In this document: one piece after another, positions 1 through 64,000 of the stretch
Layout of the letters: every line of letters starts with the position of its first letter
Position numbering within the stretch: the first letter of the stretch is position 1
Assembly (NCBI RefSeq): GCF_023702065.1
Contig: NZ_QFDM01000002.1
Span: 1-64,000 of the forward strand
Origin: Methanoculleus oceani
GTDB lineage: Archaea; Halobacteriota; Methanomicrobia; Methanomicrobiales; Methanoculleaceae
Direction of reading: 5' to 3'
DNA length: 64,000 nt
Program-made: the position numbers and the translations under genes
Notes under the pieces: model-generated
Told to the model about the DNA's origin: nothing
What the model saw: only the letters and a program-made list of their open reading frames with translations
The model's database searches: none

Positions 1-125
1 GTGGACCGTGGGAGAATCGCCATGGGGGGTGGGGACAGGGGAGGGGGGCTCGCCCCCCTCCCCTGAAACCCCTCGCACCCGACGGTGCTCATGCTCCTGC
101 CCTTCGGCCAGTCGCACTCCCCCAG
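1..125 (+). repeat. Dispersed GC-rich repeat, copy A (truncated by window edge)
   Basis: The copy begins with the terminal motif GTGGACCGTGGGAGAATCGCC, contains a strong hairpin (GGGGAGGGGGG with CCCCCCTCCCC around positions 38-65), and then a reversed hairpin-chain segment (CGCACCCGACGGTGCTCATG). The same order recurs near 26.2, 36.9, 50.1, 53.5 and 61.1 kb. No protein is supported here. The left edge may continue outside the window. Confidence 0.75.
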
Positions 126-256
126 ACGCGATATCACCTTGAAAGCCGTGCCAGGGTCTGTGTGACTGAGCGAACACTGTGACTTTGAGCGCTTTCCAAC
201 ACGGGCAAACAGGAAGGGCGAACAAAAAGGAGATTCAACCCACAAGAAGGGATGTA

Positions 257-784
257 TTACTGTTCCCCTTCCAGCTCTTCCCCGTAGTCCTCTTCTTCCT
301 CATACCCCGATTCATCGTCGTCCTCCGCCGTCATGACGTACCCCGCCACAGCGAGGATAAGCGGCACCCCCACCGGGACGGAAAGCCCCGCCGGGCCGTG
401 AAGGCCGGGGCCGTACTGGGCGACGCAGGAGAGGAGGTAGGCGACGGCACCCCCGGCGGTGAGGAGGGCGAGCGGCCTTCTGATCCCGGCAATCCCGTCA
501 TACCGGCGGCAGACGGCGTACCCGGCGGCGGCGAGGAGGAGGGCGGTGCCGAGGACCCAGAGGAGGATCGAGACGGCCGACCGGCCGCCGATGATGCCGG
601 ACGCGACGTAGCCAAGGTCGTCGGTGAGGGTGATGAGGTTCGCCCCGAAGCAGGTCTGCTGGTAGCGGAAGAAGGAGCACTGGAGGCCGGCGCCGATGGC
701 GTCGCCGATGACGTAGATGTTCGCCGGGAGGACGAGGGCGGTCGCGAGGAGGGCGGGGAGGAGGGATCTTGTGGGTATGGGCAT
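257..784 (-). CDS. Hypothetical four-helix membrane protein with acidic C-terminal tail
   Basis: The 175-residue product has an N-terminal hydrophobic segment (about residues 7-28) and three more (about 62-87, 103-123, 133-150), followed by a very acidic Asp/Glu-rich tail of about 25 residues. Two Cys (35 and 45) lie in the loop after the first helix and would face outward if helix 1 is a signal anchor. I recognise no family. It is monocistronic, separated from the pilin gene by more than 200 bp. The overlapping long frames on both strands look like GC-rich shadows, and hydrophobic periodicity supports this frame. Confidence 0.6.
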   Translation of the reverse strand: MPIPTRSLLPALLATALVLPANIYVIGDAIGAGLQCSFFRYQQTCFGANLITLTDDLGYVASGIIGGRSAVSILLWVLGTALLLAAAGYAVCRRYDGIAGIRRPLALLTAGGAVAYLLSCVAQYGPGLHGPAGLSVPVGVPLILAVAGYVMTAEDDDESGYEEEEDYGEELEGEQ

Positions 785-1005
785 GCTTTGTCTCCGGGTG
801 TGGGGATGGGCGTTTGGTAGTTCATTGGTTGGCGGGCTGAAGAATACCGCTAGTGCAACCCTGCGACGAACCGGGGTGCCGGAGCGTTCTCTCCGTGACG
901 GGGATGCATGGCTGCCGGGATCGATCAGAGTATGATGCGTCGTCTGAATTCCGTTTCAGGTAAGGGTTCACATTCGGCCTGTCAGGCCCAAAAAAGTGTT
1001 TGGGA

Positions 1006-1452
1006 TTAGAAGGTCCTGTCAAGGATGATCTGCTCGGCACCGTCAGACCATTTGCCGACAATCAGGAGCCGGCCGGATGTGCCATCAGCGGGTTCAAAGC
1101 TGATCACGTCCCCTACAGAGAAGGTTCCGTTAATCACTCCATCATTGGTATTGTCCACGTCCAGGTGATCATCATCAGGAAGCGTGAAATCAGCATCTGC
1201 TGGTTTGACGCCGGCATGCGTGACAGTGATCTCTTGGAGCGTGGGCAGGTCCGAGCCTCCGTTGACGGTTATGACGATGGCGCCGCCGTCCAGTTTAGCC
1301 TGCATCGAAACCGTCTTCGTCGTCTGCACGTTCCCGGTCATTCCGAACACGAACGCTGCAATCACCGCAGCGAGGATCACCGTGATGGCGACCATCAGAA
1401 TAACGCCGATGACCGGCGATACCGCTTCTTCATTCTCTCTGAATTTCATCAT
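1006..1452 (-). CDS. Archaeal type IV pilin-like protein (Pilin_N family)
   Basis: The N-terminus carries the euryarchaeal type IV pilin signature: a short charged leader (MMKFRENEE) followed by AVSPVIGVILMVAITVILAA, a long hydrophobic helix that packs into the pilus core. A class III signal peptidase is expected to cut near the Glu-Ala region before AVSPVIG. The remaining ~110 residues look like a beta-rich head domain. I place the start at 1452 rather than 1515 because a GAGGTG ribosome-binding site lies 3-8 nt upstream of this ATG and the upstream 21 codons are not pilin-like. No pilus ATPase or platform gene is nearby, so this is an orphan pilin assembled by machinery encoded elsewhere. 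Confidence 0.88.
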   Translation of the reverse strand: MMKFRENEEAVSPVIGVILMVAITVILAAVIAAFVFGMTGNVQTTKTVSMQAKLDGGAIVITVNGGSDLPTLQEITVTHAGVKPADADFTLPDDDHLDVDNTNDGVINGTFSVGDVISFEPADGTSGRLLIVGKWSDGAEQIILDRTF

Positions 1453-1517
1453 ACACACCTCTTGACTCCAGCCCCGGATGGGGCTATGGGTCGATGAAAC
1501 AAACTGATTTTCCATAA

Positions 1518-1526
1518 TATTTATAG
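1518..1526 (-). promoter_or_regulatory. TATA box for the pilin gene
   Basis: On the minus strand this reads CTATAAATA, centred about 70 nt upstream of the pilin ATG. It predicts a start near 1496 and a leader of about 45 nt that includes the GAGGTG site. Confidence 0.5.
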
Positions 1527-1954
1527 ATATCGTAGTGATCCGTTCCGGAATGATTTAATATCGTCAGACACGCCTGTTCGAAAGGATCTTTCATAGCATA
1601 AACGAGTTGCCGAAAATAACGGACGGACTGGAAATGCCGTTTTGAGGATAATATGAGTTCATCGCTCCCGGTATATATAAACAGGGGCACGACGGCGCTC
1701 CCGGGGTGCGGCAGGCGGGCGGGGGTGGGGGAGCGTGCGCGGCACCCGCGGGCTGCTGCCCTGGAGGCCGGAGAGGTGTCTGCGGGCCGCGGCACGGGTG
1801 AGCGGAACGGTGCCGTGGATCGGCCGGTCGCCCCCGGGCCGCCGGGCGTTGCAGGACGATGATGAACATCGGTAAGGAGCGAGGAGATGTCCGAGTTCAG
1901 GACTTCGCTAATTCTGGCACCCGGCAACGATGCGGTCTCGCGCGACGCCTTAAC

Positions 1955-2112
1955 GTGCGACGTTCCGGTAGGAACGACTGTCCGCAGGATGCGATGGCCC
2001 GCAGGGCCGGAGCTTGAGAAACCCGAAGGGTTTCGGACAGGAGTTCGAGAAGCCATCAGGCTTCGAGGAACGGAGCTTGAGAAAACCTGGAGGGTTTTCG
2101 AGTTGCGACTGC
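1955..2112 (+). repeat. Chain of short hairpins with constant linkers
   Basis: The 1453-2244 interval has no supported gene. Within it lies a run of small palindromes: CGTTCC-GGTA-GGAACG (1961-1976), GGCCC-GCA-GGGCC (1996-2008), AAACCC-GAA-GGGTTT (2019-2033), AAGCC-ATCA-GGCTT (2050-2063) and AAAACC...GGTTTT (2082-2098). The last three are each preceded by a nearly constant 10-mer, GGAGCTTGAG (2009, 2072) or GGAGTTCGAG (2040), giving a 31-32 bp period. TGCGAC or GCGAT precede the other stems. A plus-strand TATATAAA at 1673-1680 has no clear gene downstream. Confidence 0.75.
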
Positions 2113-2244
2113 CGGGACGGTTGTACCGGGCCATCCCCGCACCGGTTGGTCGGGAATTTCCCGCTCCGTCCCCTTCATCCAGCACGATAAATACAGCAAA
2201 TATTTTATTTTTCAAGTTCCATACTCGTTCCGGGAGTTCACATC

Positions 2245-2469
2245 ATGATCATCCGATTTGAAACGGTCTACGAAGACGGATGCTGGTCTGCTCACGCAAT
2301 CGGACATAGCATCTTCACCGACGGGAGAGACTTTGAAGAACTCCTCAAAAACATCGCAGAAGCCGTACTTTTGTATTTTGAAGATGAACTCGAACCAGAA
2401 GAAGAGATCACAATCCTGACGCAAACAGAGTTACAGGTGCATTCCGTTGCCAAAGCTTCCGGTTGTTAG
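2245..2469 (+). CDS. hicB: HicB-type antitoxin
   Basis: The 74-residue protein has the HicB partial RNase H fold pattern: an initial beta strand (IIRFETVYEDGCWSA), a turn and second strand, and a helix (FEELLKNIAEAVLLYFED). HicB antitoxins bind and block the HicA RNase and repress their own promoter. The downstream hicA overlaps its 3' end by 23 bp, the usual sign of a co-translated toxin-antitoxin pair. There is no obvious C-terminal DNA-binding domain, so this is the short form. Base composition is clearly AT-richer than neighbouring genes, consistent with recent transfer. Confidence 0.85.
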   Translation: MIIRFETVYEDGCWSAHAIGHSIFTDGRDFEELLKNIAEAVLLYFEDELEPEEEITILTQTELQVHSVAKASGC

Positions 2470-2689
2470 TAGTTCGGATATCGTCAGGGTTCTTGAGAAA
2501 CTCGGTTATTCTTTTGTTCATCAACGCGGAAGCCACATCAAAATGGTCAAAGAGACCGACAACAAAAGACACATGATCATCATTCCCCTTCGAAAAGAAC
2601 AGACGCGACCAACGTTGAACAATATTCTGAACGATATAGCAAACCATAATGATATCACAAAGGAAGACCTTGTTGCTCTATTCCGCTAA
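2447..2689 (+). CDS. hicA: HicA-type mRNA interferase toxin
   Basis: The 80-residue protein matches HicA: a dsRBD-like fold with the signature GYSFVHQRGSHIKM, whose His in G-S-H is the catalytic residue of this RNase family, and a C-terminal helix (TLNNILNDIANHNDITKEDL). The start codon is TTG at 2447. A GGTG motif at 2436-2439 is correctly placed for it, and the reading matches the usual HicA N-terminus (pro-rich, then a helix ending at GY). Translation would be coupled to hicB, keeping toxin output low. Confidence 0.87.
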   Translation: MPKLPVVSSSDIVRVLEKLGYSFVHQRGSHIKMVKETDNKRHMIIIPLRKEQTRPTLNNILNDIANHNDITKEDLVALFR

Positions 2690-2750
2690 TTTTTAGATTT
2701 TTTTCCTGTAGTGTGAGATTGTGGAGTCCTGACTCCATAATCCGGAGCCG

Positions 2751-3080
2751 CTACTCCAGGGTCCGGGACAGGAGTTGCCTTTTCAGTGCCGGCAGGTCAT
2801 GTTCGACCATGTTCCAGACAGCATCCCGGTCGATTCCGAAGTAGTGGTGGATGAGGATGTTTCTCATCCCGATGATGTCCGACCACGGGATACCCGGATT
2901 TGCAGTCCTGAATCCCGGAGAGATCCCCCGCACGGCTTCCCCGATGATCTGGAGATGATGGATAACCCAGACCTGTGCCATTTCGTCGTTGTAGAAGTAC
3001 TCACGGCCCCGGCCTGATACTCTTTCAATCCGGTCGATGGCTTCGATGATATCCAGTACCCGCTCGCGATCGTCTCTCAT
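2751..3080 (-). CDS. hepT: HepT-like toxin (DUF86)
   Basis: The 109-residue all-helical protein carries the HEPN RNase signature R-x4-H-x-Y (RNILIHHY), the active site of HepT. It is the second gene of a pair: its ATG overlaps the stop of the upstream nucleotidyltransferase gene by 4 bp (ATGA). In characterised HepT-MntA systems the antitoxin transfers AMP to the tyrosine of this motif to inactivate the toxin, and both key residues are present here. It is a paralogue of the gene at 8186-8539. Confidence 0.88.
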
Positions 3081-3379
3081 AGCGGCCGCGCTTCCCGCAA
3101 GACCCTTGAGCGGATACGTTCCCGGAGTCCCGCTTCTGTCACGACGTCGACCGGACGATCGAGCAGGAGGGATAGATCCATCGCAAGACCCCCCACGTCG
3201 AGAAGACTCCGGTCGGGGTCCAGGTCGATCAGGAGATCGATGTCGCTGTCAGCCCGGGCTTCGTTCCGTGCAACCGACCCAAAAACCCGGACGTTTTTTG
3301 CTCCCCTCCGGTGTGCGAGTGAGAGGATCTCGTCCCGTTTCTGGATAAGAAGGGTATAGATGTCGGTTCCCGGGTTCAT
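3077..3379 (-). CDS. mntA: MntA-like minimal nucleotidyltransferase antitoxin
   Basis: The 100-residue protein has the nucleotidyltransferase motif G-S-x10-D-x-D ([20 protein letters not shown]), with the two Asp that bind catalytic metal, and a later strand PVDVVTE that supplies the third carboxylate. It is the adenylyltransferase partner of the HepT toxin directly downstream (ATGA overlap). It resembles the protein at 7896-8189 along its full length. Confidence 0.9.
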
Positions 3380-3409
3380 GTCCTGTAGTAGTTACATTGA
3401 CGTCGGGTC

Positions 3410-3418
3410 TATAAATGT
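3410..3418 (-). promoter_or_regulatory. TATA box for the mntA-hepT pair
   Basis: The minus strand reads ATTTATAGA, about 35 nt upstream of the mntA ATG, predicting an 8-10 nt leader. The box overlaps the stop codon of the zinc-ribbon gene, so read-through from that gene could also reach the module. Confidence 0.55.
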
Positions 3419-3957
3419 TACCCCGGGCCCTGCTCCCGCCACCTCGGCAGCGTCGAGAGGTACTGCCGCACCATCTCCGTTGCCTTCTCGGCCGGTATCC
3501 CGAGGTGCGAGGCCATCATCGGGGCGTACTTCCCGACCGCCAGCTCCCTCGTGAGATCGGGTTCGGTGAACCCCCCGTCCCGGTAGCAGTAGGTGCAGTA
3601 ATCCGTCGAGAGCGAGCCGTCCGCCTCCGTCCCGGCGTCCTCGTCGCGTGCAAGGGGCATCCCGCAGCTCCCGCAGAGGGGAATCTCCCTCCCGGCCCAC
3701 CTCTTCAGGCATACCAGCTGTTCCCGGGCGAACTCTCCCGCATTTGCGGCGGGGATGCCGAAGAGCTGCGACAGGACCGCGGCGCACTTCTCCGCCATCC
3801 CGTCGATGGTGATCCCCGGTTCGGTGAAAGCGCCGTTCCGGTAACAGTTCGCGCAGTAGTCCTTCGAGGGTGCGCCGTCCGCTTCCGTCCCGAAATGCTC
3901 CTCTGCGCTCATCGGCATCCCGCAGCTCTGGCACGCCCGTATTCCGCTCGTCTCCAT
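3418..3957 (-). CDS. Tandem putative zinc-ribbon protein
   Basis: The 179-residue protein consists of two copies of the same ~80-residue unit. Each has C-x2-CGMPM/L, a spacer with GTEADG, then YC-x2-CY and a helical tail (copy 1 about residues 9-88, copy 2 about 94-172). The four Cys per unit are those of the putative zinc ribbon family PF12674. The units are conserved at the metal site but differ elsewhere, so the duplication is not recent. Function is unknown. A GGAGG motif 8 nt before the ATG and a minus-strand TATA-like AAATATTTATC near 4004-4014 support the start. Confidence 0.78.
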   Translation of the reverse strand: METSGIRACQSCGMPMSAEEHFGTEADGAPSKDYCANCYRNGAFTEPGITIDGMAEKCAAVLSQLFGIPAANAGEFAREQLVCLKRWAGREIPLCGSCGMPLARDEDAGTEADGSLSTDYCTYCYRDGGFTEPDLTRELAVGKYAPMMASHLGIPAEKATEMVRQYLSTLPRWREQGPG

Positions 3958-4029
3958 ACATATCCTCCGAAACGCTCTGGATAAACGAACGAACCTGACG
4001 GTAGATAAATATTTTCAAAATGGCCCCGC

Positions 4030-4062
4030 GGCGGGAGCCTCCGAAAACCGCCGGCTCCCGCC
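4030..4062 (-). terminator. Stem-loop after the 5.2-4.06 kb operon
   Basis: Perfect 10-bp arms, GGCGGGAGCC (4030-4039) and GGCTCCCGCC (4053-4062), flank a 13-nt loop directly after the stop codon of the 152-residue protein gene. No long T-run follows, so it may protect the 3' end rather than terminate by itself. Confidence 0.5.
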
Positions 4063-4521
4063 TTACTCGCCGTGGGGCGGGAACCGGATCGTCATCATGC
4101 CGCCGTCGCCGGTCTCGAGCATCGCATCGGGCTGGAGCGCCCGGACGTAGCCGGCGAGGTAGGGCCCGGCCACCCGGACGTCCGCGAAGGTCTCCCGGAT
4201 CGCCGCTGCCGAGCCCTCGCAGTCGATGGCGATCGTCACGCCCCCGTCGTCGGCTTCAGCGGGCTCGCAGGGGATCCCCCATGTCAGGAGGAGCCCCTCC
4301 ATCAGGGTGGGGGGGTCGAACCGTTCCTCGGTATGGGCGAGGAGCATCTTTCCGTTCTCTTCGCCGAGCCGCCCGGCGATGGCGGTGACCCGCTCCGTGA
4401 GGCCGGAGGGGGCGTCCTCCAGGATTCTCCGCACCAGCGGGCCGGAGACGTCGTGCCGCCGCAGGGACCGGGCTACCTTGATCAACTGCCAGTCCCGGGC
4501 AAACGAGATACCGGTGCGCAT
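4063..4521 (-). CDS. Hypothetical protein (152 aa)
   Basis: No family is recognised. The N-terminal half is helical and basic (WQLIKVARSLRRHDVSGPLVRRILED), the centre resembles a small alpha/beta domain (GVTIAIDCEGSAAAIRETF), and there is no membrane segment. It is the last gene of a three-gene unit with the Lrp-type regulator and a small membrane protein, starting 1 bp after the latter's stop, so it is probably co-translated with it and controlled by that regulator. Confidence 0.65.
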   Translation of the reverse strand: MRTGISFARDWQLIKVARSLRRHDVSGPLVRRILEDAPSGLTERVTAIAGRLGEENGKMLLAHTEERFDPPTLMEGLLLTWGIPCEPAEADDGGVTIAIDCEGSAAAIRETFADVRVAGPYLAGYVRALQPDAMLETGDGGMMTIRFPPHGE

Positions 4522-4522
4522 C

Positions 4523-4810
4523 TTACCCTCTCAGGATACCGTAGGCCATCACGCAGAGACCGAGGATCACCACGATACGGGAAAAGACCGCCGACCAGGC
4601 GATGATGAACGCGTCGGGCGTGAAGATGCTCACGATATCGGCAAACGTGATCCCCACGACCAGCGTGAAAAGCCCGTAGACGAAGAGGAGCAGGGTCGGC
4701 TGCCTCACGATCCGGTAGGCGTTGTAGATGACGCCGATCAGGAGCGCCCCTAAAAGAAGCGTCACGATCGCAAGCATCTGCTGCATGGTTTCAATCTGCA
4801 ATCCATTCAT
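4523..4810 (-). CDS. Small membrane protein (95 aa, three helices)
   Basis: The product has three hydrophobic segments (about residues 10-30, 38-58 and 68-92) and short charged loops. The start at 4810 is set by a 4-bp ATGA overlap with the stop of the Lrp gene and by where hydrophobicity begins. The longer upstream frame is only the Lrp gene read out of frame. The family is not recognised. Confidence 0.7.
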   Translation of the reverse strand: MNGLQIETMQQMLAIVTLLLGALLIGVIYNAYRIVRQPTLLLFVYGLFTLVVGITFADIVSIFTPDAFIIAWSAVFSRIVVILGLCVMAYGILRG

Positions 4811-5238
4811 GTTTGTTCCTTGACCTTCCTCACCGAGATGATCGTCTGGATATCCCTCACTCCCGGAAGACCGGAGAGCGGGACGAGCACGCTCCGCTTC
4901 AACTCGGATATGTTCTGCACGCGGACCTTCACGAAGAAGTCCCCGGGCTCGAGCACCTCGTAGAGTTCGAGGATGCACGGGAGGTCCCGCATGAACTCCT
5001 CGATATCCGGCTTTCCGTCCGGGTGGACCCTGACGTTCAGAAAAGCCACCAGAGTATGCTCGAAACATTTCTGGTTGATGACGATCGTGAACCGTTCGAG
5101 GATACCGGCGCCCTTCAGTTTCTCGATCCGTTTGAAGACCGTCGACGGTGCGATGCCCAGCATTGAGCCGAGCTCTGCCATAGACATCCGCCCGTCCCTC
5201 TGCAGCTCCCGAAGGATCGCATCATCGATCTCATCCAT
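4807..5238 (-). CDS. Lrp/AsnC-family transcriptional regulator
   Basis: The 143-residue protein has an N-terminal winged helix (MDEIDDAILRELQRDGRMSM, recognition region GIAPSTVFKRIEKL) and a C-terminal RAM/AsnC ligand domain (LVAFLNVRVHP, LYEVLEPGDFFVKVRV). Such proteins sense amino acids or other small molecules and act as dimers or octamers. The start at 5238 begins exactly at the winged helix, and a TATA box sits about 30 nt upstream, implying a leaderless mRNA. The two downstream genes are likely regulon members. Confidence 0.9.
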   Translation of the reverse strand: MDEIDDAILRELQRDGRMSMAELGSMLGIAPSTVFKRIEKLKGAGILERFTIVINQKCFEHTLVAFLNVRVHPDGKPDIEEFMRDLPCILELYEVLEPGDFFVKVRVQNISELKRSVLVPLSGLPGVRDIQTIISVRKVKEQT

Positions 5239-5263
5239 TCTAACAGTAATTACAAGCACTTGG

Positions 5264-5272
5264 TTATTAAAA
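5264..5272 (-). promoter_or_regulatory. TATA box for the Lrp operon
   Basis: The minus strand reads TTTTAATAA centred about 30 nt upstream of the ATG at 5238, placing the transcription start at or beside the start codon. Confidence 0.6.
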
Positions 5273-5423
5273 TTCCGTATTTGTTTTATATCATGAATTG
5301 GTCTTTTTTCATTTCTACTGAATAATGCCAGCTGTATTGGAAATTTGCCGGGATTTTGTCTGACTATGAACAAACGGAAATATCCCCCGGAAACCGGAAA
5401 TAATCGTCACAGCGTCGCCCGAA

Positions 5424-6239
5424 TCACGAAATATTCTTTCGGCGTCGCCGAAGGATCGTTCCCCCGGGGTTGACGATCCTCACGGGCCCGGGACCTCCCG
5501 CCGCCTCCCGGATGGCCGTATCGATGAACTCCCGGGCCGCGGAAAACCCCTCCCGCGCAGGCATTCCCCGGGCAAGGTATGCCGCGAGCGCCGCGGAGAA
5601 GCAGCACCCCGATCCGTGCACAGAATAGGGATAGCGCTCGCCGGAGAGGCGCATCTCCCCGTCCCGGTCGACCAGGATGTCGATCGCCGCGCCGCCGGGG
5701 AGGTGCCCGCCCTTCACCACCACGGCACGGGGGCCGAGATCGAGGATCCGCCGGCCGGCTTCGGCCATATCCTCGACGGTCGCGACGTTCATCCCGGCAA
5801 GCACCTCCGCCTCCGGGATGTTCGGGGTGACGATTGCCGCCCGGGGGACGAGCAGGCCGACGAGATCGGCAACCGCGTCCGCTGCGAGCAGCCGGTGACC
5901 CGACGTCGAGACCATCACCGGGTCGATGACGAGCGCGGCCCCCTCCGGCAGGGCCTCCGCGACGGCCCGGACGTTTTCGGCGTTGCCGAGCATCCCGGTC
6001 TTCCACGCCCCGATCGAAAAGTCGTCGGCGACCGTCTCTATCTGGGCCCGCACCGCCTCGGCGGGGAGCATCCAGGTCCCCCGCACCTCGCGGGTGTTCT
6101 GGGCCGTCACCGCCGTAATGACCGTCAGCCCCCAGACCCCGAGCGCCGTAAACGTCTTTATGTCCGCCTGGATGCCCGCGCCTCCCCCCGAGTCGGAACC
6201 GGCGATGGAGCATGCGGCGATCATCTCTGCATCCGTCAT
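5424..6239 (-). CDS. thiD: Hydroxymethylpyrimidine (phosphate) kinase ThiD
   Basis: The 271-residue ribokinase-fold enzyme phosphorylates HMP and HMP-P for thiamine synthesis. The family N-terminus ([20 protein letters not shown]) binds substrate, [11 protein letters not shown] and TPNIPEAE are the core motifs, and [16 protein letters not shown] is the ATP/anion-hole region with the catalytic position (normally G-T-G-C-T; here G-S-G-C-C). The length is typical of ThiD alone, with no fused ThiN domain. It is divergent from the AIR-synthase-like gene with only 79 bp between, and I saw no THI-box riboswitch in that gap. Confidence 0.93.
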
Positions 6240-6318
6240 TCTTCAATTGTCGGCGCAGATCCGCTTGAATCTTTGCCCGCCACTCCCTTTATCTCATCCC
6301 GCACCGACCACTCTTACA

Positions 6319-7647
6319 ATGGATGTAGAAGAGATCAGCCGCCGGCACCTCGCTGCCGGCGCCCCTGACGACGAGATCGTGCGCCTCCTTGCCCGGGACG
6401 TGCTCTCCATAAAACACCGCCGCGTGACCCCCGCCTACGCCGAGGCATTCGCCCGGGCGGTCCTCGCCGAAGTGAAGAACTCGACCGGACTTGCCGGCGA
6501 CCTCTTCGCCTTCGAGCCTTCGGGATCGACCATGGGCGAGTTCGGCGTCGGCTCAAGGGGATCCGGCGACTTCTTCGCCCACCGGCAGCTCGCCCGGATC
6601 ATCGGCCGGACGGAGGCCGCGGTCGGCGTCGACGAGATGGACGATGCCGGCGCCGTCTGTGCCGGGGGCGACTACATCATCACCACCGTCGACGGGATGC
6701 ACTCCCGCCTCTCCGACTTCCCCTTCCTCGCAGGGTTCCACGTCACCCGGGCGACGCTCCGGGACGTCTACGTGATGGGCGCAAAGCCCGTCGCGCTCCT
6801 CTCCGACATCCACGTCGCCGACGACGGCGACGTCGCGAAGATATTCGACTACACGGCGGGGGTCTCTGCCGTCGGCGAGGCCATGGGCGTCCCGCTCGTC
6901 ACCGGCTCCACCCTCCGCATCGGCGGGGACATGGTGCTCGGCTCCCGGATGACCGGCTGCGTCGGCGCCGTCGGGGTCGCCCGGCACCTCACGGCCAGAA
7001 AACAGATCGCCCCCGGCGACGTCCTCCTCATGACCGAGGGGGCCGGCGGCGGGACGATCGCCACCGCCGCTATCTACTCCGGGTTCCCCGACGTCGTCGA
7101 GGAGACGATCAACCTCCACTTCCTCAAGGCCTGCGAGGCGCTCCTCGCGAGCGACGTCCTTGACGGCATCCACGCCATGACCGACGTCACGAACGGCGGG
7201 CTCCGGGGCGACGCCTACGAGATGGCGGAGACCGCCGGCTGCCGGATCGTCGTTGTCGAGGACGAACTCCGCACCCTCGTCCAGCCGAACGTCCTCGAGA
7301 TGCTCGACGCGCTCGAGATCGACTACCTCGGCGTATCCCTCGACGCCCTCCTGGTCGTCGCGCCGCCCGAGGTCGCGCCCGAGATCCGGCGGGTCGTGGA
7401 GTCCGCCGGCGTCGCGATGAAAGAGGTCGGCTACGTCGAGGAAGGAGCGCCCGAATCCGTCCTCTCGGTAGGCGGCGAGATCCGGGACTTCACCCCCCGG
7501 TTCCGGGAGTCGGCATACACCCCGGTCAAGAAGGTCGTGGACGAAGATAAAAGGGACTTTGAGGAGATGAAGATCGGGGTCGAGCGGGCGGCGGAGGCGG
7601 CGCTTGCAAAGAAGCTCCGGATCCTCTCCCGGCTCCGGTCCTCGTGA
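6319..7647 (+). CDS. AIR synthase-related (PurM/HypE/SelD-fold) protein
   Basis: The 442-residue protein has a ~75-residue helical N-terminal extension, an AIRS N-domain ([40 protein letters not shown]) and an AIRS C-domain ([20 protein letters not shown]-like, [18 protein letters not shown]), then a charged helical tail. This superfamily binds ATP and makes acyl-phosphate or similar intermediates. The arrangement matches an uncharacterised methanogen group distinct from PurM, ThiL and HypE. The start at 6319 fits a TTTATC box ~28 nt upstream (leaderless). The actual reaction is unknown. Confidence 0.85.
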
Positions 7648-7853
7648 GGAGAATGGTGTATTCTCTAACACAGCATCTTTGCGACTCTTGTCAGCGGCCT
7701 TTGCCCCACCCCGCCCGTGCTCTGGTTTCCTGCAGGGGCATGCCGGTCGGTTGAGAGAGTGTCTGCCCGACGCTATCGGGAGGGCAGGACGGCCGTTACC
7801 ATAGTGAGGGCTTGCCCTGCCGGAGATTTTTTGGCGATGCGGTCATCAGGGGC

Positions 7854-7864
7854 AAATTTATATC
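7854..7864 (+). promoter_or_regulatory. TATA box for the second mntA-hepT pair
   Basis: AAATTTATATC lies 32-42 nt before the mntA ATG at 7896, predicting a short leader of about 10 nt. Confidence 0.6.
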
Positions 7865-7895
7865 TCCAGCTCCCGATAGGAGATATTGAACAGCA

Positions 7896-8189
7896 ATGCC
7901 CGTCACACAGGATCTGATCCGGGAGAAGCGGTCCAGGATTCTCGCAATAGCCAGGCGGCACGGTGCCAGGAATCTGCGGGTCTTCGGGTCGGTCGCCCGG
8001 GACGAGGCGGGCCCGGAGAGCGATCTCGACCTTCTGGTGGAACTGGAGCAGGGCAGGAGCCTCCTCGACCATATTGCGCTCATCCAGGACCTGGAGGAGA
8101 CCCTTGGGTGCCGGGTGGACGTGGTGACGGAAACGGCGCTCAAGGAGCGGTACAAAAAGCGGATCCTCAAAGAGGCAGTACCGTTATGA
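7896..8189 (+). CDS. mntA: MntA-like minimal nucleotidyltransferase antitoxin (second copy)
   Basis: This 97-residue protein has G-S-x10-D-x-D in [20 protein letters not shown], and CRVDVVTE provides the third acidic residue. It resembles the MntA at 3077-3379 throughout (same length, same LRVFGSVAR core and RILKEAVPL-type end) but with many substitutions, so the two copies diverged long ago. It precedes hepT with an ATGA overlap. Confidence 0.9.
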   Translation: MPVTQDLIREKRSRILAIARRHGARNLRVFGSVARDEAGPESDLDLLVELEQGRSLLDHIALIQDLEETLGCRVDVVTETALKERYKKRILKEAVPL

Positions 8190-8539
8190 GGGACGGGATC
8201 GAGCGGCTCCTCGACATCCTGGAAGCAATCGAGGGGATTGAGCGGTATACGGTCCGGGGCAGGGATGCTTTTTTGCAGGACGAACTGGTGCAGGTCTGGA
8301 TGGTGTATCATCTCCAGATCATTGGGGAAGCAGCCTCACGTCTCCCCTCGAACCTGCGAAACACTTCTCCCGGGGTTCCCTGGAAACAGGTAATCGGTCT
8401 TCGAAATATCCTGGTTCACGCATACTTCCGCGTGGACCCTGAGGAGGTCTGGGCGGTCGTGGACCACGATATCCCCGCACTCAGGGCGGAAGTCGTGGCG
8501 CTCCTCTCTTTGCTCGGCGGCACAGGAGACGCCGGGTAG
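8186..8539 (+). CDS. hepT: HepT-like toxin (second copy)
   Basis: The 117-residue HEPN protein has the R-x4-H-x-Y motif as RNILVHAY. The start at 8186 is fixed by the 4-bp ATGA overlap with mntA and by alignment with the HepT at 2751-3080 (both begin MRDxxER). The overlapping frame that begins at 7886 is the mntA gene read out of frame. The two modules are in opposite orientation 4.5 kb apart. Confidence 0.9.
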   Translation: MRDGIERLLDILEAIEGIERYTVRGRDAFLQDELVQVWMVYHLQIIGEAASRLPSNLRNTSPGVPWKQVIGLRNILVHAYFRVDPEEVWAVVDHDIPALRAEVVALLSLLGGTGDAG

Positions 8540-8601
8540 AACGCCGCCGCTCCTCCGGTATCCGTTGACGACGGAGGGGAACAGCCCCTTCCCGTCCCCC
8601 C

Positions 8602-9852
8602 TCACGGGCTTTCTGGGTTGACGACCCTCCCCATGAAGAGGATCGTGCCGGAGTCCTTCTCGACGATGAGGAAGACGAACGGGTGGTCCGCACGGAAGAT
8701 GGGTGCGGCACCCCGCCCGCCTATGACTCCGGTCGCCGCCGCGGCCTCGGTGCCCTCCTCGTTCACGTCGATGAACGCCTTATGGAAAACGCCGGTGACG
8801 AAGAGGTCTCTCGTGCCGTCCATCCCCGAGAGGTCGGCGGCATCATTGGCAAACGCCGTGGGCATCCCCATCGCCGCAAGCACTCCCGGAAGAGGATACC
8901 CCGTCTCCAGCGTGAACTTCGGGAAAGAGACCCTGACATTCTGCGAGACCAGGGCCTCCCGCAGGCCGGCAAGCCTCTCCGCGTCCAGTGCCTCCTCCGC
9001 GGCCGTCAGGTTGTCTTCTCTGGGAAGAAGGACGAGCATCGCGAGTTCGGTCTCGTTCCCGTGCGCGTACGGCATCTCGAGCACCTGGAGGGCCTCGGTC
9101 TCTGCGTACGGGTAGACGGCATCCCCGTGCATCATCGGGACAGTCACCGTCGCGTTCGGGGCAACCCGGAACTCCTCATCCGTTGTCTCGTTCACGTCGA
9201 ACTGTTCGACCCAGGTGCCTTTGAAGTAGATCGCGTTCGTGATCACGAGCCGGGTCAGCGGGTCGATCGAGCCGGGCGGCAGGAGGTCGCGAATCTTCTC
9301 TTCGGTCTCTCTCTCCACCCACCTGTTGATCGTCTCCCGCGACCCCCCGGGGTCACTGATGAAGTCGAGGTTCGTGACGTTCGCCCCGTACCAGCGGGTG
9401 GCCGTGTCGATGTACGCCGGGAGGAACGGGTAGGTCTCCTCCGCCCAGAGGGCGTTTGCGGTGCGGAGGGTGTAGTTGGCGCTCCCCCGATTGAGGCCGG
9501 CATCCAGCCAGGCAAACCCGGCTCTCCGGAGGGTCTTGTTCTCCGGAAGGTGCAGCACCGATGCGATCTCGTCGGCGGTCGTGCCCCGGGCGCCCTCGCA
9601 GGTGATCGCGAGGGCTGAGGAGATGCTGTATGGCGAGAAGAAGAGGTTGTCTCCCGCATGCGCCGGCTCGGCCGCGAGGCGCCGGTAGAGGTCGAACGCA
9701 AACCGGTTGTTCCCGACCGCCACACTATCGTCGGCTACGGATTCACCGGAGACCGAGGTCGTGTTCAGAGGTGCGGTCCCGCAGACAGCCAGTCCTGCAA
9801 GAATGAGCGCCAGAACCAGGATGCCTATTCCGGAGAATATCAGCCCTTTCAT
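8602..9852 (-). CDS. Secreted serpin (serine/cysteine protease inhibitor)
   Basis: The 416-residue protein has a signal peptide (residues 1-23) ending at Cys24 (L-A-V-C, a weak lipobox), then a complete serpin fold: FFSPYSISSALAITCEGARG near the N-terminus, VITNAIYFKGTWVEQFD (breach/shutter), and the C-terminal FRADHPFVFLIVE. The reactive-centre hinge is EEGTEAAAATGVIG, with Thr at P14 and small residues P12-P9, as in inhibitory serpins. Counting from P15 Gly367 puts Arg380-Gly381 at P2-P1, so Arg is at or next to the scissile bond. Several N-x-T/S sequons lie in the mature part. It probably acts outside the membrane against foreign or own surface proteases. Confidence 0.95.
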   Translation of the reverse strand: MKGLIFSGIGILVLALILAGLAVCGTAPLNTTSVSGESVADDSVAVGNNRFAFDLYRRLAAEPAHAGDNLFFSPYSISSALAITCEGARGTTADEIASVLHLPENKTLRRAGFAWLDAGLNRGSANYTLRTANALWAEETYPFLPAYIDTATRWYGANVTNLDFISDPGGSRETINRWVERETEEKIRDLLPPGSIDPLTRLVITNAIYFKGTWVEQFDVNETTDEEFRVAPNATVTVPMMHGDAVYPYAETEALQVLEMPYAHGNETELAMLVLLPREDNLTAAEEALDAERLAGLREALVSQNVRVSFPKFTLETGYPLPGVLAAMGMPTAFANDAADLSGMDGTRDLFVTGVFHKAFIDVNEEGTEAAAATGVIGGRGAAPIFRADHPFVFLIVEKDSGTILFMGRVVNPESP

Positions 9853-10017
9853 CGTTCTCTCCTATGGGTCGTGTCCGGGGAGGGGAGCCCGGTACCTGCG
9901 GGATTCCCGCCGTCACCGAGCTCCTTCCGGATAGCCACAGGGATTCTCTCTTCGAGAAGACGATAATACCGGCGAAAGCGTTCGATACCGGTCGAACAGG
10001 TTCAAAAACCATAGCGG

Positions 10018-10566
10018 TCACGTAACCTCTTCACCCGCCGGATCGAGGTGCTGCGCCGCCGCACGTCTGTTCCGCCACCGGGCACAGGCATACGTTATGA
10101 GGACGCCCCCGATTACCGCGAGCGCGATCCCGGCAACGAGCAGTTCCACGGGAGCCCCCTCCGGGACCGGGATGCCTCCCCCTCCCGCAAGCGGGGGCAC
10201 CGGCTCCTCCCGGACCGGCGCGGTCAGGAAGGCCGCGAGGGCACAGACCCCTCCGGCGAGGCTTGCCAGTCCCGCAGCCAGGATAATCCGGATCCGGGCA
10301 CCGCCGTGCGGCTGCAGGAGGGCCAGCCCCTCCGGCGTGAGCGCGTAGTACACCCAGGCGTGCCCGTCGTCGCCTGCGGCGACAAAACCGGCGTCGGCCA
10401 GTCTCTGCAGGTGGTGGTGAACCGTGGACTTTGCCAGGCCGAGGTCGGCCGCAAGTTCCGTGATCGTCATCCTGCGTATATGCAGAGCCTTTAAAATATC
10501 AAGCCGGGTCCCTGACGCGAGGACCTCGAACGTATCCTTCGTCAGGACGATATCGGCCGGCTCCAT
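10018..10566 (-). CDS. Winged-helix (ArsR-like) regulator with C-terminal membrane segments
   Basis: The 182-residue protein starts with an ArsR/HTH_20-type winged helix (residues 8-85: LASGTRLDILKALHIRRMTI, LGLAKSTVHHHLQRLADAGF, wing VYYALTPEGLALL), followed by two hydrophobic helices (about 92-115 and 143-163) separated by a Pro/Gly-rich loop and a basic tail. It is a membrane-tethered transcription factor, a layout common in halophiles and methanogens. It lies 165 bp upstream of the serpin gene on the same strand, making the serpin a likely target (inference). Confidence 0.8.
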   Translation of the reverse strand: MEPADIVLTKDTFEVLASGTRLDILKALHIRRMTITELAADLGLAKSTVHHHLQRLADAGFVAAGDDGHAWVYYALTPEGLALLQPHGGARIRIILAAGLASLAGGVCALAAFLTAPVREEPVPPLAGGGGIPVPEGAPVELLVAGIALAVIGGVLITYACARWRNRRAAAQHLDPAGEEVT

Positions 10567-10740
10567 TGGAAAATTGTTCGGGAAAGCGTGATATAACTAT
10601 TCCGTTATCGTCCACACGGCTTTTCCATGTGGCCGGGTCGTTCGCTTTCTCCTCCGAGTGGAACGGGGGGACACCCCTGCTGCGGCAACCGGCCGGCCGG
10701 GCAGTTCGGGGTGCCGGCCTGCCGCAGGGTAGGGCGTAAC

Positions 10741-11457
10741 CTATTCCTCCGGTTTCTTCCCCGCCGCGCAGACGTTATACGCCAGGTACGGCAGTCTCTC
10801 CTCAATGATGGGCTCCACCTTCCTTGCGAGGTTGAAGACCGGGTCGGCGAGATTTAAGTGCGCAAACGAGCACCGGCCGACCGAGACGTCCGTAAACCCG
10901 GCCTCGCGGAAGAGCCCCGCGATCTCGCTGTTGGTGTAGTAGTGCTCGTCGAAGTGCCCGACACCCACTTTCTTCAGGCCCACCTTCTCCCCCACCTGGT
11001 AGGCGATAGGGACGATGCTCGTGAAGACCGTCCGCGAGAGGGTGCAGACGGCGATCCGGCCGCCGGGTTTCAGGACACGGTAGCACTCCCGGAGCATCCC
11101 CTCTGCGTCGGGGACGTAGCTGAAGGCGAGCAGGCTCGCGAGTGCGTCGAAGGTGGCGTCCTTAAAGGGGAGGACGTCGGCCGTCCCGACGCAGAACCCG
11201 CTCTCCGGACAGCGCTGCCGCCCGTGCCTGACCATCCCGGGGCTGATATCGAGGCCCACCGCCAGGCCGCCCTCCTCGACGTAGCGCTGTACGAAGAGCC
11301 CCGTCCCGCACCCGAGGTCGAGGAGGAACCCACCCTTCGGGAGCAGGCTCATCACGTGCTCGGAGATGTGCCCGTGGTAATACTTCCCGCGGCTTCCGTC
11401 GTAGCGGTCGTCGTAGATATCCGCGACCTCGTCATAGTGTTGCTGTACTTTCTTCAC
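10741..11457 (-). CDS. Class I SAM-dependent methyltransferase (UbiE-like)
   Basis: The 238-residue enzyme shows the SAM motif I LLDLGCGTG, an acidic motif II (VGLDISPGMV), motif III (ADVLPFKDATFDALASLLAF) and the post-motif RVLKPGGRIAV. It is of the UbiE/COQ5 or Methyltransf_11 type, and the substrate is unknown. The GTG start at 11457 is preferred because a GGAGGTG site is 4 nt upstream and the protein then begins KKVQQHYDEVADIYD, typical of the family. It overlaps the RFC-like gene by 26 bp and so is the last gene of the long minus-strand run. Confidence 0.85.
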   Translation of the reverse strand: MKKVQQHYDEVADIYDDRYDGSRGKYYHGHISEHVMSLLPKGGFLLDLGCGTGLFVQRYVEEGGLAVGLDISPGMVRHGRQRCPESGFCVGTADVLPFKDATFDALASLLAFSYVPDAEGMLRECYRVLKPGGRIAVCTLSRTVFTSIVPIAYQVGEKVGLKKVGVGHFDEHYYTNSEIAGLFREAGFTDVSVGRCSFAHLNLADPVFNLARKVEPIIEERLPYLAYNVCAAGKKPEE

Positions 11458-12442
11458 TGAACACCTCCCGGGCAATCCGGGCAAGAAGTGCATTGATCTG
11501 CACGAAATCGTTTGCGTTCTGGCAGAGTTTGAGGTCCGCGTCGGCGAGCGCGACGGCAAGGGCCGGGTGGTTGTACTCGCGCCGGACCACCTGCCGGAGT
11601 TCGCCGACGACCTCCCGCGCCGAGAGCCCGTACTCGATCATCAGCGACTCGGCGATCCGGCGTGCGGCGTCGAAGTTGCCGGCCCGAAGGGCGTCGAACG
11701 CGGACGCGGCGACGTTCGCGGTCTCCGAGCGCGATACCTCCGCGAGGTCGAGGTCCTTTCCCGACCCGACGGCGATCTGCAGGTACATGATCGCCCGCCG
11801 CAGGTCGCCCTGCGCGGCGTGGACGATCAGGTCGAGGTCGTCGGCAGGGCATGCGGCCCCCTCCGCGGCGAGGATCTCCTCGAGGCGGGCGCGGACGACC
11901 ACGCTATCGAGCGGGGCGAAGAAGAGCGGGAGGCAGCGCGACGCGATGGCGGGTATGATCGCCGACGGCCGGACCGTGACGAAGATGAACCGGCAGGTGG
12001 CGCTGTAGCGCTCCATCGTCCGGCGCAGGGCCTGCTGCGCCTCGAACGTCAGGCCGTGCGCGTCCTCAAAGACCATCAACTTGAAGTCGGCGTCGAGCGG
12101 GCGCATCGAGGCGTACCACTTCACGATCTGCTTGAAGTTGACGATCAGGCTCCGGTCTTTGCGATAGATCATGCTGAACCGCTCGTCCGTCTCGAGCGCG
12201 CTCCTCCCCCTCCCGAGGAGGTCGGCGGCGCTGAAGACGGTCGTGTTCGCCTCCCAGTTCTCACCGTAGAGCCTTCTGGCCAGGCACTCGACGGCAACGG
12301 TCTTCCCGGTGCCGTGCGGGCCGGAGATGAGCATATGAGGCACGCTGCCGGAGTCCGCAAACGCCGTAAGGTAGCGGACGACCTCATCCTGCCCGATGAT
12401 CTCATCGCACCGCTTCGGGCGGTAGACCTCACTCCAGAGCAT
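11432..12442 (-). CDS. Second RFC small-subunit-like AAA+ ATPase
   Basis: The 336-residue clamp-loader paralogue has Walker A GPHGTGKT, the RFC box near the N-terminus (EVYRPKRCDEIIGQ), QQALRRTMERYSATCRFIF and sensor/arginine-finger SRC (ASRCLPLFF). Walker B reads FEDAH instead of the usual DEAD found in the canonical subunit at 20733-21707, so catalytic Glu is shifted or replaced. Some euryarchaea use two small subunits plus RFC-L, and this is most like the second, partly degenerate subunit. It overlaps genes on both sides. Confidence 0.85.
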   Translation of the reverse strand: MLWSEVYRPKRCDEIIGQDEVVRYLTAFADSGSVPHMLISGPHGTGKTVAVECLARRLYGENWEANTTVFSAADLLGRGRSALETDERFSMIYRKDRSLIVNFKQIVKWYASMRPLDADFKLMVFEDAHGLTFEAQQALRRTMERYSATCRFIFVTVRPSAIIPAIASRCLPLFFAPLDSVVVRARLEEILAAEGAACPADDLDLIVHAAQGDLRRAIMYLQIAVGSGKDLDLAEVSRSETANVAASAFDALRAGNFDAARRIAESLMIEYGLSAREVVGELRQVVRREYNHPALAVALADADLKLCQNANDFVQINALLARIAREVFSEESTATL

Positions 12443-13160
12443 GGGCCAGTCTCTCTCTCATCTCATCTATTGCCGCCCGGAGAAGATAGGTATTGTCAAG
12501 CGAGGCGATCAGATCTTCACCCTCGCCGGGCTCGAGGGACGTGCACGCCGCGGTGATCGCAGGGATGGCACGCGTCACCTCGTCGACGATCGTCAGGGTC
12601 GCCGTGCGGGCGGTCCGGGAGAGCGGGTTTAGATCGATCGTGATGACGGTCTTCCCCATCCCCCGGAGCGCCGCGCAGCGGTCCCCGTCCTCGAGCGGCA
12701 CGAGAACCACGTCGGCGTCCCCGATCCCCTGCGGGAGACAGAGGGCGCGGTCGTGGGAGAGCGGGACGAGCCGTTCCGGCGCACCCGTGAGGACCCGGAC
12801 GCCGTGCTTCGTAAGAAGCCGGGTGATCTGCGCCATCCGATCCTCCGTCCGGTGGAAGAGGTTCACCTCGACGTCGGCGCCGCTCGCCCGCTGGAGCGCC
12901 GCGATCTCCTCCGCCGCAAGCGCAGCCGTATTGCCGTTCACCGATATCACCGCGTGCCGGGCGGACAGAAGCATGGCGGCGGCCGTCCGGGCGGCGAGGG
13001 CGGCGCTTCCGGTCGTCTTCTCGCCGATCAGGTAGTCGAACGCCTCCCCGCGCCCGTGGGCGGCAAGCCCCTCCAGGGCGACGACGCCCTCGCGTGCGCA
13101 CCGGGCCAGCCGCTCGCGGGCGACGAGGGAGTGATAGCGTGGATGGTCTTTTGGAATCAT
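12429..13160 (-). CDS. 4-phosphopantoate--beta-alanine ligase (archaeal phosphopantothenate synthetase)
   Basis: The 243-residue protein matches the archaeal PPS family (DUF137): IPKDHPRYHSLVARERL at the N-terminus, AVISVNGNTAALAAEEI, EVNLFHRTEDR, and KTVITIDLNPLSRTA. It condenses 4-phosphopantoate with beta-alanine using ATP to give 4'-phosphopantothenate, bypassing the bacterial PanC/PanK order. Its ATG overlaps the stop of the pantoate kinase gene by 4 bp, so the two sequential enzymes are translationally coupled. Confidence 0.93.
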   Translation of the reverse strand: MIPKDHPRYHSLVARERLARCAREGVVALEGLAAHGRGEAFDYLIGEKTTGSAALAARTAAAMLLSARHAVISVNGNTAALAAEEIAALQRASGADVEVNLFHRTEDRMAQITRLLTKHGVRVLTGAPERLVPLSHDRALCLPQGIGDADVVLVPLEDGDRCAALRGMGKTVITIDLNPLSRTARTATLTIVDEVTRAIPAITAACTSLEPGEGEDLIASLDNTYLLRAAIDEMRERLAHALE

Positions 13161-13999
13161 GGTTTCGTCTCGATCAGGTATGCCCCCCGGCGTGCGACCC
13201 GGAGGGTGTAGACCTCCCCGAACCGGGAGAGCACCCGCCCGGCATCGTCGCCGCAGGCAAAGACGCCGTTCCCGAGCATCGTCATGCTCGCCGGGACCGT
13301 TGCGGCGTCGCAGGCTTCGAGCACCCGCCGCACCTCCGGCGCGATGAGCCCGCTTCTTTCGGCGAACCCCCGCGAGAGGAGGCAGAAGTCGGCGAGGTCG
13401 CGCGGGCAGCGGTCGGGAAACGCGGCGGCTATTCGCGCCATCGCCTCCTCCGAGGAGAGAACCGAGGCGGTCGGGAGCGGGCCGAGGCTCACGGCATAGA
13501 GGGGCTCTTGTGGGTAGATGCGGGTGATCCCGGCATGGATACCCGGCCCCGTCCGGCAGACCACCCCGCCTGCCCGGCTCGCGGCGACGTCCCCGAGGCC
13601 GGACCGATGGATAACCTCGGCCTCGTGGGCGCGGGCGGCGACCTCGTCTTCAGAGAGGCCGAGGTCGAAGAGGTGGTTTGTCGCCGTGAGCGTCGCGAGA
13701 AGCGCCGCCGCCGAGAGGCCGAACCCGGCGCCGATGGGAAGCCGGCACTCCGTGGTGACGCCGGCCGTGACCCCCAGCCGTTCGAGGGCGTACTCCACCG
13801 GCGGCGACCCGGCGCTCGCGAGATCCTGCCGGACCACCCGGACGTTCGTCTCCGCGGCCCGGACGACCGTCGAGCGCACCCCTTCGTCGATGACCACGCC
13901 GGCCCCGACGCTCCCGGTGGTCGAGGGGTCGTCCCCCTCCACGCGCCTGAAGTAGCCGGATATGTGTCCGGGGGAGAAGGCTACAGCAGTCCGGACCAT
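13157..13999 (-). CDS. Pantoate kinase (archaeal GHMP kinase)
   Basis: The 280-residue GHMP-superfamily kinase begins AVAFSPGHISGYF, has the ATP-binding glycine-rich motif LPIGAGFGLSAAALLA and the C-terminal GHMP motif ASMTMLGNGVFA. It phosphorylates pantoate before condensation with beta-alanine. Identity is strengthened by the directly coupled PPS gene downstream and coaBC upstream (19-bp overlap). The short GTGSVGAGVVI-like region is characteristic of PoK rather than of mevalonate or homoserine kinase. Confidence 0.93.
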   Translation of the reverse strand: MVRTAVAFSPGHISGYFRRVEGDDPSTTGSVGAGVVIDEGVRSTVVRAAETNVRVVRQDLASAGSPPVEYALERLGVTAGVTTECRLPIGAGFGLSAAALLATLTATNHLFDLGLSEDEVAARAHEAEVIHRSGLGDVAASRAGGVVCRTGPGIHAGITRIYPQEPLYAVSLGPLPTASVLSSEEAMARIAAAFPDRCPRDLADFCLLSRGFAERSGLIAPEVRRVLEACDAATVPASMTMLGNGVFACGDDAGRVLSRFGEVYTLRVARRGAYLIETKP

Positions 14000-15108
14000 A
14001 CCGCCGCCGCGACCTCCTCTTTGCTCCCCGCGACGTCGGTGGCCCCGCCGGCGGTTATAATACGGAACGACCCCTCCGCCGCGCCCATCGCCGGGGGGGC
14101 GTTCACGACGACCATCCGCACGCCGGCATCAAGCATCGCTCTCGCCCGCTCCTCCTCGTCCCAGCCCAGTTTGAACGCCACCGTCACGGGACGGCAGGCC
14201 GCCGTCACCTCGTCGATCACCTTCGGGAGGGGGTCGAGCCGGACGGTCAGGGGCGAACCGCTCGGGATCTTGCCCTCCCGCCGTTCGGGGGCATAGTCCG
14301 ATATCGCGGCCGCGCTGACGTAGATATCGACCCCCTCGCGGCAGACCGCGAGGACCGCCTCCCGCATCTCCGCGGCGGTCGTGGCGCGGATGTTTCTTAC
14401 GCAGGGCAACGAGCCGGCGTGCACCACCGTCACCTCGGCGCCGAGCCGGAAGGCCTCGAGCGCGAGCGCCTGCCCCATCCGGCCGGTCGACCGGGTGGTC
14501 AGGACCCGCACGTCGTCGAGGGGTTCCGCGCACGCCCCGCTCGTGATCAGGACCTTCTTTCCCGCGAGCGGCCGGCCGGAGACCGCCCGCTCGGCGTGGA
14601 GGACGATGACGTCGGTATCGGCGACCTTCGCCTTCCCCTCCTCGACCTTCGGGTCGACGACGTCGATGCCCCAGGAGCGGAGCCGCCGGAGATTCTCTGC
14701 GACCCCCGGGTGGCGGTACATGCTCTCGTGCATCGCCGGGGCCGCCACCACCGGCATCCCCCGCCCGAGCGCCGTCGTGGCGAAGGTCGTGACCGTTGTA
14801 TCGTCGATCCCGCAGGCGATCTTGCCGATGGTGTTCGCCGTGCAGGGAGCGACGAGAAGAAGATCCGCCGCCCCGCCCTCGCCGCAGTAGAGGACGTGCT
14901 CCACGAGGCCGGTGATCCGGGTGATCGCCGGCCTTCCTGTCGCGTAGGTCAGGGCGTCGGGGTGGACGATCCCGGCTGCTGCCTCCGTCATCACCGCCTG
15001 CACCGTCGCGCCCCGGCGGCGCAGGGCGTGGGCGAGTTTCACCGTCTCCACGGCCGCGATGCTCCCCGTCACGGCAAGCACCACCGTCTTTCCCGAAAGT
15101 GTCGTCAC
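13981..15108 (-). CDS. coaBC: Bifunctional phosphopantothenoylcysteine decarboxylase / phosphopantothenate--cysteine ligase
   Basis: The N-terminal CoaC half is a flavin decarboxylase: LAVTGSIAAVETVKL, APCTANTIGKIA, and the substrate motif PAMHESMYRHP. The C-terminal CoaB half ligates cysteine: KKVLITSGACAEPLDDVRVL, VSAAAISDYAP, KIPSG and FKLGWDEEE. It turns 4'-phosphopantothenate into 4'-phosphopantetheine. The GTG start at 15108 is chosen because it overlaps the upstream stop as GTGA, and the resulting 375 residues begin right at the Rossmann strand. It completes three consecutive CoA-pathway steps in one operon. Confidence 0.95.
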   Translation of the reverse strand: MTTLSGKTVVLAVTGSIAAVETVKLAHALRRRGATVQAVMTEAAAGIVHPDALTYATGRPAITRITGLVEHVLYCGEGGAADLLLVAPCTANTIGKIACGIDDTTVTTFATTALGRGMPVVAAPAMHESMYRHPGVAENLRRLRSWGIDVVDPKVEEGKAKVADTDVIVLHAERAVSGRPLAGKKVLITSGACAEPLDDVRVLTTRSTGRMGQALALEAFRLGAEVTVVHAGSLPCVRNIRATTAAEMREAVLAVCREGVDIYVSAAAISDYAPERREGKIPSGSPLTVRLDPLPKVIDEVTAACRPVTVAFKLGWDEEERARAMLDAGVRMVVVNAPPAMGAAEGSFRIITAGGATDVAGSKEEVAAAVWSGLL

Positions 15109-15974
15109 GATACCGTCACATCCTGCACCATATGCCACGCGTGCGGGCCGTACTTCTTCACCCGGCGGGAGGTTATCGCCGCCGCAAAGCCTGCTTCCGC
15201 CACCCGCTCCCGGATTGCGTCCTCCGCGTCCCCGATGCTGTGGACGTGGAGCACGCTCCCGCTCCGGACGTGGGCGAGGGCGTCGGCGAGCGTCGATTGG
15301 GCGTCGAAATGCCCCATCAGGACCCGGTCGTAGACCCCGGAGAGGAGCCCCCGACAGTCCCCGACCTCTGCCGTGACCCGGCCTCGAACGTGGTTTGCCG
15401 TAATGTTTCGTTTCAGGTATTCAAAGGCTATTGGATTGATCTCCATCGCGTGGACCCGTGCGCCGCTCCGCGCCGCCGGGATGGAGAAGTAGCCGATCCC
15501 GGCGAACATATCGGCAACCTGCTCGCCGGGCCGGACGAGAGCGGCAATCCTTGCCTTCTCCGTACGGTTCCCCTGCGCAAACATCACCCGTGTCGGGTCG
15601 AGGACGAAGGTGTAGCCCTGCTCGCGGTGCCGCACCTCGCCGGCGGTGCCGTAGAGGATCTCAACGTCCGGGATGCGCATCGCGCCCCCGAAGTCTCTCA
15701 CCCTGATGACCCCCCGGGGACGGCACTGCCCCACGATCGCGGCGAGTTCCTCATCCGTCGGCGCGTCGCCGTGGAGCACCGCGATATCCCCGACGAGGTG
15801 GTAGCCGCGTCCCCGGTAGGTCTCCCGTTCGGGCAGGTCCGTGTCGGCAAAATACCCCTCCCGGACCGGGACCCAGGCGGTGCCGTCGCGGACGTACGGC
15901 CGGCGGGTGCGGTCCACCCACTCCGCGTCCATACAACCGGCGAGGGCGTCCGCCGGCACCTTCCGCGCACGCAT
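15105..15974 (-). CDS. Trm5/Taw2-family tRNA modification enzyme
   Basis: The 289-residue protein has the Trm5/TYW2 fold: an N-terminal domain (RGYHLVGDIAVLHGDAPTDE) and a class I Rossmann domain with VADMFAGIGYFSIPAA, AMEINPIAFEYLKRNI and VRGRVTAEVGD. Where Trm5 m1G37 methyltransferases carry an N-L-P-K type motif, this protein reads LMGHFDAQ, which favours a Taw2-type enzyme transferring the acp group during wyosine synthesis at tRNA position 37. The ATG at 15974 has GGTGA 5 nt upstream; a GTG at 15983 is the alternative. Confidence 0.82.
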   Translation of the reverse strand: MRARKVPADALAGCMDAEWVDRTRRPYVRDGTAWVPVREGYFADTDLPERETYRGRGYHLVGDIAVLHGDAPTDEELAAIVGQCRPRGVIRVRDFGGAMRIPDVEILYGTAGEVRHREQGYTFVLDPTRVMFAQGNRTEKARIAALVRPGEQVADMFAGIGYFSIPAARSGARVHAMEINPIAFEYLKRNITANHVRGRVTAEVGDCRGLLSGVYDRVLMGHFDAQSTLADALAHVRSGSVLHVHSIGDAEDAIRERVAEAGFAAAITSRRVKKYGPHAWHMVQDVTVS

Positions 15975-15979
15975 GGCAG

Positions 15980-17023
15980 TCACCCGACGATGACCAGGCG
16001 GTCCTGCTCCTCGTCGCGGAGCACCCGGATCGGCTGCCCTTCCACCGGGAACGTCCAGGGCACCGCATTGACCTCCCGCGTCTGGTAGGTCTTCGGGTCC
16101 ATCAGCCCCACCAGGTTCGGCTGCGTGAAGACGACGAGCGCCGACTCGGCCTCGCGGACGTTCCCGATGAGGCGCTCGACCTCGCCCTCGACGAGGGTCC
16201 GCATCGTGCCGTTCTGGAGGTCGAAGACCCGGAGGCGCTGCCCGTCGATATCGCGCACCTCGAAGTAGTTGCCCCGGGATACCGCCACGTCGCCCTTCTG
16301 GTAGAACGGCAGCCGAATAGAGTAGGTGATGCGGTAGAGCGCCTTCCCCTCCTTCTCGCCGACCAGCTTCGGGTGGGTCGTAAACCGCCCCCCGAGCGCC
16401 CCCGTTATCAACCGGGCGATCGTCTGGCCGAGGTGCTGGGTTCCGACGGTGATATCGACGCCGTCCTTTGAGTCCTCGAGTTCCGATATGAAGGAGAAAC
16501 GGTCGCCCGACTCCTGGAGAGACTCTTCGGCCTGCTGTGCGATCGTCGTGGCGACCTCGCGCTCGTAGGCGTTTATCTTCCTGCCGGTCGCCCGCACCTG
16601 GACGATCCCTTCGTAATAGCCCCCCGAGATGCGGCTGCACCGGTCGCAGGACTCTCTCTGCCAGCGGATCTCGGTCCCGCAGGTCTCCCTGACCGGGACC
16701 CCATAAAGGGTCCCTTCCACCTCGACGGTGCAGGCCGTCCTGTTCGACGCGATCTCTTCGGACCGGACGGAGACCTTGAGGTCTTTCGCGTCCTCGTGGA
16801 TACTGACCGCCGACACCGCCATCTCGGCGATGAAGTCCTCGCGCGGCATCCTGAGGTCCGACCAGGTCCTGCCGCGCTTCTGCGACTCACAGACCGGACA
16901 GCAGATGGCGGTCACGTAGGGCACGCAGGAAAGCAGCCGGGTATCCGCGACCCGGCACTGCGGGCAGAGTCCTTCCTCGGCCGGCTGCCCGCAACGGGGG
17001 CAGATGCTCGTCTGTATGGTCAT
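15980..17023 (-). CDS. NMD3-family large-subunit ribosome maturation protein
   Basis: The 347-residue protein has the NMD3 N-terminal zinc region with paired C-x2-C motifs (CPRCG, CPQC, CPVC, then CDRC near residue 125), followed by the RNA-binding central domains (YYEGIVQVRA, KDGVDITVGTQHLGQ). In eukaryotes NMD3 is the 60S export adaptor; the archaeal form lacks the export-signal tail, as here, and is presumed to act in 50S assembly or quality control. It starts 3 bp after the DUF424 gene. Confidence 0.92.
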   Translation of the reverse strand: MTIQTSICPRCGQPAEEGLCPQCRVADTRLLSCVPYVTAICCPVCESQKRGRTWSDLRMPREDFIAEMAVSAVSIHEDAKDLKVSVRSEEIASNRTACTVEVEGTLYGVPVRETCGTEIRWQRESCDRCSRISGGYYEGIVQVRATGRKINAYEREVATTIAQQAEESLQESGDRFSFISELEDSKDGVDITVGTQHLGQTIARLITGALGGRFTTHPKLVGEKEGKALYRITYSIRLPFYQKGDVAVSRGNYFEVRDIDGQRLRVFDLQNGTMRTLVEGEVERLIGNVREAESALVVFTQPNLVGLMDPKTYQTREVNAVPWTFPVEGQPIRVLRDEEQDRLVIVG

Positions 17024-17026
17024 GGG

Positions 17027-17320
17027 TCAGATCCTGAATATCTGGGCATGAGGCACGTCGCCGATCATGATGCAGTCTTCCTCGGCGATCAGCCCCATGG
17101 CGATGGCGAGGGCTACGACGCGCTTCCCGATAATATTAACGTTCTCCGCGCTCGCGAGAGCCCCCCTGACCTCTTCCTCGGTGGCACGCTTCGTGCCGTA
17201 AAATCCTCCGGTGATGCAGACTTCCACGTCTCCGTGCATCAGGGTGGCGTCTAAGAGCTCGGAGTCGCAGACAGCCACCACCTCACCGGCGCCAGGCATG
17301 CGGTGAACTTTCAGGTACAT
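17027..17320 (-). CDS. DUF424 family protein
   Basis: The 97-residue small archaeal protein (MYLKVHRMPGAGEVVAVCDS, VCITGGFYGTKRATEEEV, NIIGKRVVALAIAMGLI) matches the DUF424 family, which is widespread in archaea and usually sits next to translation genes. No membrane segment or catalytic motif is apparent. Its position immediately before NMD3 fits a role in ribosome or tRNA biology, but the function is not established. Confidence 0.85.
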   Translation of the reverse strand: MYLKVHRMPGAGEVVAVCDSELLDATLMHGDVEVCITGGFYGTKRATEEEVRGALASAENVNIIGKRVVALAIAMGLIAEEDCIMIGDVPHAQIFRI

Positions 17321-17365
17321 CTCAGATCTCTTGGACGGGAGTCGTCAAAAAGGTGCGCTGTTGTG

Positions 17366-18196
17366 CTAGAGAAGGGCGATATCCACGCCGTAGGTGCGCG
17401 ACGGGGTCTCTGCATGGATGCGCCAGGCGTCCTCTTCGGTGATAAGCCCCTCCTCGAGGTACCGGCGCGTGAACCGCGGGACCGACTTCGGCCCGATCAC
17501 CGCGCCGGGCCTTGAGTTCTCGTCCATGTAATCGCTCTCCATGGTGAATCGCCGCCCCGCCCGCGCAAGCGCGGGGATCTCCTCGTGCCGCGCGATGAAG
17601 GAGGGGGTGAGCGGCGTATCGGGCGTCGCGAAGTGCTTGACGACCCGCTCGACCGGGATCCTCGCCCGGCCGGCCATCCCGACGACGTCGGCGCAGGGTC
17701 CGCTCTCGGCGTGGAGCTGGACGGCGCAGCCGCACGCGGTCCCGAGTTCGAGCGAATGAAAGAGGACCGCGTTTGAGGCGGCGAGCACCTCCGGCGCGAC
17801 CTCGTAGTGGGGACGGCCGCTTTTGAGGGCGACGGCCCGGCCTTCCTCGACGTAGCGGGCCGCAAGGTCGAGGCCGGCCATCATCACGGCGGCGGCTTCT
17901 TCCAGGCTCATCCGTCCGGCCAGGCGGCTCATCTCCGCCGGGTGGACGCCGAGGACCGGGTAGACGACGAGCCCGGTCTCCCGGACCATCTCCGCCACCC
18001 GGAGCGTCGATTCAAAGACCTCCCGGTAGTCCTCGCCCGACGAGGGCTCGACCCCAAGCGACCAGGAGGGCTTCGTGACCAGGAAGATGTGCGTCCCCCC
18101 GCTGCGGCGGAAGTCCTTCGCGGCCTCGATCCCCCGGCCGTTTTGCGGGTCGATGTGGATATGGTCGTCAGTGATCGGTATCGCGGGTGGTTTCAT
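17366..18196 (-). CDS. TatD-related metal-dependent hydrolase
   Basis: The 276-residue TIM-barrel amidohydrolase-type protein has the metal motif DDHIHIDP at the N-terminus, LGVHPAEM, QLHAESGPCADV, and a late metal-binding region (ESDYMDENSRPG). It belongs to the archaeal TatD-like group (PHP/urease superfamily). Substrate unknown; bacterial TatD proteins are 3'-5' nucleases. It overlaps mptD upstream by 29 bp. Confidence 0.85.
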   Translation of the reverse strand: MKPPAIPITDDHIHIDPQNGRGIEAAKDFRRSGGTHIFLVTKPSWSLGVEPSSGEDYREVFESTLRVAEMVRETGLVVYPVLGVHPAEMSRLAGRMSLEEAAAVMMAGLDLAARYVEEGRAVALKSGRPHYEVAPEVLAASNAVLFHSLELGTACGCAVQLHAESGPCADVVGMAGRARIPVERVVKHFATPDTPLTPSFIARHEEIPALARAGRRFTMESDYMDENSRPGAVIGPKSVPRFTRRYLEEGLITEEDAWRIHAETPSRTYGVDIALL

Positions 18197-18521
18197 GGAA
18201 CTCGACGATCTCCATCATTGGGTAGTCGTCCTCGAGGTGCATCCGGGCGCGGCAGACGGTCGCCCCGACCCCGGTCGTGATCTCGGCATCGAACATCCGC
18301 CCGGCAAGCTCCGAGTAGCCGAACCGGTTCGAGACCATCATGTCGCGGTTCAGCCGGACGCGGATCCCCGTCACGTAGGGCTGCAGCCCGACGGCCTGCT
18401 CGATTGCGGCTTCGACGGCAGCGGCCGTCTCGCGGGCGATGGGCGTCCCGACGAACTGGTGGTAGAGGGCGCCGAGCTTGATACCGGCTTCAAACGCCGC
18501 TTTCTCGCGGTCGGTGATCAT
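18168..18521 (-). CDS. mptD: Archaeal dihydroneopterin aldolase MptD
   Basis: The 117-residue protein matches the MptD/DUF381 family of methanogens (TDREKAAFEAGIKLGALYHQ, FVGTPIARETAAAVEAAIEQ, LEDDYPMMEIVEFHE). It cleaves 7,8-dihydroneopterin to 6-hydroxymethyl-dihydropterin for the tetrahydromethanopterin cofactor, unrelated in sequence to bacterial FolB. The start at 18521 removes a proline- and glycine-rich upstream extension that is not part of the family. Confidence 0.9.
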   Translation of the reverse strand: MITDREKAAFEAGIKLGALYHQFVGTPIARETAAAVEAAIEQAVGLQPYVTGIRVRLNRDMMVSNRFGYSELAGRMFDAEITTGVGATVCRARMHLEDDYPMMEIVEFHETTRDTDH

Positions 18522-18619
18522 GGTTAGTAGGTTTGTGGGTATGGGAGTAAGAAGGTGCGCCCCGGAGGAGGGCCATGGAGGGATGTGTCCTCCTACCGTC
18601 GCAACCGCCTCCCCGCCGC

Positions 18620-20722
18620 TCACGTCACCTTGATGAAGCCGTGCCGGGGCTCGAGCAGATCCCCGCCGCGTTTCAGCTGCTCGATGGTGTGCTCGACCTT
18701 GTCGCGGGAGAAGCCCTGCTGCACCAGGATATCGATGACCTCGTCGACCTTCGCCTGGCCGCCGGAGTCGCCGGAGATGCTCCGGATCGCCTCCTTGACC
18801 GACCGGATGATGTCGCGCTGCGACTTCATGACGCCGGTCACGAGCTTATCGATATCGAAACTCCCCGTCTCGGCGTCGTAGGCGACCTGCCGGAGACAGG
18901 CGTCCACGATCTTCAAAATCCGGTCGGTGTCCTCCGTATCGACGGTGTTTGAGAGGCGCATCCTGGCGCTCGCCTCCGCAAGCCGGACCAGCGCCTCGAG
19001 CTGCCGGGCGGTGACCGGGACGGGCTTGTTCCCGCTCGCGAGGTCCCGGAGCCGCATGTAGTAGGCGATCAGCGCATCCTGGGCCCCGTCGGAGAGGATG
19101 GGGAAGCAGGTCCTTTTAGCGTGGGCGATGTACTTCCGGAGAAGCGTCGGATCGATGTCGGGGATGACGGGCGCAAGCGCCCGCTCGATGTACGCCTCGT
19201 CGACCTCGGGCAGCGGCGTGTAGGCGTGCTGCTTGATCAGCTCGCCGACGCTGTGTGTCTTGATGATGTGGTGGGCGATCGCCCCGTCGCGCTCGACCTC
19301 GGGCTGGTCGGTCATCACGAAGATGAGGTCGAACCGGGAGAGGAGCGACGGGGGCATGTCGATCTGCTCGCCGATCGGGACGAACTGGTCGAACCGCCCG
19401 AGTTTCGGGTTCGCCGCCCCGAGGAGCGCGCACCGGGATTTTAAGGTCGCGGTGATGCCGGCTTTGGCCACGCTGATTGATTGCTGCTCCATTGCCTCAT
19501 GGAGCGCGCTCCGGTCCTCCTTCGCCATCTTGTCCATCTCGTCCACGGCGGCGATCCCCATATCCGCAAGGACCAGCGCACCGGCCTCGAGCGTCCAGCG
19601 CCCGTCGCCGAACTCGTCCTTGACCGCCGTCGCCGTCAGCCCCGCGGACGTCGACGACTTGCCGCTCGTGTAGATCCCGCGGGGCGAGAGTTTCACGACG
19701 TACCGGAGGATCTGACTCTTTGCTATACCCGGATCGCCGACCAGGAGGACGTGGACGTCGCCGCGGAGGTGGGAGCCGTCCGGCATATCCTTCGCGATGC
19801 CGCCGAAGAGCTGGAGCGCGATCGCCTCCTTCACGTCGTCGGTGCCGTAGATCGTCGGCGCAATCGACCGGGCGATCTTCTTGTAGACCAGAGGATCGCG
19901 GGCGAGCGCCATGATCTTCGCCTCGTCCTCCTCGGTGATCGAGACCTCCTCGAACTCCTTCTCGGCGATCTCGATCGAGTTGCACTCCAGGTAAATGTCA
20001 AAGAGCGTGCTCTTCTGGCCGGAGTTGATCCTCTGCACCGACCGCAGAATGCCGTTCACCACCACACGGTCGCCCGGTGAGACCATCCCGGTGAGGTCGT
20101 CGGTGACGTCGATATCGAGTGTCTGGGGCTGTTCGCCGCCCCGGAGGCCTTCGGGGGACTCCTGGATCCGGAGTTTCTGGGCGTCGACGAACCGGCACCG
20201 GTTCATCACCAGATCGAGACGGGTCTTGCGCTCGCAGTTCGGGCAGAAGTCGGGCTCGTCGAACCGCCCGTAGCCCTGGGGGACCGGTTCGGTGTTCTTG
20301 TTGCAGGAACGGCACCGGAAGACCGCGCTGACGATCCGGGGGCGGACCTCGGTCGTCTTTCTGAGGATCCCCTCGATGCCGATGAACGTGTTGATCTGGT
20401 CGGCCCGGATATCCCGGACGTCGGTCTTCTGCGGCAGGTTCGTGAATCGGATGTTGATCTGATCCGGGTCCTGGCCGTCTTTCAGTTTGAGGAGTTTGTT
20501 CTGGACGATCGCGTCCCGGATGTCCCCGAGGACCTTGCCCGGGCTCCGCAGGAGCTCGAACGCGAGCTTGTTGTTCAGGATCTTTCTAAAATCGATGGTG
20601 AGCGACCGCTTATGAGGGTACTCGCGGGAGAGTTCGGCGAGTTCCCGCTTGAACTGCTTCTTTAAGAACTTCGTCCACTCACCGACGTTGTCGGTGACTT
20701 CGACGGTTACCTCTTCGGTCAC
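18620..20722 (-). CDS. mcm: Replicative helicase MCM
   Basis: The 700-residue MCM has the N-terminal A-domain, a zinc ribbon (CRSC...CPNC), an OB-fold with beta hairpin, then the AAA+ motor with Walker A GDPGIAKSQ, Walker B AAVDEMDKM and arginine finger SRFDLIFVM, and a C-terminal winged helix (IDILVQQGFSRDKVEHTIEQ). It forms hexamers that unwind DNA 3'-5' at the fork. It follows the RFC small-subunit gene by 10 bp on the same strand. No intein is present. Confidence 0.97.
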   Translation of the reverse strand: MTEEVTVEVTDNVGEWTKFLKKQFKRELAELSREYPHKRSLTIDFRKILNNKLAFELLRSPGKVLGDIRDAIVQNKLLKLKDGQDPDQINIRFTNLPQKTDVRDIRADQINTFIGIEGILRKTTEVRPRIVSAVFRCRSCNKNTEPVPQGYGRFDEPDFCPNCERKTRLDLVMNRCRFVDAQKLRIQESPEGLRGGEQPQTLDIDVTDDLTGMVSPGDRVVVNGILRSVQRINSGQKSTLFDIYLECNSIEIAEKEFEEVSITEEDEAKIMALARDPLVYKKIARSIAPTIYGTDDVKEAIALQLFGGIAKDMPDGSHLRGDVHVLLVGDPGIAKSQILRYVVKLSPRGIYTSGKSSTSAGLTATAVKDEFGDGRWTLEAGALVLADMGIAAVDEMDKMAKEDRSALHEAMEQQSISVAKAGITATLKSRCALLGAANPKLGRFDQFVPIGEQIDMPPSLLSRFDLIFVMTDQPEVERDGAIAHHIIKTHSVGELIKQHAYTPLPEVDEAYIERALAPVIPDIDPTLLRKYIAHAKRTCFPILSDGAQDALIAYYMRLRDLASGNKPVPVTARQLEALVRLAEASARMRLSNTVDTEDTDRILKIVDACLRQVAYDAETGSFDIDKLVTGVMKSQRDIIRSVKEAIRSISGDSGGQAKVDEVIDILVQQGFSRDKVEHTIEQLKRGGDLLEPRHGFIKVT

Positions 20723-20732
20723 GGCAAAATCC

Positions 20733-21707
20733 TCATCGGTGCTGCTCCGCGGCGAGGACGAACCGGGCGAGCAGCGCTTCCATCTGGATATCGCTGCTTG
20801 CTCCTTCCGAGAGGCGGAAATCGGTCTCGCCGAGGGCGTCGATCAGTCTCACTTTGAGCGTCCGGTCGATGTCGCGCCGGACCAGTGTGCGGTAGCACTG
20901 GTTGATCAGCTCGTTCGGGGCGATGCCCCGGCCGCGGATCAGTTCGGAGAGCGCCTGTTCGGCCTCATCGAACCTCCCCGCAATCGAGAGGTCGAGGAGC
21001 TCGTCGATCTCGTCCGGGCGGGCCGTCGCGGTGATCTCGTAGACCGTCCCCTCGTCGATATCGGGCCGGAGGATGGCGGCGCCCTGCAGGGCGTTGATCG
21101 CCTTCCTCATATCCCCGGAGGCGACGTAGACGATGGCGTCGAGCGCTCCCTGTGTGATCGTGAGGCCTTCGGCCGCGGCAATCCTCCTGACCTCCTCGAT
21201 GACCGCCTCCGCATCGAGCGGCCTGAACCGGTAGATAGCGCACCTGCTCTGGATGGGGTCGATGATCTTCGATGAGTAGTTGCACGAGAGGATGAACCGG
21301 CAGGTCCGGGCGTAGGTCTCCATCGTCCTCCGGAGGGCGGCCTGCGCGTCCGTGGTGAGTGCGTCCGCCTCGTCGAGGAAGAGGATCTTGAACGTCGCGC
21401 CGGCAAGCGGCGACGTCCGGGCGAACTCCTTGATCTGGTTTCTGACAACGTCGATGCCGCGCTCGTCGGAGGCGTTCATCTCGCGGAAGTTCATCTGCCA
21501 GGAGTCGCCGAAGAACTCCCGCGCGAGCGCCACGGCGGCGGTCGTCTTCCCGATCCCCGCGCTGCCCGTGAAGAGGAGGTGCGGCAGGTTGCCGGTCTTC
21601 ACGTAGGATTGGAGGCGCACCACGATATCCTTCTGTCCGACCATCTCATCGAGTCTTCTGGGCCGATACTTCTCTATCCAGATGGTGTGGTTGCCTTCCA
21701 TTTGCAT
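20733..21707 (-). CDS. rfcS: Replication factor C small subunit (canonical)
   Basis: The 324-residue clamp loader has RFC boxes [17 protein letters not shown], Walker [10 protein letters not shown], Walker [31 protein letters not shown] and the arginine finger [10 protein letters not shown], with no intein. With RFC-L it loads PCNA. The start at 21707 is favoured by a TATA-like TTTTACG about 27 nt upstream (leaderless); an ATG two codons later is equally possible. It is divergent from the RPA-associated gene and upstream of mcm in the same transcription unit. Confidence 0.96.
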
Positions 21708-21887
21708 AAGTATTGGTGCTCGTGCATCGTAAAAGCATCGACATCCCTTCCGGTGATCCTTTTTAGAGGGTTGGGGGTGAATAGATAGGTACGGATACGT
21801 TATGGAAATGCCGGGATTTCGCATGGAATTGCGGTCGGGACTCCTGCCCTGGCATCTCCTCGCCCCCCTCCTCTAACGGACGGATTT

Positions 21888-22637
21888 ATGGAACCTGCAG
21901 AACGGGTATTTGCGCGGGACTTCTCCGCCGCGCGGCATACGGTGGACTCCGGGGACGGCTCATACGTGGTGACGCCCGGCGGCGCCTGGTGCCGCCGTCT
22001 CTTCATCGTCGGCGCTCTCACCGAGAAGAGGGGGGGCGGCGACGTCATGCAGGCCCGGATAGCCGACCCCACCGGCACCTTCAGGATCACGGCGGACTGG
22101 CAGAGCCCGGACGCGGTCGAGACCCTCGGCTACATCGAACCGCCCGCGTTCGTCGCCGTCACCGGCCGGGCGACGCTCACCGGAACCGGTGAGAGAGCCT
22201 CCGCAACGGTGGACGCCGAGGCGATCAACGTGGTGGACCGCACCGTCCGCGACCTCTGGGTGCTCGCGACCGCCGGCGCGACGCTTGACCGGCTTGATAC
22301 GCTCAGGGACGGCGGCGACGAACGGGCCGCGGCCGCCCTCCGGCTCTACGGGATCACGGAAGAGGATCTCCGCGAGATGGCCGGGATGGTGCGGATGGCG
22401 CTTGCAAGCGTCCGCCCGGATATCTCCCCCGGTGATATCGCGCCCCTCGTCGGCCGCGACCTCCTTCTTTCCGCGCTCGAGGAGGGGGGCGACGCCCGGG
22501 GCATCGGGTTCGAGGACGCCGTCGCCGCCGGGGTGCGGTCCGGCCTCTCCGCCCGGGACGCACGCACTGCACTCGAGGAACTCCTCGCCGCAGGGGAATG
22601 TTACCAGCCCGCATCGGGCATGATCAAACTGATCTGA
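21888..22637 (+). CDS. RPA-associated OB-fold protein (COG3390-type RPA subunit)
   Basis: The 249-residue protein has an OB-fold (about residues 25-110: RRLFIVGALTEKRGGGDVMQ, ARIADPTGTFRITADW, FVAVTGRATLTG) and a helical C-terminal half ending in a winged-helix-like segment (FEDAVAAGVRSGLSARDART). It matches the archaeal RPA41/Rpa-associated group that partners single-strand binding protein RPA. It is the first of three plus-strand genes with a phosphoesterase and Lhr. Confidence 0.82.
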   Translation: MEPAERVFARDFSAARHTVDSGDGSYVVTPGGAWCRRLFIVGALTEKRGGGDVMQARIADPTGTFRITADWQSPDAVETLGYIEPPAFVAVTGRATLTGTGERASATVDAEAINVVDRTVRDLWVLATAGATLDRLDTLRDGGDERAAAALRLYGITEEDLREMAGMVRMALASVRPDISPGDIAPLVGRDLLLSALEEGGDARGIGFEDAVAAGVRSGLSARDARTALEELLAAGECYQPASGMIKLI

Positions 22638-22643
22638 CACGAT

Positions 22644-23399
22644 ATGCACCTTCATTTCATCGAGAACGGCCCGGCCCTCCTGGTCGAACAGGACCGGCGC
22701 GTGCTGGTCGTCGCCGACCTGCACATGGGCATCGAATCGGGCCTCGAACGTCACGGCGTCCACATCTCGAGCCGGAGCGCCGCCCGGACCGACCGGGTGA
22801 TCGCCTGCATCGAGGAGACGGGACCCGACCTCCTCCTCCTCCTCGGGGACGTCAAGCACAACGTTCCGGTCACGAGCAGGCAGGAGTACCGGGAACTCCC
22901 CGGCGTCCTCGAGGCGTTTAGGGGCCGCGTGCCGATAGCCGTCGCCCCGGGCAACCACGACGGGGGCATCGGGCGGTTCCTCGAGCCCGGTGAACTCCTG
23001 CCCCCCGATGGTGCGCTCATCGACGGCGTCGGCTACCTTCACGGCCACACCCATCCCGCCCCCGAACTCTTCGGCCACCTCATCGTCCTCGGCCATCACC
23101 ACCCGGTCGTCTCGCTCGTGGACACCGTCGGGTGCGCCGCACGCGCCCGGCCGGCCTACCTCTACTCGGGGCTCGAGGGGCCGTGCGGAGCAGAGACGCC
23201 GCCGGGGGACCGCACCCGGCTCCTCTTCGTCCCGGCCTTCAACGAGTTCGCGGGCGGGATCGATATCGGGCGACTGCGGGCGAGCGGGCTTGGCCCCCTC
23301 TCCCGGTGCATAGACATGAAGTTCGCGGAGGTGTATCTGGCAGATGGCACGTACGTCGGCTCCCCGGCCACGCTCTGTCCCGCAGACGGCAACAGCTGA
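22644..23399 (+). CDS. Calcineurin-like metallophosphoesterase (COG1407)
   Basis: The 251-residue enzyme has all metal motifs of the family in order: VVADLHMG, LLLLGDVKHN, APGNHDGG, LHGHTHP and LGHHHP. Bacterial relatives are encoded in DNA-ligase-associated cassettes with an Lhr-core helicase and a nuclease. Here the gene overlaps lhr by 56 bp, a matching two-gene arrangement that suggests a DNA repair role. It begins 6 bp after the RPA-associated gene. Confidence 0.88.
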   Translation: MHLHFIENGPALLVEQDRRVLVVADLHMGIESGLERHGVHISSRSAARTDRVIACIEETGPDLLLLLGDVKHNVPVTSRQEYRELPGVLEAFRGRVPIAVAPGNHDGGIGRFLEPGELLPPDGALIDGVGYLHGHTHPAPELFGHLIVLGHHHPVVSLVDTVGCAARARPAYLYSGLEGPCGAETPPGDRTRLLFVPAFNEFAGGIDIGRLRASGLGPLSRCIDMKFAEVYLADGTYVGSPATLCPADGNS

Positions 23400-26076
23400 C
23401 CTCCTCGATCCGAGGGTGCGGGAGGTCGTCCGGAGACGCGGGTTCGCCGGACTCTCGGAGGCCCAGGAGCAGGCCATCCCGCGGCTCCTTGCGGGGGAGA
23501 ACCTGATCCTGGTGGCGCCGACCGGGACGGGAAAGACCGAGAGCGCGATGCTCCCGGTCTTCGACCGGCTCCTCGAGACCACCGGCGCGGGGTTCAAGGC
23601 TCTCTACATCACCCCACTCCGGTCCTTAAACCGGGACATCCTCGCGCGGATGGAATGGTGGTGCCGGGAGCTTTCGCTCTCGGTCGGGGTCCGGCACGGG
23701 GACACCCCGCAGAACGAGCGGCGGAAACAGGCACTGAACGCGCCCGACCTGCTCATCACGACGCCCGAGTCGCTGCAGGCGCTCTTCATGGGCAAGCGCC
23801 TCCGCGAACACCTCAAGAACGTCAGGTACGTCGTCATCGACGAGATCCACGAACTCGCCGACAGCAAGCGGGGCGCGCAGCTCGCGGTTGCGCTCGAACG
23901 TCTGGCTGAATACGCGGGGGAGTTCCAGCGGATCGGCCTCTCGGCGACCGTCGGGAACCCGGACGATATCGGCCGGTTCCTCTGCGGGGCCCGGCCGTTC
24001 TCGCTCGTGGAGGTGCCGGTCGCAAGTCACCTCGAGATCGGCGTCCGGTTTGCCGGGGAGGACTTCGCCGCCCAGACACGGGCCGTCGGGCGGTGCCTGG
24101 ACTCGCCCGGGTCCACCCTCGTCTTCGTCAACACCCGGGTGACCGCAGAGGCCCTCGGGCACCAGCTCTATTCCCGCGGGGACGTCGAGGTCCACCACGG
24201 CTCGCTCTCCCGGGACGTCAGGGTCGATGCCGAGGAGCGGTTCAGGAAGGGCGAGGTCCGGACACTTATCGCGACGTCGTCGATGGAACTCGGGATCGAC
24301 ATCGGCCACATCGAGCACGTCGTCCAGTTCGGCTCCCCCCGGCAGGTCTCGCGCCTGGTGCAGCGGGTCGGCCGGGCCGGCCACCACCTCGACGCCGTCT
24401 CGCGCGGGACCGTTCTTGCGACAGGGTTTGACGATCTCCTGGAGTCGCTCGTGATCGCCCGGCGGGCGAAGGCGAACGAGTGCGAGCGGATCGTCCCGCC
24501 CGCCGGGGCCGCCGACGTGCTCGCGAACCAGGTGGCGGCGATCGCGGTCGAGTACGGGGAGATCGAGGTCTCCCGCGTCCGGGAGACGATCGAGCGGTCG
24601 GGCGTCTTTGCCGGGTGCGGGCGGCTCCTCGACGATGTCTGCCGCCAGATGGCGGAGCACCGGCTGATCCGGATCGACGGGTCCCGGATCGTCCGGACGG
24701 GACGTGCCCGGCGCTACCTCATCGAGAACCTCTCGATGATCCACGACGAGCGGAAGATGGAGATCTTTGATATGGTCTCGCGCCGCACCGTCGGGACGCT
24801 CGACGAGTCGTTCGTCCTCGGGTGGATGCACACCGGCGCGGTCTTCATCACGAAGGGCCAGCTCTGGCGGGTGCTCGAGATCGAGGGCGGCAGGATCACC
24901 GTCGAGCCGGCGACCCGGGCGAAGGGGGAGGTCCCGTCGTGGGAAGGAGAGCAGATCCCGGTGCCGTTCGCCGTCGCCCGCGAGGTCGGGGCGCTCCGGC
25001 GGACCCGGGCGTTCGGCCGCTACTCGGACGTCCCCGAGGCGATCGCCTACGCGGAGCGGTTCATCGCGCGGATGGACGAAGGGAACTACCCGGTCCCCTC
25101 GGACCGCCTCATCACCCTCGAGAACGCGGACGAGGGCGTGGTCTGCAACGTCTGCGGCGGGCACAAGGCGAACGAGGCGCTGGCCCGGGCGCTCTCGGTC
25201 CTCCTCTCGGCCCGCTACGGGACGACCGTCGGGATCGAGGTCGGCGCTTACCGGTTCCTCCTGCGCCTGCCCGAGGAGGTCCGCTCACTCGAGGTGCAGG
25301 AGACCCTCGCGGCGCTCGAACCCGCGCACCTTCCCGGGGTCCTGAAACTCGCGCTGAAACGGACGGCGCTCTTCAAGTGGAAACTCGTGCAGGTGGCGAA
25401 GAAGTTCGGCGCCATCGACGCGGACGCCGACTACGAGCGGTTCAGCATCCACCGGCTCATCGACCTCTTCGACGAGACCGTCATCGCGGCCGAGGCCTAC
25501 CGGGAGCTCTTCAGTAACTCGATGGACGTGGACGCGGCGCAGGAGATCCTCACTGCCGTCCGCGACGGCCGCATCGCCGTCGCTGCGGGAAGGCTGAGCC
25601 CGCTCGGGAGCGAGGGGCTCTCGTCGTCGCGGGACATGATCCCGCCGCCGATGGTCGACCAGGCGGTGATCGGGACGCTGATGCGGCGCCTCGAGAAGGA
25701 GGACGTCGTCCTCTTCTGCATGCACTGCCGGAAGTGGAAGAGCCGGACCGTCGTGGAGCGTGTCCCTGATAAGCCGCAATGCCCCCTCTGCAGCGCCCGT
25801 CTCATCGCGGCGCTGAAACCCTGGGACGAGCAGCTCATCCCGGCGGTGAAGAAGAAGAACAAGTCCGAGGAGGAGCGGGCGATCGAGGTCCGGTTCCTCC
25901 GGAACGCAAACATCGTCCTCTCCAGCGGGAAGAAGGCGGTGACCGCCCTCGCCGCGAAGGGCGTCGGCCCGGAGGCGGCGTCCCGGATCCTCGCGACCCT
26001 GACCGAAGGGGACGCCTTCTACCGGGAGGTCCTGAAGGCCGAGCGGAACTATGTGAAGACGCATCGGTATTGGTAG
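23344..26076 (+). CDS. Lhr-type large helicase (archaeal aLhr)
   Basis: The 910-residue SF2 helicase has motif I APTGTGKTES, Ia TPLRSLNRDI, II DEIHE, III SATVGNP, then RecA2 motifs (VFVNTR, TSSMELGIDIGH, QRVGRAGHH), a winged helix and the long Lhr-specific beta/helical domain. Near the C-terminus CMHC...CPLC (about residues 797-819) forms a zinc finger, followed by a helix-hairpin-like region (ALAAKGVGPEAASRILATL). Lhr proteins remodel forked or RNA:DNA substrates. The start inside the upstream gene has GAGGTG about 10 nt before it. Confidence 0.92.
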   Translation: MARTSAPRPRSVPQTATADLLDPRVREVVRRRGFAGLSEAQEQAIPRLLAGENLILVAPTGTGKTESAMLPVFDRLLETTGAGFKALYITPLRSLNRDILARMEWWCRELSLSVGVRHGDTPQNERRKQALNAPDLLITTPESLQALFMGKRLREHLKNVRYVVIDEIHELADSKRGAQLAVALERLAEYAGEFQRIGLSATVGNPDDIGRFLCGARPFSLVEVPVASHLEIGVRFAGEDFAAQTRAVGRCLDSPGSTLVFVNTRVTAEALGHQLYSRGDVEVHHGSLSRDVRVDAEERFRKGEVRTLIATSSMELGIDIGHIEHVVQFGSPRQVSRLVQRVGRAGHHLDAVSRGTVLATGFDDLLESLVIARRAKANECERIVPPAGAADVLANQVAAIAVEYGEIEVSRVRETIERSGVFAGCGRLLDDVCRQMAEHRLIRIDGSRIVRTGRARRYLIENLSMIHDERKMEIFDMVSRRTVGTLDESFVLGWMHTGAVFITKGQLWRVLEIEGGRITVEPATRAKGEVPSWEGEQIPVPFAVAREVGALRRTRAFGRYSDVPEAIAYAERFIARMDEGNYPVPSDRLITLENADEGVVCNVCGGHKANEALARALSVLLSARYGTTVGIEVGAYRFLLRLPEEVRSLEVQETLAALEPAHLPGVLKLALKRTALFKWKLVQVAKKFGAIDADADYERFSIHRLIDLFDETVIAAEAYRELFSNSMDVDAAQEILTAVRDGRIAVAAGRLSPLGSEGLSSSRDMIPPPMVDQAVIGTLMRRLEKEDVVLFCMHCRKWKSRTVVERVPDKPQCPLCSARLIAALKPWDEQLIPAVKKKNKSEEERAIEVRFLRNANIVLSSGKKAVTALAAKGVGPEAASRILATLTEGDAFYREVLKAERNYVKTHRYW

Positions 26077-26171
26077 GGTTTTATTCAGGCGGGAATTCTG
26101 AGAACGGCACGTTTACGAGGCGATTTTTGGGCGTGGTAGTGTGAAGGGGGTCCCGGGGTTTTAGACAAGCC

Positions 26172-26396
26172 CCGTACAGTGGACCGTGGGGATATCGCCA
26201 CTGGGGGAGGGGCTGACGGGGAGGGGGGAGCATCCCCCCTCCCCTGTCTCTACCTTGTACGCGGGCATCTGTAACCCCCACCCCGCCCGGCCTCCGGCCT
26301 CCTCCTCCGCACCTGCGGTGCTCAAACTCCCGCCGTCCGCTACGCTCCCGGCAGTCGTTCCCCGCCCCTTGGGGCGGGGGCAGTGCGTGGCGATAT
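26172..26396 (+). repeat. Dispersed GC-rich repeat, copy B
   Basis: The left end CCCGTACAGTGGACCGTGGG runs into GATATCGCCACTGGGGGAGG, a GGGGAGGGGGG/CCCCCCTCCCC hairpin, the block CCCCCACCCCGCCCGGCCTC, GCACCTGCGGTGCTCAAACT, a GC-rich hairpin (CCGCCCC-TT-GGGGCGG) and the right end GTGCGTGGCGATAT. It fills most of the 26077-26701 gap between lhr and the TBP gene. GTGGCGATAT is the inverted complement of ATATCGCCAC at the left end. Frames across it show no protein-like composition. Confidence 0.8.
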
Positions 26397-26680
26397 GCGA
26401 CCGGCCGAAGGTGCGACGTTCCTCAGGAACGGAGCTTGAGCACTGTCAAGTGCGGGGGCAGGAGCATGAGCACCGGAGGTGCGATGGCGAGGTTCCGCAG
26501 GAACCGAGATTAAGCGCCGCAGCACGAGCGCGATCAGATCCGAGCAACAAGCCTTCTTCTGTCCTGAAGAAATCGGCGGGCTTATGCAACCCAGATTACC
26601 CGTGCCAGGCGAACTGTTGCCACTCGAAAACGCTTCGCGTTTTCTCAGGCTCCGGCCCTGCGGCCCGTCGCCCGGCAAAA
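26397..26680 (+). repeat. Hairpin chain adjoining repeat copy B
   Basis: TGCGAC, CGTTCC-TCA-GGAACG, GGAGCTTGAG (26431-26440), CACT-GTCA-AGTG, GGAGCATGAG (26461-26470), CACC-GGAG-GTG and GGTTCC-GCA-GGAACC follow one another. The last part (26630-26680) holds an inverted unit, AAAACGC-TTC-GCGTTTT with CTCAGGCTCC and GGCCC-TGC-GGGCC-type stems. It has the same architecture as 1955-2112 but different stem sequences. Confidence 0.7.
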
Positions 26681-26701
26681 AGAACGTAACAGAAAAAAGG
26701 G

Positions 26702-27283
26702 TTACATTATGGTTTCGAGCCGCTGCTCCAGGAAATCGAGTCCTCTCTTGATGTCCTCGATATTCTTGCCGCCGGTCAGGATGATCTTACCCGAACTGAA
26801 GAGAAGGGCGACGATCTTCGGGTCCTCGATGCGGTAGACGAGCCCCGGGAACTGCTCGGGCTCATACTCGATGTTCTCGAGGTTAAGGGTGATGACCACC
26901 TTGTTTAAGTTGATGTACCTGCCCATGTCGTACGAACAGACGATGTTCGTGATCGCGACCTGCGGCTCGCCGTAGGTATCGACGCCGGCATCCCGCAGCG
27001 ACTGCATGATGATCTCGAGGCCGTCATGCAGGTCCTGCTTGTTCCTGATACCGGTGAGCACCACTTTTCCCGAGGAGAATATCAGGGATGCGATCTTGGG
27101 TTTCTCGATGCGGTAGACCGCGCCGGGGAACCGCTTCGTATTCAGTTCACAGTTTTTTATTTTATCCGATACGTTTTCGAGGTCGATCGAGTCTGCAATC
27201 ACCCCGGAGGCAACGATGTTCTCAATTTTCAGTGACTCGTATCCCTTCTCATCCATTGATATGAGTATTATTTTTTGGACCAT
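26702..27283 (-). CDS. tbp: TATA-box-binding protein
   Basis: This is a TBP with the two internal direct repeats that form the saddle: FPGAVYRIEKPKIASLIFSS and FPGLVYRIEDPKIVALLFSS, each followed by GK-V/I-V/I-LTG. It nucleates RNA polymerase recruitment with TFB. A TATA-like CATAAAGAT near 27300-27308 fits a leaderless start at 27283, but the ATG at 27256 (MDEKGYESLKIENIV) is where family similarity begins, so the first nine residues are uncertain. It is the last minus-strand gene before the divergent acyl-CoA synthetase. Confidence 0.96.
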   Translation of the reverse strand: MVQKIILISMDEKGYESLKIENIVASGVIADSIDLENVSDKIKNCELNTKRFPGAVYRIEKPKIASLIFSSGKVVLTGIRNKQDLHDGLEIIMQSLRDAGVDTYGEPQVAITNIVCSYDMGRYINLNKVVITLNLENIEYEPEQFPGLVYRIEDPKIVALLFSSGKIILTGGKNIEDIKRGLDFLEQRLETIM

Positions 27284-27384
27284 AATACTAATGGGTAATC
27301 TTTATGGCTATTCCGGATACGGAGCGCCCTTCAACTTCGTGAATGCTTTAAACCATAAACGCGCAACTTTTTATTGACCACGTT

Positions 27385-29088
27385 ATGGCAGACGATGAAC
27401 AAAAACCAGCGTCCTATGAAGACCTCTGCGCCAATTTCACGATAGACGTCCCTGAATACTATAACTTCGGCTTCGACGTGATCGACGCATGGGCGAAGAA
27501 GGACCGGAACAAGCTGGCGATGATCTGGGTGGACCAGGAGGGGAACGAGAAGAAATACACCTTCTTCGACCTCATGCGCCTCTCAAATCAGGCCGTCAAT
27601 ATGTGCATTAAATACGGCATCAAGAAGGGCGACCGGGTCATGCTGATGCTCCCCCGGACACCCGAGTGGTGGGTCTTCACCATCGCCCTCATCAAACTCG
27701 GCGCGGTCTACTGTCCCGCAACGACGATGCTGACCTCCAAAGACCTGAAGTACCGCATCCAGGCGGCCGACATCAGGATGATCGTCACCATGGCCGAGCA
27801 CGCGGACAAGGTCGAGGAGATCCGGGAAGAGTGCCCCACGCTCGCGGTCCGGCTCATGATCGACGGCGTGAAGGACGGGTGGGTCAGTTACCCCGTCGAG
27901 CTCGACTACCCCGCGCCCTGCTCGCACAAACTGGTGAACCTCCCCGGCATGTATCGGACCAAAGCGACGGACCCGCTGCTGATCTTCTTCACCTCCGGCA
28001 CCACCGGCGAGCCGAAGATGGTGGTCCACGACCACTCCTACCCGCTCGGGCACATCGTCACCGCACAGCTGTGGCACGACCTGCGCCCCAATGACCTGCA
28101 CCTGACGCTCTCCGATACCGGCTGGGGGAAGAGCGCGTGGGGAAAACTCTACGGCCAGTGGATCATCGGGGCGTGCATCTTCGTCTACGACATCCGGGGC
28201 CGGTTCCACGCAACCGAGATCCTCCCGCTGCTGGAGAAGTACGGGGTCACGACGTTCTGCTGCCCCCCGACCATCTACCGGATGCTCATCCTCGCCGATC
28301 TCGACAAGTTCGATCTCGCCGACATGCGCCACTGCTGCAGCGCCGGTGAAGCCCTCAACCCCGAGGTGATCCGGGCATGGCAGGAGGGAACCGGGAGGAC
28401 GATCTACGAAGGCTACGGCCAGACCGAGACGGTGCTCTGCATCGGGACGCTTCCCGGCATGGAGCCCAAGCCCGGCTCCATGGGGAGGCCCATGCCGGGC
28501 TGGCATATCGAGCTCCACGACGACGACGGGAAGGTGGTCGGCGTCGGCGAGGAAGGGCGCATCGCCATCAAACTCGATCCCCGGCCGGTCGGGCTCTTCT
28601 CCGGCTACCTGGACAACGAAGAGGAGAACCGCAAGGTCTTTTCAGACGGGTTCTATTACACCGGCGACAAGGCATACATGGACGAGGACGGCTACTTCTG
28701 GTTCATCGGCCGCGACGACGACGTCATCAAGTCGTCCGGCTACCGGATCGGGCCGTTCGAGGTGGAGAGCGCCCTCATGGAGCACCCCTCCGTGCAGGAG
28801 GCGGCGGTCGTCGGGTCGCCCGACGTGCTCCGCGGGCTGGTCGTCAAGGCCTTCATCGTCTTAAAACCCGGCTACCGGCCCACGGAGTCCCTGGTCAAGG
28901 ACATCCAGAAGCAGGTCAAGCGGGTGACGGCACCCTACAAGTACCCACGCGTGATCGAGTTCGTGGAGTCGCTCCCGAAGACCATCTCCGGCAAGATCAG
29001 GCGGCACGAGCTCCGTGAACTGGAGATGAAGCGGTTTATGGACAACAACTCCCGGGACTCCCCTGCCATCGGGGAGGGCGGGGAGTAA
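27385..29088 (+). CDS. AMP-forming acyl-CoA synthetase (medium-chain type)
   Basis: The 567-residue ANL enzyme has P-loop TSGTTGEPKMVVH, the adenylate motif YEGYGQTETV, hinge region GRDDDVIKSSGYRIGPFEVE and the C-terminal catalytic lysine in PKTISGKIRR. Closest in pattern to the medium/branched-chain MACS group known from Methanosarcina and methanogen genomes, rather than acetyl-CoA synthetase. The substrate is not predictable from sequence alone. It is monocistronic and transcribed away from TBP. Confidence 0.9.
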   Translation: MADDEQKPASYEDLCANFTIDVPEYYNFGFDVIDAWAKKDRNKLAMIWVDQEGNEKKYTFFDLMRLSNQAVNMCIKYGIKKGDRVMLMLPRTPEWWVFTIALIKLGAVYCPATTMLTSKDLKYRIQAADIRMIVTMAEHADKVEEIREECPTLAVRLMIDGVKDGWVSYPVELDYPAPCSHKLVNLPGMYRTKATDPLLIFFTSGTTGEPKMVVHDHSYPLGHIVTAQLWHDLRPNDLHLTLSDTGWGKSAWGKLYGQWIIGACIFVYDIRGRFHATEILPLLEKYGVTTFCCPPTIYRMLILADLDKFDLADMRHCCSAGEALNPEVIRAWQEGTGRTIYEGYGQTETVLCIGTLPGMEPKPGSMGRPMPGWHIELHDDDGKVVGVGEEGRIAIKLDPRPVGLFSGYLDNEEENRKVFSDGFYYTGDKAYMDEDGYFWFIGRDDDVIKSSGYRIGPFEVESALMEHPSVQEAAVVGSPDVLRGLVVKAFIVLKPGYRPTESLVKDIQKQVKRVTAPYKYPRVIEFVESLPKTISGKIRRHELRELEMKRFMDNNSRDSPAIGEGGE

Positions 29089-29174
29089 TTACCTTTATTT
29101 TGTTGGAGATGCTACAGTATTAGGCGCGAGGAACGCCGTGACACGTCAACGGCGGAGGTTCGCCACACATTCGT

Positions 29175-29259
29175 GCGAGGGTTGCCAAGCCAGGTCAAAG
29201 GCGCTGGGTTCAGGGCCCAGTCTCGTAGGAGTTCGAGCGTTCGAATCGCTCCCCTCGCA
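29175..29259 (+). tRNA. tRNA-Leu (anticodon CAG)
   Basis: The acceptor arms GCGAGGG and CCCTCGC pair, with discriminator A at 29259. The anticodon stem CTGGG/CCCAG encloses the loop TTCAGGG (anticodon CAG). A long class II variable arm and the T arm with GTTCGAATC follow, so this is a leucine tRNA for CUG codons. No 3' CCA is encoded and no intron is seen. A TATA-like CTTTATTTT lies at 29094-29102. Confidence 0.95.
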
Positions 29260-29298
29260 TTTTCTGTTCGTTCTGTTGTTCCAAAAAAAGAGGTAGAG

Positions 29299-29553
29299 TT
29301 ATTTGACCCTGCCGAACTCCTGGCTCACGTCTGCTGCGGACTGGAAGGTCTTGTCCTGGAACATCTCGAGGACCTGGATCACCGCGTCGGGTGCGTTGTT
29401 CTTCCGTGCGTGGCTGATCAGATCCTGCTTGCCGGCCGGGTAGTCCATGCCGCCGAGGAATTTCTGGAATGCGGATGCGCTCAGCTCCTCAACGGAGGCC
29501 GCCTGGGCCGCAGATGCCATTCCGCCTTTAACTGAAGGTCTCTCTTCTGCCAT
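29299..29553 (-). CDS. DUF2795 protein (single domain)
   Basis: The 84-residue protein has an Ala-rich start and one DUF2795 unit: FQKFLGGMDYPAGKQDLISH, ARKNNAPDAVIQVLEMF, then FQSAADVSQEFGRV. The start at 29553 is supported by GGTGA 5 nt upstream. DUF2795 proteins are small, helical and of unknown function. The two-domain relative at 33507-34022 shares the same FLxGxDYPA and AxxNNAP signatures. Confidence 0.8.
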   Translation of the reverse strand: MAEERPSVKGGMASAAQAASVEELSASAFQKFLGGMDYPAGKQDLISHARKNNAPDAVIQVLEMFQDKTFQSAADVSQEFGRVK

Positions 29554-29948
29554 GGTTCTCACCACCATTTCAACTGCATCCCGCATGCGGGACACACGGT
29601 CGCCCCATAGCTCTAGTTGAATAAAAATTTTGCTGTCGTTTGGGGCGAAAATACGCGCTATCTGACGAGGGAAGGGTCCGGATCAGAGGTGGTGCCGGCT
29701 GCATAGGGCAAGCGGGACGGCCTCTTCCCCGGCAGTGCGCCGGGGAAGGAAATTCCCTGGCTCGTTCATCCGGTCGATGACAGTCGCGTATCGGCCCTGT
29801 TCTGCCGCGTGCGGTAACGTTGCTGCAACACGGGCGGTGGGACCGGTAACGGGAGCGTGCGCGCCGGACAATCAGAGGTGAGGTTCCCTTGAACCCCGAC
29901 TCTCGAAAAAGGTGGGATATTCGGAATACTGTTCTTCCGGGTAAGCGT
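29554..29948 (-). other. Intergenic region, no gene seen
   Basis: Between the DUF2795 gene and the RRM gene there is about 395 bp without a protein-like frame or recognisable RNA. It must contain the DUF2795 promoter and the RRM 3' end; I see no repeat copy here. Confidence 0.5.
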
Positions 29949-30209
29949 TTAATACCGCTGGTAATCGCTTCTGGGTCTCGGAGGCCGGGCCTCGTCGATC
30001 TTTAAGGTGCGGCCTTCAAATACGGTGTTGTTCAGGGCTTCCTTTGCTGCCTCAGCCTCTTCGGGGCTGGACATCTCGACAAACCCGAATCCTTTGCGCT
30101 CGATAACTCTGACGTCACTTACCGTCCCGTACTGGCTAAATAAGTCTTTCAACTGCTCCTCATTTACCGAGTAGGTGAGGTTACCGACGTACAGCTTGCT
30201 GCTTTCCAT
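29949..30209 (-). CDS. RRM RNA-binding protein
   Basis: The 86-residue protein is a single RNA recognition motif: RNP2 LYVGNLTY at residues 6-13 and RNP1 KGFGFVEM at about 39-46, with a short basic Pro/Arg/Tyr tail (ARPPRPRSDYQRY). These aromatic residues stack on single-stranded RNA. Stand-alone RRMs are common in cyanobacteria, some bacteria and eukaryotes but patchy in archaea. AGAGGA 7 nt before the ATG and a TATA-like AATTAAAG near 30242-30250 support expression. Confidence 0.93.
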   Translation of the reverse strand: MESSKLYVGNLTYSVNEEQLKDLFSQYGTVSDVRVIERKGFGFVEMSSPEEAEAAKEALNNTVFEGRTLKIDEARPPRPRSDYQRY

Positions 30210-30250
30210 TCAAAGATCCTCTTCACACATGTACGCTCAAACTTTAATTA

Positions 30251-30652
30251 CCCTTCGGAAGGAAAACCGGACGGCAGTTTGAAGGCAACTCCCCCGGTGC
30301 AGGCACACACCTGCCGGTCGGGTTGCACGTTCAAGGAGATTGTTTAACGCCCCCGATCCCGGATCCCGGCAGGTTCTCCCGTAGGACAGCGGAGCCCCTG
30401 TCAGGGGTATCCGGCACCGGGCATGATACCCTTCCGACCGGAAGAAGACTCCCTGTGCTCCCGGAGCATCCCTTCCCCGCACCCGTCACCGTCCGTCATA
30501 CCGGCGGGGTTTTGGAGGTGAGTCCCGCTTCAGGTCCGGCAGACGCCTTCGAGCAGATCCCCGGTCTCGATACCCCGGCAGCGCCCGGAGCATCCTGCGA
30601 TTCCCGGGCTCTTCTCGCCGGATCCCGGTTGTGCCGAGGTTCACGGGACAGA
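30251..30652. other. Intergenic region between RRM and aIF1A genes
   Basis: About 400 bp separates the divergent RRM and aIF1A promoters. Long frames cross it on both strands but have Pro/Arg/Gly-rich composition without domains, so I call no gene. Several short GC-rich inverted repeats occur. A structured leader or small RNA cannot be excluded. Confidence 0.4.
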
Positions 30653-30661
30653 TACTTTAAT
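30653..30661 (+). promoter_or_regulatory. TATA-like element for aIF1A
   Basis: TACTTTAAT lies about 80 nt before the proposed start codon at 30740, predicting transcription from about 30685 and a leader of ~55 nt that includes the GGAG ribosome-binding site at 30728-30731. Confidence 0.45.
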
Positions 30662-30739
30662 GGTGGCTTGGATCATTGGTATACACCTCTAGTAAATCTT
30701 CGGGCGGACTGCACCGCCGCCTGTTACGGAGTTGATTAA

Positions 30740-31057
30740 CTGACGAATACACGAGGATCACAGAACAACGAAAGTGAAGAGATCGTACGCGTACGATTAC
30801 CGAAGAAGAGAAACCGGGAGATATTCGCCCGGGCCGACCTGATGCTCGGGGCAAACCACATCCGTGTCCGCTGCGAGGACGGCGTGACGCGCACGGGAAG
30901 GATCAAGGGCAAGATCAAGAAGCGGCTCTGGATACGCGAAGGAGATCTCCTGATCGTTGTTCCCTGGAGTTTCCAGGACGAGAAGTGCGATATCATCTAC
31001 CGCTACATCAGGCCCCAGGTAGACTGGCTCAAGAAGCACAACTATCTCAGCCAATAA
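30740..31057 (+). CDS. eif1A: Translation initiation factor aIF1A, apparent CTG start
   Basis: The protein is aIF1A: VRVRLPKKRNREIFARADLM, GANHIRVRCEDGVTRTGRI, GKIKKRLWIREGDLLIVVPW and FQDEKCDIIYRY, an OB-fold that binds the 30S A site. The first ATG (30842) would remove 34 residues including the conserved VRVRLPKK strand. The frame is open from an in-frame TAA (30737-30739), and the only plausible initiator is CTG at 30740, which has GGAG with 8-nt spacing. This gives 105 residues, the usual aIF1A length. Either this is genuine CTG initiation or a sequencing error has hidden a standard start. Confidence 0.93.
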   Translation: MTNTRGSQNNESEEIVRVRLPKKRNREIFARADLMLGANHIRVRCEDGVTRTGRIKGKIKKRLWIREGDLLIVVPWSFQDEKCDIIYRYIRPQVDWLKKHNYLSQ

Positions 31058-31151
31058 TCCCCGCATTTCTACGCCACGGTTGAGCTACCGTCGCCGGCCT
31101 CCGGCAGAACGGAGGTGGGCACAATCCGGGATTCACCCTTCCCGGCGATAC

Positions 31152-31730
31152 TTATTTCTGCGAATCCCGGTTGACGGCGTCCGTCAGGTTTGCCGCGAGA
31201 TCGGTATGCACCAGTACGAACGTTCTGCTCACCGATGCCGTCACGCTCGCCGTTATCTGCATGGTGAGCATGATGAGCCGCAGGGCGTCCTGAACCGTTC
31301 CCCCCTCCCACATCCCCCGGATGCACTGGTTGGCGGTCTGCTTCGTGATATCGTTTCCCAGCACCACAAAGTTGCTTGCCCCGCCCCTTCGCGTCACCCG
31401 CAGCCGGGAATCGACGACCTCGGCGATTGCATAACTTCCTACCGTAGCGTACAGCCTCTTCCTCGCGATGGCCGGCCCCTCCGTCTCCGTCACCTCACCG
31501 ATGAGCACCCCGCCCTGTTGCGAGACCTTGGCTTTATCGTCCCGGACCCGGATTGTCACGCCGATCTCGTCCGCACGTTCCTTCAGGTCGTTGTCGGAAG
31601 CAATCGAACCGCTGTAGAGTTCGCGTTCCAGCTCTTCGATGCAGGAATCGTCCCCCCCAAAGGCGATCTCCCGCATATCTCCCGCCATCACGGCGCCCTG
31701 TTTTCCGATGAATGCTATCACGAGAGTCAT
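31152..31730 (-). CDS. DUF2121 protein, proteasome/Ntn-hydrolase-like
   Basis: The 192-residue methanogen protein begins MTLVIAFIGKQGAVMAGDMR, which parallels proteasome beta/HslV starts (Thr, strand, K/G-G-V-V-L-A-A-D). Thr2 would be the potential N-terminal nucleophile after Met removal. Later segments (YATVGSYAIAEVVDSR, SRTFVLVHTDLAANLTDA) fit the alpha-beta-beta-alpha sandwich. The family is DUF2121, of unknown function. The start at 31730 is chosen so that the fold begins at residue 1; the upstream 20 codons are not conserved-looking. Confidence 0.85.
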   Translation of the reverse strand: MTLVIAFIGKQGAVMAGDMREIAFGGDDSCIEELERELYSGSIASDNDLKERADEIGVTIRVRDDKAKVSQQGGVLIGEVTETEGPAIARKRLYATVGSYAIAEVVDSRLRVTRRGGASNFVVLGNDITKQTANQCIRGMWEGGTVQDALRLIMLTMQITASVTASVSRTFVLVHTDLAANLTDAVNRDSQK

Positions 31731-32114
31731 ACGCTGAGCCCCCAATCCCGGCATGCAACGGGAAGTTGCGCTCACCCCACTCTCCCGCACCCCGTATCAA
31801 TCTGTTGATGCCCCTCCGGATAGCCGTCCCATCCGCCGGCTTTGCCGGAAGACGGTCCCCGGGAACCCTTCCGGCAGGCGGTCGGGGCACACGGCGGGTG
31901 AAAAACATTCATGCTTTGCCGGGGATGCGTGATGATCTGTTACGCACGTATATATACCCCGATTCAGGGTCGATATAATTATCCTGATTTAAGTATATTA
32001 TGTTTAAAGGTGCATAAAAATGTCCAGAATCCGTTATATCCTATTTAGAATCCTCGGAATTTAATATTTTACCCTAATATCATTTTTTAGTAAAGAATAA
32101 ATTGATATACTAAA
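31731..32114. other. AT-rich divergent promoter region
   Basis: This 384-bp gap is much more AT-rich from 31930 onward. It contains CGTATATATACC (about 31943-31954, near-palindromic and usable on either strand) and several TTTAAAG/TATTATG-type elements before the HAMP gene. No open frame or RNA is recognised; it probably carries promoters for both flanking genes. Confidence 0.5.
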
Positions 32115-32561
32115 ATGAGAAACTATTCTCCCATGGCTGAAATCTTCTCGCAAGAAGTCGGGATAATGCAGGATGGACTCGCCATCCAGATCCCGATATT
32201 CTACAAACTGATGGCGAGCATGCTGACCGTTGCAGTCATCCCTATCTTCATGCTGGGGATCGTCTCGGCAGGGGATACCGGGAGCGTCATCGCCACGCTT
32301 GGTCTGCAGAACAGCATCATTGTCCTGACCCTGCTCACGCTCTCCGTGATCCTGATGTGGAGTTTCTATCTCGCAAAGAGCATCACGACCCCCATCGAGC
32401 AACTCTCAAAGGTTGCTACCAGCGTAAGCCAGGGCGACCTCACAAACACCGAGATCACGGTGATAAGCAACGATGAGATCGGCGAACTCGCAGTCGCGTT
32501 CAACCGCCTGATCAACTCCTACAGGATCCTCGATACCCTTGCAAAGGACGACGCCGAGTAG
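32115..32561 (+). CDS. Two-helix membrane protein with HAMP domain only
   Basis: The 148-residue protein has two transmembrane helices (about residues 26-51 and 64-87) and a HAMP domain (about 88-138: SITTPIEQLSKVATSVSQGD, SNDEIGELAVAFNRLINSY). There is no extracellular sensor domain between the helices beyond a few residues and no kinase, cyclase or methyl-accepting output after HAMP; it ends 10 residues later. It could transmit a membrane signal to the roadblock-type protein encoded 61 bp downstream. Confidence 0.88.
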   Translation: MRNYSPMAEIFSQEVGIMQDGLAIQIPIFYKLMASMLTVAVIPIFMLGIVSAGDTGSVIATLGLQNSIIVLTLLTLSVILMWSFYLAKSITTPIEQLSKVATSVSQGDLTNTEITVISNDEIGELAVAFNRLINSYRILDTLAKDDAE

Positions 32562-32622
32562 GAGAAACGGCCGGAGGAGACGCTCTCTTCCCACAAAAAG
32601 ATGCGGTTAGGCAGGAATCCGG

Positions 32623-33372
32623 ATGATGGACACATTACCAGAGGGAAAGGTCATAGGAGAGATGCAGGCACCGCTCCAGTGGATCTTCTCCCACACGTCC
32701 CGCTTTGACGGGGCGGTGCGGATCACGATGCAGGACGGAGAGGGATTCCTGCTGGTGCGGAAAGGAGAACCTCTCGCTGCACACTTCAGACACCCGCTGA
32801 AATCTCTGAGCGGGCCGTCGGCATTGAAATACTTCGGCAGTCAGCCTATCCTCGACTTCGGCCTCTGGAAGTACGAGCCCGACGAGATGCAGGAGGCCTT
32901 CGCCGTATCGGTAAAGATGCAGGCCCTCCTGCGGCCCGACTGTGAACCTCCCGTGGCCGACCCGCCCGCGGAGAGCGCCAGGCACGGTCCTGTGGCCGGG
33001 ACCGCGGAGGAGAAGGAAGAGAACTCTCACGACACCCCCTCCGGACAGGAGTCCGATCGGCTCAGGGCGGTGCTGCAGCACCCGGGGGTGACTGCAGTCG
33101 CCTGCTTCGCAGACGGCCTCTGCATCTCTTCGGCCGGGGATATCGATGCCGACTATACCGTCGCCTTCGCCGAAGACCTGGTCCGGTGGTCGCTCGCCCT
33201 GCAATCGGTCACGCCGGCTTCCGGGGCATTCGTACAGATGACAATCTTTTATCGTGGCGGAAACGTCATCGTCACTCCCTATGGGGACGAGTATCTCTGT
33301 ATCTTTACCCGGCCGGAGGTACAGTTCGGCCAGGTACGGCGGATGATCCGGGAGATCCAGAGCGGAGCCTGA
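32623..33372 (+). CDS. Two-domain signalling protein with C-terminal roadblock/LC7-like domain
   Basis: The 249-residue protein has an N-terminal DUF4388/PATAN-like domain (about 5-95: GAVRITMQDGEGFLLVRKGE, SGPSALKYFGSQPILDFGLW), an acidic low-complexity linker (about 108-145) and a C-terminal roadblock/LC7-like alpha/beta domain (LRAVLQHPGVTAVACFADGL, MTIFYRGGNVIVTPYGDEYL). Roadblock proteins regulate small GTPases or polarity and signalling. No GTPase is nearby, so the HAMP protein upstream is the natural partner. Confidence 0.75.
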   Translation: MMDTLPEGKVIGEMQAPLQWIFSHTSRFDGAVRITMQDGEGFLLVRKGEPLAAHFRHPLKSLSGPSALKYFGSQPILDFGLWKYEPDEMQEAFAVSVKMQALLRPDCEPPVADPPAESARHGPVAGTAEEKEENSHDTPSGQESDRLRAVLQHPGVTAVACFADGLCISSAGDIDADYTVAFAEDLVRWSLALQSVTPASGAFVQMTIFYRGGNVIVTPYGDEYLCIFTRPEVQFGQVRRMIREIQSGA

Positions 33373-33458
33373 GCAGATCCCCTGCAGGTTCCATCCCGGA
33401 TATCGAGCCGCATTGCCTGAACGGACGGTTTTCTGCCGTTCCAATGGTTAGAACAACT

Positions 33459-33469
33459 CTTTTATAATA
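33459..33469 (+). promoter_or_regulatory. TATA box for the tandem DUF2795 gene
   Basis: CTTTTATAATA is followed after about 26 bp by a perfect GGAGGTGA ribosome-binding site (33495-33502), giving a short leader before the ATG at 33507. Confidence 0.6.
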
Positions 33470-33506
33470 GTTGCTCCATTCACCCGCCGTCACAGGAGGT
33501 GACATG

Positions 33507-34022
33507 ATGGCAGAAGCGAGGCTTAAGGTGAATCCGGCGACGGTCGAGAAGTACCTGGCCGGAGTGGATTACCCGGCGAAGAGGCAGGACCTGATCGACC
33601 GGGCAAGGATGAACGATGCGGACAGGGATGTCATGGATACCCTCGACAGCCTGCCCGACCAGACCTACCACTCGCCCATAGACGTCAGCAAGGCGATGGC
33701 CGGGTCCGCGATCGGGTCGCGGCCGAGTTCGTCGTCCGGTGAGGGGGCCGGCCTTGCAACCGGACGGAAGGAGACACGGGGAGGCGGGGAGGCATCGGTC
33801 GGCAGAACCACAGCCGTCAGCGCGGCTGAAGTGCAGAAATACCTCCGCGGCATGGACTATCCCGCAGGCATAAGCGAGGTCGTCACCCAGGCGCAGAAGA
33901 ACAATGCACCCGGGGATGTGCTCGATATCCTGAACAGGATCCGGGACCGGGAGTTCCGTTCCGCCGCCGACGTGAGCAAAGCCCTCGGCGAGGTTATGCA
34001 GGCGGCACGGACGGGCAGGTAG
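33507..34022 (+). CDS. Tandem DUF2795 protein
   Basis: The 171-residue protein carries two DUF2795 units: the first about 5-62 (VEKYLAGVDYPAKRQDLIDR, YHSPIDVSKAMAG) and the second about 107-165 (VQKYLRGMDYPAGISEVVTQ, FRSAADVSKALGEV), joined by a Ser/Gly/Thr-rich linker. The second of two adjacent ATGs is preferred because GGAGGTGA sits 4 nt before it. The unit resembles the single-domain protein at 29299-29553. Confidence 0.85.
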   Translation: MAEARLKVNPATVEKYLAGVDYPAKRQDLIDRARMNDADRDVMDTLDSLPDQTYHSPIDVSKAMAGSAIGSRPSSSSGEGAGLATGRKETRGGGEASVGRTTAVSAAEVQKYLRGMDYPAGISEVVTQAQKNNAPGDVLDILNRIRDREFRSAADVSKALGEVMQAARTGR

Positions 34023-34081
34023 GAGTCCCGTTCGGTAACGGATGCGAAATGTGATCGATCCCGTCGAAGCGACCCGTTGGT

Positions 34082-34348
34082 ATGACCGAAGAGAAGAAGA
34101 GGGCGAGGCGTGGTCTCGCATCCACCGACGAAGAGACCCGCAAGCGCGTCGCGAAGGCCGGCGGGACGGCGCCGCACGCAAAACGGGGACTCCAGGCCGC
34201 TTCCCGCGAGACCCGGCGGCGGGTCGCGCGTGCCGGGGGCAGGGCTCCGCACGAGGCGAGAGGGCTCCAGGCCGCAAGTGCTGAAACCCGGCAGCGGGTC
34301 TCCCGCAAAGGCGGCCGGTCTTCAGCCGGTCCGAAGCGCTCCCCGTAA
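34082..34348 (+). CDS. KGG-repeat (stress-type) basic protein
   Basis: The 88-residue, very basic protein has three ~23-residue repeats: RGLASTDEETRKRVAKAGGT, RGLQAASRETRRRVARAGGR and RGLQAASAETRQRVSRKGGR. Each ends in the A/K-GG signature of the KGG/stress-induced repeat family (PF10685). Such proteins are disordered and linked to stress or nucleic-acid binding in bacteria. It is 59 bp downstream of the tandem DUF2795 gene and could share its transcript. Confidence 0.75.
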   Translation: MTEEKKRARRGLASTDEETRKRVAKAGGTAPHAKRGLQAASRETRRRVARAGGRAPHEARGLQAASAETRQRVSRKGGRSSAGPKRSP

Positions 34349-34401
34349 GCCGGGAGCCCCCGGCGCTTCACGCTCTCTTCTCTGTTGACGGAACGAGAAA
34401 C

Positions 34402-36636
34402 TCACTCGCTCCATTCCCCGGCTTCTCCCGGCACCTGCGGCTTCCAGGCCGGCGCCCGGGGTTTCGCCGCTGCTGGAATCCGGGCATACTCCGCCCCGGC
34501 GCCCTTCAGGAGTAACGGGTAGTACCGGGCGACGTACTCCTTCACCATCCGGCAGGACGAGAACCGGGGGCCGTTGCTCTTGATCGACTCTTTCATCATC
34601 TTCACCCAGCCGTAGGGAATATCGTCGACGGAGCGGTCGTAGTAGAGCGGGACGACCTCCTTCTCCAGGAGGTCGTAGATCGCCGCGGCATCGACGGCAT
34701 TCCTCCCGTCGCAGGCGGCCGTTTCGTCCCCGAACGCCCAGCCGTTTCTGCCGTTGTAGCCTTCGGTCCACCATCCGTCGAGGATGGAGAGATTCAGCAC
34801 TCCGTTCAGCGCCGCCTTCATGCCGCTCGTGCCGCTCGCTTCCATCGGGGGCAGCGGATTGTTTAACCAGACGTCGACGCCGTGCACCAGGTACTGGGCC
34901 ACCTGGTCGTTGTAGTCCTCGATGAACGCGACCCTCCCTCCGAACCCGGGGTCCTGCGTGTAGCGGTAGATCTGCTGGAGCACCCGCTTTCCCTCGTTAT
35001 CGGACGGGTGAGCCTTGCCGGCGAAGATGATCTGGACGGGGCACCAGGGGTTGTTCAAGATGCGCTTCAACCGTTCCAGGTCCTCGAAGATGAGATGCGC
35101 CCGCTTGTAGGTCGAGAACCGCCGGGCAAACCCGATCGTCAGGACGGAGGGGTTGAGAAACGCCCCCTCGGCAGCGGGGTTTGGCGCCCCGCCGCGATGC
35201 GCCGCCCACTTGATCCGCTCCCGCTCCCGGATCCGGTTGAGGAGTTTCGCCTTCAGCCAGAGATGGAGTTGCCAGAGTTCGGCGTCCGGGACCTCGTCGA
35301 TGAGTTCCCATACCACCGGGTCGTCGTGATCCGAGAGCCAGTCGGGAGAGGTCGGCCCGATATGCCGGTCATAGAGCGCCTTCATCCGGGTGTTCAGCCA
35401 GGTCGGGACGTGGACGCCGTTCGTGACGTAGTCGATGGGCACCGCCGTCTGGGGCCCGGGCCACAGGCACTTCCACATATCGCAGGCGACGGCCCCGTTT
35501 GCGCGCGAGACGCCGTTGTGATGTGCCGACGCACGCAGGGCGAACGCGGTCATGTTAAAGCCCGAGGCGGGGCTCTCCGGGTGGACCCCGAGCTGCAGGA
35601 ACCGGAGCCGGTCGATGCCGAGCGCCCGGTAGTAAGGCGCGAAGTAGCGGTCGATGAGGTCGACGGGGAAGACGTCGTGCCCTGCAGGGACGGGCGTATG
35701 CGTGGTGAAGACGGACGTTGCCTGCACTTCTTCGAGTGCCGCCTCGAAATCCATCCCCCGCTCGACACGCTCCCGGACCCGCTCGAGCAGCGCGAACGCC
35801 GGGTGGCCTTCGTTCAGGTGCACCGCGGCGTATTCGATGCCGAGTGCGTGGAGCACCTTCCTTCCGCCGATGCCGAGCACGATCTCCTGCCGGAGGCGCT
35901 GCTCCAGGTCACCCGTATAGAGCCGGGAGGATATGCCCCTGTTCTCCGGGTCGTTGCAGGGGATATCCGTATCCAGGAGGTAGAGCGGGATCCTGCCGAC
36001 CTGGACCTTCCGGACGGCGACGTAGATGGGCGGGTCGATATGCGGGACCCGGATCACCAGGTCTTCGCCGTCCGAATCGAGCACCCGGGTGACGGGCGCC
36101 GCATCGCGGTCGAGCGGTTCGGTGATGTCCTCCTGCCAGCCGTCGTGGTTGATCTGCTGGTGCAGGTAGCCCTGCGAGTACAGGAACCCGACGGCGACCA
36201 TCGGAAGACCGAGGTCGCTCGACTCTTTCAGGTGGTCGCCGGCAAGGAATCCGAGCCCGCCCGCGTAGATGGGGAGCGAGTGGTGGAGCCCGTACTCCGC
36301 CGAGAAGTAGGCGACCGTCAGCGCAGGACGGCCGGCGTACTCCCCGGAGAACCAGGTCCCGGTGGCGCTCATGTACTTCCTGAACCGGCGCATGACGATG
36401 TCGTAGCGGTGGCAGTAGGCGGGATCTTCCGCCGCGCGGTTCAGGAACTCGACCGGAATCTCGCGGAGCATCCGGATCGGATTGTGGATGCTTGCTTTCC
36501 AGGCCTGATGGTTCAATTGCTTGAAGAGTATCCGGGCCTCCGGGTTCCAGCTCCACCAGAGGTTGTATGCCAGGTCGACGAGCCCGGAGATCCGCTCCGG
36601 GATGTGGCCGAACTGATCGTGTATGGAATTCTCCAT
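34402..36636 (-). CDS. glgP: Alpha-glucan phosphorylase (GT35)
   Basis: The 744-residue enzyme has an N-terminal DUF3417 region (ISGLVDLAYNLWWSWNPEAR), the glucan-binding core (YFSAEYGLHHSLPIYAGGLG, VHLNEGHPAFALLE) and the PLP site around EASGTSGMKAALNG. It releases glucose-1-phosphate from glycogen. It is the shorter phosphorylase type of archaea and some bacteria. It is the most distal gene of the glycogen cluster, separated from malQ by a repeat copy, and has its own AT-rich promoter (TATATAATAATA, near 36674-36690). Confidence 0.95.
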   Translation of the reverse strand: MENSIHDQFGHIPERISGLVDLAYNLWWSWNPEARILFKQLNHQAWKASIHNPIRMLREIPVEFLNRAAEDPAYCHRYDIVMRRFRKYMSATGTWFSGEYAGRPALTVAYFSAEYGLHHSLPIYAGGLGFLAGDHLKESSDLGLPMVAVGFLYSQGYLHQQINHDGWQEDITEPLDRDAAPVTRVLDSDGEDLVIRVPHIDPPIYVAVRKVQVGRIPLYLLDTDIPCNDPENRGISSRLYTGDLEQRLRQEIVLGIGGRKVLHALGIEYAAVHLNEGHPAFALLERVRERVERGMDFEAALEEVQATSVFTTHTPVPAGHDVFPVDLIDRYFAPYYRALGIDRLRFLQLGVHPESPASGFNMTAFALRASAHHNGVSRANGAVACDMWKCLWPGPQTAVPIDYVTNGVHVPTWLNTRMKALYDRHIGPTSPDWLSDHDDPVVWELIDEVPDAELWQLHLWLKAKLLNRIRERERIKWAAHRGGAPNPAAEGAFLNPSVLTIGFARRFSTYKRAHLIFEDLERLKRILNNPWCPVQIIFAGKAHPSDNEGKRVLQQIYRYTQDPGFGGRVAFIEDYNDQVAQYLVHGVDVWLNNPLPPMEASGTSGMKAALNGVLNLSILDGWWTEGYNGRNGWAFGDETAACDGRNAVDAAAIYDLLEKEVVPLYYDRSVDDIPYGWVKMMKESIKSNGPRFSSCRMVKEYVARYYPLLLKGAGAEYARIPAAAKPRAPAWKPQVPGEAGEWSE

Positions 36637-36889
36637 GAATCCTGTCCCCTTTTGGATGGTATACTGTCCATGTTTATTATTATATATGTTTGCATATTTT
36701 TGTAATAGGGTCGGAAAATGGAAAATAATGGGGGATATATGGTTTTTTGAGAGTGGCGGGGATCAGAACGGCCGCCCCGGCGTACGGCGTGCCGGGTGTC
36801 TGCGGGATACCTGAAAGAGGATGGAGGGGCGAGGTTTAATTCCCTGCTGGTCGCTCCGATCTTACCTGTTACATACAATGTGCACGGAT

Positions 36890-37214
36890 TTCCACTGGAT
36901 ATCGCGATTGGGGGTGGGGCTGACGGGGAGGGGGGAGCATCCCCCCTCCCCTGTCTCTATCTCATACCTACCCCTCGTCCCCCGCCCGAAGACCTACGGT
37001 CTTCTCAAGCTCCGGACGTCCCGTCCGTCGCACCCCGCCCGGCCTCCGGCCTCCTCCTCCGCACCTGACGGTGCTCATGCGCCGGCCCTCTATGGCCCGT
37101 CGCACTCCGCACCTGCGGTGCTCAAATTCCCGCCGTCCGCTACGCTCCCGGCAGTCGTTCCCCGCCCCTGAGGGCGGGGGCAGTGCGTGGCGATTCTCCC
37201 ACGGTCCAGTGTGT
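36890..37214 (+). repeat. Dispersed GC-rich repeat, copy C (longest, with intact right inverted end)
   Basis: The left end is degenerate (TCCACTGGATATCGCGATTG), but the right end GTGGCGATTCTCCCACGGTC plus CAGTGT (37186-37209) is the inverted complement of the consensus left end. Between are the GGGGAGGGGGG hairpin and at least four hairpin units in reverse orientation, e.g. AAGACC-TAC-GGTCTT, GGACG-TCC-CGTCC, GGCC-TCC-GGCC, GGCCC-TCTAT-GGCCC and CACC-TGCG-GTG. It lies between malQ and the phosphorylase gene. Confidence 0.8.
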
Positions 37215-37284
37215 CGGACTTTTTTCATTGTCTCTTGGCTGGTGTATCTTAGCGGTAATCGAAACCCATTTTTCGACCCTGCGC

Positions 37285-38781
37285 TCACCCCCTCCCATAA
37301 ATCCCCGTCACCTCGGCAAACTCCCGCATGGCCCCTTCCCCCACCTGCTCCGGCCGGAGCCGCCACTCCCAGTTCCCCTCCGTCGTGCCCGGCCGGTTCA
37401 TCCGTGCCTCCTCCCCGAGGCCGAGGACGTCCTGCATCGGGATGATGGCGGTATCGGCAGGGGAGAGCATCGCGAGACGCATGAGGATCCGGTGTATCTC
37501 TTCCGCGCTCACCGGCCCCCCGATGTAGTGGAACAGGAGGTCCTTCTGGTCGCCGGGGACCTCGTGCTCGAACCACCCCCGGACCGTGTTGTTGTCGTGC
37601 GTCCCCGTGTATGTGACGCAACCCTTTGCGATGTTGTGGGGCGCGTGAGGGTTCCTCGCGATGTCGCCGGAGAACCCGAAGGTCAGGATCTTCATCCCGG
37701 GGAACCCGAAGTGGCCCATCATCTCGTGAACGTCGGAGGTGATGTAGCCGAGATCCTCGGCAATGATCGGGAGGCACGACCTGCCCCGCGCGAGCAGGGT
37801 GAAGAGGTCCCGGCCGGGTGCATCGACCCAGCGCCCGTTCCGTGCGGTCTCCTCGCCGGCAGGCACCTCCCAGAACTGCACGAACCCCCGGAAGTGGTCG
37901 AGGCGCAGCCGGTCGACGAGGGCGAGGGTGCGGTCGATCCGGCTCTCCCACCATCGGAACCCCTGCTCCCGGTGCGCATCCCAGTTGTAGACCGGGTTCC
38001 CCCAGAGCTGCCCGGTCTCGCTGAACATATCCGGGGGGACGCCTGAGACAGCGGCCGGTTTCTTCTGCTCGTCAAGTTTGAAGAGCCCCGGGTTTGCCCA
38101 GAGGTCGACGCTGTCGTAGGTGAGATAGATCGGGATATCCCCGATGATCTGGAGGTGGCGCATGCGGCAGTGATTCTTGAGCACCCCCCACTGGTGGTCG
38201 AAGACGTACTGGAGGAACTTCTCCCGGAAGATCCGGTCGGCAAGCTCCGCGCCGTGCTTGTGCAGCGCCTCCTCGTGCCGGTCCCGGATACCGGACGGCC
38301 AGTCGCCCCAGACCCTCCCCGAAAACCGCTCCTTGAGGGCCACGAAGATGGCGTAGTCGTCGAGCCAGGAGACGTTGTCGGCAGCGAAGTCCTTATAGCG
38401 GAAGTCCGGACCGCGCTCCTTGAACCGCTCGAACGCCTTATCAAAGAGGCCGTTCTTGTAGTCCAGGACCGCCTGGTAGTCCACCCGGTCCTCGGGGAAG
38501 CCGGGATGGTCCACGATATCCTCCGGAGCGAGGAAGCCGTCTGCGACCATCTGCTCGGGGCTGATGAGCCAGGTGTTGCCCGCAAACGCCGATATGCTCT
38601 GGTAGGGCGAGTTGCCGAACGCCGGGCATGTCGGGTTGAGGGGAAGGATCTGCCAGAAGCGCTGTCCGGTCTCGGCAAGGAGATCCACGAACCGGTGCGC
38701 CGCCGGGCCAAGGTCGCCGATGCCGTACGCCGACGGCAGGGACGTGATGTGGAGGAGAACTCCGCTGCTCCGCCGGTTCAT
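37285..38781 (-). CDS. malQ: 4-alpha-glucanotransferase (GH77)
   Basis: The 498-residue disproportionating enzyme has the catalytic nucleophile Asp in LRLDHFRGF, acid/base Glu in PIIAEDLGYIT and the third Asp in YTGTHDNNTVRGW. GIGDLGPAAHRFVDLLAETG and FWQILPLNPTCPAFGNSPYQ are typical GH77 N-terminal motifs. It transfers maltodextrin segments during glycogen turnover. It starts 13 bp after the GH57/DUF3536 gene. Confidence 0.96.
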   Translation of the reverse strand: MNRRSSGVLLHITSLPSAYGIGDLGPAAHRFVDLLAETGQRFWQILPLNPTCPAFGNSPYQSISAFAGNTWLISPEQMVADGFLAPEDIVDHPGFPEDRVDYQAVLDYKNGLFDKAFERFKERGPDFRYKDFAADNVSWLDDYAIFVALKERFSGRVWGDWPSGIRDRHEEALHKHGAELADRIFREKFLQYVFDHQWGVLKNHCRMRHLQIIGDIPIYLTYDSVDLWANPGLFKLDEQKKPAAVSGVPPDMFSETGQLWGNPVYNWDAHREQGFRWWESRIDRTLALVDRLRLDHFRGFVQFWEVPAGEETARNGRWVDAPGRDLFTLLARGRSCLPIIAEDLGYITSDVHEMMGHFGFPGMKILTFGFSGDIARNPHAPHNIAKGCVTYTGTHDNNTVRGWFEHEVPGDQKDLLFHYIGGPVSAEEIHRILMRLAMLSPADTAIIPMQDVLGLGEEARMNRPGTTEGNWEWRLRPEQVGEGAMREFAEVTGIYGRG

Positions 38782-38794
38782 GCTTCGCTCCTCC

Positions 38795-41185
38795 TTACGT
38801 CACCCTCACGCCGATACATGCCGCCGCCCTCTCAAAGGCTTCCGCCCACCGTTGTGCATCCCCATCACCCCGGCCAGCACGCTCCCGCATCCCGGCATAG
38901 CGCCCTCGCATCCCGATGCAGAGGTTCTGGCTCTCCCATACAGTGAGCGCCAGCCCAAATACTTTCGCACACCGGACGGTGCGGATGATCTCCTCGAGCG
39001 GCGCCGGGTCGCAGGATCGGGCCGCCGCTTCCCTGAGAGAGAGCGTAATCCGCCTGCTCGCCGCCTCCCCGAGGGCCGCAAGATCGGGTGCAAGGTCCCG
39101 GGCTCTCATCGCCTCTGCGAGCGCGAAAAAGCGGTCCGGGTCGGGGCACCCCGCTCCGAGCATCGCGAGCAGCCGCTCGGTGCAGGCATGCGCCAGAAGA
39201 TGGGCGGCGGCTCCCGGGGCGGGGATCCCGAGATCATCGAGCGCGTCGATCAGCGCCGCCGCGTCACGGTAGACCGCGCAGACGGCCTCTCCCATCCCGG
39301 GCGCGATCCGGCGGGCGATCGCCCACCGCTCCTCGTCGGAGAGGTCGGGTGCCGTGTAGACCCGTTCAAAGGCCCCGGCTGCGGCACCTGCCGGATCAGG
39401 ACCCGTCACCTCTTCCCACACCGCCCGGAGCGCCGCATCGCCGCCGGGTTCGCGCACGGAAAAGACGATCCGGTCCATCCCGGCAAAGAGCGCGACCGCA
39501 TCGAAGAGCGCCTCTTCCCCTGTCACCCGGGACCGCACCCCGACGGTCCCGAGGACGCGGCGCCGGCCGGCGGCGTCCGACCGGTAGCGCCAGTCTCCGC
39601 GGGCGGCGTACATCCCCGATGCGGCCGCAGGGGGTTCGAGGTCGAAGAGGGCATAGAGGGCGGCCCCTGCCCCGATCCGGTCGAGGTCGACCGCCGCCGG
39701 CCGGGCCAGGGCCTCGTAGACCTCCGCGCCGGTCGCGTATCGTGGGTCGTTTACCGGGGCGCGGCGGAGGATATCGATGAACGCCGGCTCGATATCGAGG
39801 CCGAGCGTCTGCAGGGCAAGGTCCATCGCCCGCTTTGCGTGCCGCATCACCTGGACGCTCCCCGGCTCCGTGAGGTCGTCGAAGAACCAGCCGCAGCTCG
39901 TCTGCATCAGCATCGCCTGGTGCTCGATCTCGAGAAATGCAAGCACCCGTCGCCGATCATCGGGGGAGAGATCGCGGCGGGCGTGCCGTGCAAAGAAGCC
40001 CGTCACGGCCTCGTCGAACCACCGGGAAAGGACGAGGGCGACGGCGTCGTCCCGTGCCTCCGCGGGGTCGCGGACGAGTGCCCCGAGCGCTTCCGCGGAC
40101 CGGGGAGAGAGAGCATCGCGGACCATGACGATCGCCTCCCGGAGCGGTCCGCGCCATGCCTGCGACCACCCGGGATGCGCCCCGCCGTGGCACCCGCACT
40201 CCCGCCGCCAGCGCCCGAGGCCGTGGGTGCAGCTCCAGGACGTCCTCTCCCGGACGGCGACCTCATGCGTGGGCGGGTGAGCGTCGAGGTACTCGGGGTA
40301 GACCGTGAGACGGACGTCACGGCGCGCCTCGAGGGTCTCGAGGCAGTACGCGAGCGCCATCTCCCCGAACTCACGGTGATGGCCGTAGGTCTCTCCATCG
40401 GTTGCGATATGCACGAGTTCCGGGCGCTCTCTTTCCCGGGAGAACGCGTCGAGCAGCCGTCCGGCAAACCGCCGCCCGTCGGAGAGCAGGTCCCCGAACG
40501 CAACGTCGCGGGCAATTGTCCCGTCGTAGAAGAAGACGGCGATGCTCCGGCCGGAGGGGAGGCGGCAGAGGTACGGCATCGTCGTATCTACCCGGCCGCC
40601 GGAGACGTCCGTCCAGTCCTCCGCCCCGATTGACCTCACCCTCCCCGCCTGGTGGGGCGCGAGGATCGTGAACCGGATCCCCGCCCCGGCCACCAGGTCC
40701 AGGGACTCGAGATCGACCGCCGTCTCCGGGAGCCACATCCCTTCGGGCTCCCGGCCGAAGCGTGCCGTAAAGTCGCGGACCCCCCAGGCGACCTGGATTT
40801 GCTTATCCCGCCGGGTCGCGAGCGGCATGATGAGATGGTTGTAGCAGCAGGCGATCGCAGAACCGTGGCCGGCGTAGCGCTCCCGGCTCTCCCGGTCGGC
40901 CTCGACGACCGCGCCGTAGACCTCCGGGCGGTGCCGCTCGAGCCAGGCAAGAAGCGTCGGTGCGGCCGTGAAACTGATCCGTGAGTAGGTGTTCACGACC
41001 TCCTCGATCAACCCGTCCGCATCGAGGATGCGTGCGGCGGTGTTCGGCCCGTAACACTCCGCGGTCACCCGTTCGTTCCAGTCGTGGTACGGCGCGGCAG
41101 ACCGCTGGACCCCGACGTCGCCGAGCCAGGGGTTCTCCCTCGAGGGCTGGTAGAAGTGGCCGTGGATGCAGACGGCTCGGTCCAC
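38795..41185 (-). CDS. GH57 glycoside hydrolase with DUF3536 C-terminal region
   Basis: The 796-residue protein has GH57 region 1 HGHFYQP (residues 8-14), nucleophile Glu154 in MWLPETAVD and acid Asp263 in IATDGETYGHH, so both catalytic carboxylates are present. About 400 helical residues of DUF3536 type follow. It is probably an amylolytic or branching-related enzyme of glycogen metabolism. The start is GTG at 41185 (or 41191, which overlaps the glgB stop as GTGA). The frame upstream of 41191 is glgB out of frame. Confidence 0.9.
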   Translation of the reverse strand: MDRAVCIHGHFYQPSRENPWLGDVGVQRSAAPYHDWNERVTAECYGPNTAARILDADGLIEEVVNTYSRISFTAAPTLLAWLERHRPEVYGAVVEADRESRERYAGHGSAIACCYNHLIMPLATRRDKQIQVAWGVRDFTARFGREPEGMWLPETAVDLESLDLVAGAGIRFTILAPHQAGRVRSIGAEDWTDVSGGRVDTTMPYLCRLPSGRSIAVFFYDGTIARDVAFGDLLSDGRRFAGRLLDAFSRERERPELVHIATDGETYGHHREFGEMALAYCLETLEARRDVRLTVYPEYLDAHPPTHEVAVRERTSWSCTHGLGRWRRECGCHGGAHPGWSQAWRGPLREAIVMVRDALSPRSAEALGALVRDPAEARDDAVALVLSRWFDEAVTGFFARHARRDLSPDDRRRVLAFLEIEHQAMLMQTSCGWFFDDLTEPGSVQVMRHAKRAMDLALQTLGLDIEPAFIDILRRAPVNDPRYATGAEVYEALARPAAVDLDRIGAGAALYALFDLEPPAAASGMYAARGDWRYRSDAAGRRRVLGTVGVRSRVTGEEALFDAVALFAGMDRIVFSVREPGGDAALRAVWEEVTGPDPAGAAAGAFERVYTAPDLSDEERWAIARRIAPGMGEAVCAVYRDAAALIDALDDLGIPAPGAAAHLLAHACTERLLAMLGAGCPDPDRFFALAEAMRARDLAPDLAALGEAASRRITLSLREAAARSCDPAPLEEIIRTVRCAKVFGLALTVWESQNLCIGMRGRYAGMRERAGRGDGDAQRWAEAFERAAACIGVRVT

Positions 41186-41187
41186 GG

Positions 41188-43119
41188 TCACGCCCCCTCG
41201 GGAGCGAAGATGACCGTGCCGAGCGGGGGCAGGGTGAGCGGGAGGGACCACGACCGGCCGTGCACCAAAACCCGCTCCGCCTCCACCCCCCCGAGGTTCC
41301 CGACACCGCTCCCGCCGTACTCGACCGCATCGCTGTTGAGCACCTCCTTCCAGAACCCGCCGAACGGGACGCCGACCCGGTAGCCGTAGCGCGGCACCGG
41401 GGTGCAGTTGCAGACGACGAGGACGACGTCGTCGGCCGAGAGCCCCCGCCGCAGGTAACTGACGATGCTCTTCTCCACGTCCGAGAAGTCGACCCACTCG
41501 AACCCCTCCGGATCGGCGTCCCGCTCGTGGAGGGCGGGCACGCGCCGGTAGAGGTGGTTTAAGTCGGTGACCCACTGGAGGATTCCCCGGTGAGGAGGAT
41601 ACTGCAGGAGGTCCCATTCAAGCCCGGCATCGTGGCTCCACTCAGACCACTGCCCGAACTCTCCGCCCATGAAGAGGAGTTTCTTGCCCGGGTGCGTGAA
41701 CATGTATCCGTAGAGGAGACGGAGGTTTGCCCGTTTCCGCCACTCGTCGCCGGGCATCTTTCCCGCGAGCGAACTCTTCTCGTGGACGACCTCGTCGTGC
41801 GAGAGGGGGAGGATGTAGCGCTCCCGGAACGCGTACCATATGCTGAACGTCAGGAGATCGGGCCGGTACTTCCGAAAGACCGGGTCGAGCACGAAGTAGT
41901 CCAGGGTATCGTGCATCCAGCCCATGTTCCACTTCAGGTCGAACCCGAGCCCCCCGGTCGCAGTCGGGGCGGTCACCCCCGGCCAGGAGGTCGCTTCCTC
42001 GGCGATGACGAGCACGTCCGGGAAGTTCGCGTGGACCGTGTCGTTCACCTTCCGGAGGAACCCTATCGCCTCGAGGTTCTCCCTCCCGCCGTAGACGTTC
42101 GGTATCCACTCCCCGGCGCTTCGCGCGTAGTCCAGGTAGAGCATCGAGGAGACCGCATCCACCCGCAGGCCGTCCGCGTGGTAGCGTTCAAGCCAGAAGA
42201 CAGCGCTGCTCAGGAGGAACGACCGGACCTCGTCCCTCGCGAGATTGAAGATGTAACTCTTCCACTCGGGGTGGTAGCGCTGGCCGGGGAGGGCGTGCTC
42301 GTAGAGGTGCGTGCCGTCGAAGTAGGAGAGCCCGTAGCCGTCGGAGGGGAAGTGGGACGGCACCCAGTCGAGGAGCACCCCGATCCCGCGCTGGTGGAGG
42401 TGGTCGACGAGGTGCATGAAGTCCTGCGGGGTGCCGTACCTGCTCGTCGGGGCAAAGTAGCCGAGCGACTGGTAGCCCCAGGAGGCATAGAGCGGATGCT
42501 CCATGACGGGAAGGAACTCGACGTGGGTGAACCCGGCTTCAAGCAGGTAATCGGCGAGTTCGGTCGCCAGCTCCCGGTAGTTCAGGGACCGGTTCTCCTC
42601 CTCCGGCACCTTCCGCCACGAACCCGGGTGGACCTCGTAGACGGATATGGGTGAGTCCGGCGTGTTCTCCTCTTCCCGGCAGCGCATCCACCCCCGGTCC
42701 CGCCAGGTATAGGCGAGGTCCCAGATGACGGACGCGGTCTTTGGCGGGATCTCCCAGAAGTATGCGAACGGGTCGCCCTTATCTACGGAATAGCTGTTAT
42801 ACCTGCTTTTGATGTGGTACTTGTAGAGCATCCCGTGGCCGATATCCGGGATAAACCCCTCCCAGATGCCTGAATCGTCGCTCCGTGCGTGGAGCGGGTC
42901 CAGGCCTCTCTCCCACCCGTTGAAGTCCCCGATGACCGAAACTTCCGCGGCATTCGGGGCCCAGACCGCAAACAACGTCCCCCGCGCACCATCGGCAACA
43001 GCGGGGTGCGACCCCAGTCTGTCGTGCAGGCGGGAATGGTTCCCCTGCCTGAAGAGATAGACGTCGTAGTCGGTGATGAGGCTCCCCGTTCTCGTGATGT
43101 CGGGTAGCACCTGCTGCAT
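41188..43119 (-). CDS. glgB: 1,4-alpha-glucan branching enzyme (GH13)
   Basis: The 643-residue enzyme has a CBM48 domain ([20 protein letters not shown]) and a GH13 barrel with nucleophile Asp in [12 protein letters not shown], Glu in [12 protein letters not shown] and transition-state Asp in [10 protein letters not shown], plus the C-terminal beta domain. It adds alpha-1,6 branches to glycogen. The start at 43119 is fixed by AAGGAGGA 7 nt upstream and the length typical for GlgB. It follows the GT4 synthase by 23 bp. Confidence 0.96.
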
Positions 43120-43142
43120 GGTCTCGTCCTCCTTGTTGGATA

Positions 43143-44297
43143 TCATCGCAGGCCGCCGGAGAGAAGTCTCCTGTAGACGCCAAGCGTCCTCTCCGTGACG
43201 ACACCCCACCTGAACTTCTCCATCACTTTCCTGCGCCCGGCCTTCCCGAGTTTCTGCATGTAGGCCGGGTCGTCGATGAGGTGGCAGATCCCCCAGGCGA
43301 TCGAGTCCGGCCGGACGGGGACCTTGATACCGTTTACGTAGTTGTCGACGTTCTCGGAGAGCCCCCCCACGTCGGTCGCGACGACGCAGCGCTCCGCGCT
43401 CCAGGCCTCCGTGAGGACGAGCCCGAACGGTTCGTTTCGGCTCGGGATGGCGACGAGGTCGCAGGCGTTCAGGAGCCGGATGTGGTCCGCGTCGGAGACG
43501 TAGCCGAGGAACTGCATGGGAAGGCCGTGCGCCATCCCCTCCAGGTAACCGCGCATATCCCCGGTGCCGGCGAAGAGGAACTGCACGTCCCAGCGTTTGG
43601 CGAGGATCTCGGGTATGGCCTGGACCAGGAGGTCGGGTCCTTTCTGGTAGGTGAGGCGCCCGACGAAGAGGACGACGGGCGCGAGCGGATGGATACCGTA
43701 GCGTTTCTTCACCTCGCCCGGGTCGAGTCGGGTACGGTAGGCGTCGGGGTCGATCCCGTTCGGGATGACGGTGACCTTCCATTCAGGGACGTTGTAGAGC
43801 CACATAACCTCGGTCTTCGTCGAGTTCGAGACGGTCGTGACCGCTTTTGCGATATAGCCCCCGTACCATTCTTTGCCCGATATCTCCTGGAACTCCCACC
43901 AGCCGCCGAAGTTCCCCCCGTGCCGCCCGTATTCGGTGGAGTGAAAGGAGAGGACGGTGTTTCGGTCGCGAAGGGCGTGCAGCGCCTCGACGAGGTGCCA
44001 GTCGTGGAAGTGGAGGACGTCGAACGCCGGGGCGTCATGGGCGCGGAACGCGTCCACGAGCATGTTGCTCATGGTCCTGCAGTACTCGATGATGTTATCG
44101 CCGAAAGGCAGGCAGTAATGGTAGTGGACGTTGTCGAACACCGCATCTCCCGGCTCTCCCCGCGTGAAGAAGTGAACTTCGTGCCCCTTCCGGGCGAGGT
44201 GCTCGGCGAGATGGGTCGCCGCCGGCGCAAGGCCGCCCACCTTGAACGTGGAGTGGAGCGACTCCCAGCAGAAGAATGCTAGCTTAAGCGTTTCCAT
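43143..44297 (-). CDS. GT4 glycosyltransferase, probable glycogen/maltose-phosphate synthase
   Basis: The 384-residue GT-B enzyme has the acceptor-domain glycine loop [20 protein letters not shown], donor-domain motifs [15 protein letters not shown] and the E-x7-E region [12 protein letters not shown]. It is shorter than GT5 GlgA and matches the archaeal GT4 glycogen synthase group. Genome position, overlapping the GH57-like gene by 19 bp and preceding glgB, strongly supports glycogen elongation. Nucleotide-sugar specificity cannot be read from the sequence. Confidence 0.88.
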
Positions 44298-45721
44298 AGT
44301 TTGTTGATCCTCTTCTGAATCATCGTTCGAAGTCTCGTGCGGTCGGAGATACCCCAGATCTTCTCCGCCAGTTGCGTATCGCCGATGACCTGGGCGATCC
44401 AGCGGTTGAAGTCCTCCCGCTCCACGTGGTACCGGATGACATCGTCCGGGGCAAACTCGAGCATATTTGCGAGTTCCTGCAGGCTGTGGGCGGCGTACCC
44501 GGCCGGCCGGTCATATGACGAGAAGTAGAACGCCTTATCCGGGGGGACGCACCGGAGCGAGAGAGCGGCCTTGGGCGACCGGGCGATGGTTGCAGACCGT
44601 TCCTCGGCGTGCGAGAGGATCCGCATAAATGAGGCGAAGTAGTCGTAGGTCGCCTGGTGGCTGACGGCGTGAAGCGGTTTTCCGCACGAGGGCGAGCGCA
44701 TGGCCATCCGGCGGATATGCTCGGTCTCGAGAAGGCAGCGCCAGACCTCCGGGTCCGCGACCAGACCTCCGGCTTCCTCGAGGGCCTCGATGGCGGATTG
44801 CTGCATGATAGTCCTCTGCCGGGCAGGGCCGGCGGGCTCCCCGATCTCTTCGTGCGGTGGGAGCCGGGCGGCGTCTGAGGGGCGTATCGTCTCTATCCCC
44901 TCCGCGGCGAGGGCGGACGGGAGCGCCCGCAGGAACTCGAGGATGCCCGCCTCGGGGCCGATGAAGTCCCCGAAGATGCGGTAGTCGAGGAAGAGCACGA
45001 TGCAGTCGCCTGGGGATACGGAGAGCCACCCTGCATACTGGTCGGCCATGAGCGGCCATTTGTCCCATCCCCGCCACGGAAACCGCACGGCAATGTCGTC
45101 GGAGAGATCGCAGTGGGCGACGAGGACCGGAAGGCCCCGGTAGGTGTAGGTGTGGTTCGGGTCCCTCTCAAGAGCGGGGCCCTCGCCCCCCTCGATGATC
45201 GCCGCCTCGATTCCGGCCCCGGCAAGCGCCTCTGCGGTGGCGGGGGTGATGGGGCAGTCGGTATGTGCAAACGTGGCCGGCTGGACCGAGAAATGCTCCT
45301 TCATCAGGTTCCGGTGCATGAGGAGTTCGTCCGTGAACTCCGTGAGGTCGGCAAACTGCCCGGCAACGCTGTGGTAGTAAGTCTGGGCGAGGACCTCGAC
45401 GTTCCGGTGGGTTGCCGCGTGGGAGAGGAGTTCGAGCATCTCCGGGTACCATGCATCAAGGCGTTCCACCACCGTTCCGGAGATGCTGAAGGCGCACGTA
45501 AACCCCTCATCGAGGAGATCGAGGAGGAGCTCCGTCGTCGGCCGGAAGGAGCGGTCGATGACCGCTCCCAGGTCTTCCTTCGCGTCCGGGTTAAAGTAAC
45601 TCTCTTTTACGTTTCTCTTTCCCTTTACCAGATCAGGTAAAAACCCGGGATTGAGATAGCAGGGATAGTGAATATCGAATCCCAGACAGACCTTTGGTGG
45701 ATTTGAGCCCTCGCCCGTCAT
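44279..45721 (-). CDS. GH57-like protein with altered catalytic site
   Basis: The 480-residue protein has the GH57 alpha-amylase-like layout: region 1 GFDIHYP, region 2 QTYYHSVAG, region 3 TFAHTDCPIT, region 4 LFLDYRIFGDF and the C-terminal EFLRALP. In active members region 3 carries a nucleophile Glu (x-T-E-L/x); here it is Asp155. Asp246 is kept but its downstream H-Q is missing. It may be inactive or have altered specificity and play a structural role. The start at 45721 fits a leaderless mRNA from the TATA box at 45744-45751. It is the first gene of the glycogen operon. Confidence 0.88.
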   Translation of the reverse strand: MTGEGSNPPKVCLGFDIHYPCYLNPGFLPDLVKGKRNVKESYFNPDAKEDLGAVIDRSFRPTTELLLDLLDEGFTCAFSISGTVVERLDAWYPEMLELLSHAATHRNVEVLAQTYYHSVAGQFADLTEFTDELLMHRNLMKEHFSVQPATFAHTDCPITPATAEALAGAGIEAAIIEGGEGPALERDPNHTYTYRGLPVLVAHCDLSDDIAVRFPWRGWDKWPLMADQYAGWLSVSPGDCIVLFLDYRIFGDFIGPEAGILEFLRALPSALAAEGIETIRPSDAARLPPHEEIGEPAGPARQRTIMQQSAIEALEEAGGLVADPEVWRCLLETEHIRRMAMRSPSCGKPLHAVSHQATYDYFASFMRILSHAEERSATIARSPKAALSLRCVPPDKAFYFSSYDRPAGYAAHSLQELANMLEFAPDDVIRYHVEREDFNRWIAQVIGDTQLAEKIWGISDRTRLRTMIQKRINKLWKRLS

Positions 45722-45743
45722 CGGTGGTAGATGGCCGTTTCCG

Positions 45744-45751
45744 TATATAAA
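45744..45751 (-). promoter_or_regulatory. TATA box for the glycogen operon
   Basis: The minus strand reads TTTATATA centred 26 nt upstream of the ATG at 45721, implying leaderless transcription of the GH57-like, GT4, glgB, GH57 and malQ genes. Confidence 0.7.
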
Positions 45752-46083
45752 TGTCGCCAACCCGGATTACCTGCCGATCTCCCGCCTCCTTCCGGGCTCC
45801 GATACCCTGGAAGTGGGGCGGGTACTCTTCCCGGGACGAATCGGAGCGGCCGCGTGCCTGCCGATGTCGCATTGTCCCCCGGACACCATCAAATGGCCGG
45901 GTAATGGAGACCTGCGTGAGCACTGACGAGTTTGTCGTGAGGCACGGATCTCCACGAAGGCGATCCCCCACCTGCCCCTTTCCGGGATCTTCGGCGTGGC
46001 GTCTTCGAGCCCGGGTGAAGAACTCCCCCGGACCACAACATTCTAAAGAGACCTCCGAGGATTACCTTCCGGGAGTTGGCCGC
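45752..46083 (+). other. Upstream region of the decarboxylase gene
   Basis: The decarboxylase frame stays open through this 332-bp stretch, but the encoded residues (many Arg/Pro, no domain) do not look conserved, so I treat it as non-coding leader and promoter. A TATA-like TTCTAAAGA at about 46041-46049 is the nearest candidate box. Nothing else is recognised. Confidence 0.45.
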
Positions 46084-48384
46084 ATGGATTACTTGGAAGA
46101 GTTTCCCGTTCTCGTCATCGACGACGAACTGCACTCGGATACCGCAGAAGGCCGGGCTTCGCGGGAGATCGTGAAAGAACTAAAGAAGGATAATTTTCCC
46201 GTCATCGAGGCGCTGACCGCCCGCGACGGGGTCCACGCCTTCCTCTCGCACCCCCACGCGAGCTGCATCGTCATCGACTGGGAACTCACCCCGGAGGCCG
46301 CGGACGGCATGCTCACCGCGCAAGATGTCATCACTCTCATCCGGGAGAGGAACCCGAACGTCCCGATATTCTTAAACACCGAGAAGCTGGCGATCTCCGC
46401 CATACCCCTCTCCGTCATATCCCGGATCGACGGCTACATCTGGAAGCTCGAGGACACCCCCGGCTTCATCGCCGGCCACATCAAGCGGGCGGCAAAGAAC
46501 TACCTCGCCGACGTCCTCCCGCCGTTCTTCCAGGGACTGATGGACTACGTCGACGAGTACCGCTACTCCTGGCACACGCCGGGGCACATGGGCGGCGTCG
46601 CGTTCCTCAAGAGCGCCGCAGGCCGGATATTCTACAACTTCTTCGGCGAGAACGCTCTCAGGGCCGACCTCTCGGCCTCGGTGCCGGAACTCGGCTCGCT
46701 CCTGGAGCACTCCGGCGTCGTCGGAGAGGCGGAACGGAAGGCCGCGGAGGTCTTCGGGGCCGACCGGACCTACTTCGTCACCGGCGGCACGTCGGCCGCG
46801 AACAAGATCGTCTGGCTTTCGACCGTCACCAGTGGCGACGTCGTCCTCGTGGACCGGAACTGCCATAAATCCGTGATGCACGCGATCATCATGACCGGGG
46901 CCGTCCCCGTCTACCTCATACCGGCCCGGAACGAGTACGGGATCATCGGGCCCATCCGCAGCCGCGAGTTCCGTCCCGAGGTGATCGGGGAGAAGGTCCG
47001 GGACTGTCCGCTCGTGGAGGACCCGGCAGCGCAGACGGTCAGGATGGCCGTGATCACGAACTCCACGTACGACGGGATCTGCTACAGCGCAGAGAGGATC
47101 GAGGAGCACCTGCGGGGCGTGACCCCGTACATCCACTTCGACGAGGCATGGTTCGGCTACGCCGGATTCCACCCCCTCTATGCCGGGCGGTTCGGAATGC
47201 ACGCGACTGACGAGGTCGGCCCGACGGTCTTTGCCACCCAGTCGACCCATAAGGTCCTCGCCGCCTTCTCGCAGGGCTCGATGCTCCACGTCAGGCAGGG
47301 CCGGGGGCCCGTCGACCACCCGCGGTTCAACGAAGCGTTCATGATGCTCACCTCCACCTCGCCCCAGTACACCATCATAGCGTCCCTCGACGTCGCCACC
47401 AGGATGATGGCCGGGCACTCGGGGAAGTTCCTCATCGAGGAGGCGATCGAGGAGGCGATAGTCTTTAGAAAGAAGATGGTGACGGTGGCCGAGGAGATCC
47501 GGGCCGGTCCCTTCCCCGGCGAGGACTACTGGTGGTTCGCCGTCTGGCAGCCCGACTGCATCATGGATGCGGAGGCGGAGAAGCCGCTCGGGGAGGCGGA
47601 CGACCTGCTGCTCCGGGACCACGCGGGCTGCTGGCTCTTGAACCCTCACGATACGTGGCACGGCTTCGACGGCATCGAGGAGGGCTACGCCATGCTCGAC
47701 CCGATCAAGGTGACCATCCTCACCCCCGGGATCGGGCCGGGCGGAAGCATGGAGGAACGGGGGATACCGGCGGCCGTCGTCACGAAGTACCTCCGGGAGA
47801 GCGGGATCGTCGTCGAGAAGACAGGGTACTACTCGTTCCTGATCCTCTTCACGCTCGGGATCACCAGGGGCAAGTCCGGGACGCTGCTCGCGGAACTCTT
47901 CCGGTTCAAGGCCCTCTACGACGGCAACAGCCCGCTCGAGGAGGTCTTCCCCGACCTGGTGCGGAAGCATCCTGCCCGGTATGCGGGACGGGGGCTCGCC
48001 GACCTCTGCCGGGAGATGCACGGCTACCTGCGGGACGGGTCGATCACAGACGTCGTCCGGAAGGTCTACGCGACGCTGCCGGAACCGGCGATGACGCCGG
48101 CGGAGGCCTATCGCCGCCTGGTGCGCGGCGAGGTGACGCCGGTGCCCGCGAGCGAGCTTGAGGGGAGGACGGTCGCGGTGATGGTCGTCCCCTACCCGCC
48201 CGGGATCCCGGTCATCATGCCGGGGGAGCGGTGCGGTCCGGCCTCGCGGGCGATCGTCGATTACCTCGTCTCCTCGCAGGAGTTCGATACCCTCTTTCCA
48301 GGGTTTGAGAACGAGATGCACGGGGTGGACGTCGTGACGAGGGATAGGCGGCGGGTTTACTACGTCTACTGTGTTGAGGAGTGA
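46084..48384 (+). CDS. PLP-dependent Orn/Lys/Arg decarboxylase (AdiA/LdcI type)
   Basis: The 766-residue fold-III-size enzyme has an N-terminal receiver-like wing domain (FPVLVIDDELHSDTAEGRAS to about 130), a PLP domain with FDEAWFGY (Asp353) and Schiff-base Lys390 in ATQSTHK, and a C-terminal domain. This layout matches E. coli AdiA, whose PLP lysine is Lys386. Arginine is the likeliest substrate, lysine the alternative. Most euryarchaea make agmatine with a small pyruvoyl enzyme, so this bacterial-type gene suggests transfer. GGGAG upstream supports the ATG at 46084. Confidence 0.92.
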   Translation: MDYLEEFPVLVIDDELHSDTAEGRASREIVKELKKDNFPVIEALTARDGVHAFLSHPHASCIVIDWELTPEAADGMLTAQDVITLIRERNPNVPIFLNTEKLAISAIPLSVISRIDGYIWKLEDTPGFIAGHIKRAAKNYLADVLPPFFQGLMDYVDEYRYSWHTPGHMGGVAFLKSAAGRIFYNFFGENALRADLSASVPELGSLLEHSGVVGEAERKAAEVFGADRTYFVTGGTSAANKIVWLSTVTSGDVVLVDRNCHKSVMHAIIMTGAVPVYLIPARNEYGIIGPIRSREFRPEVIGEKVRDCPLVEDPAAQTVRMAVITNSTYDGICYSAERIEEHLRGVTPYIHFDEAWFGYAGFHPLYAGRFGMHATDEVGPTVFATQSTHKVLAAFSQGSMLHVRQGRGPVDHPRFNEAFMMLTSTSPQYTIIASLDVATRMMAGHSGKFLIEEAIEEAIVFRKKMVTVAEEIRAGPFPGEDYWWFAVWQPDCIMDAEAEKPLGEADDLLLRDHAGCWLLNPHDTWHGFDGIEEGYAMLDPIKVTILTPGIGPGGSMEERGIPAAVVTKYLRESGIVVEKTGYYSFLILFTLGITRGKSGTLLAELFRFKALYDGNSPLEEVFPDLVRKHPARYAGRGLADLCREMHGYLRDGSITDVVRKVYATLPEPAMTPAEAYRRLVRGEVTPVPASELEGRTVAVMVVPYPPGIPVIMPGERCGPASRAIVDYLVSSQEFDTLFPGFENEMHGVDVVTRDRRRVYYVYCVEE

Positions 48385-48394
48385 CGGCCGGCGA

Positions 48395-49774
48395 TCACCC
48401 GCGCACCCTGCCGCGGGCGAGCGAGGCGAAGATGCCCACGGTGCAGAGGGCGGCAGAGATGACGAACACCGCCTGGAGGCTTGTCATGAAGGGCTCCTGG
48501 ACTTCCGGCCCGATCCGGGTGGTGCCGATGAAGAGGGCGAACGTGACCGTGGCAACGCCGAGCGAGAACATCATCCCCGTCGTCCGCATGGTGGCGAGCA
48601 TCCCGGAGGCGAGGCCGTAGAGGGACCGGTCGACCGAACTCATGATGGCGTTCGTGTTCGGGGAGGAGAAGAGGGCGAACCCGAACCCGAGGAGGACGAG
48701 GCATGCGATGATGTACGCCATCGGGGTGGTTGGGGAAAGAAGCGTGAGGAGGGCGAGGCCGATGGCGGTGAGCCCCATCCCTGCCGAGGCGATGTACCGG
48801 GGCTCGACCCGGTCGGAGAGTCTTCCGGCCGGGGTGGCAAAGAGCGCCTGGACGACCGGCTGCGTGATCAGGACGAGCCCCGCGGTGCCTGGGTCGAGCC
48901 CCCGGACCACCTGGAGGTAGAGGGAGAGGAGGAACCCGACGGCAAACGTCGCGCCGTAATTGATCAGGGCGGCGAGGTTGGAGAAGGCAAACGCCCGGTT
49001 CGACGAAAGAAGCCCCACGTTCAGGACCGGGCTCGGTGTCCGGGTCTCCCAGGCGTAGAAGACCACCGAGAGCGCCACGCCGGCAATGATTGCTGCAACG
49101 CCGATGGGGTCGGGGATGTTTGAGAACCCATACATCACGGCAAAGAGCATCGCGCCGTAGAAGACCGACCCGACGATATCGAACCGTTCTCCGCATGCAT
49201 CGGCCCACTCCCCGGCAAGGTGGCGTCGGATCATGAAGACGATGTAGATGCCGAGCGGGATGTTGGTGAGGAAGATGCTCCTCCAGGTGAGGAACTCGGT
49301 GAGGAAGCCGCCGAGCAGCGGCCCGATGGAGAGGCCGATATAGACGGCGGTGACGTTGATCCCGAGCGCCCGCCCGCGCTCCTCGGGAGGGAAGACCGAC
49401 GTGATCATGGCGATGCCGGTGCCGTAGATCATGGCGCTCCCCACACCCTCGAGGAACCGGAAGAGGATGAGCATGAGCCCCGACGTCGCGAGCGCGGAGA
49501 GCAGGGCCGATGCGGTGAAGACGACCACACCGATGGTGAAGACGAGTTTGCGCCCGTAGATGTCGGCGCACCGTCCGAGCGGGACGAGGAAGATCGCGGT
49601 CGCGAGGAGGTATGACGAGGCCACGAGGCTGAGCGAAACGGCGTCCAGGCCAAACTCGGCGGCGATGGATGGGAGCGCGATGTTCACCGCCGAGCCCATG
49701 AACGGGGTAAGGAACGCGGCGAGGGTGGCGATGATGAGGACGGTCCGGCGCTCGACGACATCGGGAGTGGGCAT
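48395..49774 (-). CDS. MFS multidrug exporter (DHA2, 14-helix type)
   Basis: The 459-residue transporter has motif A-like GRCADIYGRKLVF after helix 2, motif C-like GLSIGPLLGGFLTEFLTW in helix 5, and about 14 hydrophobic segments, as in EmrB/QacA drug:H+ antiporters. It is convergent with the decarboxylase gene, 10 bp between stops. No TetR-type repressor is adjacent. Confidence 0.9.
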   Translation of the reverse strand: MPTPDVVERRTVLIIATLAAFLTPFMGSAVNIALPSIAAEFGLDAVSLSLVASSYLLATAIFLVPLGRCADIYGRKLVFTIGVVVFTASALLSALATSGLMLILFRFLEGVGSAMIYGTGIAMITSVFPPEERGRALGINVTAVYIGLSIGPLLGGFLTEFLTWRSIFLTNIPLGIYIVFMIRRHLAGEWADACGERFDIVGSVFYGAMLFAVMYGFSNIPDPIGVAAIIAGVALSVVFYAWETRTPSPVLNVGLLSSNRAFAFSNLAALINYGATFAVGFLLSLYLQVVRGLDPGTAGLVLITQPVVQALFATPAGRLSDRVEPRYIASAGMGLTAIGLALLTLLSPTTPMAYIIACLVLLGFGFALFSSPNTNAIMSSVDRSLYGLASGMLATMRTTGMMFSLGVATVTFALFIGTTRIGPEVQEPFMTSLQAVFVISAALCTVGIFASLARGRVRG

Positions 49775-50051
49775 GGGGTTTCCTATCTGTTGTACTGGGA
49801 TTGGGGGCGGTGGAGGAAAAAGGGTTGTGATACGGCGCGTTCCTGGGCCCGGTTGTTAAGTGGCTTGCCTTTTGAATTCGTGCTCTGGGAAGGGCATTAG
49901 CCGGGTGCAGATGCGAATGTGGCGATCATTGGCCTGACTGACGGAGATGCGGGAGCTCTCCGGCAGAGGCATTTTGGGTGACCTCCATGGTAGGGCAAGC
50001 ATTTTTGATGGAGAAATAGTCGGATAGGCAGAAGTTGCCACAAATCCCGAT

Positions 50052-50259
50052 CTAGTGGACCGTGGGAATATCGCCACTGGGGGCGGGGCTGACGGGGAGG
50101 GGGCATGCCCCCTCCCCTGTCTCTACCTTATACTCAGACATCCGTAACCCCCACTCCGCCCGCGCTCCGCGCTCCTCATTCGCACCTTCGGTGCTCGAAC
50201 TCCTGCCGTTCCGGCAGTCGTTCCCCGCCCCCGGGGGCGGGGGCAGTGCGTGGCGATAT
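50052..50259 (+). repeat. Dispersed GC-rich repeat, copy D
   Basis: The copy starts AGTGGACCGTGGGAATATCGCC, has the hairpin GGGGAGGGGG-CATG-CCCCCTCCCC, CGCACCTTCGGTGCTCGAAC and GCCGTTCCGGCAGTCGTTCC, and ends GTGCGTGGCGATATG. A further hairpin (GGCCGAAGGGC, GAGCAGGAG linker) trails to about 50300. It sits in the 49775-50457 gap between the MFS and Nfn genes; the flanking 270 bp at 49775-50051 shows no gene. Confidence 0.8.
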
Positions 50260-50457
50260 GCGACTGGCCGAAGGGCAGGAGCAGGAGAAGAGCTTAGACA
50301 TTGGACTGGTAATGGACGGAACGTCCGGAGCACGAGCCCTGGAGGTGCGCAGTCCGATGGAACTCCGTTGATGGCTGGTCTGAACACCAAACAGCGTTAA
50401 GCGGTCTCGTATCAAACCCGGGCACCATCAGCCCCGGGCCAACCCCGAAAAAAGTAA

Positions 50458-51801
50458 TTATTCTTCCTTTAACATCGCGTTGATCGCTGCCGCCGCACGC
50501 TTCGCCGAGCCCATCGCCTCGATAACCGTCGCTGCGCCGGTGGCGATATCCCCGCCGGCGTAAACGTGGTGGATGGACGTCCGGCCGTTCTCGTCGACGG
50601 CGACGTTGCCCTTCCGCCCGCGCTCGAGCCCCGGGATCAGGGAGACGAGGAGCGGGTTCGGGCTCGTGCCGATCGCCTGGATAACCATGTCCACGTCGAG
50701 GGTGAACTCGCTCCCCTCGATCGGCTCCGGGGATGCGCGGCCGCTTGCATCGATGCCGCAGAGGGACATCTTCACGCACTCGATCCCTGTGACGCACTGC
50801 TCGCCGAGGATCCGGGTCGGGTTCGTGCAGGTGAAGAACTCGATCCCTTCCTCCTTTGCATGCAGAACCTCGGCCTTCCGTGCCGGCATCTCCTCCTCGC
50901 CCCGCCGGTAGATCAGGGAGACCTTCGCACCCAGGCGGCGCGCCACCCTTGCGGAGTCCATCGCGACGTTGCCGCCGCCGATGACTGCCACGCGGGCTCC
51001 GTGCAGGACCGGCGTATCGAACTCCGGAAACGCGTCGGCGTGCATCAGGTTCACCCTCGTGAGGAACTCGTTCGCCGAGTAGACGCCGTTTAAGTTCTCC
51101 CCGGGAATGCCCATGAACGCGGGAAGCCCCGCCCCGGTCGCGAGGAAGACCGCATCGTAGCCGAGGAGTTCGTCCGTGCCGACGCTCCTCCCCACGAGAT
51201 GGTTCTTCTTTAACCGGGCACCGAGAGCGAGCACCTGGTCGATCTCCGCCCTGACGACCTCCTTTGGAAGCCTGAACGCGGGGATGCCGTAGGTCAGGAC
51301 ACCGCCGGCCTCGTGGAGCGACTCGAAGATCGTGACGGCGTGGCCGGCACGGGCGAGCTCGGCCGCAGCCGTCAGTCCCGCCGGGCCGGACCCCACGACC
51401 GCCACCCGCTTCCCGGTCGACTTCGCCGTCTCGGGCAACTCGGGGTCGTTCTCCCGCTCCCAGTCGGCCACGAACCTCTCGAGCGCGCCGATCCGGATCG
51501 GGGTCTCCTTGTTGCCGAGGATGCAGACGCCCTCGCACTGCGTCTCCTGCGGGCAGACCCGCCCGCAGATGGCCGGAAGCATGTTCTGCTCCTTGAGCGC
51601 CCGTGCGGCCGCGGGGAAGTTGCCTTCCGCGACCTCCCGGACGAATGCCGGAATATCGATGCAGACCGGGCAACCCTTCACGCAGAGCGGCTTTTTGCAC
51701 TGCAGGCACCGTTCCGCCTCGGCGATCGCCTCTGCGGGGGAGAGGCCGGTATCGACCTCCTTGAAGTCGCGGACCCGAACGTCGGCCGGCCGGTCACTCA
51801 T
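50458..51801 (-). CDS. NfnB/SudA-like NADPH oxidoreductase (glutamate-synthase small-chain type)
   Basis: The 447-residue flavoprotein has the N-terminal double [4Fe-4S] region (CLQCKKPLCVKGCPVCIDIP, CGRVCPQETQCEGVC), FAD motif VAVVGSGPAGLTAAAELA and NAD(P) motif VAVIGGGNVAMDSARVA, ending YAGGDIATGAATVIEAMGSA. With the overlapping upstream gene it forms an NfnAB-like complex that bifurcates electrons between ferredoxin, NADH and NADPH, useful for making NADPH in a methanogen. Start at 51801 because the upstream residues precede the conserved SDRPADVRVRDFKEV. Confidence 0.92.
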   Translation of the reverse strand: MSDRPADVRVRDFKEVDTGLSPAEAIAEAERCLQCKKPLCVKGCPVCIDIPAFVREVAEGNFPAAARALKEQNMLPAICGRVCPQETQCEGVCILGNKETPIRIGALERFVADWERENDPELPETAKSTGKRVAVVGSGPAGLTAAAELARAGHAVTIFESLHEAGGVLTYGIPAFRLPKEVVRAEIDQVLALGARLKKNHLVGRSVGTDELLGYDAVFLATGAGLPAFMGIPGENLNGVYSANEFLTRVNLMHADAFPEFDTPVLHGARVAVIGGGNVAMDSARVARRLGAKVSLIYRRGEEEMPARKAEVLHAKEEGIEFFTCTNPTRILGEQCVTGIECVKMSLCGIDASGRASPEPIEGSEFTLDVDMVIQAIGTSPNPLLVSLIPGLERGRKGNVAVDENGRTSIHHVYAGGDIATGAATVIEAMGSAKRAAAAINAMLKEE

Positions 51802-52645
51802 GGTGGTGGCCCCCTTCGCTGCACCGGCACCGGTGCTCCGCAAACCGCTCGAGCGAGGCCTTCTCCTGTCCGGTGTAGATCCGCTGCCGCTGCATCAGTT
51901 CGGCAAAGTCGACCTGATGGGCGTCGAACTCGGGGCCGTCGACGCAGGCGAACTTCGTCTCCCCGGCGACGGTCACCCGGCAGGAGCCGCACATCCCCGT
52001 CCCGTCGACCATGATCGGGTTGAGGCTCACGTAGGTCTTCACGCCGTAGGGGACCGTCGCGCCGGAGGTCACCTTCATCATGATGGCGGGGCCGACGATC
52101 CAGACCCGGTCGATCGTCTGCTCCTCGAGCAGTTTCTTCAGGACGTCGGCTGCAAACCCGTGGACGCCCTTGCTCCCGTCGTCGGTCGTGATATGGAGTT
52201 CGTCGCAGGTCTCACGCATCTCGTCCTCGAGGATGAGGAGATCGGCGTTCCGGGCCCCGATGATGCCGATGACGCGGTTGCCCGCACTTTTCAGTTCCTT
52301 TGCGATGAGGGGCGTGCTTGCGATCCCGACACCGCCGCCGATGACGCAGCAGGTCCCGTAGTTCTCGATCTCGCTCGGCTTTCCGAGCGGTCCCACGACG
52401 TCCTTGATGCTGTCGCCTGCATGGAGCGTCGCAAGCTCCTCGGTCGTCTTCCCGACGGTCATGAAGATCACCCGGACGGCGTCTCCCCTGACCGCGGAGA
52501 TGGTGAGCGGTATCCGCTCGCCCGCGTCGTGCAGGCGCAGGATGACAAACTGGCCCGCCCGTGCGTGCTGCGCCACCTGCGGCGCACGTATCCAGTATTC
52601 GTAAACCCGGTCGGCGAGTCTGGTCGCTGATTCTATCTTATACAA
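51794..52645 (-). CDS. NfnA/SudB-like ferredoxin-NAD(P)+ reductase subunit, TTG start
   Basis: The 283-residue protein has an FNR-type FAD domain (AGQFVILRLHDAGERIPLTI), an NAD domain (VIGGGVGIASTPLIAKEL) and a C-terminal [2Fe-2S] site (DGTGMCGSCRVTV...CVDGPEF) as in NfnA. TTG at 52645 is chosen: AGGAGTGA lies 5 nt upstream and the product then starts MYKIESATRLADRVYEYWI, matching the M-Y-K-I start of the family. A GTG three codons earlier overlaps the ribosome-binding site and is less likely. Overlaps the NfnB gene by 8 bp. Confidence 0.92.
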   Translation of the reverse strand: MYKIESATRLADRVYEYWIRAPQVAQHARAGQFVILRLHDAGERIPLTISAVRGDAVRVIFMTVGKTTEELATLHAGDSIKDVVGPLGKPSEIENYGTCCVIGGGVGIASTPLIAKELKSAGNRVIGIIGARNADLLILEDEMRETCDELHITTDDGSKGVHGFAADVLKKLLEEQTIDRVWIVGPAIMMKVTSGATVPYGVKTYVSLNPIMVDGTGMCGSCRVTVAGETKFACVDGPEFDAHQVDFAELMQRQRIYTGQEKASLERFAEHRCRCSEGGHHHE

Positions 52646-52833
52646 CCGCTTCACTCCTGATGATGTTGGTCGTCTCAACGTCAAAATACATCTAACGCTT
52701 CGTACATATTGTGACTCCTGCCTCTTTACTGCAGCTACTCGACCTTGAACACTACCCCGGGGCCGACGTACCAGGAATGGATCCGGAGTAAAAAACGCGA
52801 ACGATTATCCATTAATCCATCATATGGATAGGT

Positions 52834-53010
52834 ATGCGGAGCCAGGTAATCTGGGGGATTGCCCTGACCGCCATCGGCGCGGCGATCACGGCCATAGCGA
52901 TCTTGGTGCTCCCGTTCCTCCTCATATACGGCGTCCCGCTCATCGCGATCGGCCTCGCGCTGATCATCTGGAAGGGGCGCGAGGAGACCATCGAAGCAAT
53001 CAAGGAGTGA
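52834..53010 (+). CDS. Small two-helix membrane protein (58 aa)
   Basis: The frame from ATG 52834 encodes 58 residues: a hydrophobic helix (VIWGIALTAIGAAITAIAIL), a second (LPFLLIYGVPLIAIGLALII) and a charged tail (WKGREETIEAIKE). The next gene, a YbjQ/UPF0145 protein, begins 3 bp after its stop, so the two are co-transcribed. The family is not recognised. Confidence 0.75.
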   Translation: MRSQVIWGIALTAIGAAITAIAILVLPFLLIYGVPLIAIGLALIIWKGREETIEAIKE

Positions 53011-53013
53011 ACA

Positions 53014-53337
53014 ATGATACTGACGACGACTGAAGAAGTGCCGGGTTACGCCGTGGGAGAGGTCCTCGGCGTGGTCTTCGGCAACACGGTACGGACGAAG
53101 AACGTGGGAAAAGACGTCATGGCCGGGCTAAAGAGTCTCGTCGGCGGCGAACTCGAGGAGTACACCTCAATGCTCGCCGACGCCCGGACCGAGGCATACA
53201 ACAGAATGGTCAACGCCGCGCGCGACCTCGGGGCCGATGCCGTGGTGAACATCCGGTTCGCGACGTCCCAGACGATGTCGACCGCGGCGGAACTACTCGC
53301 CTACGGGACGGCGGTGAAGCTCGTTCCGAGGAAGTAA
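53014..53337 (+). CDS. YbjQ/UPF0145 (heavy-metal-binding-like) protein
   Basis: The 107-residue protein matches UPF0145: LTTTEEVPGYAVGEVLGVVF, GNTVRTKNVGKDVMAGLKSL, VGGELEEYTSMLADARTEAY and GADAVVNIRFATSQ. The family forms pentamers of unknown function and is often called a heavy-metal-binding domain protein, though no Cys or His cluster is seen here. It forms a two-gene unit with the small membrane protein. Confidence 0.92.
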   Translation: MILTTTEEVPGYAVGEVLGVVFGNTVRTKNVGKDVMAGLKSLVGGELEEYTSMLADARTEAYNRMVNAARDLGADAVVNIRFATSQTMSTAAELLAYGTAVKLVPRK

Positions 53338-53528
53338 GGGTTTTTTTGGATTAGCGGCAGGGGATCCTGCCTTTCTTTTTTGATTGGGGCTCGCGTGGCT
53401 GGTTAAGTCTTTCGAAGGCACGTGATGCGCAGTGGGCGTGGTCTCTCCTTTGAATGGAACTCCTAAGTTAGACTGTGGGATATCAACTTTGCAATGAGTG
53501 ACTATTGAAACTTTAGAACGGTGAAAAG

Positions 53529-53789
53529 CCCCGTACACTGGACCGTGGTGGATATCGCCACTGGGGGAGGGGCTGACGGGGAGTGCGAACGAGAGCGAGC
53601 TTGAGCACCGATAGGTGCGAGGGGGGGCGTGCCCCCCTCCCCTGTCCCTAACGCGTAGAGATCCACACTCCTCGTAGCCCCCACCCCGCCCGGCCTTCGG
53701 CCTCCTCCTCCGCACCTTCGGTGCTTAAACTCCTGCCGTTCCGGCAGTCGTTCCCGGCCCCCTGGGGCGGGGGCAGTGCGTGGCGATAG
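53529..53789 (+). repeat. Dispersed GC-rich repeat, copy E (with inserted hairpin unit)
   Basis: The left end CCCGTACACTGGACCGTGG is followed by GATATCGCCACTGGGGGAGG. A hairpin unit (GAGCTTGAG-CACC-GATA-GGTG-CGA, about 53598-53622) interrupts the GGGGAG...GGGGGG stem region seen uninterrupted in other copies. The right half has GGCC-TTC-GGCC, GCACC-TTC-GGTGC, GCCG-TTC-CGGC and the end GTGCGTGGCGATAG. It lies between the YbjQ and arcS genes, which converge. Confidence 0.8.
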
Positions 53790-53814
53790 CCGCTGGAAAT
53801 CCGTCACGGGTTTA

Positions 53815-53915
53815 TGCAACTGACGAAAGTTTGAGTGTCGCAGACGCGAAAGATACGTTCTGCGACGCTAAGTTTGAGCGCCGCAAAGAGCGAGCCCGGA
53901 GGGATCGAAGCCCCC
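53815..53915 (+). repeat. Hairpin chain adjoining repeat copy E
   Basis: AGTTTGAG precedes the stem GTCGCAGA (53837-53844)/TCTGCGAC (53859-53866), and a second AGTTTGAG (about 53871) follows with CGCCGCAAAGAGCGAG. It has the same linker-stem logic as the chains at 2.0 and 26.4 kb, with diverged linkers. Confidence 0.55.
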
Positions 53916-53924
53916 CGGTCTCAC

Positions 53925-55556
53925 CTAAAACTTCTGCGTCTTCCTCACCCGCACCGCAACCCCGCGCTTCGACCGGAGCATCTCGTCCGCTCCCATCATC
54001 GCCCGCCCGGTGGCGATCGCGAGCGGCCCTTCCACCAGCACCTCGTCGCCCTCCCGTATCCGGGGGTCGCAGCCCGTGATCCCCGGGGCGAGGACATCGC
54101 CCTGCGGCACGAACGCGTCGATCCTGACCCGGTACCCCTCCGGTATCATCCGCCACCCATCGAACGTCGGGCGGAAGAGCCCGGTCCCGGGGTCGATGCT
54201 GAAGAGCTGCTGCTTCCCCCGGAGCACCGCCATCTGCATGCTTCTGCCCCGGATCTGGAGCCCTTTCGTGTTGATATCCGTCGCGAACTGCCAGGAGACC
54301 GTGCCCCGGATGGTGTCGGTCTGCACCCGCCGCTCGCCTGCAAGAGCGTCGTTGAGCGCCCGGAGCGAGCCCGGCGACGTCGGGTGCCCCTGGCAGGTCA
54401 CCTCGAGGTCGAACCCGCAGGCCTCCGCCGCCATCTCCGCGACGGTGAGCGCTCCGCCCTCGAGGTGGGCGATCACCCTGCGGTAGGGGTGCGCGGCGAA
54501 GTAGCGTGCCAGAATGTCGGCGATGAAGGCGCACTCCTCGCGGTCCCAGTAGCCGGTCACCGGCACGTCGTAGTGGCCCGCCGGATAGACCCGCTCGAGT
54601 TCCCGGGGCACGAGGCCGAGCGGCGAGGTGACGATCAGTTCGTGCGCCCGCCGGTCCACCGTGTTCACAAAGAGCCGGTGGCTCCGGGAGAGCGAATAGG
54701 GCTTCCTCGCCGAGCAGGGGAGGAGGACCGCGACGTCGGTCCGGGTCGGGATGAACCGCTCGATCACCCGATCGGCGAACCGCCGGATCTCTGAGCGGTT
54801 CTGCGACTCGGCGGTGGTGGCAAGCATCGGCACCGCACGCGCCACCGGGAGGAAGCGCTCCATAAGAGCGTAGTTCCGGTCGAGGAACCGGAGGATGCCC
54901 ACCTGTGCGGCGTCCGCGCGGCACCGGGACTCCATCAGCTCCCGGAGCCTTCCGGCCTCGATGTAGTGCCGCACAAGGGCGATCTCGCGGTCCAGTGCCA
55001 GGCGGTTGTGCCGCTTGAGGTCGCCGTCCCGGCAGCCTTCGCACCCGCAGACCCCGGTCTCCATCAGCGAGGCGGGGAACTCTCCCTCCGGCAGACAGAA
55101 CCTCTTCTGCGCGGAGGCAAGGTCGACGGCCCGGTAATCGAAGAGGTCGAATCCCGAGTAGACGAGGAGGCAGGCGGTCGAGGGGAGCGCCGAGGCCGGG
55201 GCGTACCACGCGGTGTCCGGCGGGATGCTCTCTTTTAAGGTGGCAAGCCACGTCGCGTAGCTCCGGGGGTTTTTGAGTGTCGTATGCCAGTTTGCGACCA
55301 GGGCGCAGTCGCCGGATTCCGCCTTCGGCGGGGCGAGCGGGTGGATCGTCACCGGCTGCCCCTCCCCAGGAGAGAAGTAATTGCTGACGAATGCGGGGTC
55401 CGCGGAGAGCGGGACGTTCGAGAGAGGCCGCTCGCGGAGTGCCGGGAAGAGGGTGTCCGTATCGAGCGCGGCCGGGAGGGATACGCTCCTCTCTTCGTGC
55501 TCGTAGGTTCCTATCCGCGCAAGGCCGTCGCGCTTCCCCGCCTCATACCTGCTCAC
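53925..55556 (-). CDS. arcS: Archaeosine synthase ArcS
   Basis: The 543-residue TGT-like protein has the ArcS signature [18 protein letters not shown], a CGCEGC zinc-type motif in the middle, and a C-terminal PUA domain ([40 protein letters not shown]). It converts preQ0 at tRNA position 15 toward archaeosine after TGT action. The GTG start at 55556 is preceded by GGAGGTG at 4-nt spacing and overlaps the tgtA stop by 14 bp, so the two consecutive enzymes are translationally coupled. Confidence 0.92.
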
Positions 55557-56994
55557 GGCACACCTCCGCATCCGGGACCTCTTCGAGGACGAGGCGCGTC
55601 CACTCTTCGCCGCACCGGACGGCAAAGCGGCTCTCCGGGTGCGCTTCCATCAGGGCCCGGATCCCGGCGCATCCCGACCGGACCATATCGTCGTCCCACT
55701 CCGGGACCTCGCTCTGGCCTACCGGGAAGGTCTCCGCAAGTTCCACGGGGTAGGGGCCGAAGGGAGGCTTGAAGTTCAGCACCGTATCGAACCCGGGGAC
55801 CTGCCGCCCGTCGAACGAGACCAGCACCCGTTCCCCGAGGGAAATGCGGGGTATAACCTCGTGGAACCGGAGCACCTCCGTTCTCCGGCAGGTCTCCGAG
55901 CCCCGGTAGAAGAACCGGCGCTTGGAGACGGCATCGTCGCGCTCGAGTTCGGCCGCGTGGGCGAGGAGTTCCCGGTAGCCGTCGAGGAGGCGCGGATGGC
56001 TCCGGCACCGCTCGTCGACCAGCTCCCAGAGGGTCCCGTCCTGGATCGCCTGCCGGATGCGGGCGATCTCTGCAAGAGTGACGTGCAGGTTGTGGAGGGC
56101 GAGCAGCCGCTCCCGGTCTTTTGACTGCCGGAGCTCGTCGGCGGTCATCGAGCGGCAGACCCGGCAGGGGCAGGGAAGTTCCGCGAGTTCATCGATCTTG
56201 AGGCTCCCGTGCGGGGTGATATAACGCCCCTCCCGGGCGAAGAGGGCGTATGCGGCCGAGTCGAAGAGGTCGCAGCCCATCGCGACGGCGAGGGCGAACA
56301 TCGACGGGTGGCCCGCGCCGAAGAGGTGGACGGCGGTCGCCGGGGAGAGGCCGCGTTTCGCCGCGAGGACGACCTGCACGAGCTCCCGGTAGCGGTAACT
56401 CTCCATCAGCGGCACCACGGCGCCGATGGGAGCGAAGGTGAAGTCGAGGTCCTGGACGGCCCGTCCGGCCTCTTCGCGGAGATCGGTGAAGATACCGCCC
56501 TGCACCGGCGCTGCCAGGTTCGCGTCGGGGAAGAGTTGCCGGGCCTCCCGGATCCGGTCCATGGTGACCGCGAGTTCCCGTGCCGCCCTCTCGGGCCCTG
56601 CGTCCGGCGGGGTTGGGAGGTCCAGGGGGACGACGATATCGCTCCCGATCGCCTGCTGGAACTCGAGCGTGTCCCGGTTGCTCACCTCGACCTCCCCGTA
56701 GACGGAGAGCTGAAACGATCCCGAGTCGGTCATGACGACGCCGTCGAAGTCGAGGACCTTATGAAGCCCCTCCGCAATCGCCCGGTCGCGATACTCCGTG
56801 CTCCGCCTGAAGATGTAGGCGTTCGTGATCAGGGCCTCGACGCCCATCTCCTGCATCTCGCGGGGGGTTACCAGGGGAAGGTGGGGGTTGACGACCGGAA
56901 GGAGCGCAGGTGTCCGGACCGTTTTGTCGTTCACCCTGAGCCTGCCGACCCTTCCTGCGATATCTTTGTGTATGACCTCAAAAGTAATTGCCAT
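55543..56994 (-). CDS. tgtA: Archaeal tRNA-guanine(15) transglycosylase
   Basis: The 483-residue protein has catalytic motifs [10 protein letters not shown] (Asp), [20 protein letters not shown] and the zinc site CPCRVC with the following LHNLH, as in archaeosine TGT. It swaps guanine 15 of tRNA for preQ0. It lacks the C-terminal PUA domain of longer TgtA proteins; the PUA is on ArcS. The ATG at 56994 lies 5 bp after the AMMECR1 gene. Confidence 0.95.
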
Positions 56995-56999
56995 TCGGG

Positions 57000-57566
57000 T
57001 TAAACCGCCTTTTCTTCGAATATCTGCCCCTCGAAGGTCTGCACGGCGACATCGTCGCGCCTCCAGCACCCGGGCGAAAGCCCGGCCTTGACGCAGGTCT
57101 GGTCGAGGAACTCGCTGCTGGTCCAGCCGTACTCGGTCGGGACCTGCGGGAGGAGGAGGCCTCCGGTCCCGCGACCGGTGACGATCAGGCCGTGCTTCCC
57201 GACCTCGACGCAGCCGGGTCGCTCTGCCGGCGGGCACTCGAGCGGCCGGGGAAGCGTGAGCACCGTCACCTCGAGGTCGAGGTCGGCAAGTTCCGGCCGC
57301 GATACCGGCGGGAACCGGGGATCCTCGAGAGCCGCCGATACGGCCGCCTCGACGATTGCATCGCCGAGCGGTTTTATCGGGTACGGGAGGCCGATGCATC
57401 CGCGGAGACGCCCCTGTCGCTTGATCGTGACGAAGACGCCGCGCTTCTCCCCAAAAACAGGGGAGAGAGCGGGCAGCTCCATCCGTTCGCCGTCGACGGC
57501 TCTTTCGATGGCGCTCCGTGCCAGACGAACTGCCGTTCTGCCTTCTTCCGGGGTCAGCATTTCCAT
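57000..57566 (-). CDS. AMMECR1-domain protein
   Basis: The 188-residue protein has the AMMECR1 signature [20 protein letters not shown] and [27 protein letters not shown]. The family is widespread in archaea and eukaryotes, with an unknown and probably enzymatic or binding role. The start at 57566 (ATG directly after a TTG) fits a TATA-like element (TAAAAGTAT) about 30 nt upstream, so the mRNA is likely leaderless and also carries tgtA and arcS. Confidence 0.9.
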
Positions 57567-57595
57567 CAAAATGGGTCGTATGATATTGAATACTT

Positions 57596-58153
57596 TTAGT
57601 CTTTCTCAGGGGAAGAGGAAGCAAGAGCGTCGGCCGCAGGAACCCCGACCGGTCCGGTGATCGAGCAGGGTGCGTTGCCCTCGGGGCGCACCAGAACGGT
57701 CAGGTCCTCGCCCCGAGGGACGGGGCGGTCGAGGCGAAGCAGGATCATACACTCCTCCCCGGCCTCGAGGAGCATGCCGCCGTCACCGTCCCGGAGCGGT
57801 GCTGCCGACCACATCCCCGGTCCCGGATGGGGGTCTGCAGACAGCGTGAGAATCTCGAGGTAGGTACCTGCCATGACCGTCACGGTGGCCCGGGAGAGGT
57901 CGACTGGCCCGCCCTCTCCGGTATGGGCGACGCGGACGGCGAGGGTATCGATAGAGGTTTTGGAAAGTTCTCCGACCGGCGCAAGATGCGGTTCGCCTGC
58001 GGCCAGAACCGGGTATGCGCCCGGGCCGGGCAATTGCCCGGTGTCCATAGCGCTCGCCCCGAACGAGACGAGCGAGAAGAGTGTGGTGACGGCAACGAAC
58101 GCCGCGAAGATCGCCGCAAGCTCCAGGTGTGTACAGGCCTCGCTCCCCCCCAT
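57596..58153 (-). CDS. Archaellin/pilin-like secreted protein
   Basis: The 185-residue protein has an N-terminal hydrophobic helix after a short leader ([20 protein letters not shown]), like class III signal archaellins (x-LEAAI/V-x-x-AFVVVAA). The C-terminal part is the archaellin-type beta domain ([40 protein letters not shown]). The prepilin peptidase recognition residues are not canonical and no archaellum genes are nearby, so it is an orphan. The ATG at 58153 lies ~10 nt after the predicted start from the TATA box at 58185-58191. Confidence 0.72.
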
Positions 58154-58184
58154 GGTAACGCCAATGGTAAGACCCGGGAACAAG

Positions 58185-58191
58185 TATATAA
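58185..58191 (-). promoter_or_regulatory. TATA box for the archaellin-like gene
   Basis: The minus strand reads TTATATA within ATAAACTTATATAC, centred 35 nt upstream of the ATG at 58153, giving a ~10-nt leader. Confidence 0.6.
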
Positions 58192-58290
58192 GTTTATCTG
58201 CCAGGCAGTATGCGCGGTCGATTCGGAAGCCTTCGCGGAGGGTCTGCAGTCCGGCCGTCGAAGGCCGGCCCGGTCGGGGCATCCGCACGA

Positions 58291-58300
58291 GTATATATTC
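58291..58300 (+). promoter_or_regulatory. TATA box for RNase P RNA
   Basis: GTATATATTC is centred about 27-30 nt upstream of the predicted RNA 5' end near 58323. Confidence 0.65.
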
Positions 58301-58320
58301 TCTGCGTGGAATATTATATG

Positions 58321-58672
58321 GGAGAGGGAGAGTGCGGCCGACGGTGGCACTTCCTGTGCTGCTGAGGAAAGTCCTCCCACCGGCCAGATACGCAGCCGCA
58401 TGCAAGTGCGGGTGGCGAGAGTCACGGCAATGACACAGAAACGGCACGGCCCGCCGTCAGTGATGAAACGACCGAGCCCCCCGTTCAGGGGGGCGAGAGG
58501 CGCGGATTTCCGCGCAACTCGTTGAACGTAGCGGCGGGATACGATGAAACGGTGAATCCCTGCGGGTGCAAGCCAGAATAGGGCATATGGATCGTCTGGT
58601 ATCCGCCCAGGTATGGCGCGTAGCTGAATGCCGCACAGAACAGAAGGAGGCTTACTCCTCCCACTCTTCACT
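58321..58672 (+). ncRNA. rnpB: RNase P RNA (archaeal type A)
   Basis: Conserved regions of the ribozyme appear in order: CR-I GAGGAAAGTCC (58364-58374) just after a hairpin-forming 5' region, ACAGAAAC (about 58434), GGGTGCAAGCCAGAATAGGG (about 58561-58585) and CR-V ACAGAA...GGCTTAC (58635-58655). The ends pair as helix P1: GAGAGTG (58328-58334) with CACTCTT (58662-58668). Size (~350 nt) fits type A archaeal RNA. With Rpp proteins it cleaves the 5' leader of pre-tRNAs. Exact ends are uncertain by several nt. Confidence 0.93.
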
Positions 58673-58713
58673 ATTGCGAACTCTTCTCGATGGAACGCGT
58701 GTTTTACAGGATC

Positions 58714-58968
58714 TCAGTCTCCCTTCGGTTTCAGTTCGATCTCCTCGAACGTCACGACGTGTGAGTCGAAGATCTCGCCCCGGCTGTTCACGGAGAGCTG
58801 GACGAAGATCTCGGCGGGCGCATTCTCCATGGATACGACGTCACCGTGCTCCGCCCTGACATCGAAGCCGAGGGACTCCAGTTCGCTCCGGACGGCATCC
58901 CGGGTGTGGTAGGTCGAGAGGATCTCCCTGACCTTTGCGAGGATGTTCTGCTGCTCCTCCTTGGCCAT
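58714..58968 (-). CDS. Hypothetical acidic protein (84 aa)
   Basis: The product starts AKEEQQNILAKVREILSTYH, then predicts a mixed alpha/beta small domain (DAVRSELESLGFDVRAEHGD, IFVQLSVNSRGEIFDSHVVT). I recognise no family. It converges on rnpB and is divergent from the XRE-CBS gene. GGTTATATACC (58988-58998) sits about 25 nt upstream of the ATG, consistent with a leaderless message. Confidence 0.7.
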   Translation of the reverse strand: MAKEEQQNILAKVREILSTYHTRDAVRSELESLGFDVRAEHGDVVSMENAPAEIFVQLSVNSRGEIFDSHVVTFEEIELKPKGD

Positions 58969-59121
58969 ACCTCCTCATGCGCCCCGTGGTATATAACCCC
59001 TCCTTGAAGGTGCCCGGCGGGCCACAGTACCGCCATGGTCTTGCCGGTGCCCCGGCCCGGCATCGGTCCGGGAGCACCTTCGGGCAAATGTATAAGTGGA
59101 AAAATTACCTATAGTAATAAT

Positions 59122-59676
59122 ATGGAAATACCCACCCCGGCCGAGCTGCGGGAAAAAAGGCTCCGCATGGGCTTGAAGCAGGCGGATGTAGCCCGTATGG
59201 CCGGAATCAGCCAATCCATGGTCGCGCGGATCGAGGCCGGCAGCGTGGATCCGAGGGTGAGCACGCTTGCGAGGATCGTGGAAGTCCTGCGGGCAGCGGA
59301 GCACTCGGCAATCACGGCGGCCGACGTTATGAACGCACCCGTGCTCTCCGTTGCCCCGGACGACCCCGTCGGCCGGGCCGTCGAGATCATGGGCCACAAC
59401 GGCATCTCCCAGCTGCCGGTGCTGGAGAACGGGGTGCCTGTCGGGTGCATATCCGAATCCGCCATCATGAACGCCATGGAAGAAGGGGGGCTCCACCAGA
59501 CGCACCGGAAACTGGTGCAGGATTACATGGAACCCGGTTTCCCGACGGTTCCTCCGACGGCGCCCATCGATACGATCGTCCATCTCCTGCATCACAGCCA
59601 CGCGATCATCGTGCTCGAGAAAGGAAAGGTGCAGGGTGTCATCACCAAGCACGACCTGATATCGCTGATCACGTAG
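59122..59676 (+). CDS. XRE-type HTH regulator with CBS pair
   Basis: The 184-residue protein has an N-terminal helix-turn-helix (RMGLKQADVARMAGISQSMV ARIEAG) and two CBS motifs (about 68-120: MNAPVLSVAPDDPVGRAVEI; about 130-184: DYMEPGFPTVPPTAPIDTIV), which usually bind adenosine nucleotides or SAM. It is an energy- or ligand-sensing transcription factor. The start is chosen at the HTH; a TATA-like element (TGTATAAGTG) about 27 nt upstream suggests a leaderless mRNA. It is convergent with tpiA, 6 bp between stops. Confidence 0.9.
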   Translation: MEIPTPAELREKRLRMGLKQADVARMAGISQSMVARIEAGSVDPRVSTLARIVEVLRAAEHSAITAADVMNAPVLSVAPDDPVGRAVEIMGHNGISQLPVLENGVPVGCISESAIMNAMEEGGLHQTHRKLVQDYMEPGFPTVPPTAPIDTIVHLLHHSHAIIVLEKGKVQGVITKHDLISLIT

Positions 59677-59682
59677 ATTCTT

Positions 59683-60351
59683 CTAGAGCAGCGAGACCAG
59701 GTCCCGGAGAACCGCTTCGGGATCGTCGGCCTTGACCACGCTCGATGCCAACAGGACGCCGCAGGTCCCGAGATCGACGGCGATCTTCACGCATTCGCCC
59801 GACTGGATGCCCGCCCCGGTCAGGACTTTCACATCCGGGTTCACCGCCCGAACAGCGTTGACGGACCGCTCGATGATCCCCGGGTCGGCCTTCGAGACCG
59901 AGACCCCGCTCCCGATCAGCTCCGGGGGCTCGATCGCCACGTAGTCGGGACGGAGCGCTGCTGCCGCGGCGCTCGTCGCGTCGTTGTTCGTGCAGACGAC
60001 CGACTCGAGGTGGAGCCTCCGGGCGGCCTGAACGCAGGCGTCGATATCGGCCAGGGTGAGGCGGCGTTCGGAGTGGTTGATCAGGGTGCCGCGTGCGCCC
60101 GCCGACCTGACCGCTTCCGGGAGAATATGGCCTGTATGGGCGCCGGGAGCGATCGCATCGATATGCTGGGCGTAGACAGGGATCGCGTAGTGGTGGCTCA
60201 TCGGGTGAATTTCGGTGAAGACCGGCGCGATGCCGATGACGGCGCCGGTCTCTCTCGCCACGGTCTCGGCCGCAGCGGCGATCCGGTGAGCGTTGCTGCC
60301 CATACCCTCCTGATAGGTCTTGAGATTGACCAGAATGAACGGGGAATCCAT
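59683..60351 (-). CDS. tpiA: Triosephosphate isomerase (archaeal type)
   Basis: The 222-residue archaeal TIM has substrate Lys in LVNLKTYQ, catalytic His in NHSERR, Glu in [10 protein letters not shown] and the phosphate-binding end [20 protein letters not shown]. It interconverts DHAP and glyceraldehyde-3-phosphate in gluconeogenesis, which feeds glycogen synthesis. The ATG at 60351 has GAGGTA about 6 nt upstream; the ATG two codons earlier is too close to that site. Confidence 0.96.
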
Positions 60352-60511
60352 ATCCATTACCTCATAACAAGTAGATACATACTATATTTCCTTTACAAGC
60401 ATTCGCAAGACATTTGTGTAATTCATCATGGTGATGATAATACCTACGCACGATCTCGCTCACGGTGTTAAATCGTTAGATTAAACTCCCCATGCGATAA
60501 GCGTTTTTCAT

Positions 60512-60853
60512 ATGGGAAAAAAGCCTCATCATCATCACCACCATAGCAAAAAACGGAAACCGAGTCGCTCGACGCTCTCAAAAATTTACAGAAAGTTCGA
60601 ACGGTTCTCAGCGCACCACCCCATTGCTTCAGTTGGTCTGTACCTCTTTGCCTCGCTTATTCTCTTTAGAATCGCGCTCTTCGATCCTTCCTTCCGTATG
60701 CATACCCATCTCGATGAGTTCCATTTCTGGATTGCTGTCATAGCAATGATCATGGTTTTCGTTGCGCTGTTATCGGTTCGCGCATGGTGGAAGCGGCAGG
60801 TACCGGATTTCCACATCAAAGGAACTGGCGATATGACGTGGAAGAACCGATAG
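60512..60853 (+). CDS. Small membrane protein with natural His6 tract
   Basis: The 113-residue protein begins MGKKPHHHHHHSKKRK, a basic N-terminus with six consecutive His, followed by two hydrophobic helices (about 40-57 and 72-92) and a basic end. No family recognised. The His run could bind metal or be simple low complexity. Base composition is AT-richer than neighbours. A GATAAGCG/TTTTTCATATG context gives no clear ribosome-binding site. Confidence 0.65.
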   Translation: MGKKPHHHHHHSKKRKPSRSTLSKIYRKFERFSAHHPIASVGLYLFASLILFRIALFDPSFRMHTHLDEFHFWIAVIAMIMVFVALLSVRAWWKRQVPDFHIKGTGDMTWKNR

Positions 60854-60975
60854 ATGTTGATGAGAATATTCCCAAACTTCCTCTTCTCAGTACAGGTAGT
60901 TCGCATGAAAATTGTGGTTAAATTGGAACTGTGAGATTGTGTTCACTGACCTCCCGAATACGGAGTTCCGTCGGC

Positions 60976-61145
60976 TATCGCCACGCACTGCCCCCGCCCC
61001 CCGGGGCGGGGGAGGAGGCCGGAGGCCGGGTGGAGTGGGGGTTACACGCCTCCTTATAGAATGGAGACAGGGGAGGGGGGCATGCCCCCTCCCCGTCAGC
61101 CCCTCCCCCGCGTGGCGATATCCCCACGATCCAGTGTACCGGGCA
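60976..61145 (-). repeat. Dispersed GC-rich repeat, copy F (reverse orientation)
   Basis: On the plus strand it begins CTATCGCCACGCACTGCCCC and ends CGTGGCGATATCCCCACGAT plus CCAGTGTACCGGG, the inverted complement of the consensus left end CCCGTACACTGGACCGTGGG. Inside are GGAGGCCGGAGGCCGGG, GGGGTTAC and the GGGGAGGGGGG/CCCCCTCCCC hairpin. It is the shortest copy (~170 bp). The rest of the 60854-61372 gap shows no gene. Confidence 0.8.
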
Positions 61146-61372
61146 AGCCTGAGAAGAACCGCTCTGAAAGGAATGCACTACTTCTGCATCCGACGCCACG
61201 ATTTCCATTGATCGAGCCTGTGGTCGACGCGACCTCGGAGGCAGTTTGGAACGCCTTCACTACTAGGTCTGGGGAACGACGTTCCGTCATCAAAAGTACG
61301 CTGGTATTCCTGAACCCTGCTCTGTCTCGTGATCGGCAGGATAAGAAAATTTAGGAGAAACCTGGCGGAGGA

Positions 61373-63892
61373 TCACTCCTCAATCCCCCGGACGAAATGC
61401 CCGCCGGTGATGCCGCCGAGTGCCCGCCGTTTCACCTCGTCCTTGAGCGCCGAGAGAGTGCCGGGGTCCCGGTGACCCACGGCATCGATCCCCGCCCGGT
61501 AGAGGCGGGCCATATCCCCGGCGTAGCGCGGCCCCCGCCCCCGTGCGTCGATGGCGACGGCGTCGATGCCCATCCCGGCGATCCGGGGCAGGCGGTCGAT
61601 CAGGCAGGTCTCGACGGCGTTTGCGATGTAGGTCCTCCCCTCGCCGTCGCGCCGGACCGGGAAGACGCGGTTGTGCCCGTCCTGGAGGCCCAGGAACTCT
61701 TCCCCGGAGACCGCCGCCGCCAGCCGGTCCTCGGTCACCATCGCCTCGATGTTGCCCTGCACGAGCACCTCGAGTTCGGGGGTCTCCCCGACCGACTCCA
61801 CGAGCCGGGCCAGGTCGGCGCCCGGGAGTTCGGGGGATGCCGTGCACCGCAGGAAGAGCCCCGCCAGTTCCGCGACGGTGCGGTGGTTCCAGACGTTCAG
61901 CCCGGCGGCGCCATAAAGCCTCATGCGGGGTTCGGCCCGCCGCACCGCGTCCGCCGCGCCCATACCGCTCACCATCACCCCGCGGACGCCCGCCTCATAG
62001 AGCGACGGGAGGAGGGGAGTCGCAGCGTCGAGGAAGTTACGCCGGGTGATCGACGGCCATTTCCAGACAGGGTCCGCACCCCCCTCCCGGCAGACGGCGG
62101 CGGCCTCTTCCAGGATACCGGGGGTAGAAGACTCCAGGTAGACGGTCCGGGCCCCACCCCGGCCGGCGGCCTCCGCACCCTCGAGGGTATCGGTGTAGAC
62201 CGAGACCGACGGGAGCCGGGGTTCCCGGTGAGAACCTGCCGGGCGCTCCATCCCGGCAATCGCCGCATCGACCCGTTCGCGGGCCGCACGCACCGCATCC
62301 AGCCCCGGACGCCGTGCGGCGAGCACGGCCTCCTCGACTTTCTCTAAGAATGCTCGCCGGACCCGGTTCAACTCCCCGAGCGGCGCAAAGAGCCCGCCCG
62401 GGTAGCGGAGGTCCATCTTCCGGACCGTAAACGGCGTTCCCCCGGTCTTTGCAAGCTGCTCAGCGATCTGGTCCCGGGCAAGCGGCCGGCTCCTTGCCGG
62501 CTCCATCCGGAGGTCCGGCCGGTAGCGCACCCGGAGCGGTTTCCCGCCGGGGACGGGAACCGTCGCCTCCAGGCAGGGCGTGCCGTCCTCCCAGGCGACC
62601 GTCACGTCGATGGGCAACTGAGGAAGGGGCTTTTCCATGACCCGCTTTGCTCGCTCCTCGAGGTCGGCGCTCTTCGTCAGGAAGACCCGGGCGCCCTCTC
62701 CCACGGGCGCGGGGACCGAAAGTCGCACCATACCGTTGCGGACGGCGGGGGTGCCGCGGACGACCGCTCCCACGCCCTCGTCGGGGTCCTGTGTGCAGAA
62801 AGCCAGCCCGTCGCCGGAGCGGGGCGCGACGTCGCCGACGAGGCGCACGGTCGCCTCCTGCCGCCGCGGGTCGTAGCCAATGGCCGTGCCGAGCAGGACG
62901 CCCCGGTTGCCGGGCCGGTCGCGGGCCATGATATCGGGAGCGCCGAGGAGGTAGCCCTCCGTGAACTCCCGGTTGAACGCGAGCGCAAGGTCCCGCATAT
63001 CCTCCCGCGAGGGGGACCAGGCCTCCCCGGCGGCGATCGCGTCGAGGGCACGCCGGTAGATGCTCACCACGGTGGCGACGTACTCCGCCGAGCGCATCCT
63101 CCCCTCGATCTTGAGCGACGCCACCGGTGAACGCGCGAGGAGGTCGAGGCGTGGATATACACAGAGATCGCGTGTCGAAAGCAGGTAACGGTCCTCTCCG
63201 GGCACAACACGGAGGTCTTTTGGGCGCCCAAAATCGTCCTTCCCGGCGACCACGAGCAGGTAGGGTTTCCGGCACGGCTGGGCGCACATCCCGCGGTTCC
63301 CGCTCCGCCCCCCGATGACCGAGGAGAGGAGGCACTGGCCTGAGTAGCAATAGCAGAGCGCACCGTGGGCAAAAACCTCGATGCCGACTTGCCGTGCCTC
63401 CGCGTCCCCGGCGATCCCCTCGATCTCCGCGAGGGTGAGTTCCCGCGCCAGCACCACGCGGGAGAACCCCTCCCTTGCGGCCCGGGTCACACCTTCGCGG
63501 TTGTGAACCGTCATCTGGGTCGAGGCATGAAGGGGGAGGTCCGGGACCACCTCCCGGGCAAGCGACGCCACCCCGGCGTCCTGCACCAGGACGGCATCGA
63601 CCCCGGTCTCGTAGAGCCGGAGGAGGTAACGCGCCGCGTCGGGGAGTTCGGTGTCCCGGACAAGGGTGTTGACGGTGACATAGACCCTGACTCCCCGGAG
63701 GTGTGCATAATCGACGGCGGAGCGGAGTTCCTCGTCGGAGAAGTTCGCCGCGTAATGCCGGGCCCCAAACCGTCTCCCGGCTAGGTAGACGGCGTCGGCG
63801 CCGGCGGCGACTGCTGCGGCCAGGGCCTCCGGCGACCCGGCCGGCGCAAGCAGTTCCGGCGACCCGGATCCCTGGTGGTGTTCGTGCGGCAT
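61373..63892 (-). CDS. U32 peptidase-family protein with DUF3656 (RlhA-like)
   Basis: The 839-residue protein has the U32 N-terminal barrel (PELLAPAGSPEALAAAVAAG, ADAVYLAGRRFGARHYAANF) and the Cys cluster region (GALCYCYSGQCLLSS, CAQPCRKPYLL) that binds an iron-sulfur centre in RlhA/TrhP-type members. DUF3656 and a further U32 domain follow. Characterised relatives hydroxylate a cytidine in 23S rRNA or uridine in tRNA, so an RNA modification role is more likely than proteolysis. A TATA box at 63921-63928 gives a very short leader. Confidence 0.9.
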   Translation of the reverse strand: MPHEHHQGSGSPELLAPAGSPEALAAAVAAGADAVYLAGRRFGARHYAANFSDEELRSAVDYAHLRGVRVYVTVNTLVRDTELPDAARYLLRLYETGVDAVLVQDAGVASLAREVVPDLPLHASTQMTVHNREGVTRAAREGFSRVVLARELTLAEIEGIAGDAEARQVGIEVFAHGALCYCYSGQCLLSSVIGGRSGNRGMCAQPCRKPYLLVVAGKDDFGRPKDLRVVPGEDRYLLSTRDLCVYPRLDLLARSPVASLKIEGRMRSAEYVATVVSIYRRALDAIAAGEAWSPSREDMRDLALAFNREFTEGYLLGAPDIMARDRPGNRGVLLGTAIGYDPRRQEATVRLVGDVAPRSGDGLAFCTQDPDEGVGAVVRGTPAVRNGMVRLSVPAPVGEGARVFLTKSADLEERAKRVMEKPLPQLPIDVTVAWEDGTPCLEATVPVPGGKPLRVRYRPDLRMEPARSRPLARDQIAEQLAKTGGTPFTVRKMDLRYPGGLFAPLGELNRVRRAFLEKVEEAVLAARRPGLDAVRAARERVDAAIAGMERPAGSHREPRLPSVSVYTDTLEGAEAAGRGGARTVYLESSTPGILEEAAAVCREGGADPVWKWPSITRRNFLDAATPLLPSLYEAGVRGVMVSGMGAADAVRRAEPRMRLYGAAGLNVWNHRTVAELAGLFLRCTASPELPGADLARLVESVGETPELEVLVQGNIEAMVTEDRLAAAVSGEEFLGLQDGHNRVFPVRRDGEGRTYIANAVETCLIDRLPRIAGMGIDAVAIDARGRGPRYAGDMARLYRAGIDAVGHRDPGTLSALKDEVKRRALGGITGGHFVRGIEE

Positions 63893-63920
63893 CTGCTTCG
63901 TACCGTTCGTCCCGCCGGCC

Positions 63921-63928
63921 TATATACT
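63921..63928 (-). promoter_or_regulatory. TATA box for the U32-family gene
   Basis: The minus strand reads AGTATATA, centred 32 nt upstream of the ATG at 63892, giving a predicted leader of about 5 nt. Confidence 0.6.
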
Positions 63929-64000
63929 CCACCCAGGTGAAAGCGGGTATCTTTTTGGGAGAGAGAGTGATGTGAAGAGGAGGCCTGGAGTATGGATTGT

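Follow-up and report, generated by a model that had tools for sequence, protein, structure and literature searches.

Nested chains of a double-hairpin repeat in Methanoculleus, probably a non-autonomous mobile element

Hairpin units and other features of the window

The chain of hairpins considered here lies at positions 1955-2112 of the window (the whole stretch of DNA analysed, 64,000 nucleotides long), in a Methanoculleus genome of 2.455 Mb in 3 contigs. It consists of units that each comprise a hairpin A, a linker and a hairpin B:

1958-2079, plus strand: outermost unit, placed by sequence and arm positions; arms CGTTCC (1961-1966) and GGAACG (2067-2072), linker GGAGCTTGAG from 2072
2080-2098, plus strand: B hairpin of the outermost unit, GAAAACC...GGTTTTC, placed by sequence
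1975-2066, plus strand: middle unit, lying within the stem of the outer one, with arms CTGTCC (1978-1983) and GGACAG (2035-2040), linker GGAGTTCGAG from 2040
2049-2064, plus strand: B hairpin of the middle unit, GAAGCC-ATCA-GGCTTC
1990-2034, plus strand: innermost unit, beginning TGCGA; A hairpin TGGCCC-GCA-GGGCCG, linker GAGCTTGA from 2010; covariance model 44.4 bits (1990-2018)
2018-2034, plus strand: B hairpin of the innermost unit, GAAACCC-GAA-GGGTTTC

The middle stem surrounds the innermost unit, which is flanked by GGA left and right and lies in the middle unit's 3' arm, proximal to the loop, as the middle unit lies in that of the outer one. The linkers at 2009, 2040 and 2072, for which a period of 31-32 bp had been noted, have the spacing described but belong to three units nested one inside another, so that each interval is made up of a B hairpin, a closing arm and a linker; a tandem repeat of that period was rejected, since nesting accounts for the spacing. 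The minimum-energy RNA fold of the chain contains the full nest including the outer arms (-68.4 kcal/mol, z -4.0), whereas the DNA fold retains the middle stem and loses the outer one (z -5.1). In copies at other loci of the genus the arms change jointly: a C-G pair replaces T-A in both outer arms of L175, L176, L178 and L185 (and nearly so in L177), giving CGCTCC/GGAGCG, and the middle arms of L175-L177 become CCGTCC/GGACGG. The flanks of a further locus, L148, align to those of the 1955-2112 chain with unrelated DNA between them. Directly after the chain, at 2247-2690, two small consecutive open frames resemble, by eye, a HicB/HicA-type toxin-antitoxin pair.

Other units in the window lie within, beside or apart from copies of a longer repeat, referred to below as the host repeat:

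88-116, minus strand: unit, A hairpin and linker; covariance model 44.8 bits, E 1.4e-7
26177-26396, plus strand: host repeat containing G-rich hairpins, its ends (CAGTGGACCGTGGGGATATCGCCA ... TGGCGATA) forming an imperfect inverted repeat
26321-26359, minus strand: unit with enlarged A hairpin, within that host repeat; model 24.9 bits; orthologous host copy in L035 empty
26412-26514, plus strand: chain of units beyond the host repeat on its right side, in which hairpin A is CGTTCC/GGAACG and the B hairpins are GCACT and GCACC, the model match at 26486 being degenerate
26625-26672, minus strand: unit GCGA(CGGGCC..)GAGCCTGA(GAAAACGC-GAA-GCGTTTTC); model 41.2 bits for 26644-26672
26702-27283: TBP gene
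36985-37159, minus strand: chain in a host repeat (~36900-37211); model matches at 37004-37032, 37074-37104 and, weakly, 37121-37159
50175-50222, minus strand: AAC-type unit in host repeat 50054-50258, GGGAACGA(CTGCCG-GAA-CGGCAG)GAGTTCGA(GCACC-GAA-GGTGC); model 42.5 bits
50259-50336, plus strand: degraded chain adjoining the end of that host repeat; model 37.0 and 27.1 bits
53584-53620, plus strand: unit with short A hairpin in a host repeat at GACGGGGAG^GGGGGG, an occupied site; model only 15.1 bits
53705-53752, minus strand: AAC-type unit in the right half of host repeat 53536-53787; model 34.7 bits
~36900-37211, 50054-50258, 53536-53787, 61064-61136 (minus strand): further host-repeat copies
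58322-58666: archaeal RNase P RNA (Rfam 209 bits)

The model matches in the window lie at 88-116, 1990-2018, 26321-26514, 26644-26672, 37004-37159, 50194-50336, 53584-53605 and 53724-53752, those at 26486, 37121 and 53584 being weak (E 0.24-0.4); a further chain that had been noted at 53815-53915 gave no match at E<=1. The unit at 26625-26672 is also present in L034, in the corresponding position downstream of the TBP gene, whose best relatives (92-98%) are in Methanoculleus. RNase P RNA was the sole family matched in an Rfam scan of the window.

Architecture of the unit and paired changes in its stems

The recurrent unit is a double hairpin of about 45 bp, one strand of which reads RC-GA-(stem A)-GA-GY-NN-GA-(stem B)-G(A/G). 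This grammar was derived from 71 units in sampled stretches of the same genome, in which stem A is usually 6 bp (up to 10) and stem B 5-8 bp long. A covariance model finds at least 58 copies in the genome, and our genome-wide statements are based on pattern and model searches together with sampled stretches that total about 0.6 Mb. GA stands on either side of each hairpin (GA/GA). A C precedes the 5' GA in 51 of 52 distinct units, and the purine outside that C pairs with the fourth base of the linker (G-C in 36, A-T in 11, exceptions in 5; Fisher p=1.2e-7). Hairpin A is thus readable as a helix of outer pairs, two potential G-A pairs and an inner stem, and we infer that tandem G·A pairs form at the GA/GA flanks.

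The linker GGAGCNTGAG occurs 8 times in the window (0.97 expected; 0 of 100 shuffles reach this), and in a test that makes no use of the linker, GA...GA ranks first of 256 dinucleotide flanks for chained hairpins (36 in chains; median 2). Scanning an unselected 464 kb (the window plus 400 kb from the same contig) with the linker sequences only, we found 17 self-complementary blocks between RCGA and GAGYNNGA, compared with 0, 1, 1 and 0 for four control linker pairs and a mean of 1.1 (maximum 6) when the 3' half was permuted; in 925 kb of DNA from the order's other genera, none of 148 blocks was a hairpin.

Covariation in stem A was assessed on 65 distinct A blocks that were picked by linker and B hairpin and not by A pairing. 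In these blocks 86.5% of cells are paired (70.1% after shuffling), double-sided changes number 81 against 24.7+-5.0 in shuffles and affect 7 of 8 pairs, and the covariation score is 0.485 against 0.207+-0.016 (reached by 0 of 500 shuffles); the shuffles ignore relatedness, whereas the slid-register controls, which score 0.07-0.15, do not. One-sided wobble is tolerated mainly as T-G (17, versus 5 for A-C/C-A). The linker excess, the linker-only scan and the covariation thus bear out the original prediction of hairpin chains with nearly constant linkers and compensating stems, the stems being more self-complementary than expected and altered by paired changes.

Its further statement that the stems differ completely does not hold: about 24 A and about 17 B variants recur in the genome, and a single A stem can be found with as many as five different B stems, which indicates that the parts recombine. 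Whole units also recur as near-identical dispersed copies, and many stem variants are single paired changes apart, so that the copying mechanism once suggested for rewriting the stems is unneeded. In the recurrent A-stem family CYGGCC-GAA-GGGCRG, many copies retain a G-G mismatch at the fourth pair, and in a few B hairpins the sequence seems to have been inverted in situ, the loop being TTC and not GAA.

The loops are also non-random. Among C-G-closed triloops, GNA accounts for 36 of 65 in array hairpins and 48 of 520 in the remaining hairpins of this DNA (p=3e-17); among C-G-closed tetraloops, GNNA accounts for 25 of 37 and 17 of 368, respectively (p=6e-20). Within GNNA the array hairpins have 3 GNRA and 22 GNYA loops, compared with 12 and 5 in the background. 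The loops are mostly C(GNA)G and C(GNYA)G, and resemble stable DNA mini-hairpins more than the GNRA loops of RNA. Hairpins of the d(GCGAAGC) and d(cGNNAg) types are unusually stable as DNA. The early promoters of phage N4 provide a physical precedent only, as they serve one viral polymerase and are not a mobile repeat: a C-G closing pair and a three-base loop of 5' G and 3' A, which forms a sheared G:A pair, allow their small hairpins to extrude under physiological supercoiling, and their non-conserved stem bases are free to vary if pairing is kept (PMC4496689). At the level of sequence, our comparisons establish a paired constraint on the stems, and they support selection on the folded strand because the paired changes affect both sides, wobble tolerance is one-sided and the loops are non-random.

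Host repeat, insertion sites and distribution

The host repeat, of about 180 bp (CAGTGGACCGTGGGGATATCGCCA ... TGGCGATATCCCC...), has matches in 34 of 35 genomes of the genus, often 20-38 in each; with its several very G-rich hairpins it has the appearance of a MITE or of some large structured repeat. The double-hairpin unit is itself without the terminal inverted repeats that the separate host repeat has, and a MITE was rejected for it on this ground. One host position, GACGGGGAG^GGGGGG, holds units at 10 loci (53551 in the window, L024, L028, L031, L033, L134, L173 and L175-L177), and L235-L237 have units at the same position; the units found there carry different A and B hairpins, and 29 left halves of the host repeat were scored as uninterrupted. 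Both arms of the host hairpin in L237 bear units, in opposite orientation. Occupied and empty orthologous host copies were found twice (26321-26359 region of the window versus L035; L029 versus L040), although such pairs could arise by deletion. The ends of the units are not exact: flanks of GGA/GGA, GGG/GGG, GAG/GAG and GAAG/GAAG fit a target duplication of 3-4 nt, whereas GGG/GGA, CAG/GAG and GGAG/GAAG disagree with one, and most cases would be accounted for if a 3' GRR were part of the unit.

The units sit in the G-rich arm or at the loop edge of other hairpins, their own kind included, and chains and nests result. Of 95 units, 17 lie within an outer stem that pairs perfectly over at least 6 bp (control mean 6.2, maximum 10), an excess that is due in part to about nine copies of one nested chain among the 17, and most of the enclosing host hairpins share GA..GAG flanks.

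A model of hairpin A plus linker was searched against 120 genomes of the order. Copies per genome range from 1 to at least 61 across the 22 genomes of the genus with matches listed; G119, a genome of a sister genus in the same family, has 32 matches, many of them at contig ends, as is expected for a repeat; three genomes of other families have 1-2 matches each, possibly from contamination, and the rest of the 120 have no match. Within the genus, G007, G008, G011 and G012 are rich in units and G010, G030 and G001 poor. In 247 genomes of the phylum, matches at E<=1e-4 are confined to members of the genus. The form CGGTCC-GCA-GGACCG with GAAGACC-GAA-GGTCTTC is repeated in G119 (L223-L233) at several places within a related host repeat, often at contig ends. 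Tandem runs of 8-9 units of 44-46 bp each occur in G006 and G007, from which it follows that slippage also multiplies units. One common form of the unit has no exact match in IMG/VR contigs, and no cassette genes were seen between units, as would alternate with integron attC sites, whose folded single strand an integron integrase recognises. A CRISPR array was rejected, as the variable blocks are self-complementary and not unrelated spacers.

Gene context was obtained in the 464 kb from gene calls made by a simple hexamer script. The genuine clusters are intergenic; only 1 of 18 such clusters lies in a divergent gap, compared with 50 of 150 gaps of at least 100 bp (p=0.014), and nearly all lie downstream of at least one gene. 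Many clusters mix strands (e.g., -++, +--+ and --+-). By eye, chains in the relatives L242 and L238 start at the extreme 3' end of apparent genes (e.g., a phosphosugar-mutase-like C terminus), and units may thus rewrite protein tails in relatives.

Origin and nature of the repeat

We consider the chains to be a non-autonomous, self-nesting mobile double-hairpin repeat, a reading to which we assign a probability of about two in three. A mobile repeat that recognises hairpins and enters them would explain together the dispersal, the nests, the fixed linkers and the free stems. The form that is moved or recognised would be a folded single DNA strand, with hairpins extruded or exposed during replication, as the loops and orientation suggest; the fold would be stabilised by tandem sheared G-A pairs and by C(GNA)G or C(GNNA)G loops. 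Recognition of this fold would be the work of a host or passenger enzyme, which would insert copies at G-rich purine targets in other hairpins, and if pairing and not sequence is recognised in the stems, these could drift, the linkers being read directly. The units are probably selfish DNA that is tolerated between genes, away from divergent promoters. No moving enzyme was found, Y1_Tnp being without a match in this genome, and we count this against mobility. Of the structural selection that had been proposed on RNA or extruded DNA, selection on the folded strand is upheld, and the loop types and the mixed strands within one cluster lean towards DNA, short of proof: it is from loop types and orientation that DNA is favoured over RNA, the full nest is recovered better by RNA than by DNA folding, and DNA stability does not itself predict that GNYA should be preferred to other GNNA loops, a preference due in part to shared descent. 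Mobility, nesting, the GA/GA flanks and the host repeat were all absent from the original picture.

The chains might instead act as RNA, as structured transcript 3' ends or small RNAs under selection for folding (stability, processing or protein binding), their spread being a by-product. The z-scores for folding as RNA (-4.0 and -4.6), the complete nest in the RNA fold, the commonness of tandem GA pairs as RNA motifs, the tolerance of T-G pairs on the GA strand and the position of almost every cluster downstream of a gene all agree with this; nevertheless, we regard it as unlikely in view of units on both strands of one cluster, the near absence of GNRA tetraloops where triloops are common, copy numbers and positions that vary strongly between species, and an Rfam scan of the window matching only RNase P. 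Quasi-palindrome correction is a known mechanism, and stems could be kept perfect by it (template switching or gene conversion at replication, with arm-to-arm copying) under no structural selection at all. The very many double-sided and few half-way states of the A stems, and the B hairpins apparently inverted in place (TTC for GAA), would follow from it, and correction may help the stems to change; however, it predicts neither the fixed linkers, the GA/GA flanks and the R-Y pair across GA, nor GNA/GNNA loops far above those of other hairpins in the same DNA, nor the excess of T-G over A-C on one strand (17 to 5), and we judge it decidedly improbable as the whole explanation.

Least plausible of all, and in our view very improbable, are true REP elements moved by a RAYT or IS200-type Y1 transposase. 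REP/BIME sequences resemble the units as short extragenic palindromes of high copy number that are clustered or chained and fold in a strand-specific manner, and complementary changes in their stems define subfamilies (PMC3733652). They are, however, defined by a GTAG/CGTC foot (PMC3733652), whereas the units are two unequal hairpins with GA/GA flanks and no such foot. A Y1 transposase was rejected as the mover: PF01797 has 0 matches in this genome (controls matched), Y1_Tnp is missing from nearly all unit-rich genomes, and Y1 genes above the cut-off occur, G017 excepted, in genomes with few or no units. Within the genus, G033 has 19 Y1 transposase matches, several of them broken, and the common unit pattern is unmatched there.

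The mobile-repeat reading has named relatives, in contrast to the original statement that no repeat class of this pattern was known. Paquin, Laforest and Lang reportedly described in 2000 dispersed elements of two hairpins in fungal mitochondrial DNA and proposed them to be mobile. They resemble our units in hairpin number, dispersal and proposed mobility, and differ in being mitochondrial and fungal. To our knowledge, no enzyme is known for them either. In yeast mitochondrial GC clusters we know of no fixed GA/GA flanks or GNA-loop rule, and of no description of wholesale stem exchange under fixed linkers. These clusters (e.g., GC42), for which merger, shuffling and AG target sites have been reported, are likewise short, palindromic, mobile, intergenic repeats with a short target motif and stems more constrained than loops (PMC4478555), but they are organellar, whereas the Methanoculleus unit is found in an archaeal chromosome and nests inside hairpin arms. 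Hairpin elements of sponges and fungi are a nearby named kind (PMC2800124). Our units share with such elements the two hairpins with a short linker, the dispersed non-coding location and the presence or absence at orthologous sites (two pairs, for which deletion is possible); as they lie in archaeal and not mitochondrial DNA, we liken them to double-hairpin elements and GC clusters as a working comparison and do not class them as members. The family itself appears to have been previously unnoticed, and no description of it in Methanoculleus was found in the open-access literature. We tentatively raise the possibility of a new class of archaeal mobile element with a mainly structural code, in which mini-hairpins of the C(GNA)G type, with tandem G-A pairs to close them, would be recognised as folded single-stranded DNA by a non-Y1 enzyme preferring the arms of other hairpins, giving recursive nests and multi-branched DNA trees.

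For annotators of Methanoculleus genomes the chains carry a warning, in that they mimic regulatory RNA. They provide a natural, high-copy, genus-wide set of hairpins in which structure is conserved and stem sequence is not, with covariation built in, with sites both occupied and empty, and with nests in which the order of insertion is recorded. Hence the movement of tiny palindromes that lack an obvious transposase can be addressed directly in a prokaryote, a problem that yeast GC clusters and double-hairpin elements have posed for decades.

Follow-up and report, generated by a model that had tools for sequence, protein, structure and literature searches.

The question raised by this intergenic locus is whether a hairpin unit that splits one arm of a large palindromic repeat arrived there recently and, if so, how such short units move. 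The repeat in question, copy E, belongs to a large dispersed family in a Methanoculleus genome of 2,455,266 bases in three contigs, and occupies positions 53530–53811 (plus strand) of the window—the whole 64,000-nucleotide stretch of DNA analysed here. It sits between convergent reading frames, a plus-strand frame ending near 53338 and a minus-strand frame ending at 53925, which we take to be ArcS. Its outer ends (CCCGTACACTGG... and ...TGGAAATCCGTCACGGGT) form imperfect inverted repeats; about 30–40 relatives exist in its own genome, and the same element is found at the orthologous place in three close relatives (G018, G031, and G029).

A hairpin unit splits one arm of a palindrome

The first palindrome of the large repeat is expected to read GGGGAGGGGGG...CCCCCCTCCCC. 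In copy E the G-rich arm is split: its outer half, GGGGA, lies at 53578–53582 (placed by sequence and fold) and its inner half, GGGGGGG, at 53621–53627, where it pairs with the C-rich arm in folds. Across a CGTG loop follows the complementary C-rich arm CCCCCCTCCCC (53632–53642), which is unbroken, and since this arm is complementary across the insertion point, the uninterrupted palindrome is taken to be the older design. All these parts are on the plus strand, as is the intervening segment GTGCGAACGAGAGCGAGCTTGAGCACCGATAGGTGCGA at 53583–53620. A preliminary description had put a linker–stem unit of about 43 bp between GGGGA and the G-run. The segment is indeed there, albeit slightly smaller at 38 bp, with boundaries ambiguous by 2–3 nt because GA/GAG stands at both ends. 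Its two parts are likewise as described, namely the linker GAGCTTGAG (53597–53605, plus strand; linker-plus-stem pattern match at 53597–53609) and stem B, CACC-GATA-GGTG (53606–53617, plus strand), recovered by stem search and fold.

The unit reads GTGCGA...GGTGCGA on one strand and TCGCACC...TCGCAC on the other. DNA and RNA folds of copy E keep the outer and inner stem halves paired, with the unit as side branches; the unit's first stem is weak, the DNA fold giving it two pairs. A second member of the same hairpin family occupies another point of the element, site 2, at 53707–53750 on the minus strand; its linker is GAGTTTAAG and its aligned length 44 bp.

Close relatives carry the empty allele

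We aligned copy E with its orthologous loci, the check that the preliminary description had suggested. Identity was 93.0% over 914 aligned columns with G018 and 93.9% over 960 with G031, in the same orientation, and in G018, G031, and G029 alike the orthologous place holds this large repeat too, with no unit at the site and GACGGGGA^GGGGG unbroken. Because the same large repeat stands there uninterrupted, the alignments indicate that the unit of copy E is a derived, recent, and precise gain. The large repeat occupies this place (L185–L212; window 53340–53925) in many Methanoculleus genomes and in both orientations; the genome under study, G018, G031, and G029 have it as in the window, most others reversed.

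An intergenic haplotype tree, built by hand from alignment site patterns at the locus, reads (((own,G031),G018),G029), with 13 patterns shared by our genome and G031 and none shared by our genome and G018 alone. On this tree, site 1—the point split in copy E—needs one gain versus three losses, and the ArcS gene tree gives the same count. The 44-bp unit at site 2 is present in our genome and G031 and not in G018 or G029, and G029 carries a third, different unit in the left outer stem of its element; together, the three unit sites require three gains or six losses on the intergenic tree by manual count. The ArcS gene tree pairs our genome with G018, and since this conflicts with the intergenic tree, the intergenic DNA at the locus has probably recombined between species.

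Such apparent recombination of intergenic haplotypes, and the dispersal and likeness of the large repeats, would favour replacement of copy E as a whole by recombination with a unit-bearing copy, the unit itself never having moved. Yet to the left and right of the unit, CGTG loop and CTAACGCGTAGAGATCC spacer included, copy E matches its own orthologues, and we consider wholesale replacement highly improbable.

Differences by whole units recur elsewhere. Thirty alignments of copies with relatives were tried, of which seven were good (at least 83% identity over at least 370 columns); the other 23, below 83% identity or 370 columns, were left out, among them an apparent 58-bp difference at C1:279k. 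Six of the seven good orthologous pairs differ by whole units, and in both directions. Copy E differs at two sites from G018 and at one from G031; the 26-kb copy and the copy at C2:89.9k differ from their orthologues by 55 bp and 57 bp, respectively, each at site 2; at C1:567k our genome has 45 bp at site 2 and G018 instead 32 bp at site 1; and at C3:59.5k a 128-bp three-unit cassette stands at site 1 in our genome only, the G018 orthologue lacking it and differing as one block. The seventh pair, at the 61-kb copy, differs by a 14-bp repeat only. Differences in both directions imply that gains and losses have both occurred, or gains in both lineages.

Occupied and empty copies within one genome

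A loose-pattern search for site 1 returned 34 places in the genome; removal of three chance matches left 31 copies with a clear site (GGGGCTGACGGGGA^), of which 13 are occupied by one or more units and 18 empty, one empty copy lying in a noisy contig end. An additional occupied copy at C3:39.4k, with another unit just upstream, failed the left-arm filter and fell outside the 31. The earlier statement that other copies are uninterrupted therefore holds for the four other full-site copies in the window (GGGGA ending at 26222, 36929, 50098 and, on the minus strand, 61090) and fails genome-wide. The preliminary description had named presence of the unit in most genomic copies as the sign of loss elsewhere rather than insertion here; the 13 of 31 occupied copies and the empty allele in close relatives speak for insertion.

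Site-1 inserts are single units of 37–47 bp or three-unit cassettes of 127–129 bp, the insert at C2:152853 not being bounded on its 3′ side. In all 13 occupied copies the insert begins with GTGCG right after GGGGA and has its linker strand on the G-rich strand, a strand relation kept at C3:140557, where the right-arm site lies on the other strand. The units found in these copies are of non-homologous kinds—singles of E's type, the GAGCTCGACCACC type, and three-unit cassettes—and the cassette of C3:59.5k recurs with identical unit order at three other loci of the genome. An exact-pattern scan of genome contigs placed the large-repeat core in many Methanoculleus records among the matches listed. 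Sixty-two sites in 58 loci of Methanoculleus and related archaea comprised, among the matches listed, 39 empty, 18 occupied, 4 cut off, and 1 odd; the 14 fully bounded inserts from named species among the matches listed all have a 5′ GTGCGA.

These occupancy data also bear on the idea that units were present ancestrally and have been lost repeatedly through slippage at the short GAG repeats on either side of each hairpin. Hairpins bounded by short direct repeats are readily deleted, as is well known, and the 18 empty copies fit this scheme. Against it stand the counts on the trees (three losses versus one gain at site 1, six versus three over the three sites), the non-homology of the units in occupied copies, and the split G-rich arm facing an intact C-rich arm, and we regard repeated loss as an improbable account.

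In genome G000, the ends of C1 and C3 and both the start and the end of C2 lie in or beside copies of the large repeat, and at the ends of C1 and C3 the sequence trails off into noisy tracts of G and C, which suggests that the hairpins interrupt assembly.

The unit belongs to a genus-wide hairpin family

The units share one architecture over some 32–58 bp. Two stem-loops, the second often CACC-GNNA-GGTG, are joined by a GAGYNYGAG linker and bounded by G(T)GCGA on the 5′ side and by CGA(G) on the 3′ side. The loci examined in our genome hold 89 distinct units. The linker-plus-stem pattern GAGCWYGAGCACC had 51 matches in this genome versus none for its reversed control, which argues against chance. 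Across 120 genomes of the order, with controls at 0 to 2, matches were found in 21 of 22 same-genus genomes (ours included), reaching 104, and counts outside the genus were near control except in one genome. The family is thus abundant in most Methanoculleus genomes, genus-wide. The sole clear exception outside, G119, from another genus of the same taxonomic family, has 28 matches versus 0 for the control.

Pairing was assessed with a wider linker, GAG[CT][AT][CT][AG]AG, and a second stem defined as perfect and of at least 4 bp. Such a stem follows 94 of 160 linker contexts in our genome and 69 of 161 in relatives (shuffled, 0 and 0), a first stem accompanies 55 and 37 (shuffled, 7 and 5), and both stems of at least 4 bp occur in 43 of 160 and 28 of 161. 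Stem sequences vary with pairing kept: 13 different second stems and 23 first stems in our genome. At least 82 of its 94 second-stem loops have G as their first base and A as their last (GAA, GTTA, GGA, GCA, GTA, GTCA, and others); such asymmetry suggests that the structure forms on one particular strand. An Rfam scan of window positions 50000–64000 found no family at the repeat, its sole match above the gathering score being RNaseP_arch; the archaeal RNase P RNA gene lies at 58322–58666 (209 bits).

Units also live apart from the large repeat

INDEPENDENCE from the large repeat, many units stand in arrays with no large repeat nearby. The array at C2:423k is shared, judged by eye, by our genome, G031, G025, and G018, with differing unit numbers and stems, and is not seen in G028 or G029; at C2:184k, also by eye, our genome has an array and G018 none, and G031 and G028 have the large repeat there. 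Units are further nested within the hairpins of other units at L080, L153, L332, L140, and around window positions 1986–2034. At this last place the unit lies inside the other unit's stem-loop (CTGTCCGCA^GGACAG), and L095 has the empty counterpart. A perfect 11+11 nt empty site at another locus exists for 92 of the 288 distinct units in the loci examined; with the windows moved by 60 nt the figure is 14 of 288, a control above zero because arrays are dense. In Methanoculleus chikugoensis, CGCGAA and GCCGCGAAGG flank a precisely placed unit of E's type; only a few of the surrounding bases match site 1, and a G027 locus provides the uninterrupted counterpart.

A second palindromic repeat family exists in the genus (TCACGCGAAGCCGCGAAGG...; L132 5080–5230, L193, and L195), and it is the M. 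chikugoensis copy of this family, unrelated to the large repeat, that holds the unit of E's type. A further inverted repeat pair in the window (2935–3085 and 8181–8331; 151 nt, 71% complementary) is spaced about 5 kb apart.

Stand-alone arrays, nesting, and fixed elements differing only by units all bear out the original proposal that hairpin units move or expand independently of the large repeat. One qualification applies: as E's unit type is found in this genome only at site 1, its spread within the genome may hinge on landing in the large repeat.

How units move

Our preferred reading, which we hold to be somewhat better than evenly supported, is that copy E received a recent and precise insertion of a short mobile unit and that gains at site 1 are mostly copied from like sites. 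Units land at a few preferred points of the larger palindromic repeat (site 1: GGGGA^GGGG), form arrays elsewhere, and nest. Sites with and without units, the constancy of the insertion point and of orientation, and nesting are observed directly; beyond these, we infer a copying route in which most gains at site 1 would derive from another unit-bearing copy of that site, through recombination or replication template switching anchored on short common flanks (GACGGGGAG ... GAGGGGG); hairpins would stall or prime synthesis during copying, and occasional moves to new targets would need another, separate step.

Copying between like sites is favoured by the confinement of E's unit type (GCGAGCWYGAG) to site 1 in this genome, where all ten occurrences are site-1 inserts—six first units and four cassette members, the latter assigned by hand (script label 'other'). 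It is also favoured by the recurring cassette order at site-1 copies and by the greater likeness of units at the same site than at different sites (0 of 2000 permutations as extreme).

Several observations weigh on the other side. No exact donor of E's unit was found among the matches listed, the closest of them being one mismatch away, in Methanoculleus sp. FWC-SCC3. To the right of the insert, both copy E and the C3:59.5k cassette continue with the orthologue's sequence rather than a donor's, so any conversion tract ended within the G-run of 5–7 nt; ordinary gene conversion should sometimes carry flanks, and the unchanged flanks therefore count against its simple form. So does the E-type unit of M. 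chikugoensis in its CGCGAA / GCCGCGAAGG setting. The conflict between the intergenic and ArcS trees and the weak first stem of E's unit likewise count against our preferred reading.

Unaltered sequence beside the inserts would suit site-preferring transposition, in which a candidate enzyme acting in trans recognizes single-stranded hairpins and inserts them precisely, like IS200/IS605-type enzymes. Constant unit ends (the 5′ GTGCGA of the 14 bounded inserts from named species, among the matches listed), fixed orientation, precise empty sites, and the E-type unit inserted in the unrelated M. chikugoensis repeat are in line with it too. The transposase search, which covered the Y1 class (PF01797), argues otherwise: PF01797 is not found in our genome, G018, or G031, and occurs in 7 of 35 genus genomes, of which G010 and G030 have 1 and 0 pattern matches, respectively, while genomes without it have up to 104. 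Nor is there a clear target motif. We judge transposition unlikely, though a more serious contender than repeated loss.

Three specific candidates were rejected. A Y1 transposase as mover is not supported, given its absence from the three genomes and a presence in the genus that does not track unit number. Targeting of hairpin loops lacks support as well, a loop or loop edge marking the insertion point in 13 of 60 distinct targets versus 13–26 at shifted positions, and an A^G target motif, at 25 of 60 distinct targets versus 10–21 at shifted positions, is not convincing.

We accordingly rank recombination or template switching anchored in very short flanks first and a candidate enzyme second, as proposed routes rather than demonstrated ones. 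A broader and more tentative possibility, on which we place less weight than on the insertion itself, is that archaeal hairpins of less than 60 bp, with no enzyme of their own, spread during replication through copying guided by their structure: template switching from one hairpin to another with like flanks would let each landing site keep its own unit lineage and would produce nested hairpins. If true, this would be mobile DNA that owes its spread to the replication machinery of the host.

Comparison with known systems

By analogy, the nearest known kinds would be the REP elements of bacteria and the double-hairpin elements of mitochondria. REP elements are short intergenic hairpin repeats with RAYT (Y1) transposases. 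In outline, REP, REPIN, and BIME elements resemble our units in being short intergenic hairpin repeats, tens to hundreds in number, that form mosaics and tandem arrays; the units differ in residing in an archaeon and in being nested in a larger repeat and in one another. A palindrome of 20–40 bp in many intergenic copies, a REP feature, is found here (51 pattern matches, the intergenic position having been read for E). The Y1/RAYT transposase is not, with 0 matches to PF01797 in our genome, G018, and G031, and the terminal tag GTAG or CGTC is at neither end of E's unit; units whose first stem starts with CG read CGTC on the minus strand, which makes the tag's status across the family less clear. 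As to miniature elements derived from IS200/IS605, the fixed site 1 in the large repeat contrasts with 60 distinct targets overall that lack a clear motif, and GA/GAG at both unit ends leaves 2–3 nt of the boundaries ambiguous. As to MITEs, E's unit has no long terminal inverted repeat, its ends sharing GTGCGA as a direct rather than an inverted repeat.

The literature covered on Methanoculleus and on archaeal palindromic, REP, or miniature repeats, thin for subscription journals and hence weak as evidence of absence, held no account of the unit or its mobility. Within the genus, Table 2 of PMC6749651 lists the Methanoculleus marisnigri tandem repeats Fam_48_45_4 and Fam_102_51_3, of 45 and 51 nt, reported there as satellites only; their size is that of our tandem units, and by this comparison of length alone they may be arrays of the hairpin unit.

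Two adjacent stem-loops as one mobile unit with occupied and empty alleles, a feature of double-hairpin elements, are present here by analogy, E's own first stem being weak. As outlined in PMC4478555, the GC clusters of mitochondrial DNA, in fungi and elsewhere, are very short, GC-rich, hairpin-forming, patchy between relatives, merging, and non-coding; small size, GC-richness, hairpins, patchiness, merging, and lack of coding capacity are what our unit appears to share with them and with double-hairpin elements, although these reside in organelle DNA and are likened by description, no sequence relation being expected. Hairpin repeats that invade intergenic regions are similarly outlined for sponge mitochondria (PMC2800124), in a different type of genome and with different sequences. 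Methanogen intergenic hairpins would be a fast-changing, assembly-breaking layer, not conserved regulatory RNA—a warning for their interpretation. Before-and-after alleles in close relatives, as described here, make it testable how elements below 50 bp move where a recognizable transposase is lacking, a question that the GC clusters of mitochondria and many palindromic repeats of bacteria raise as well.
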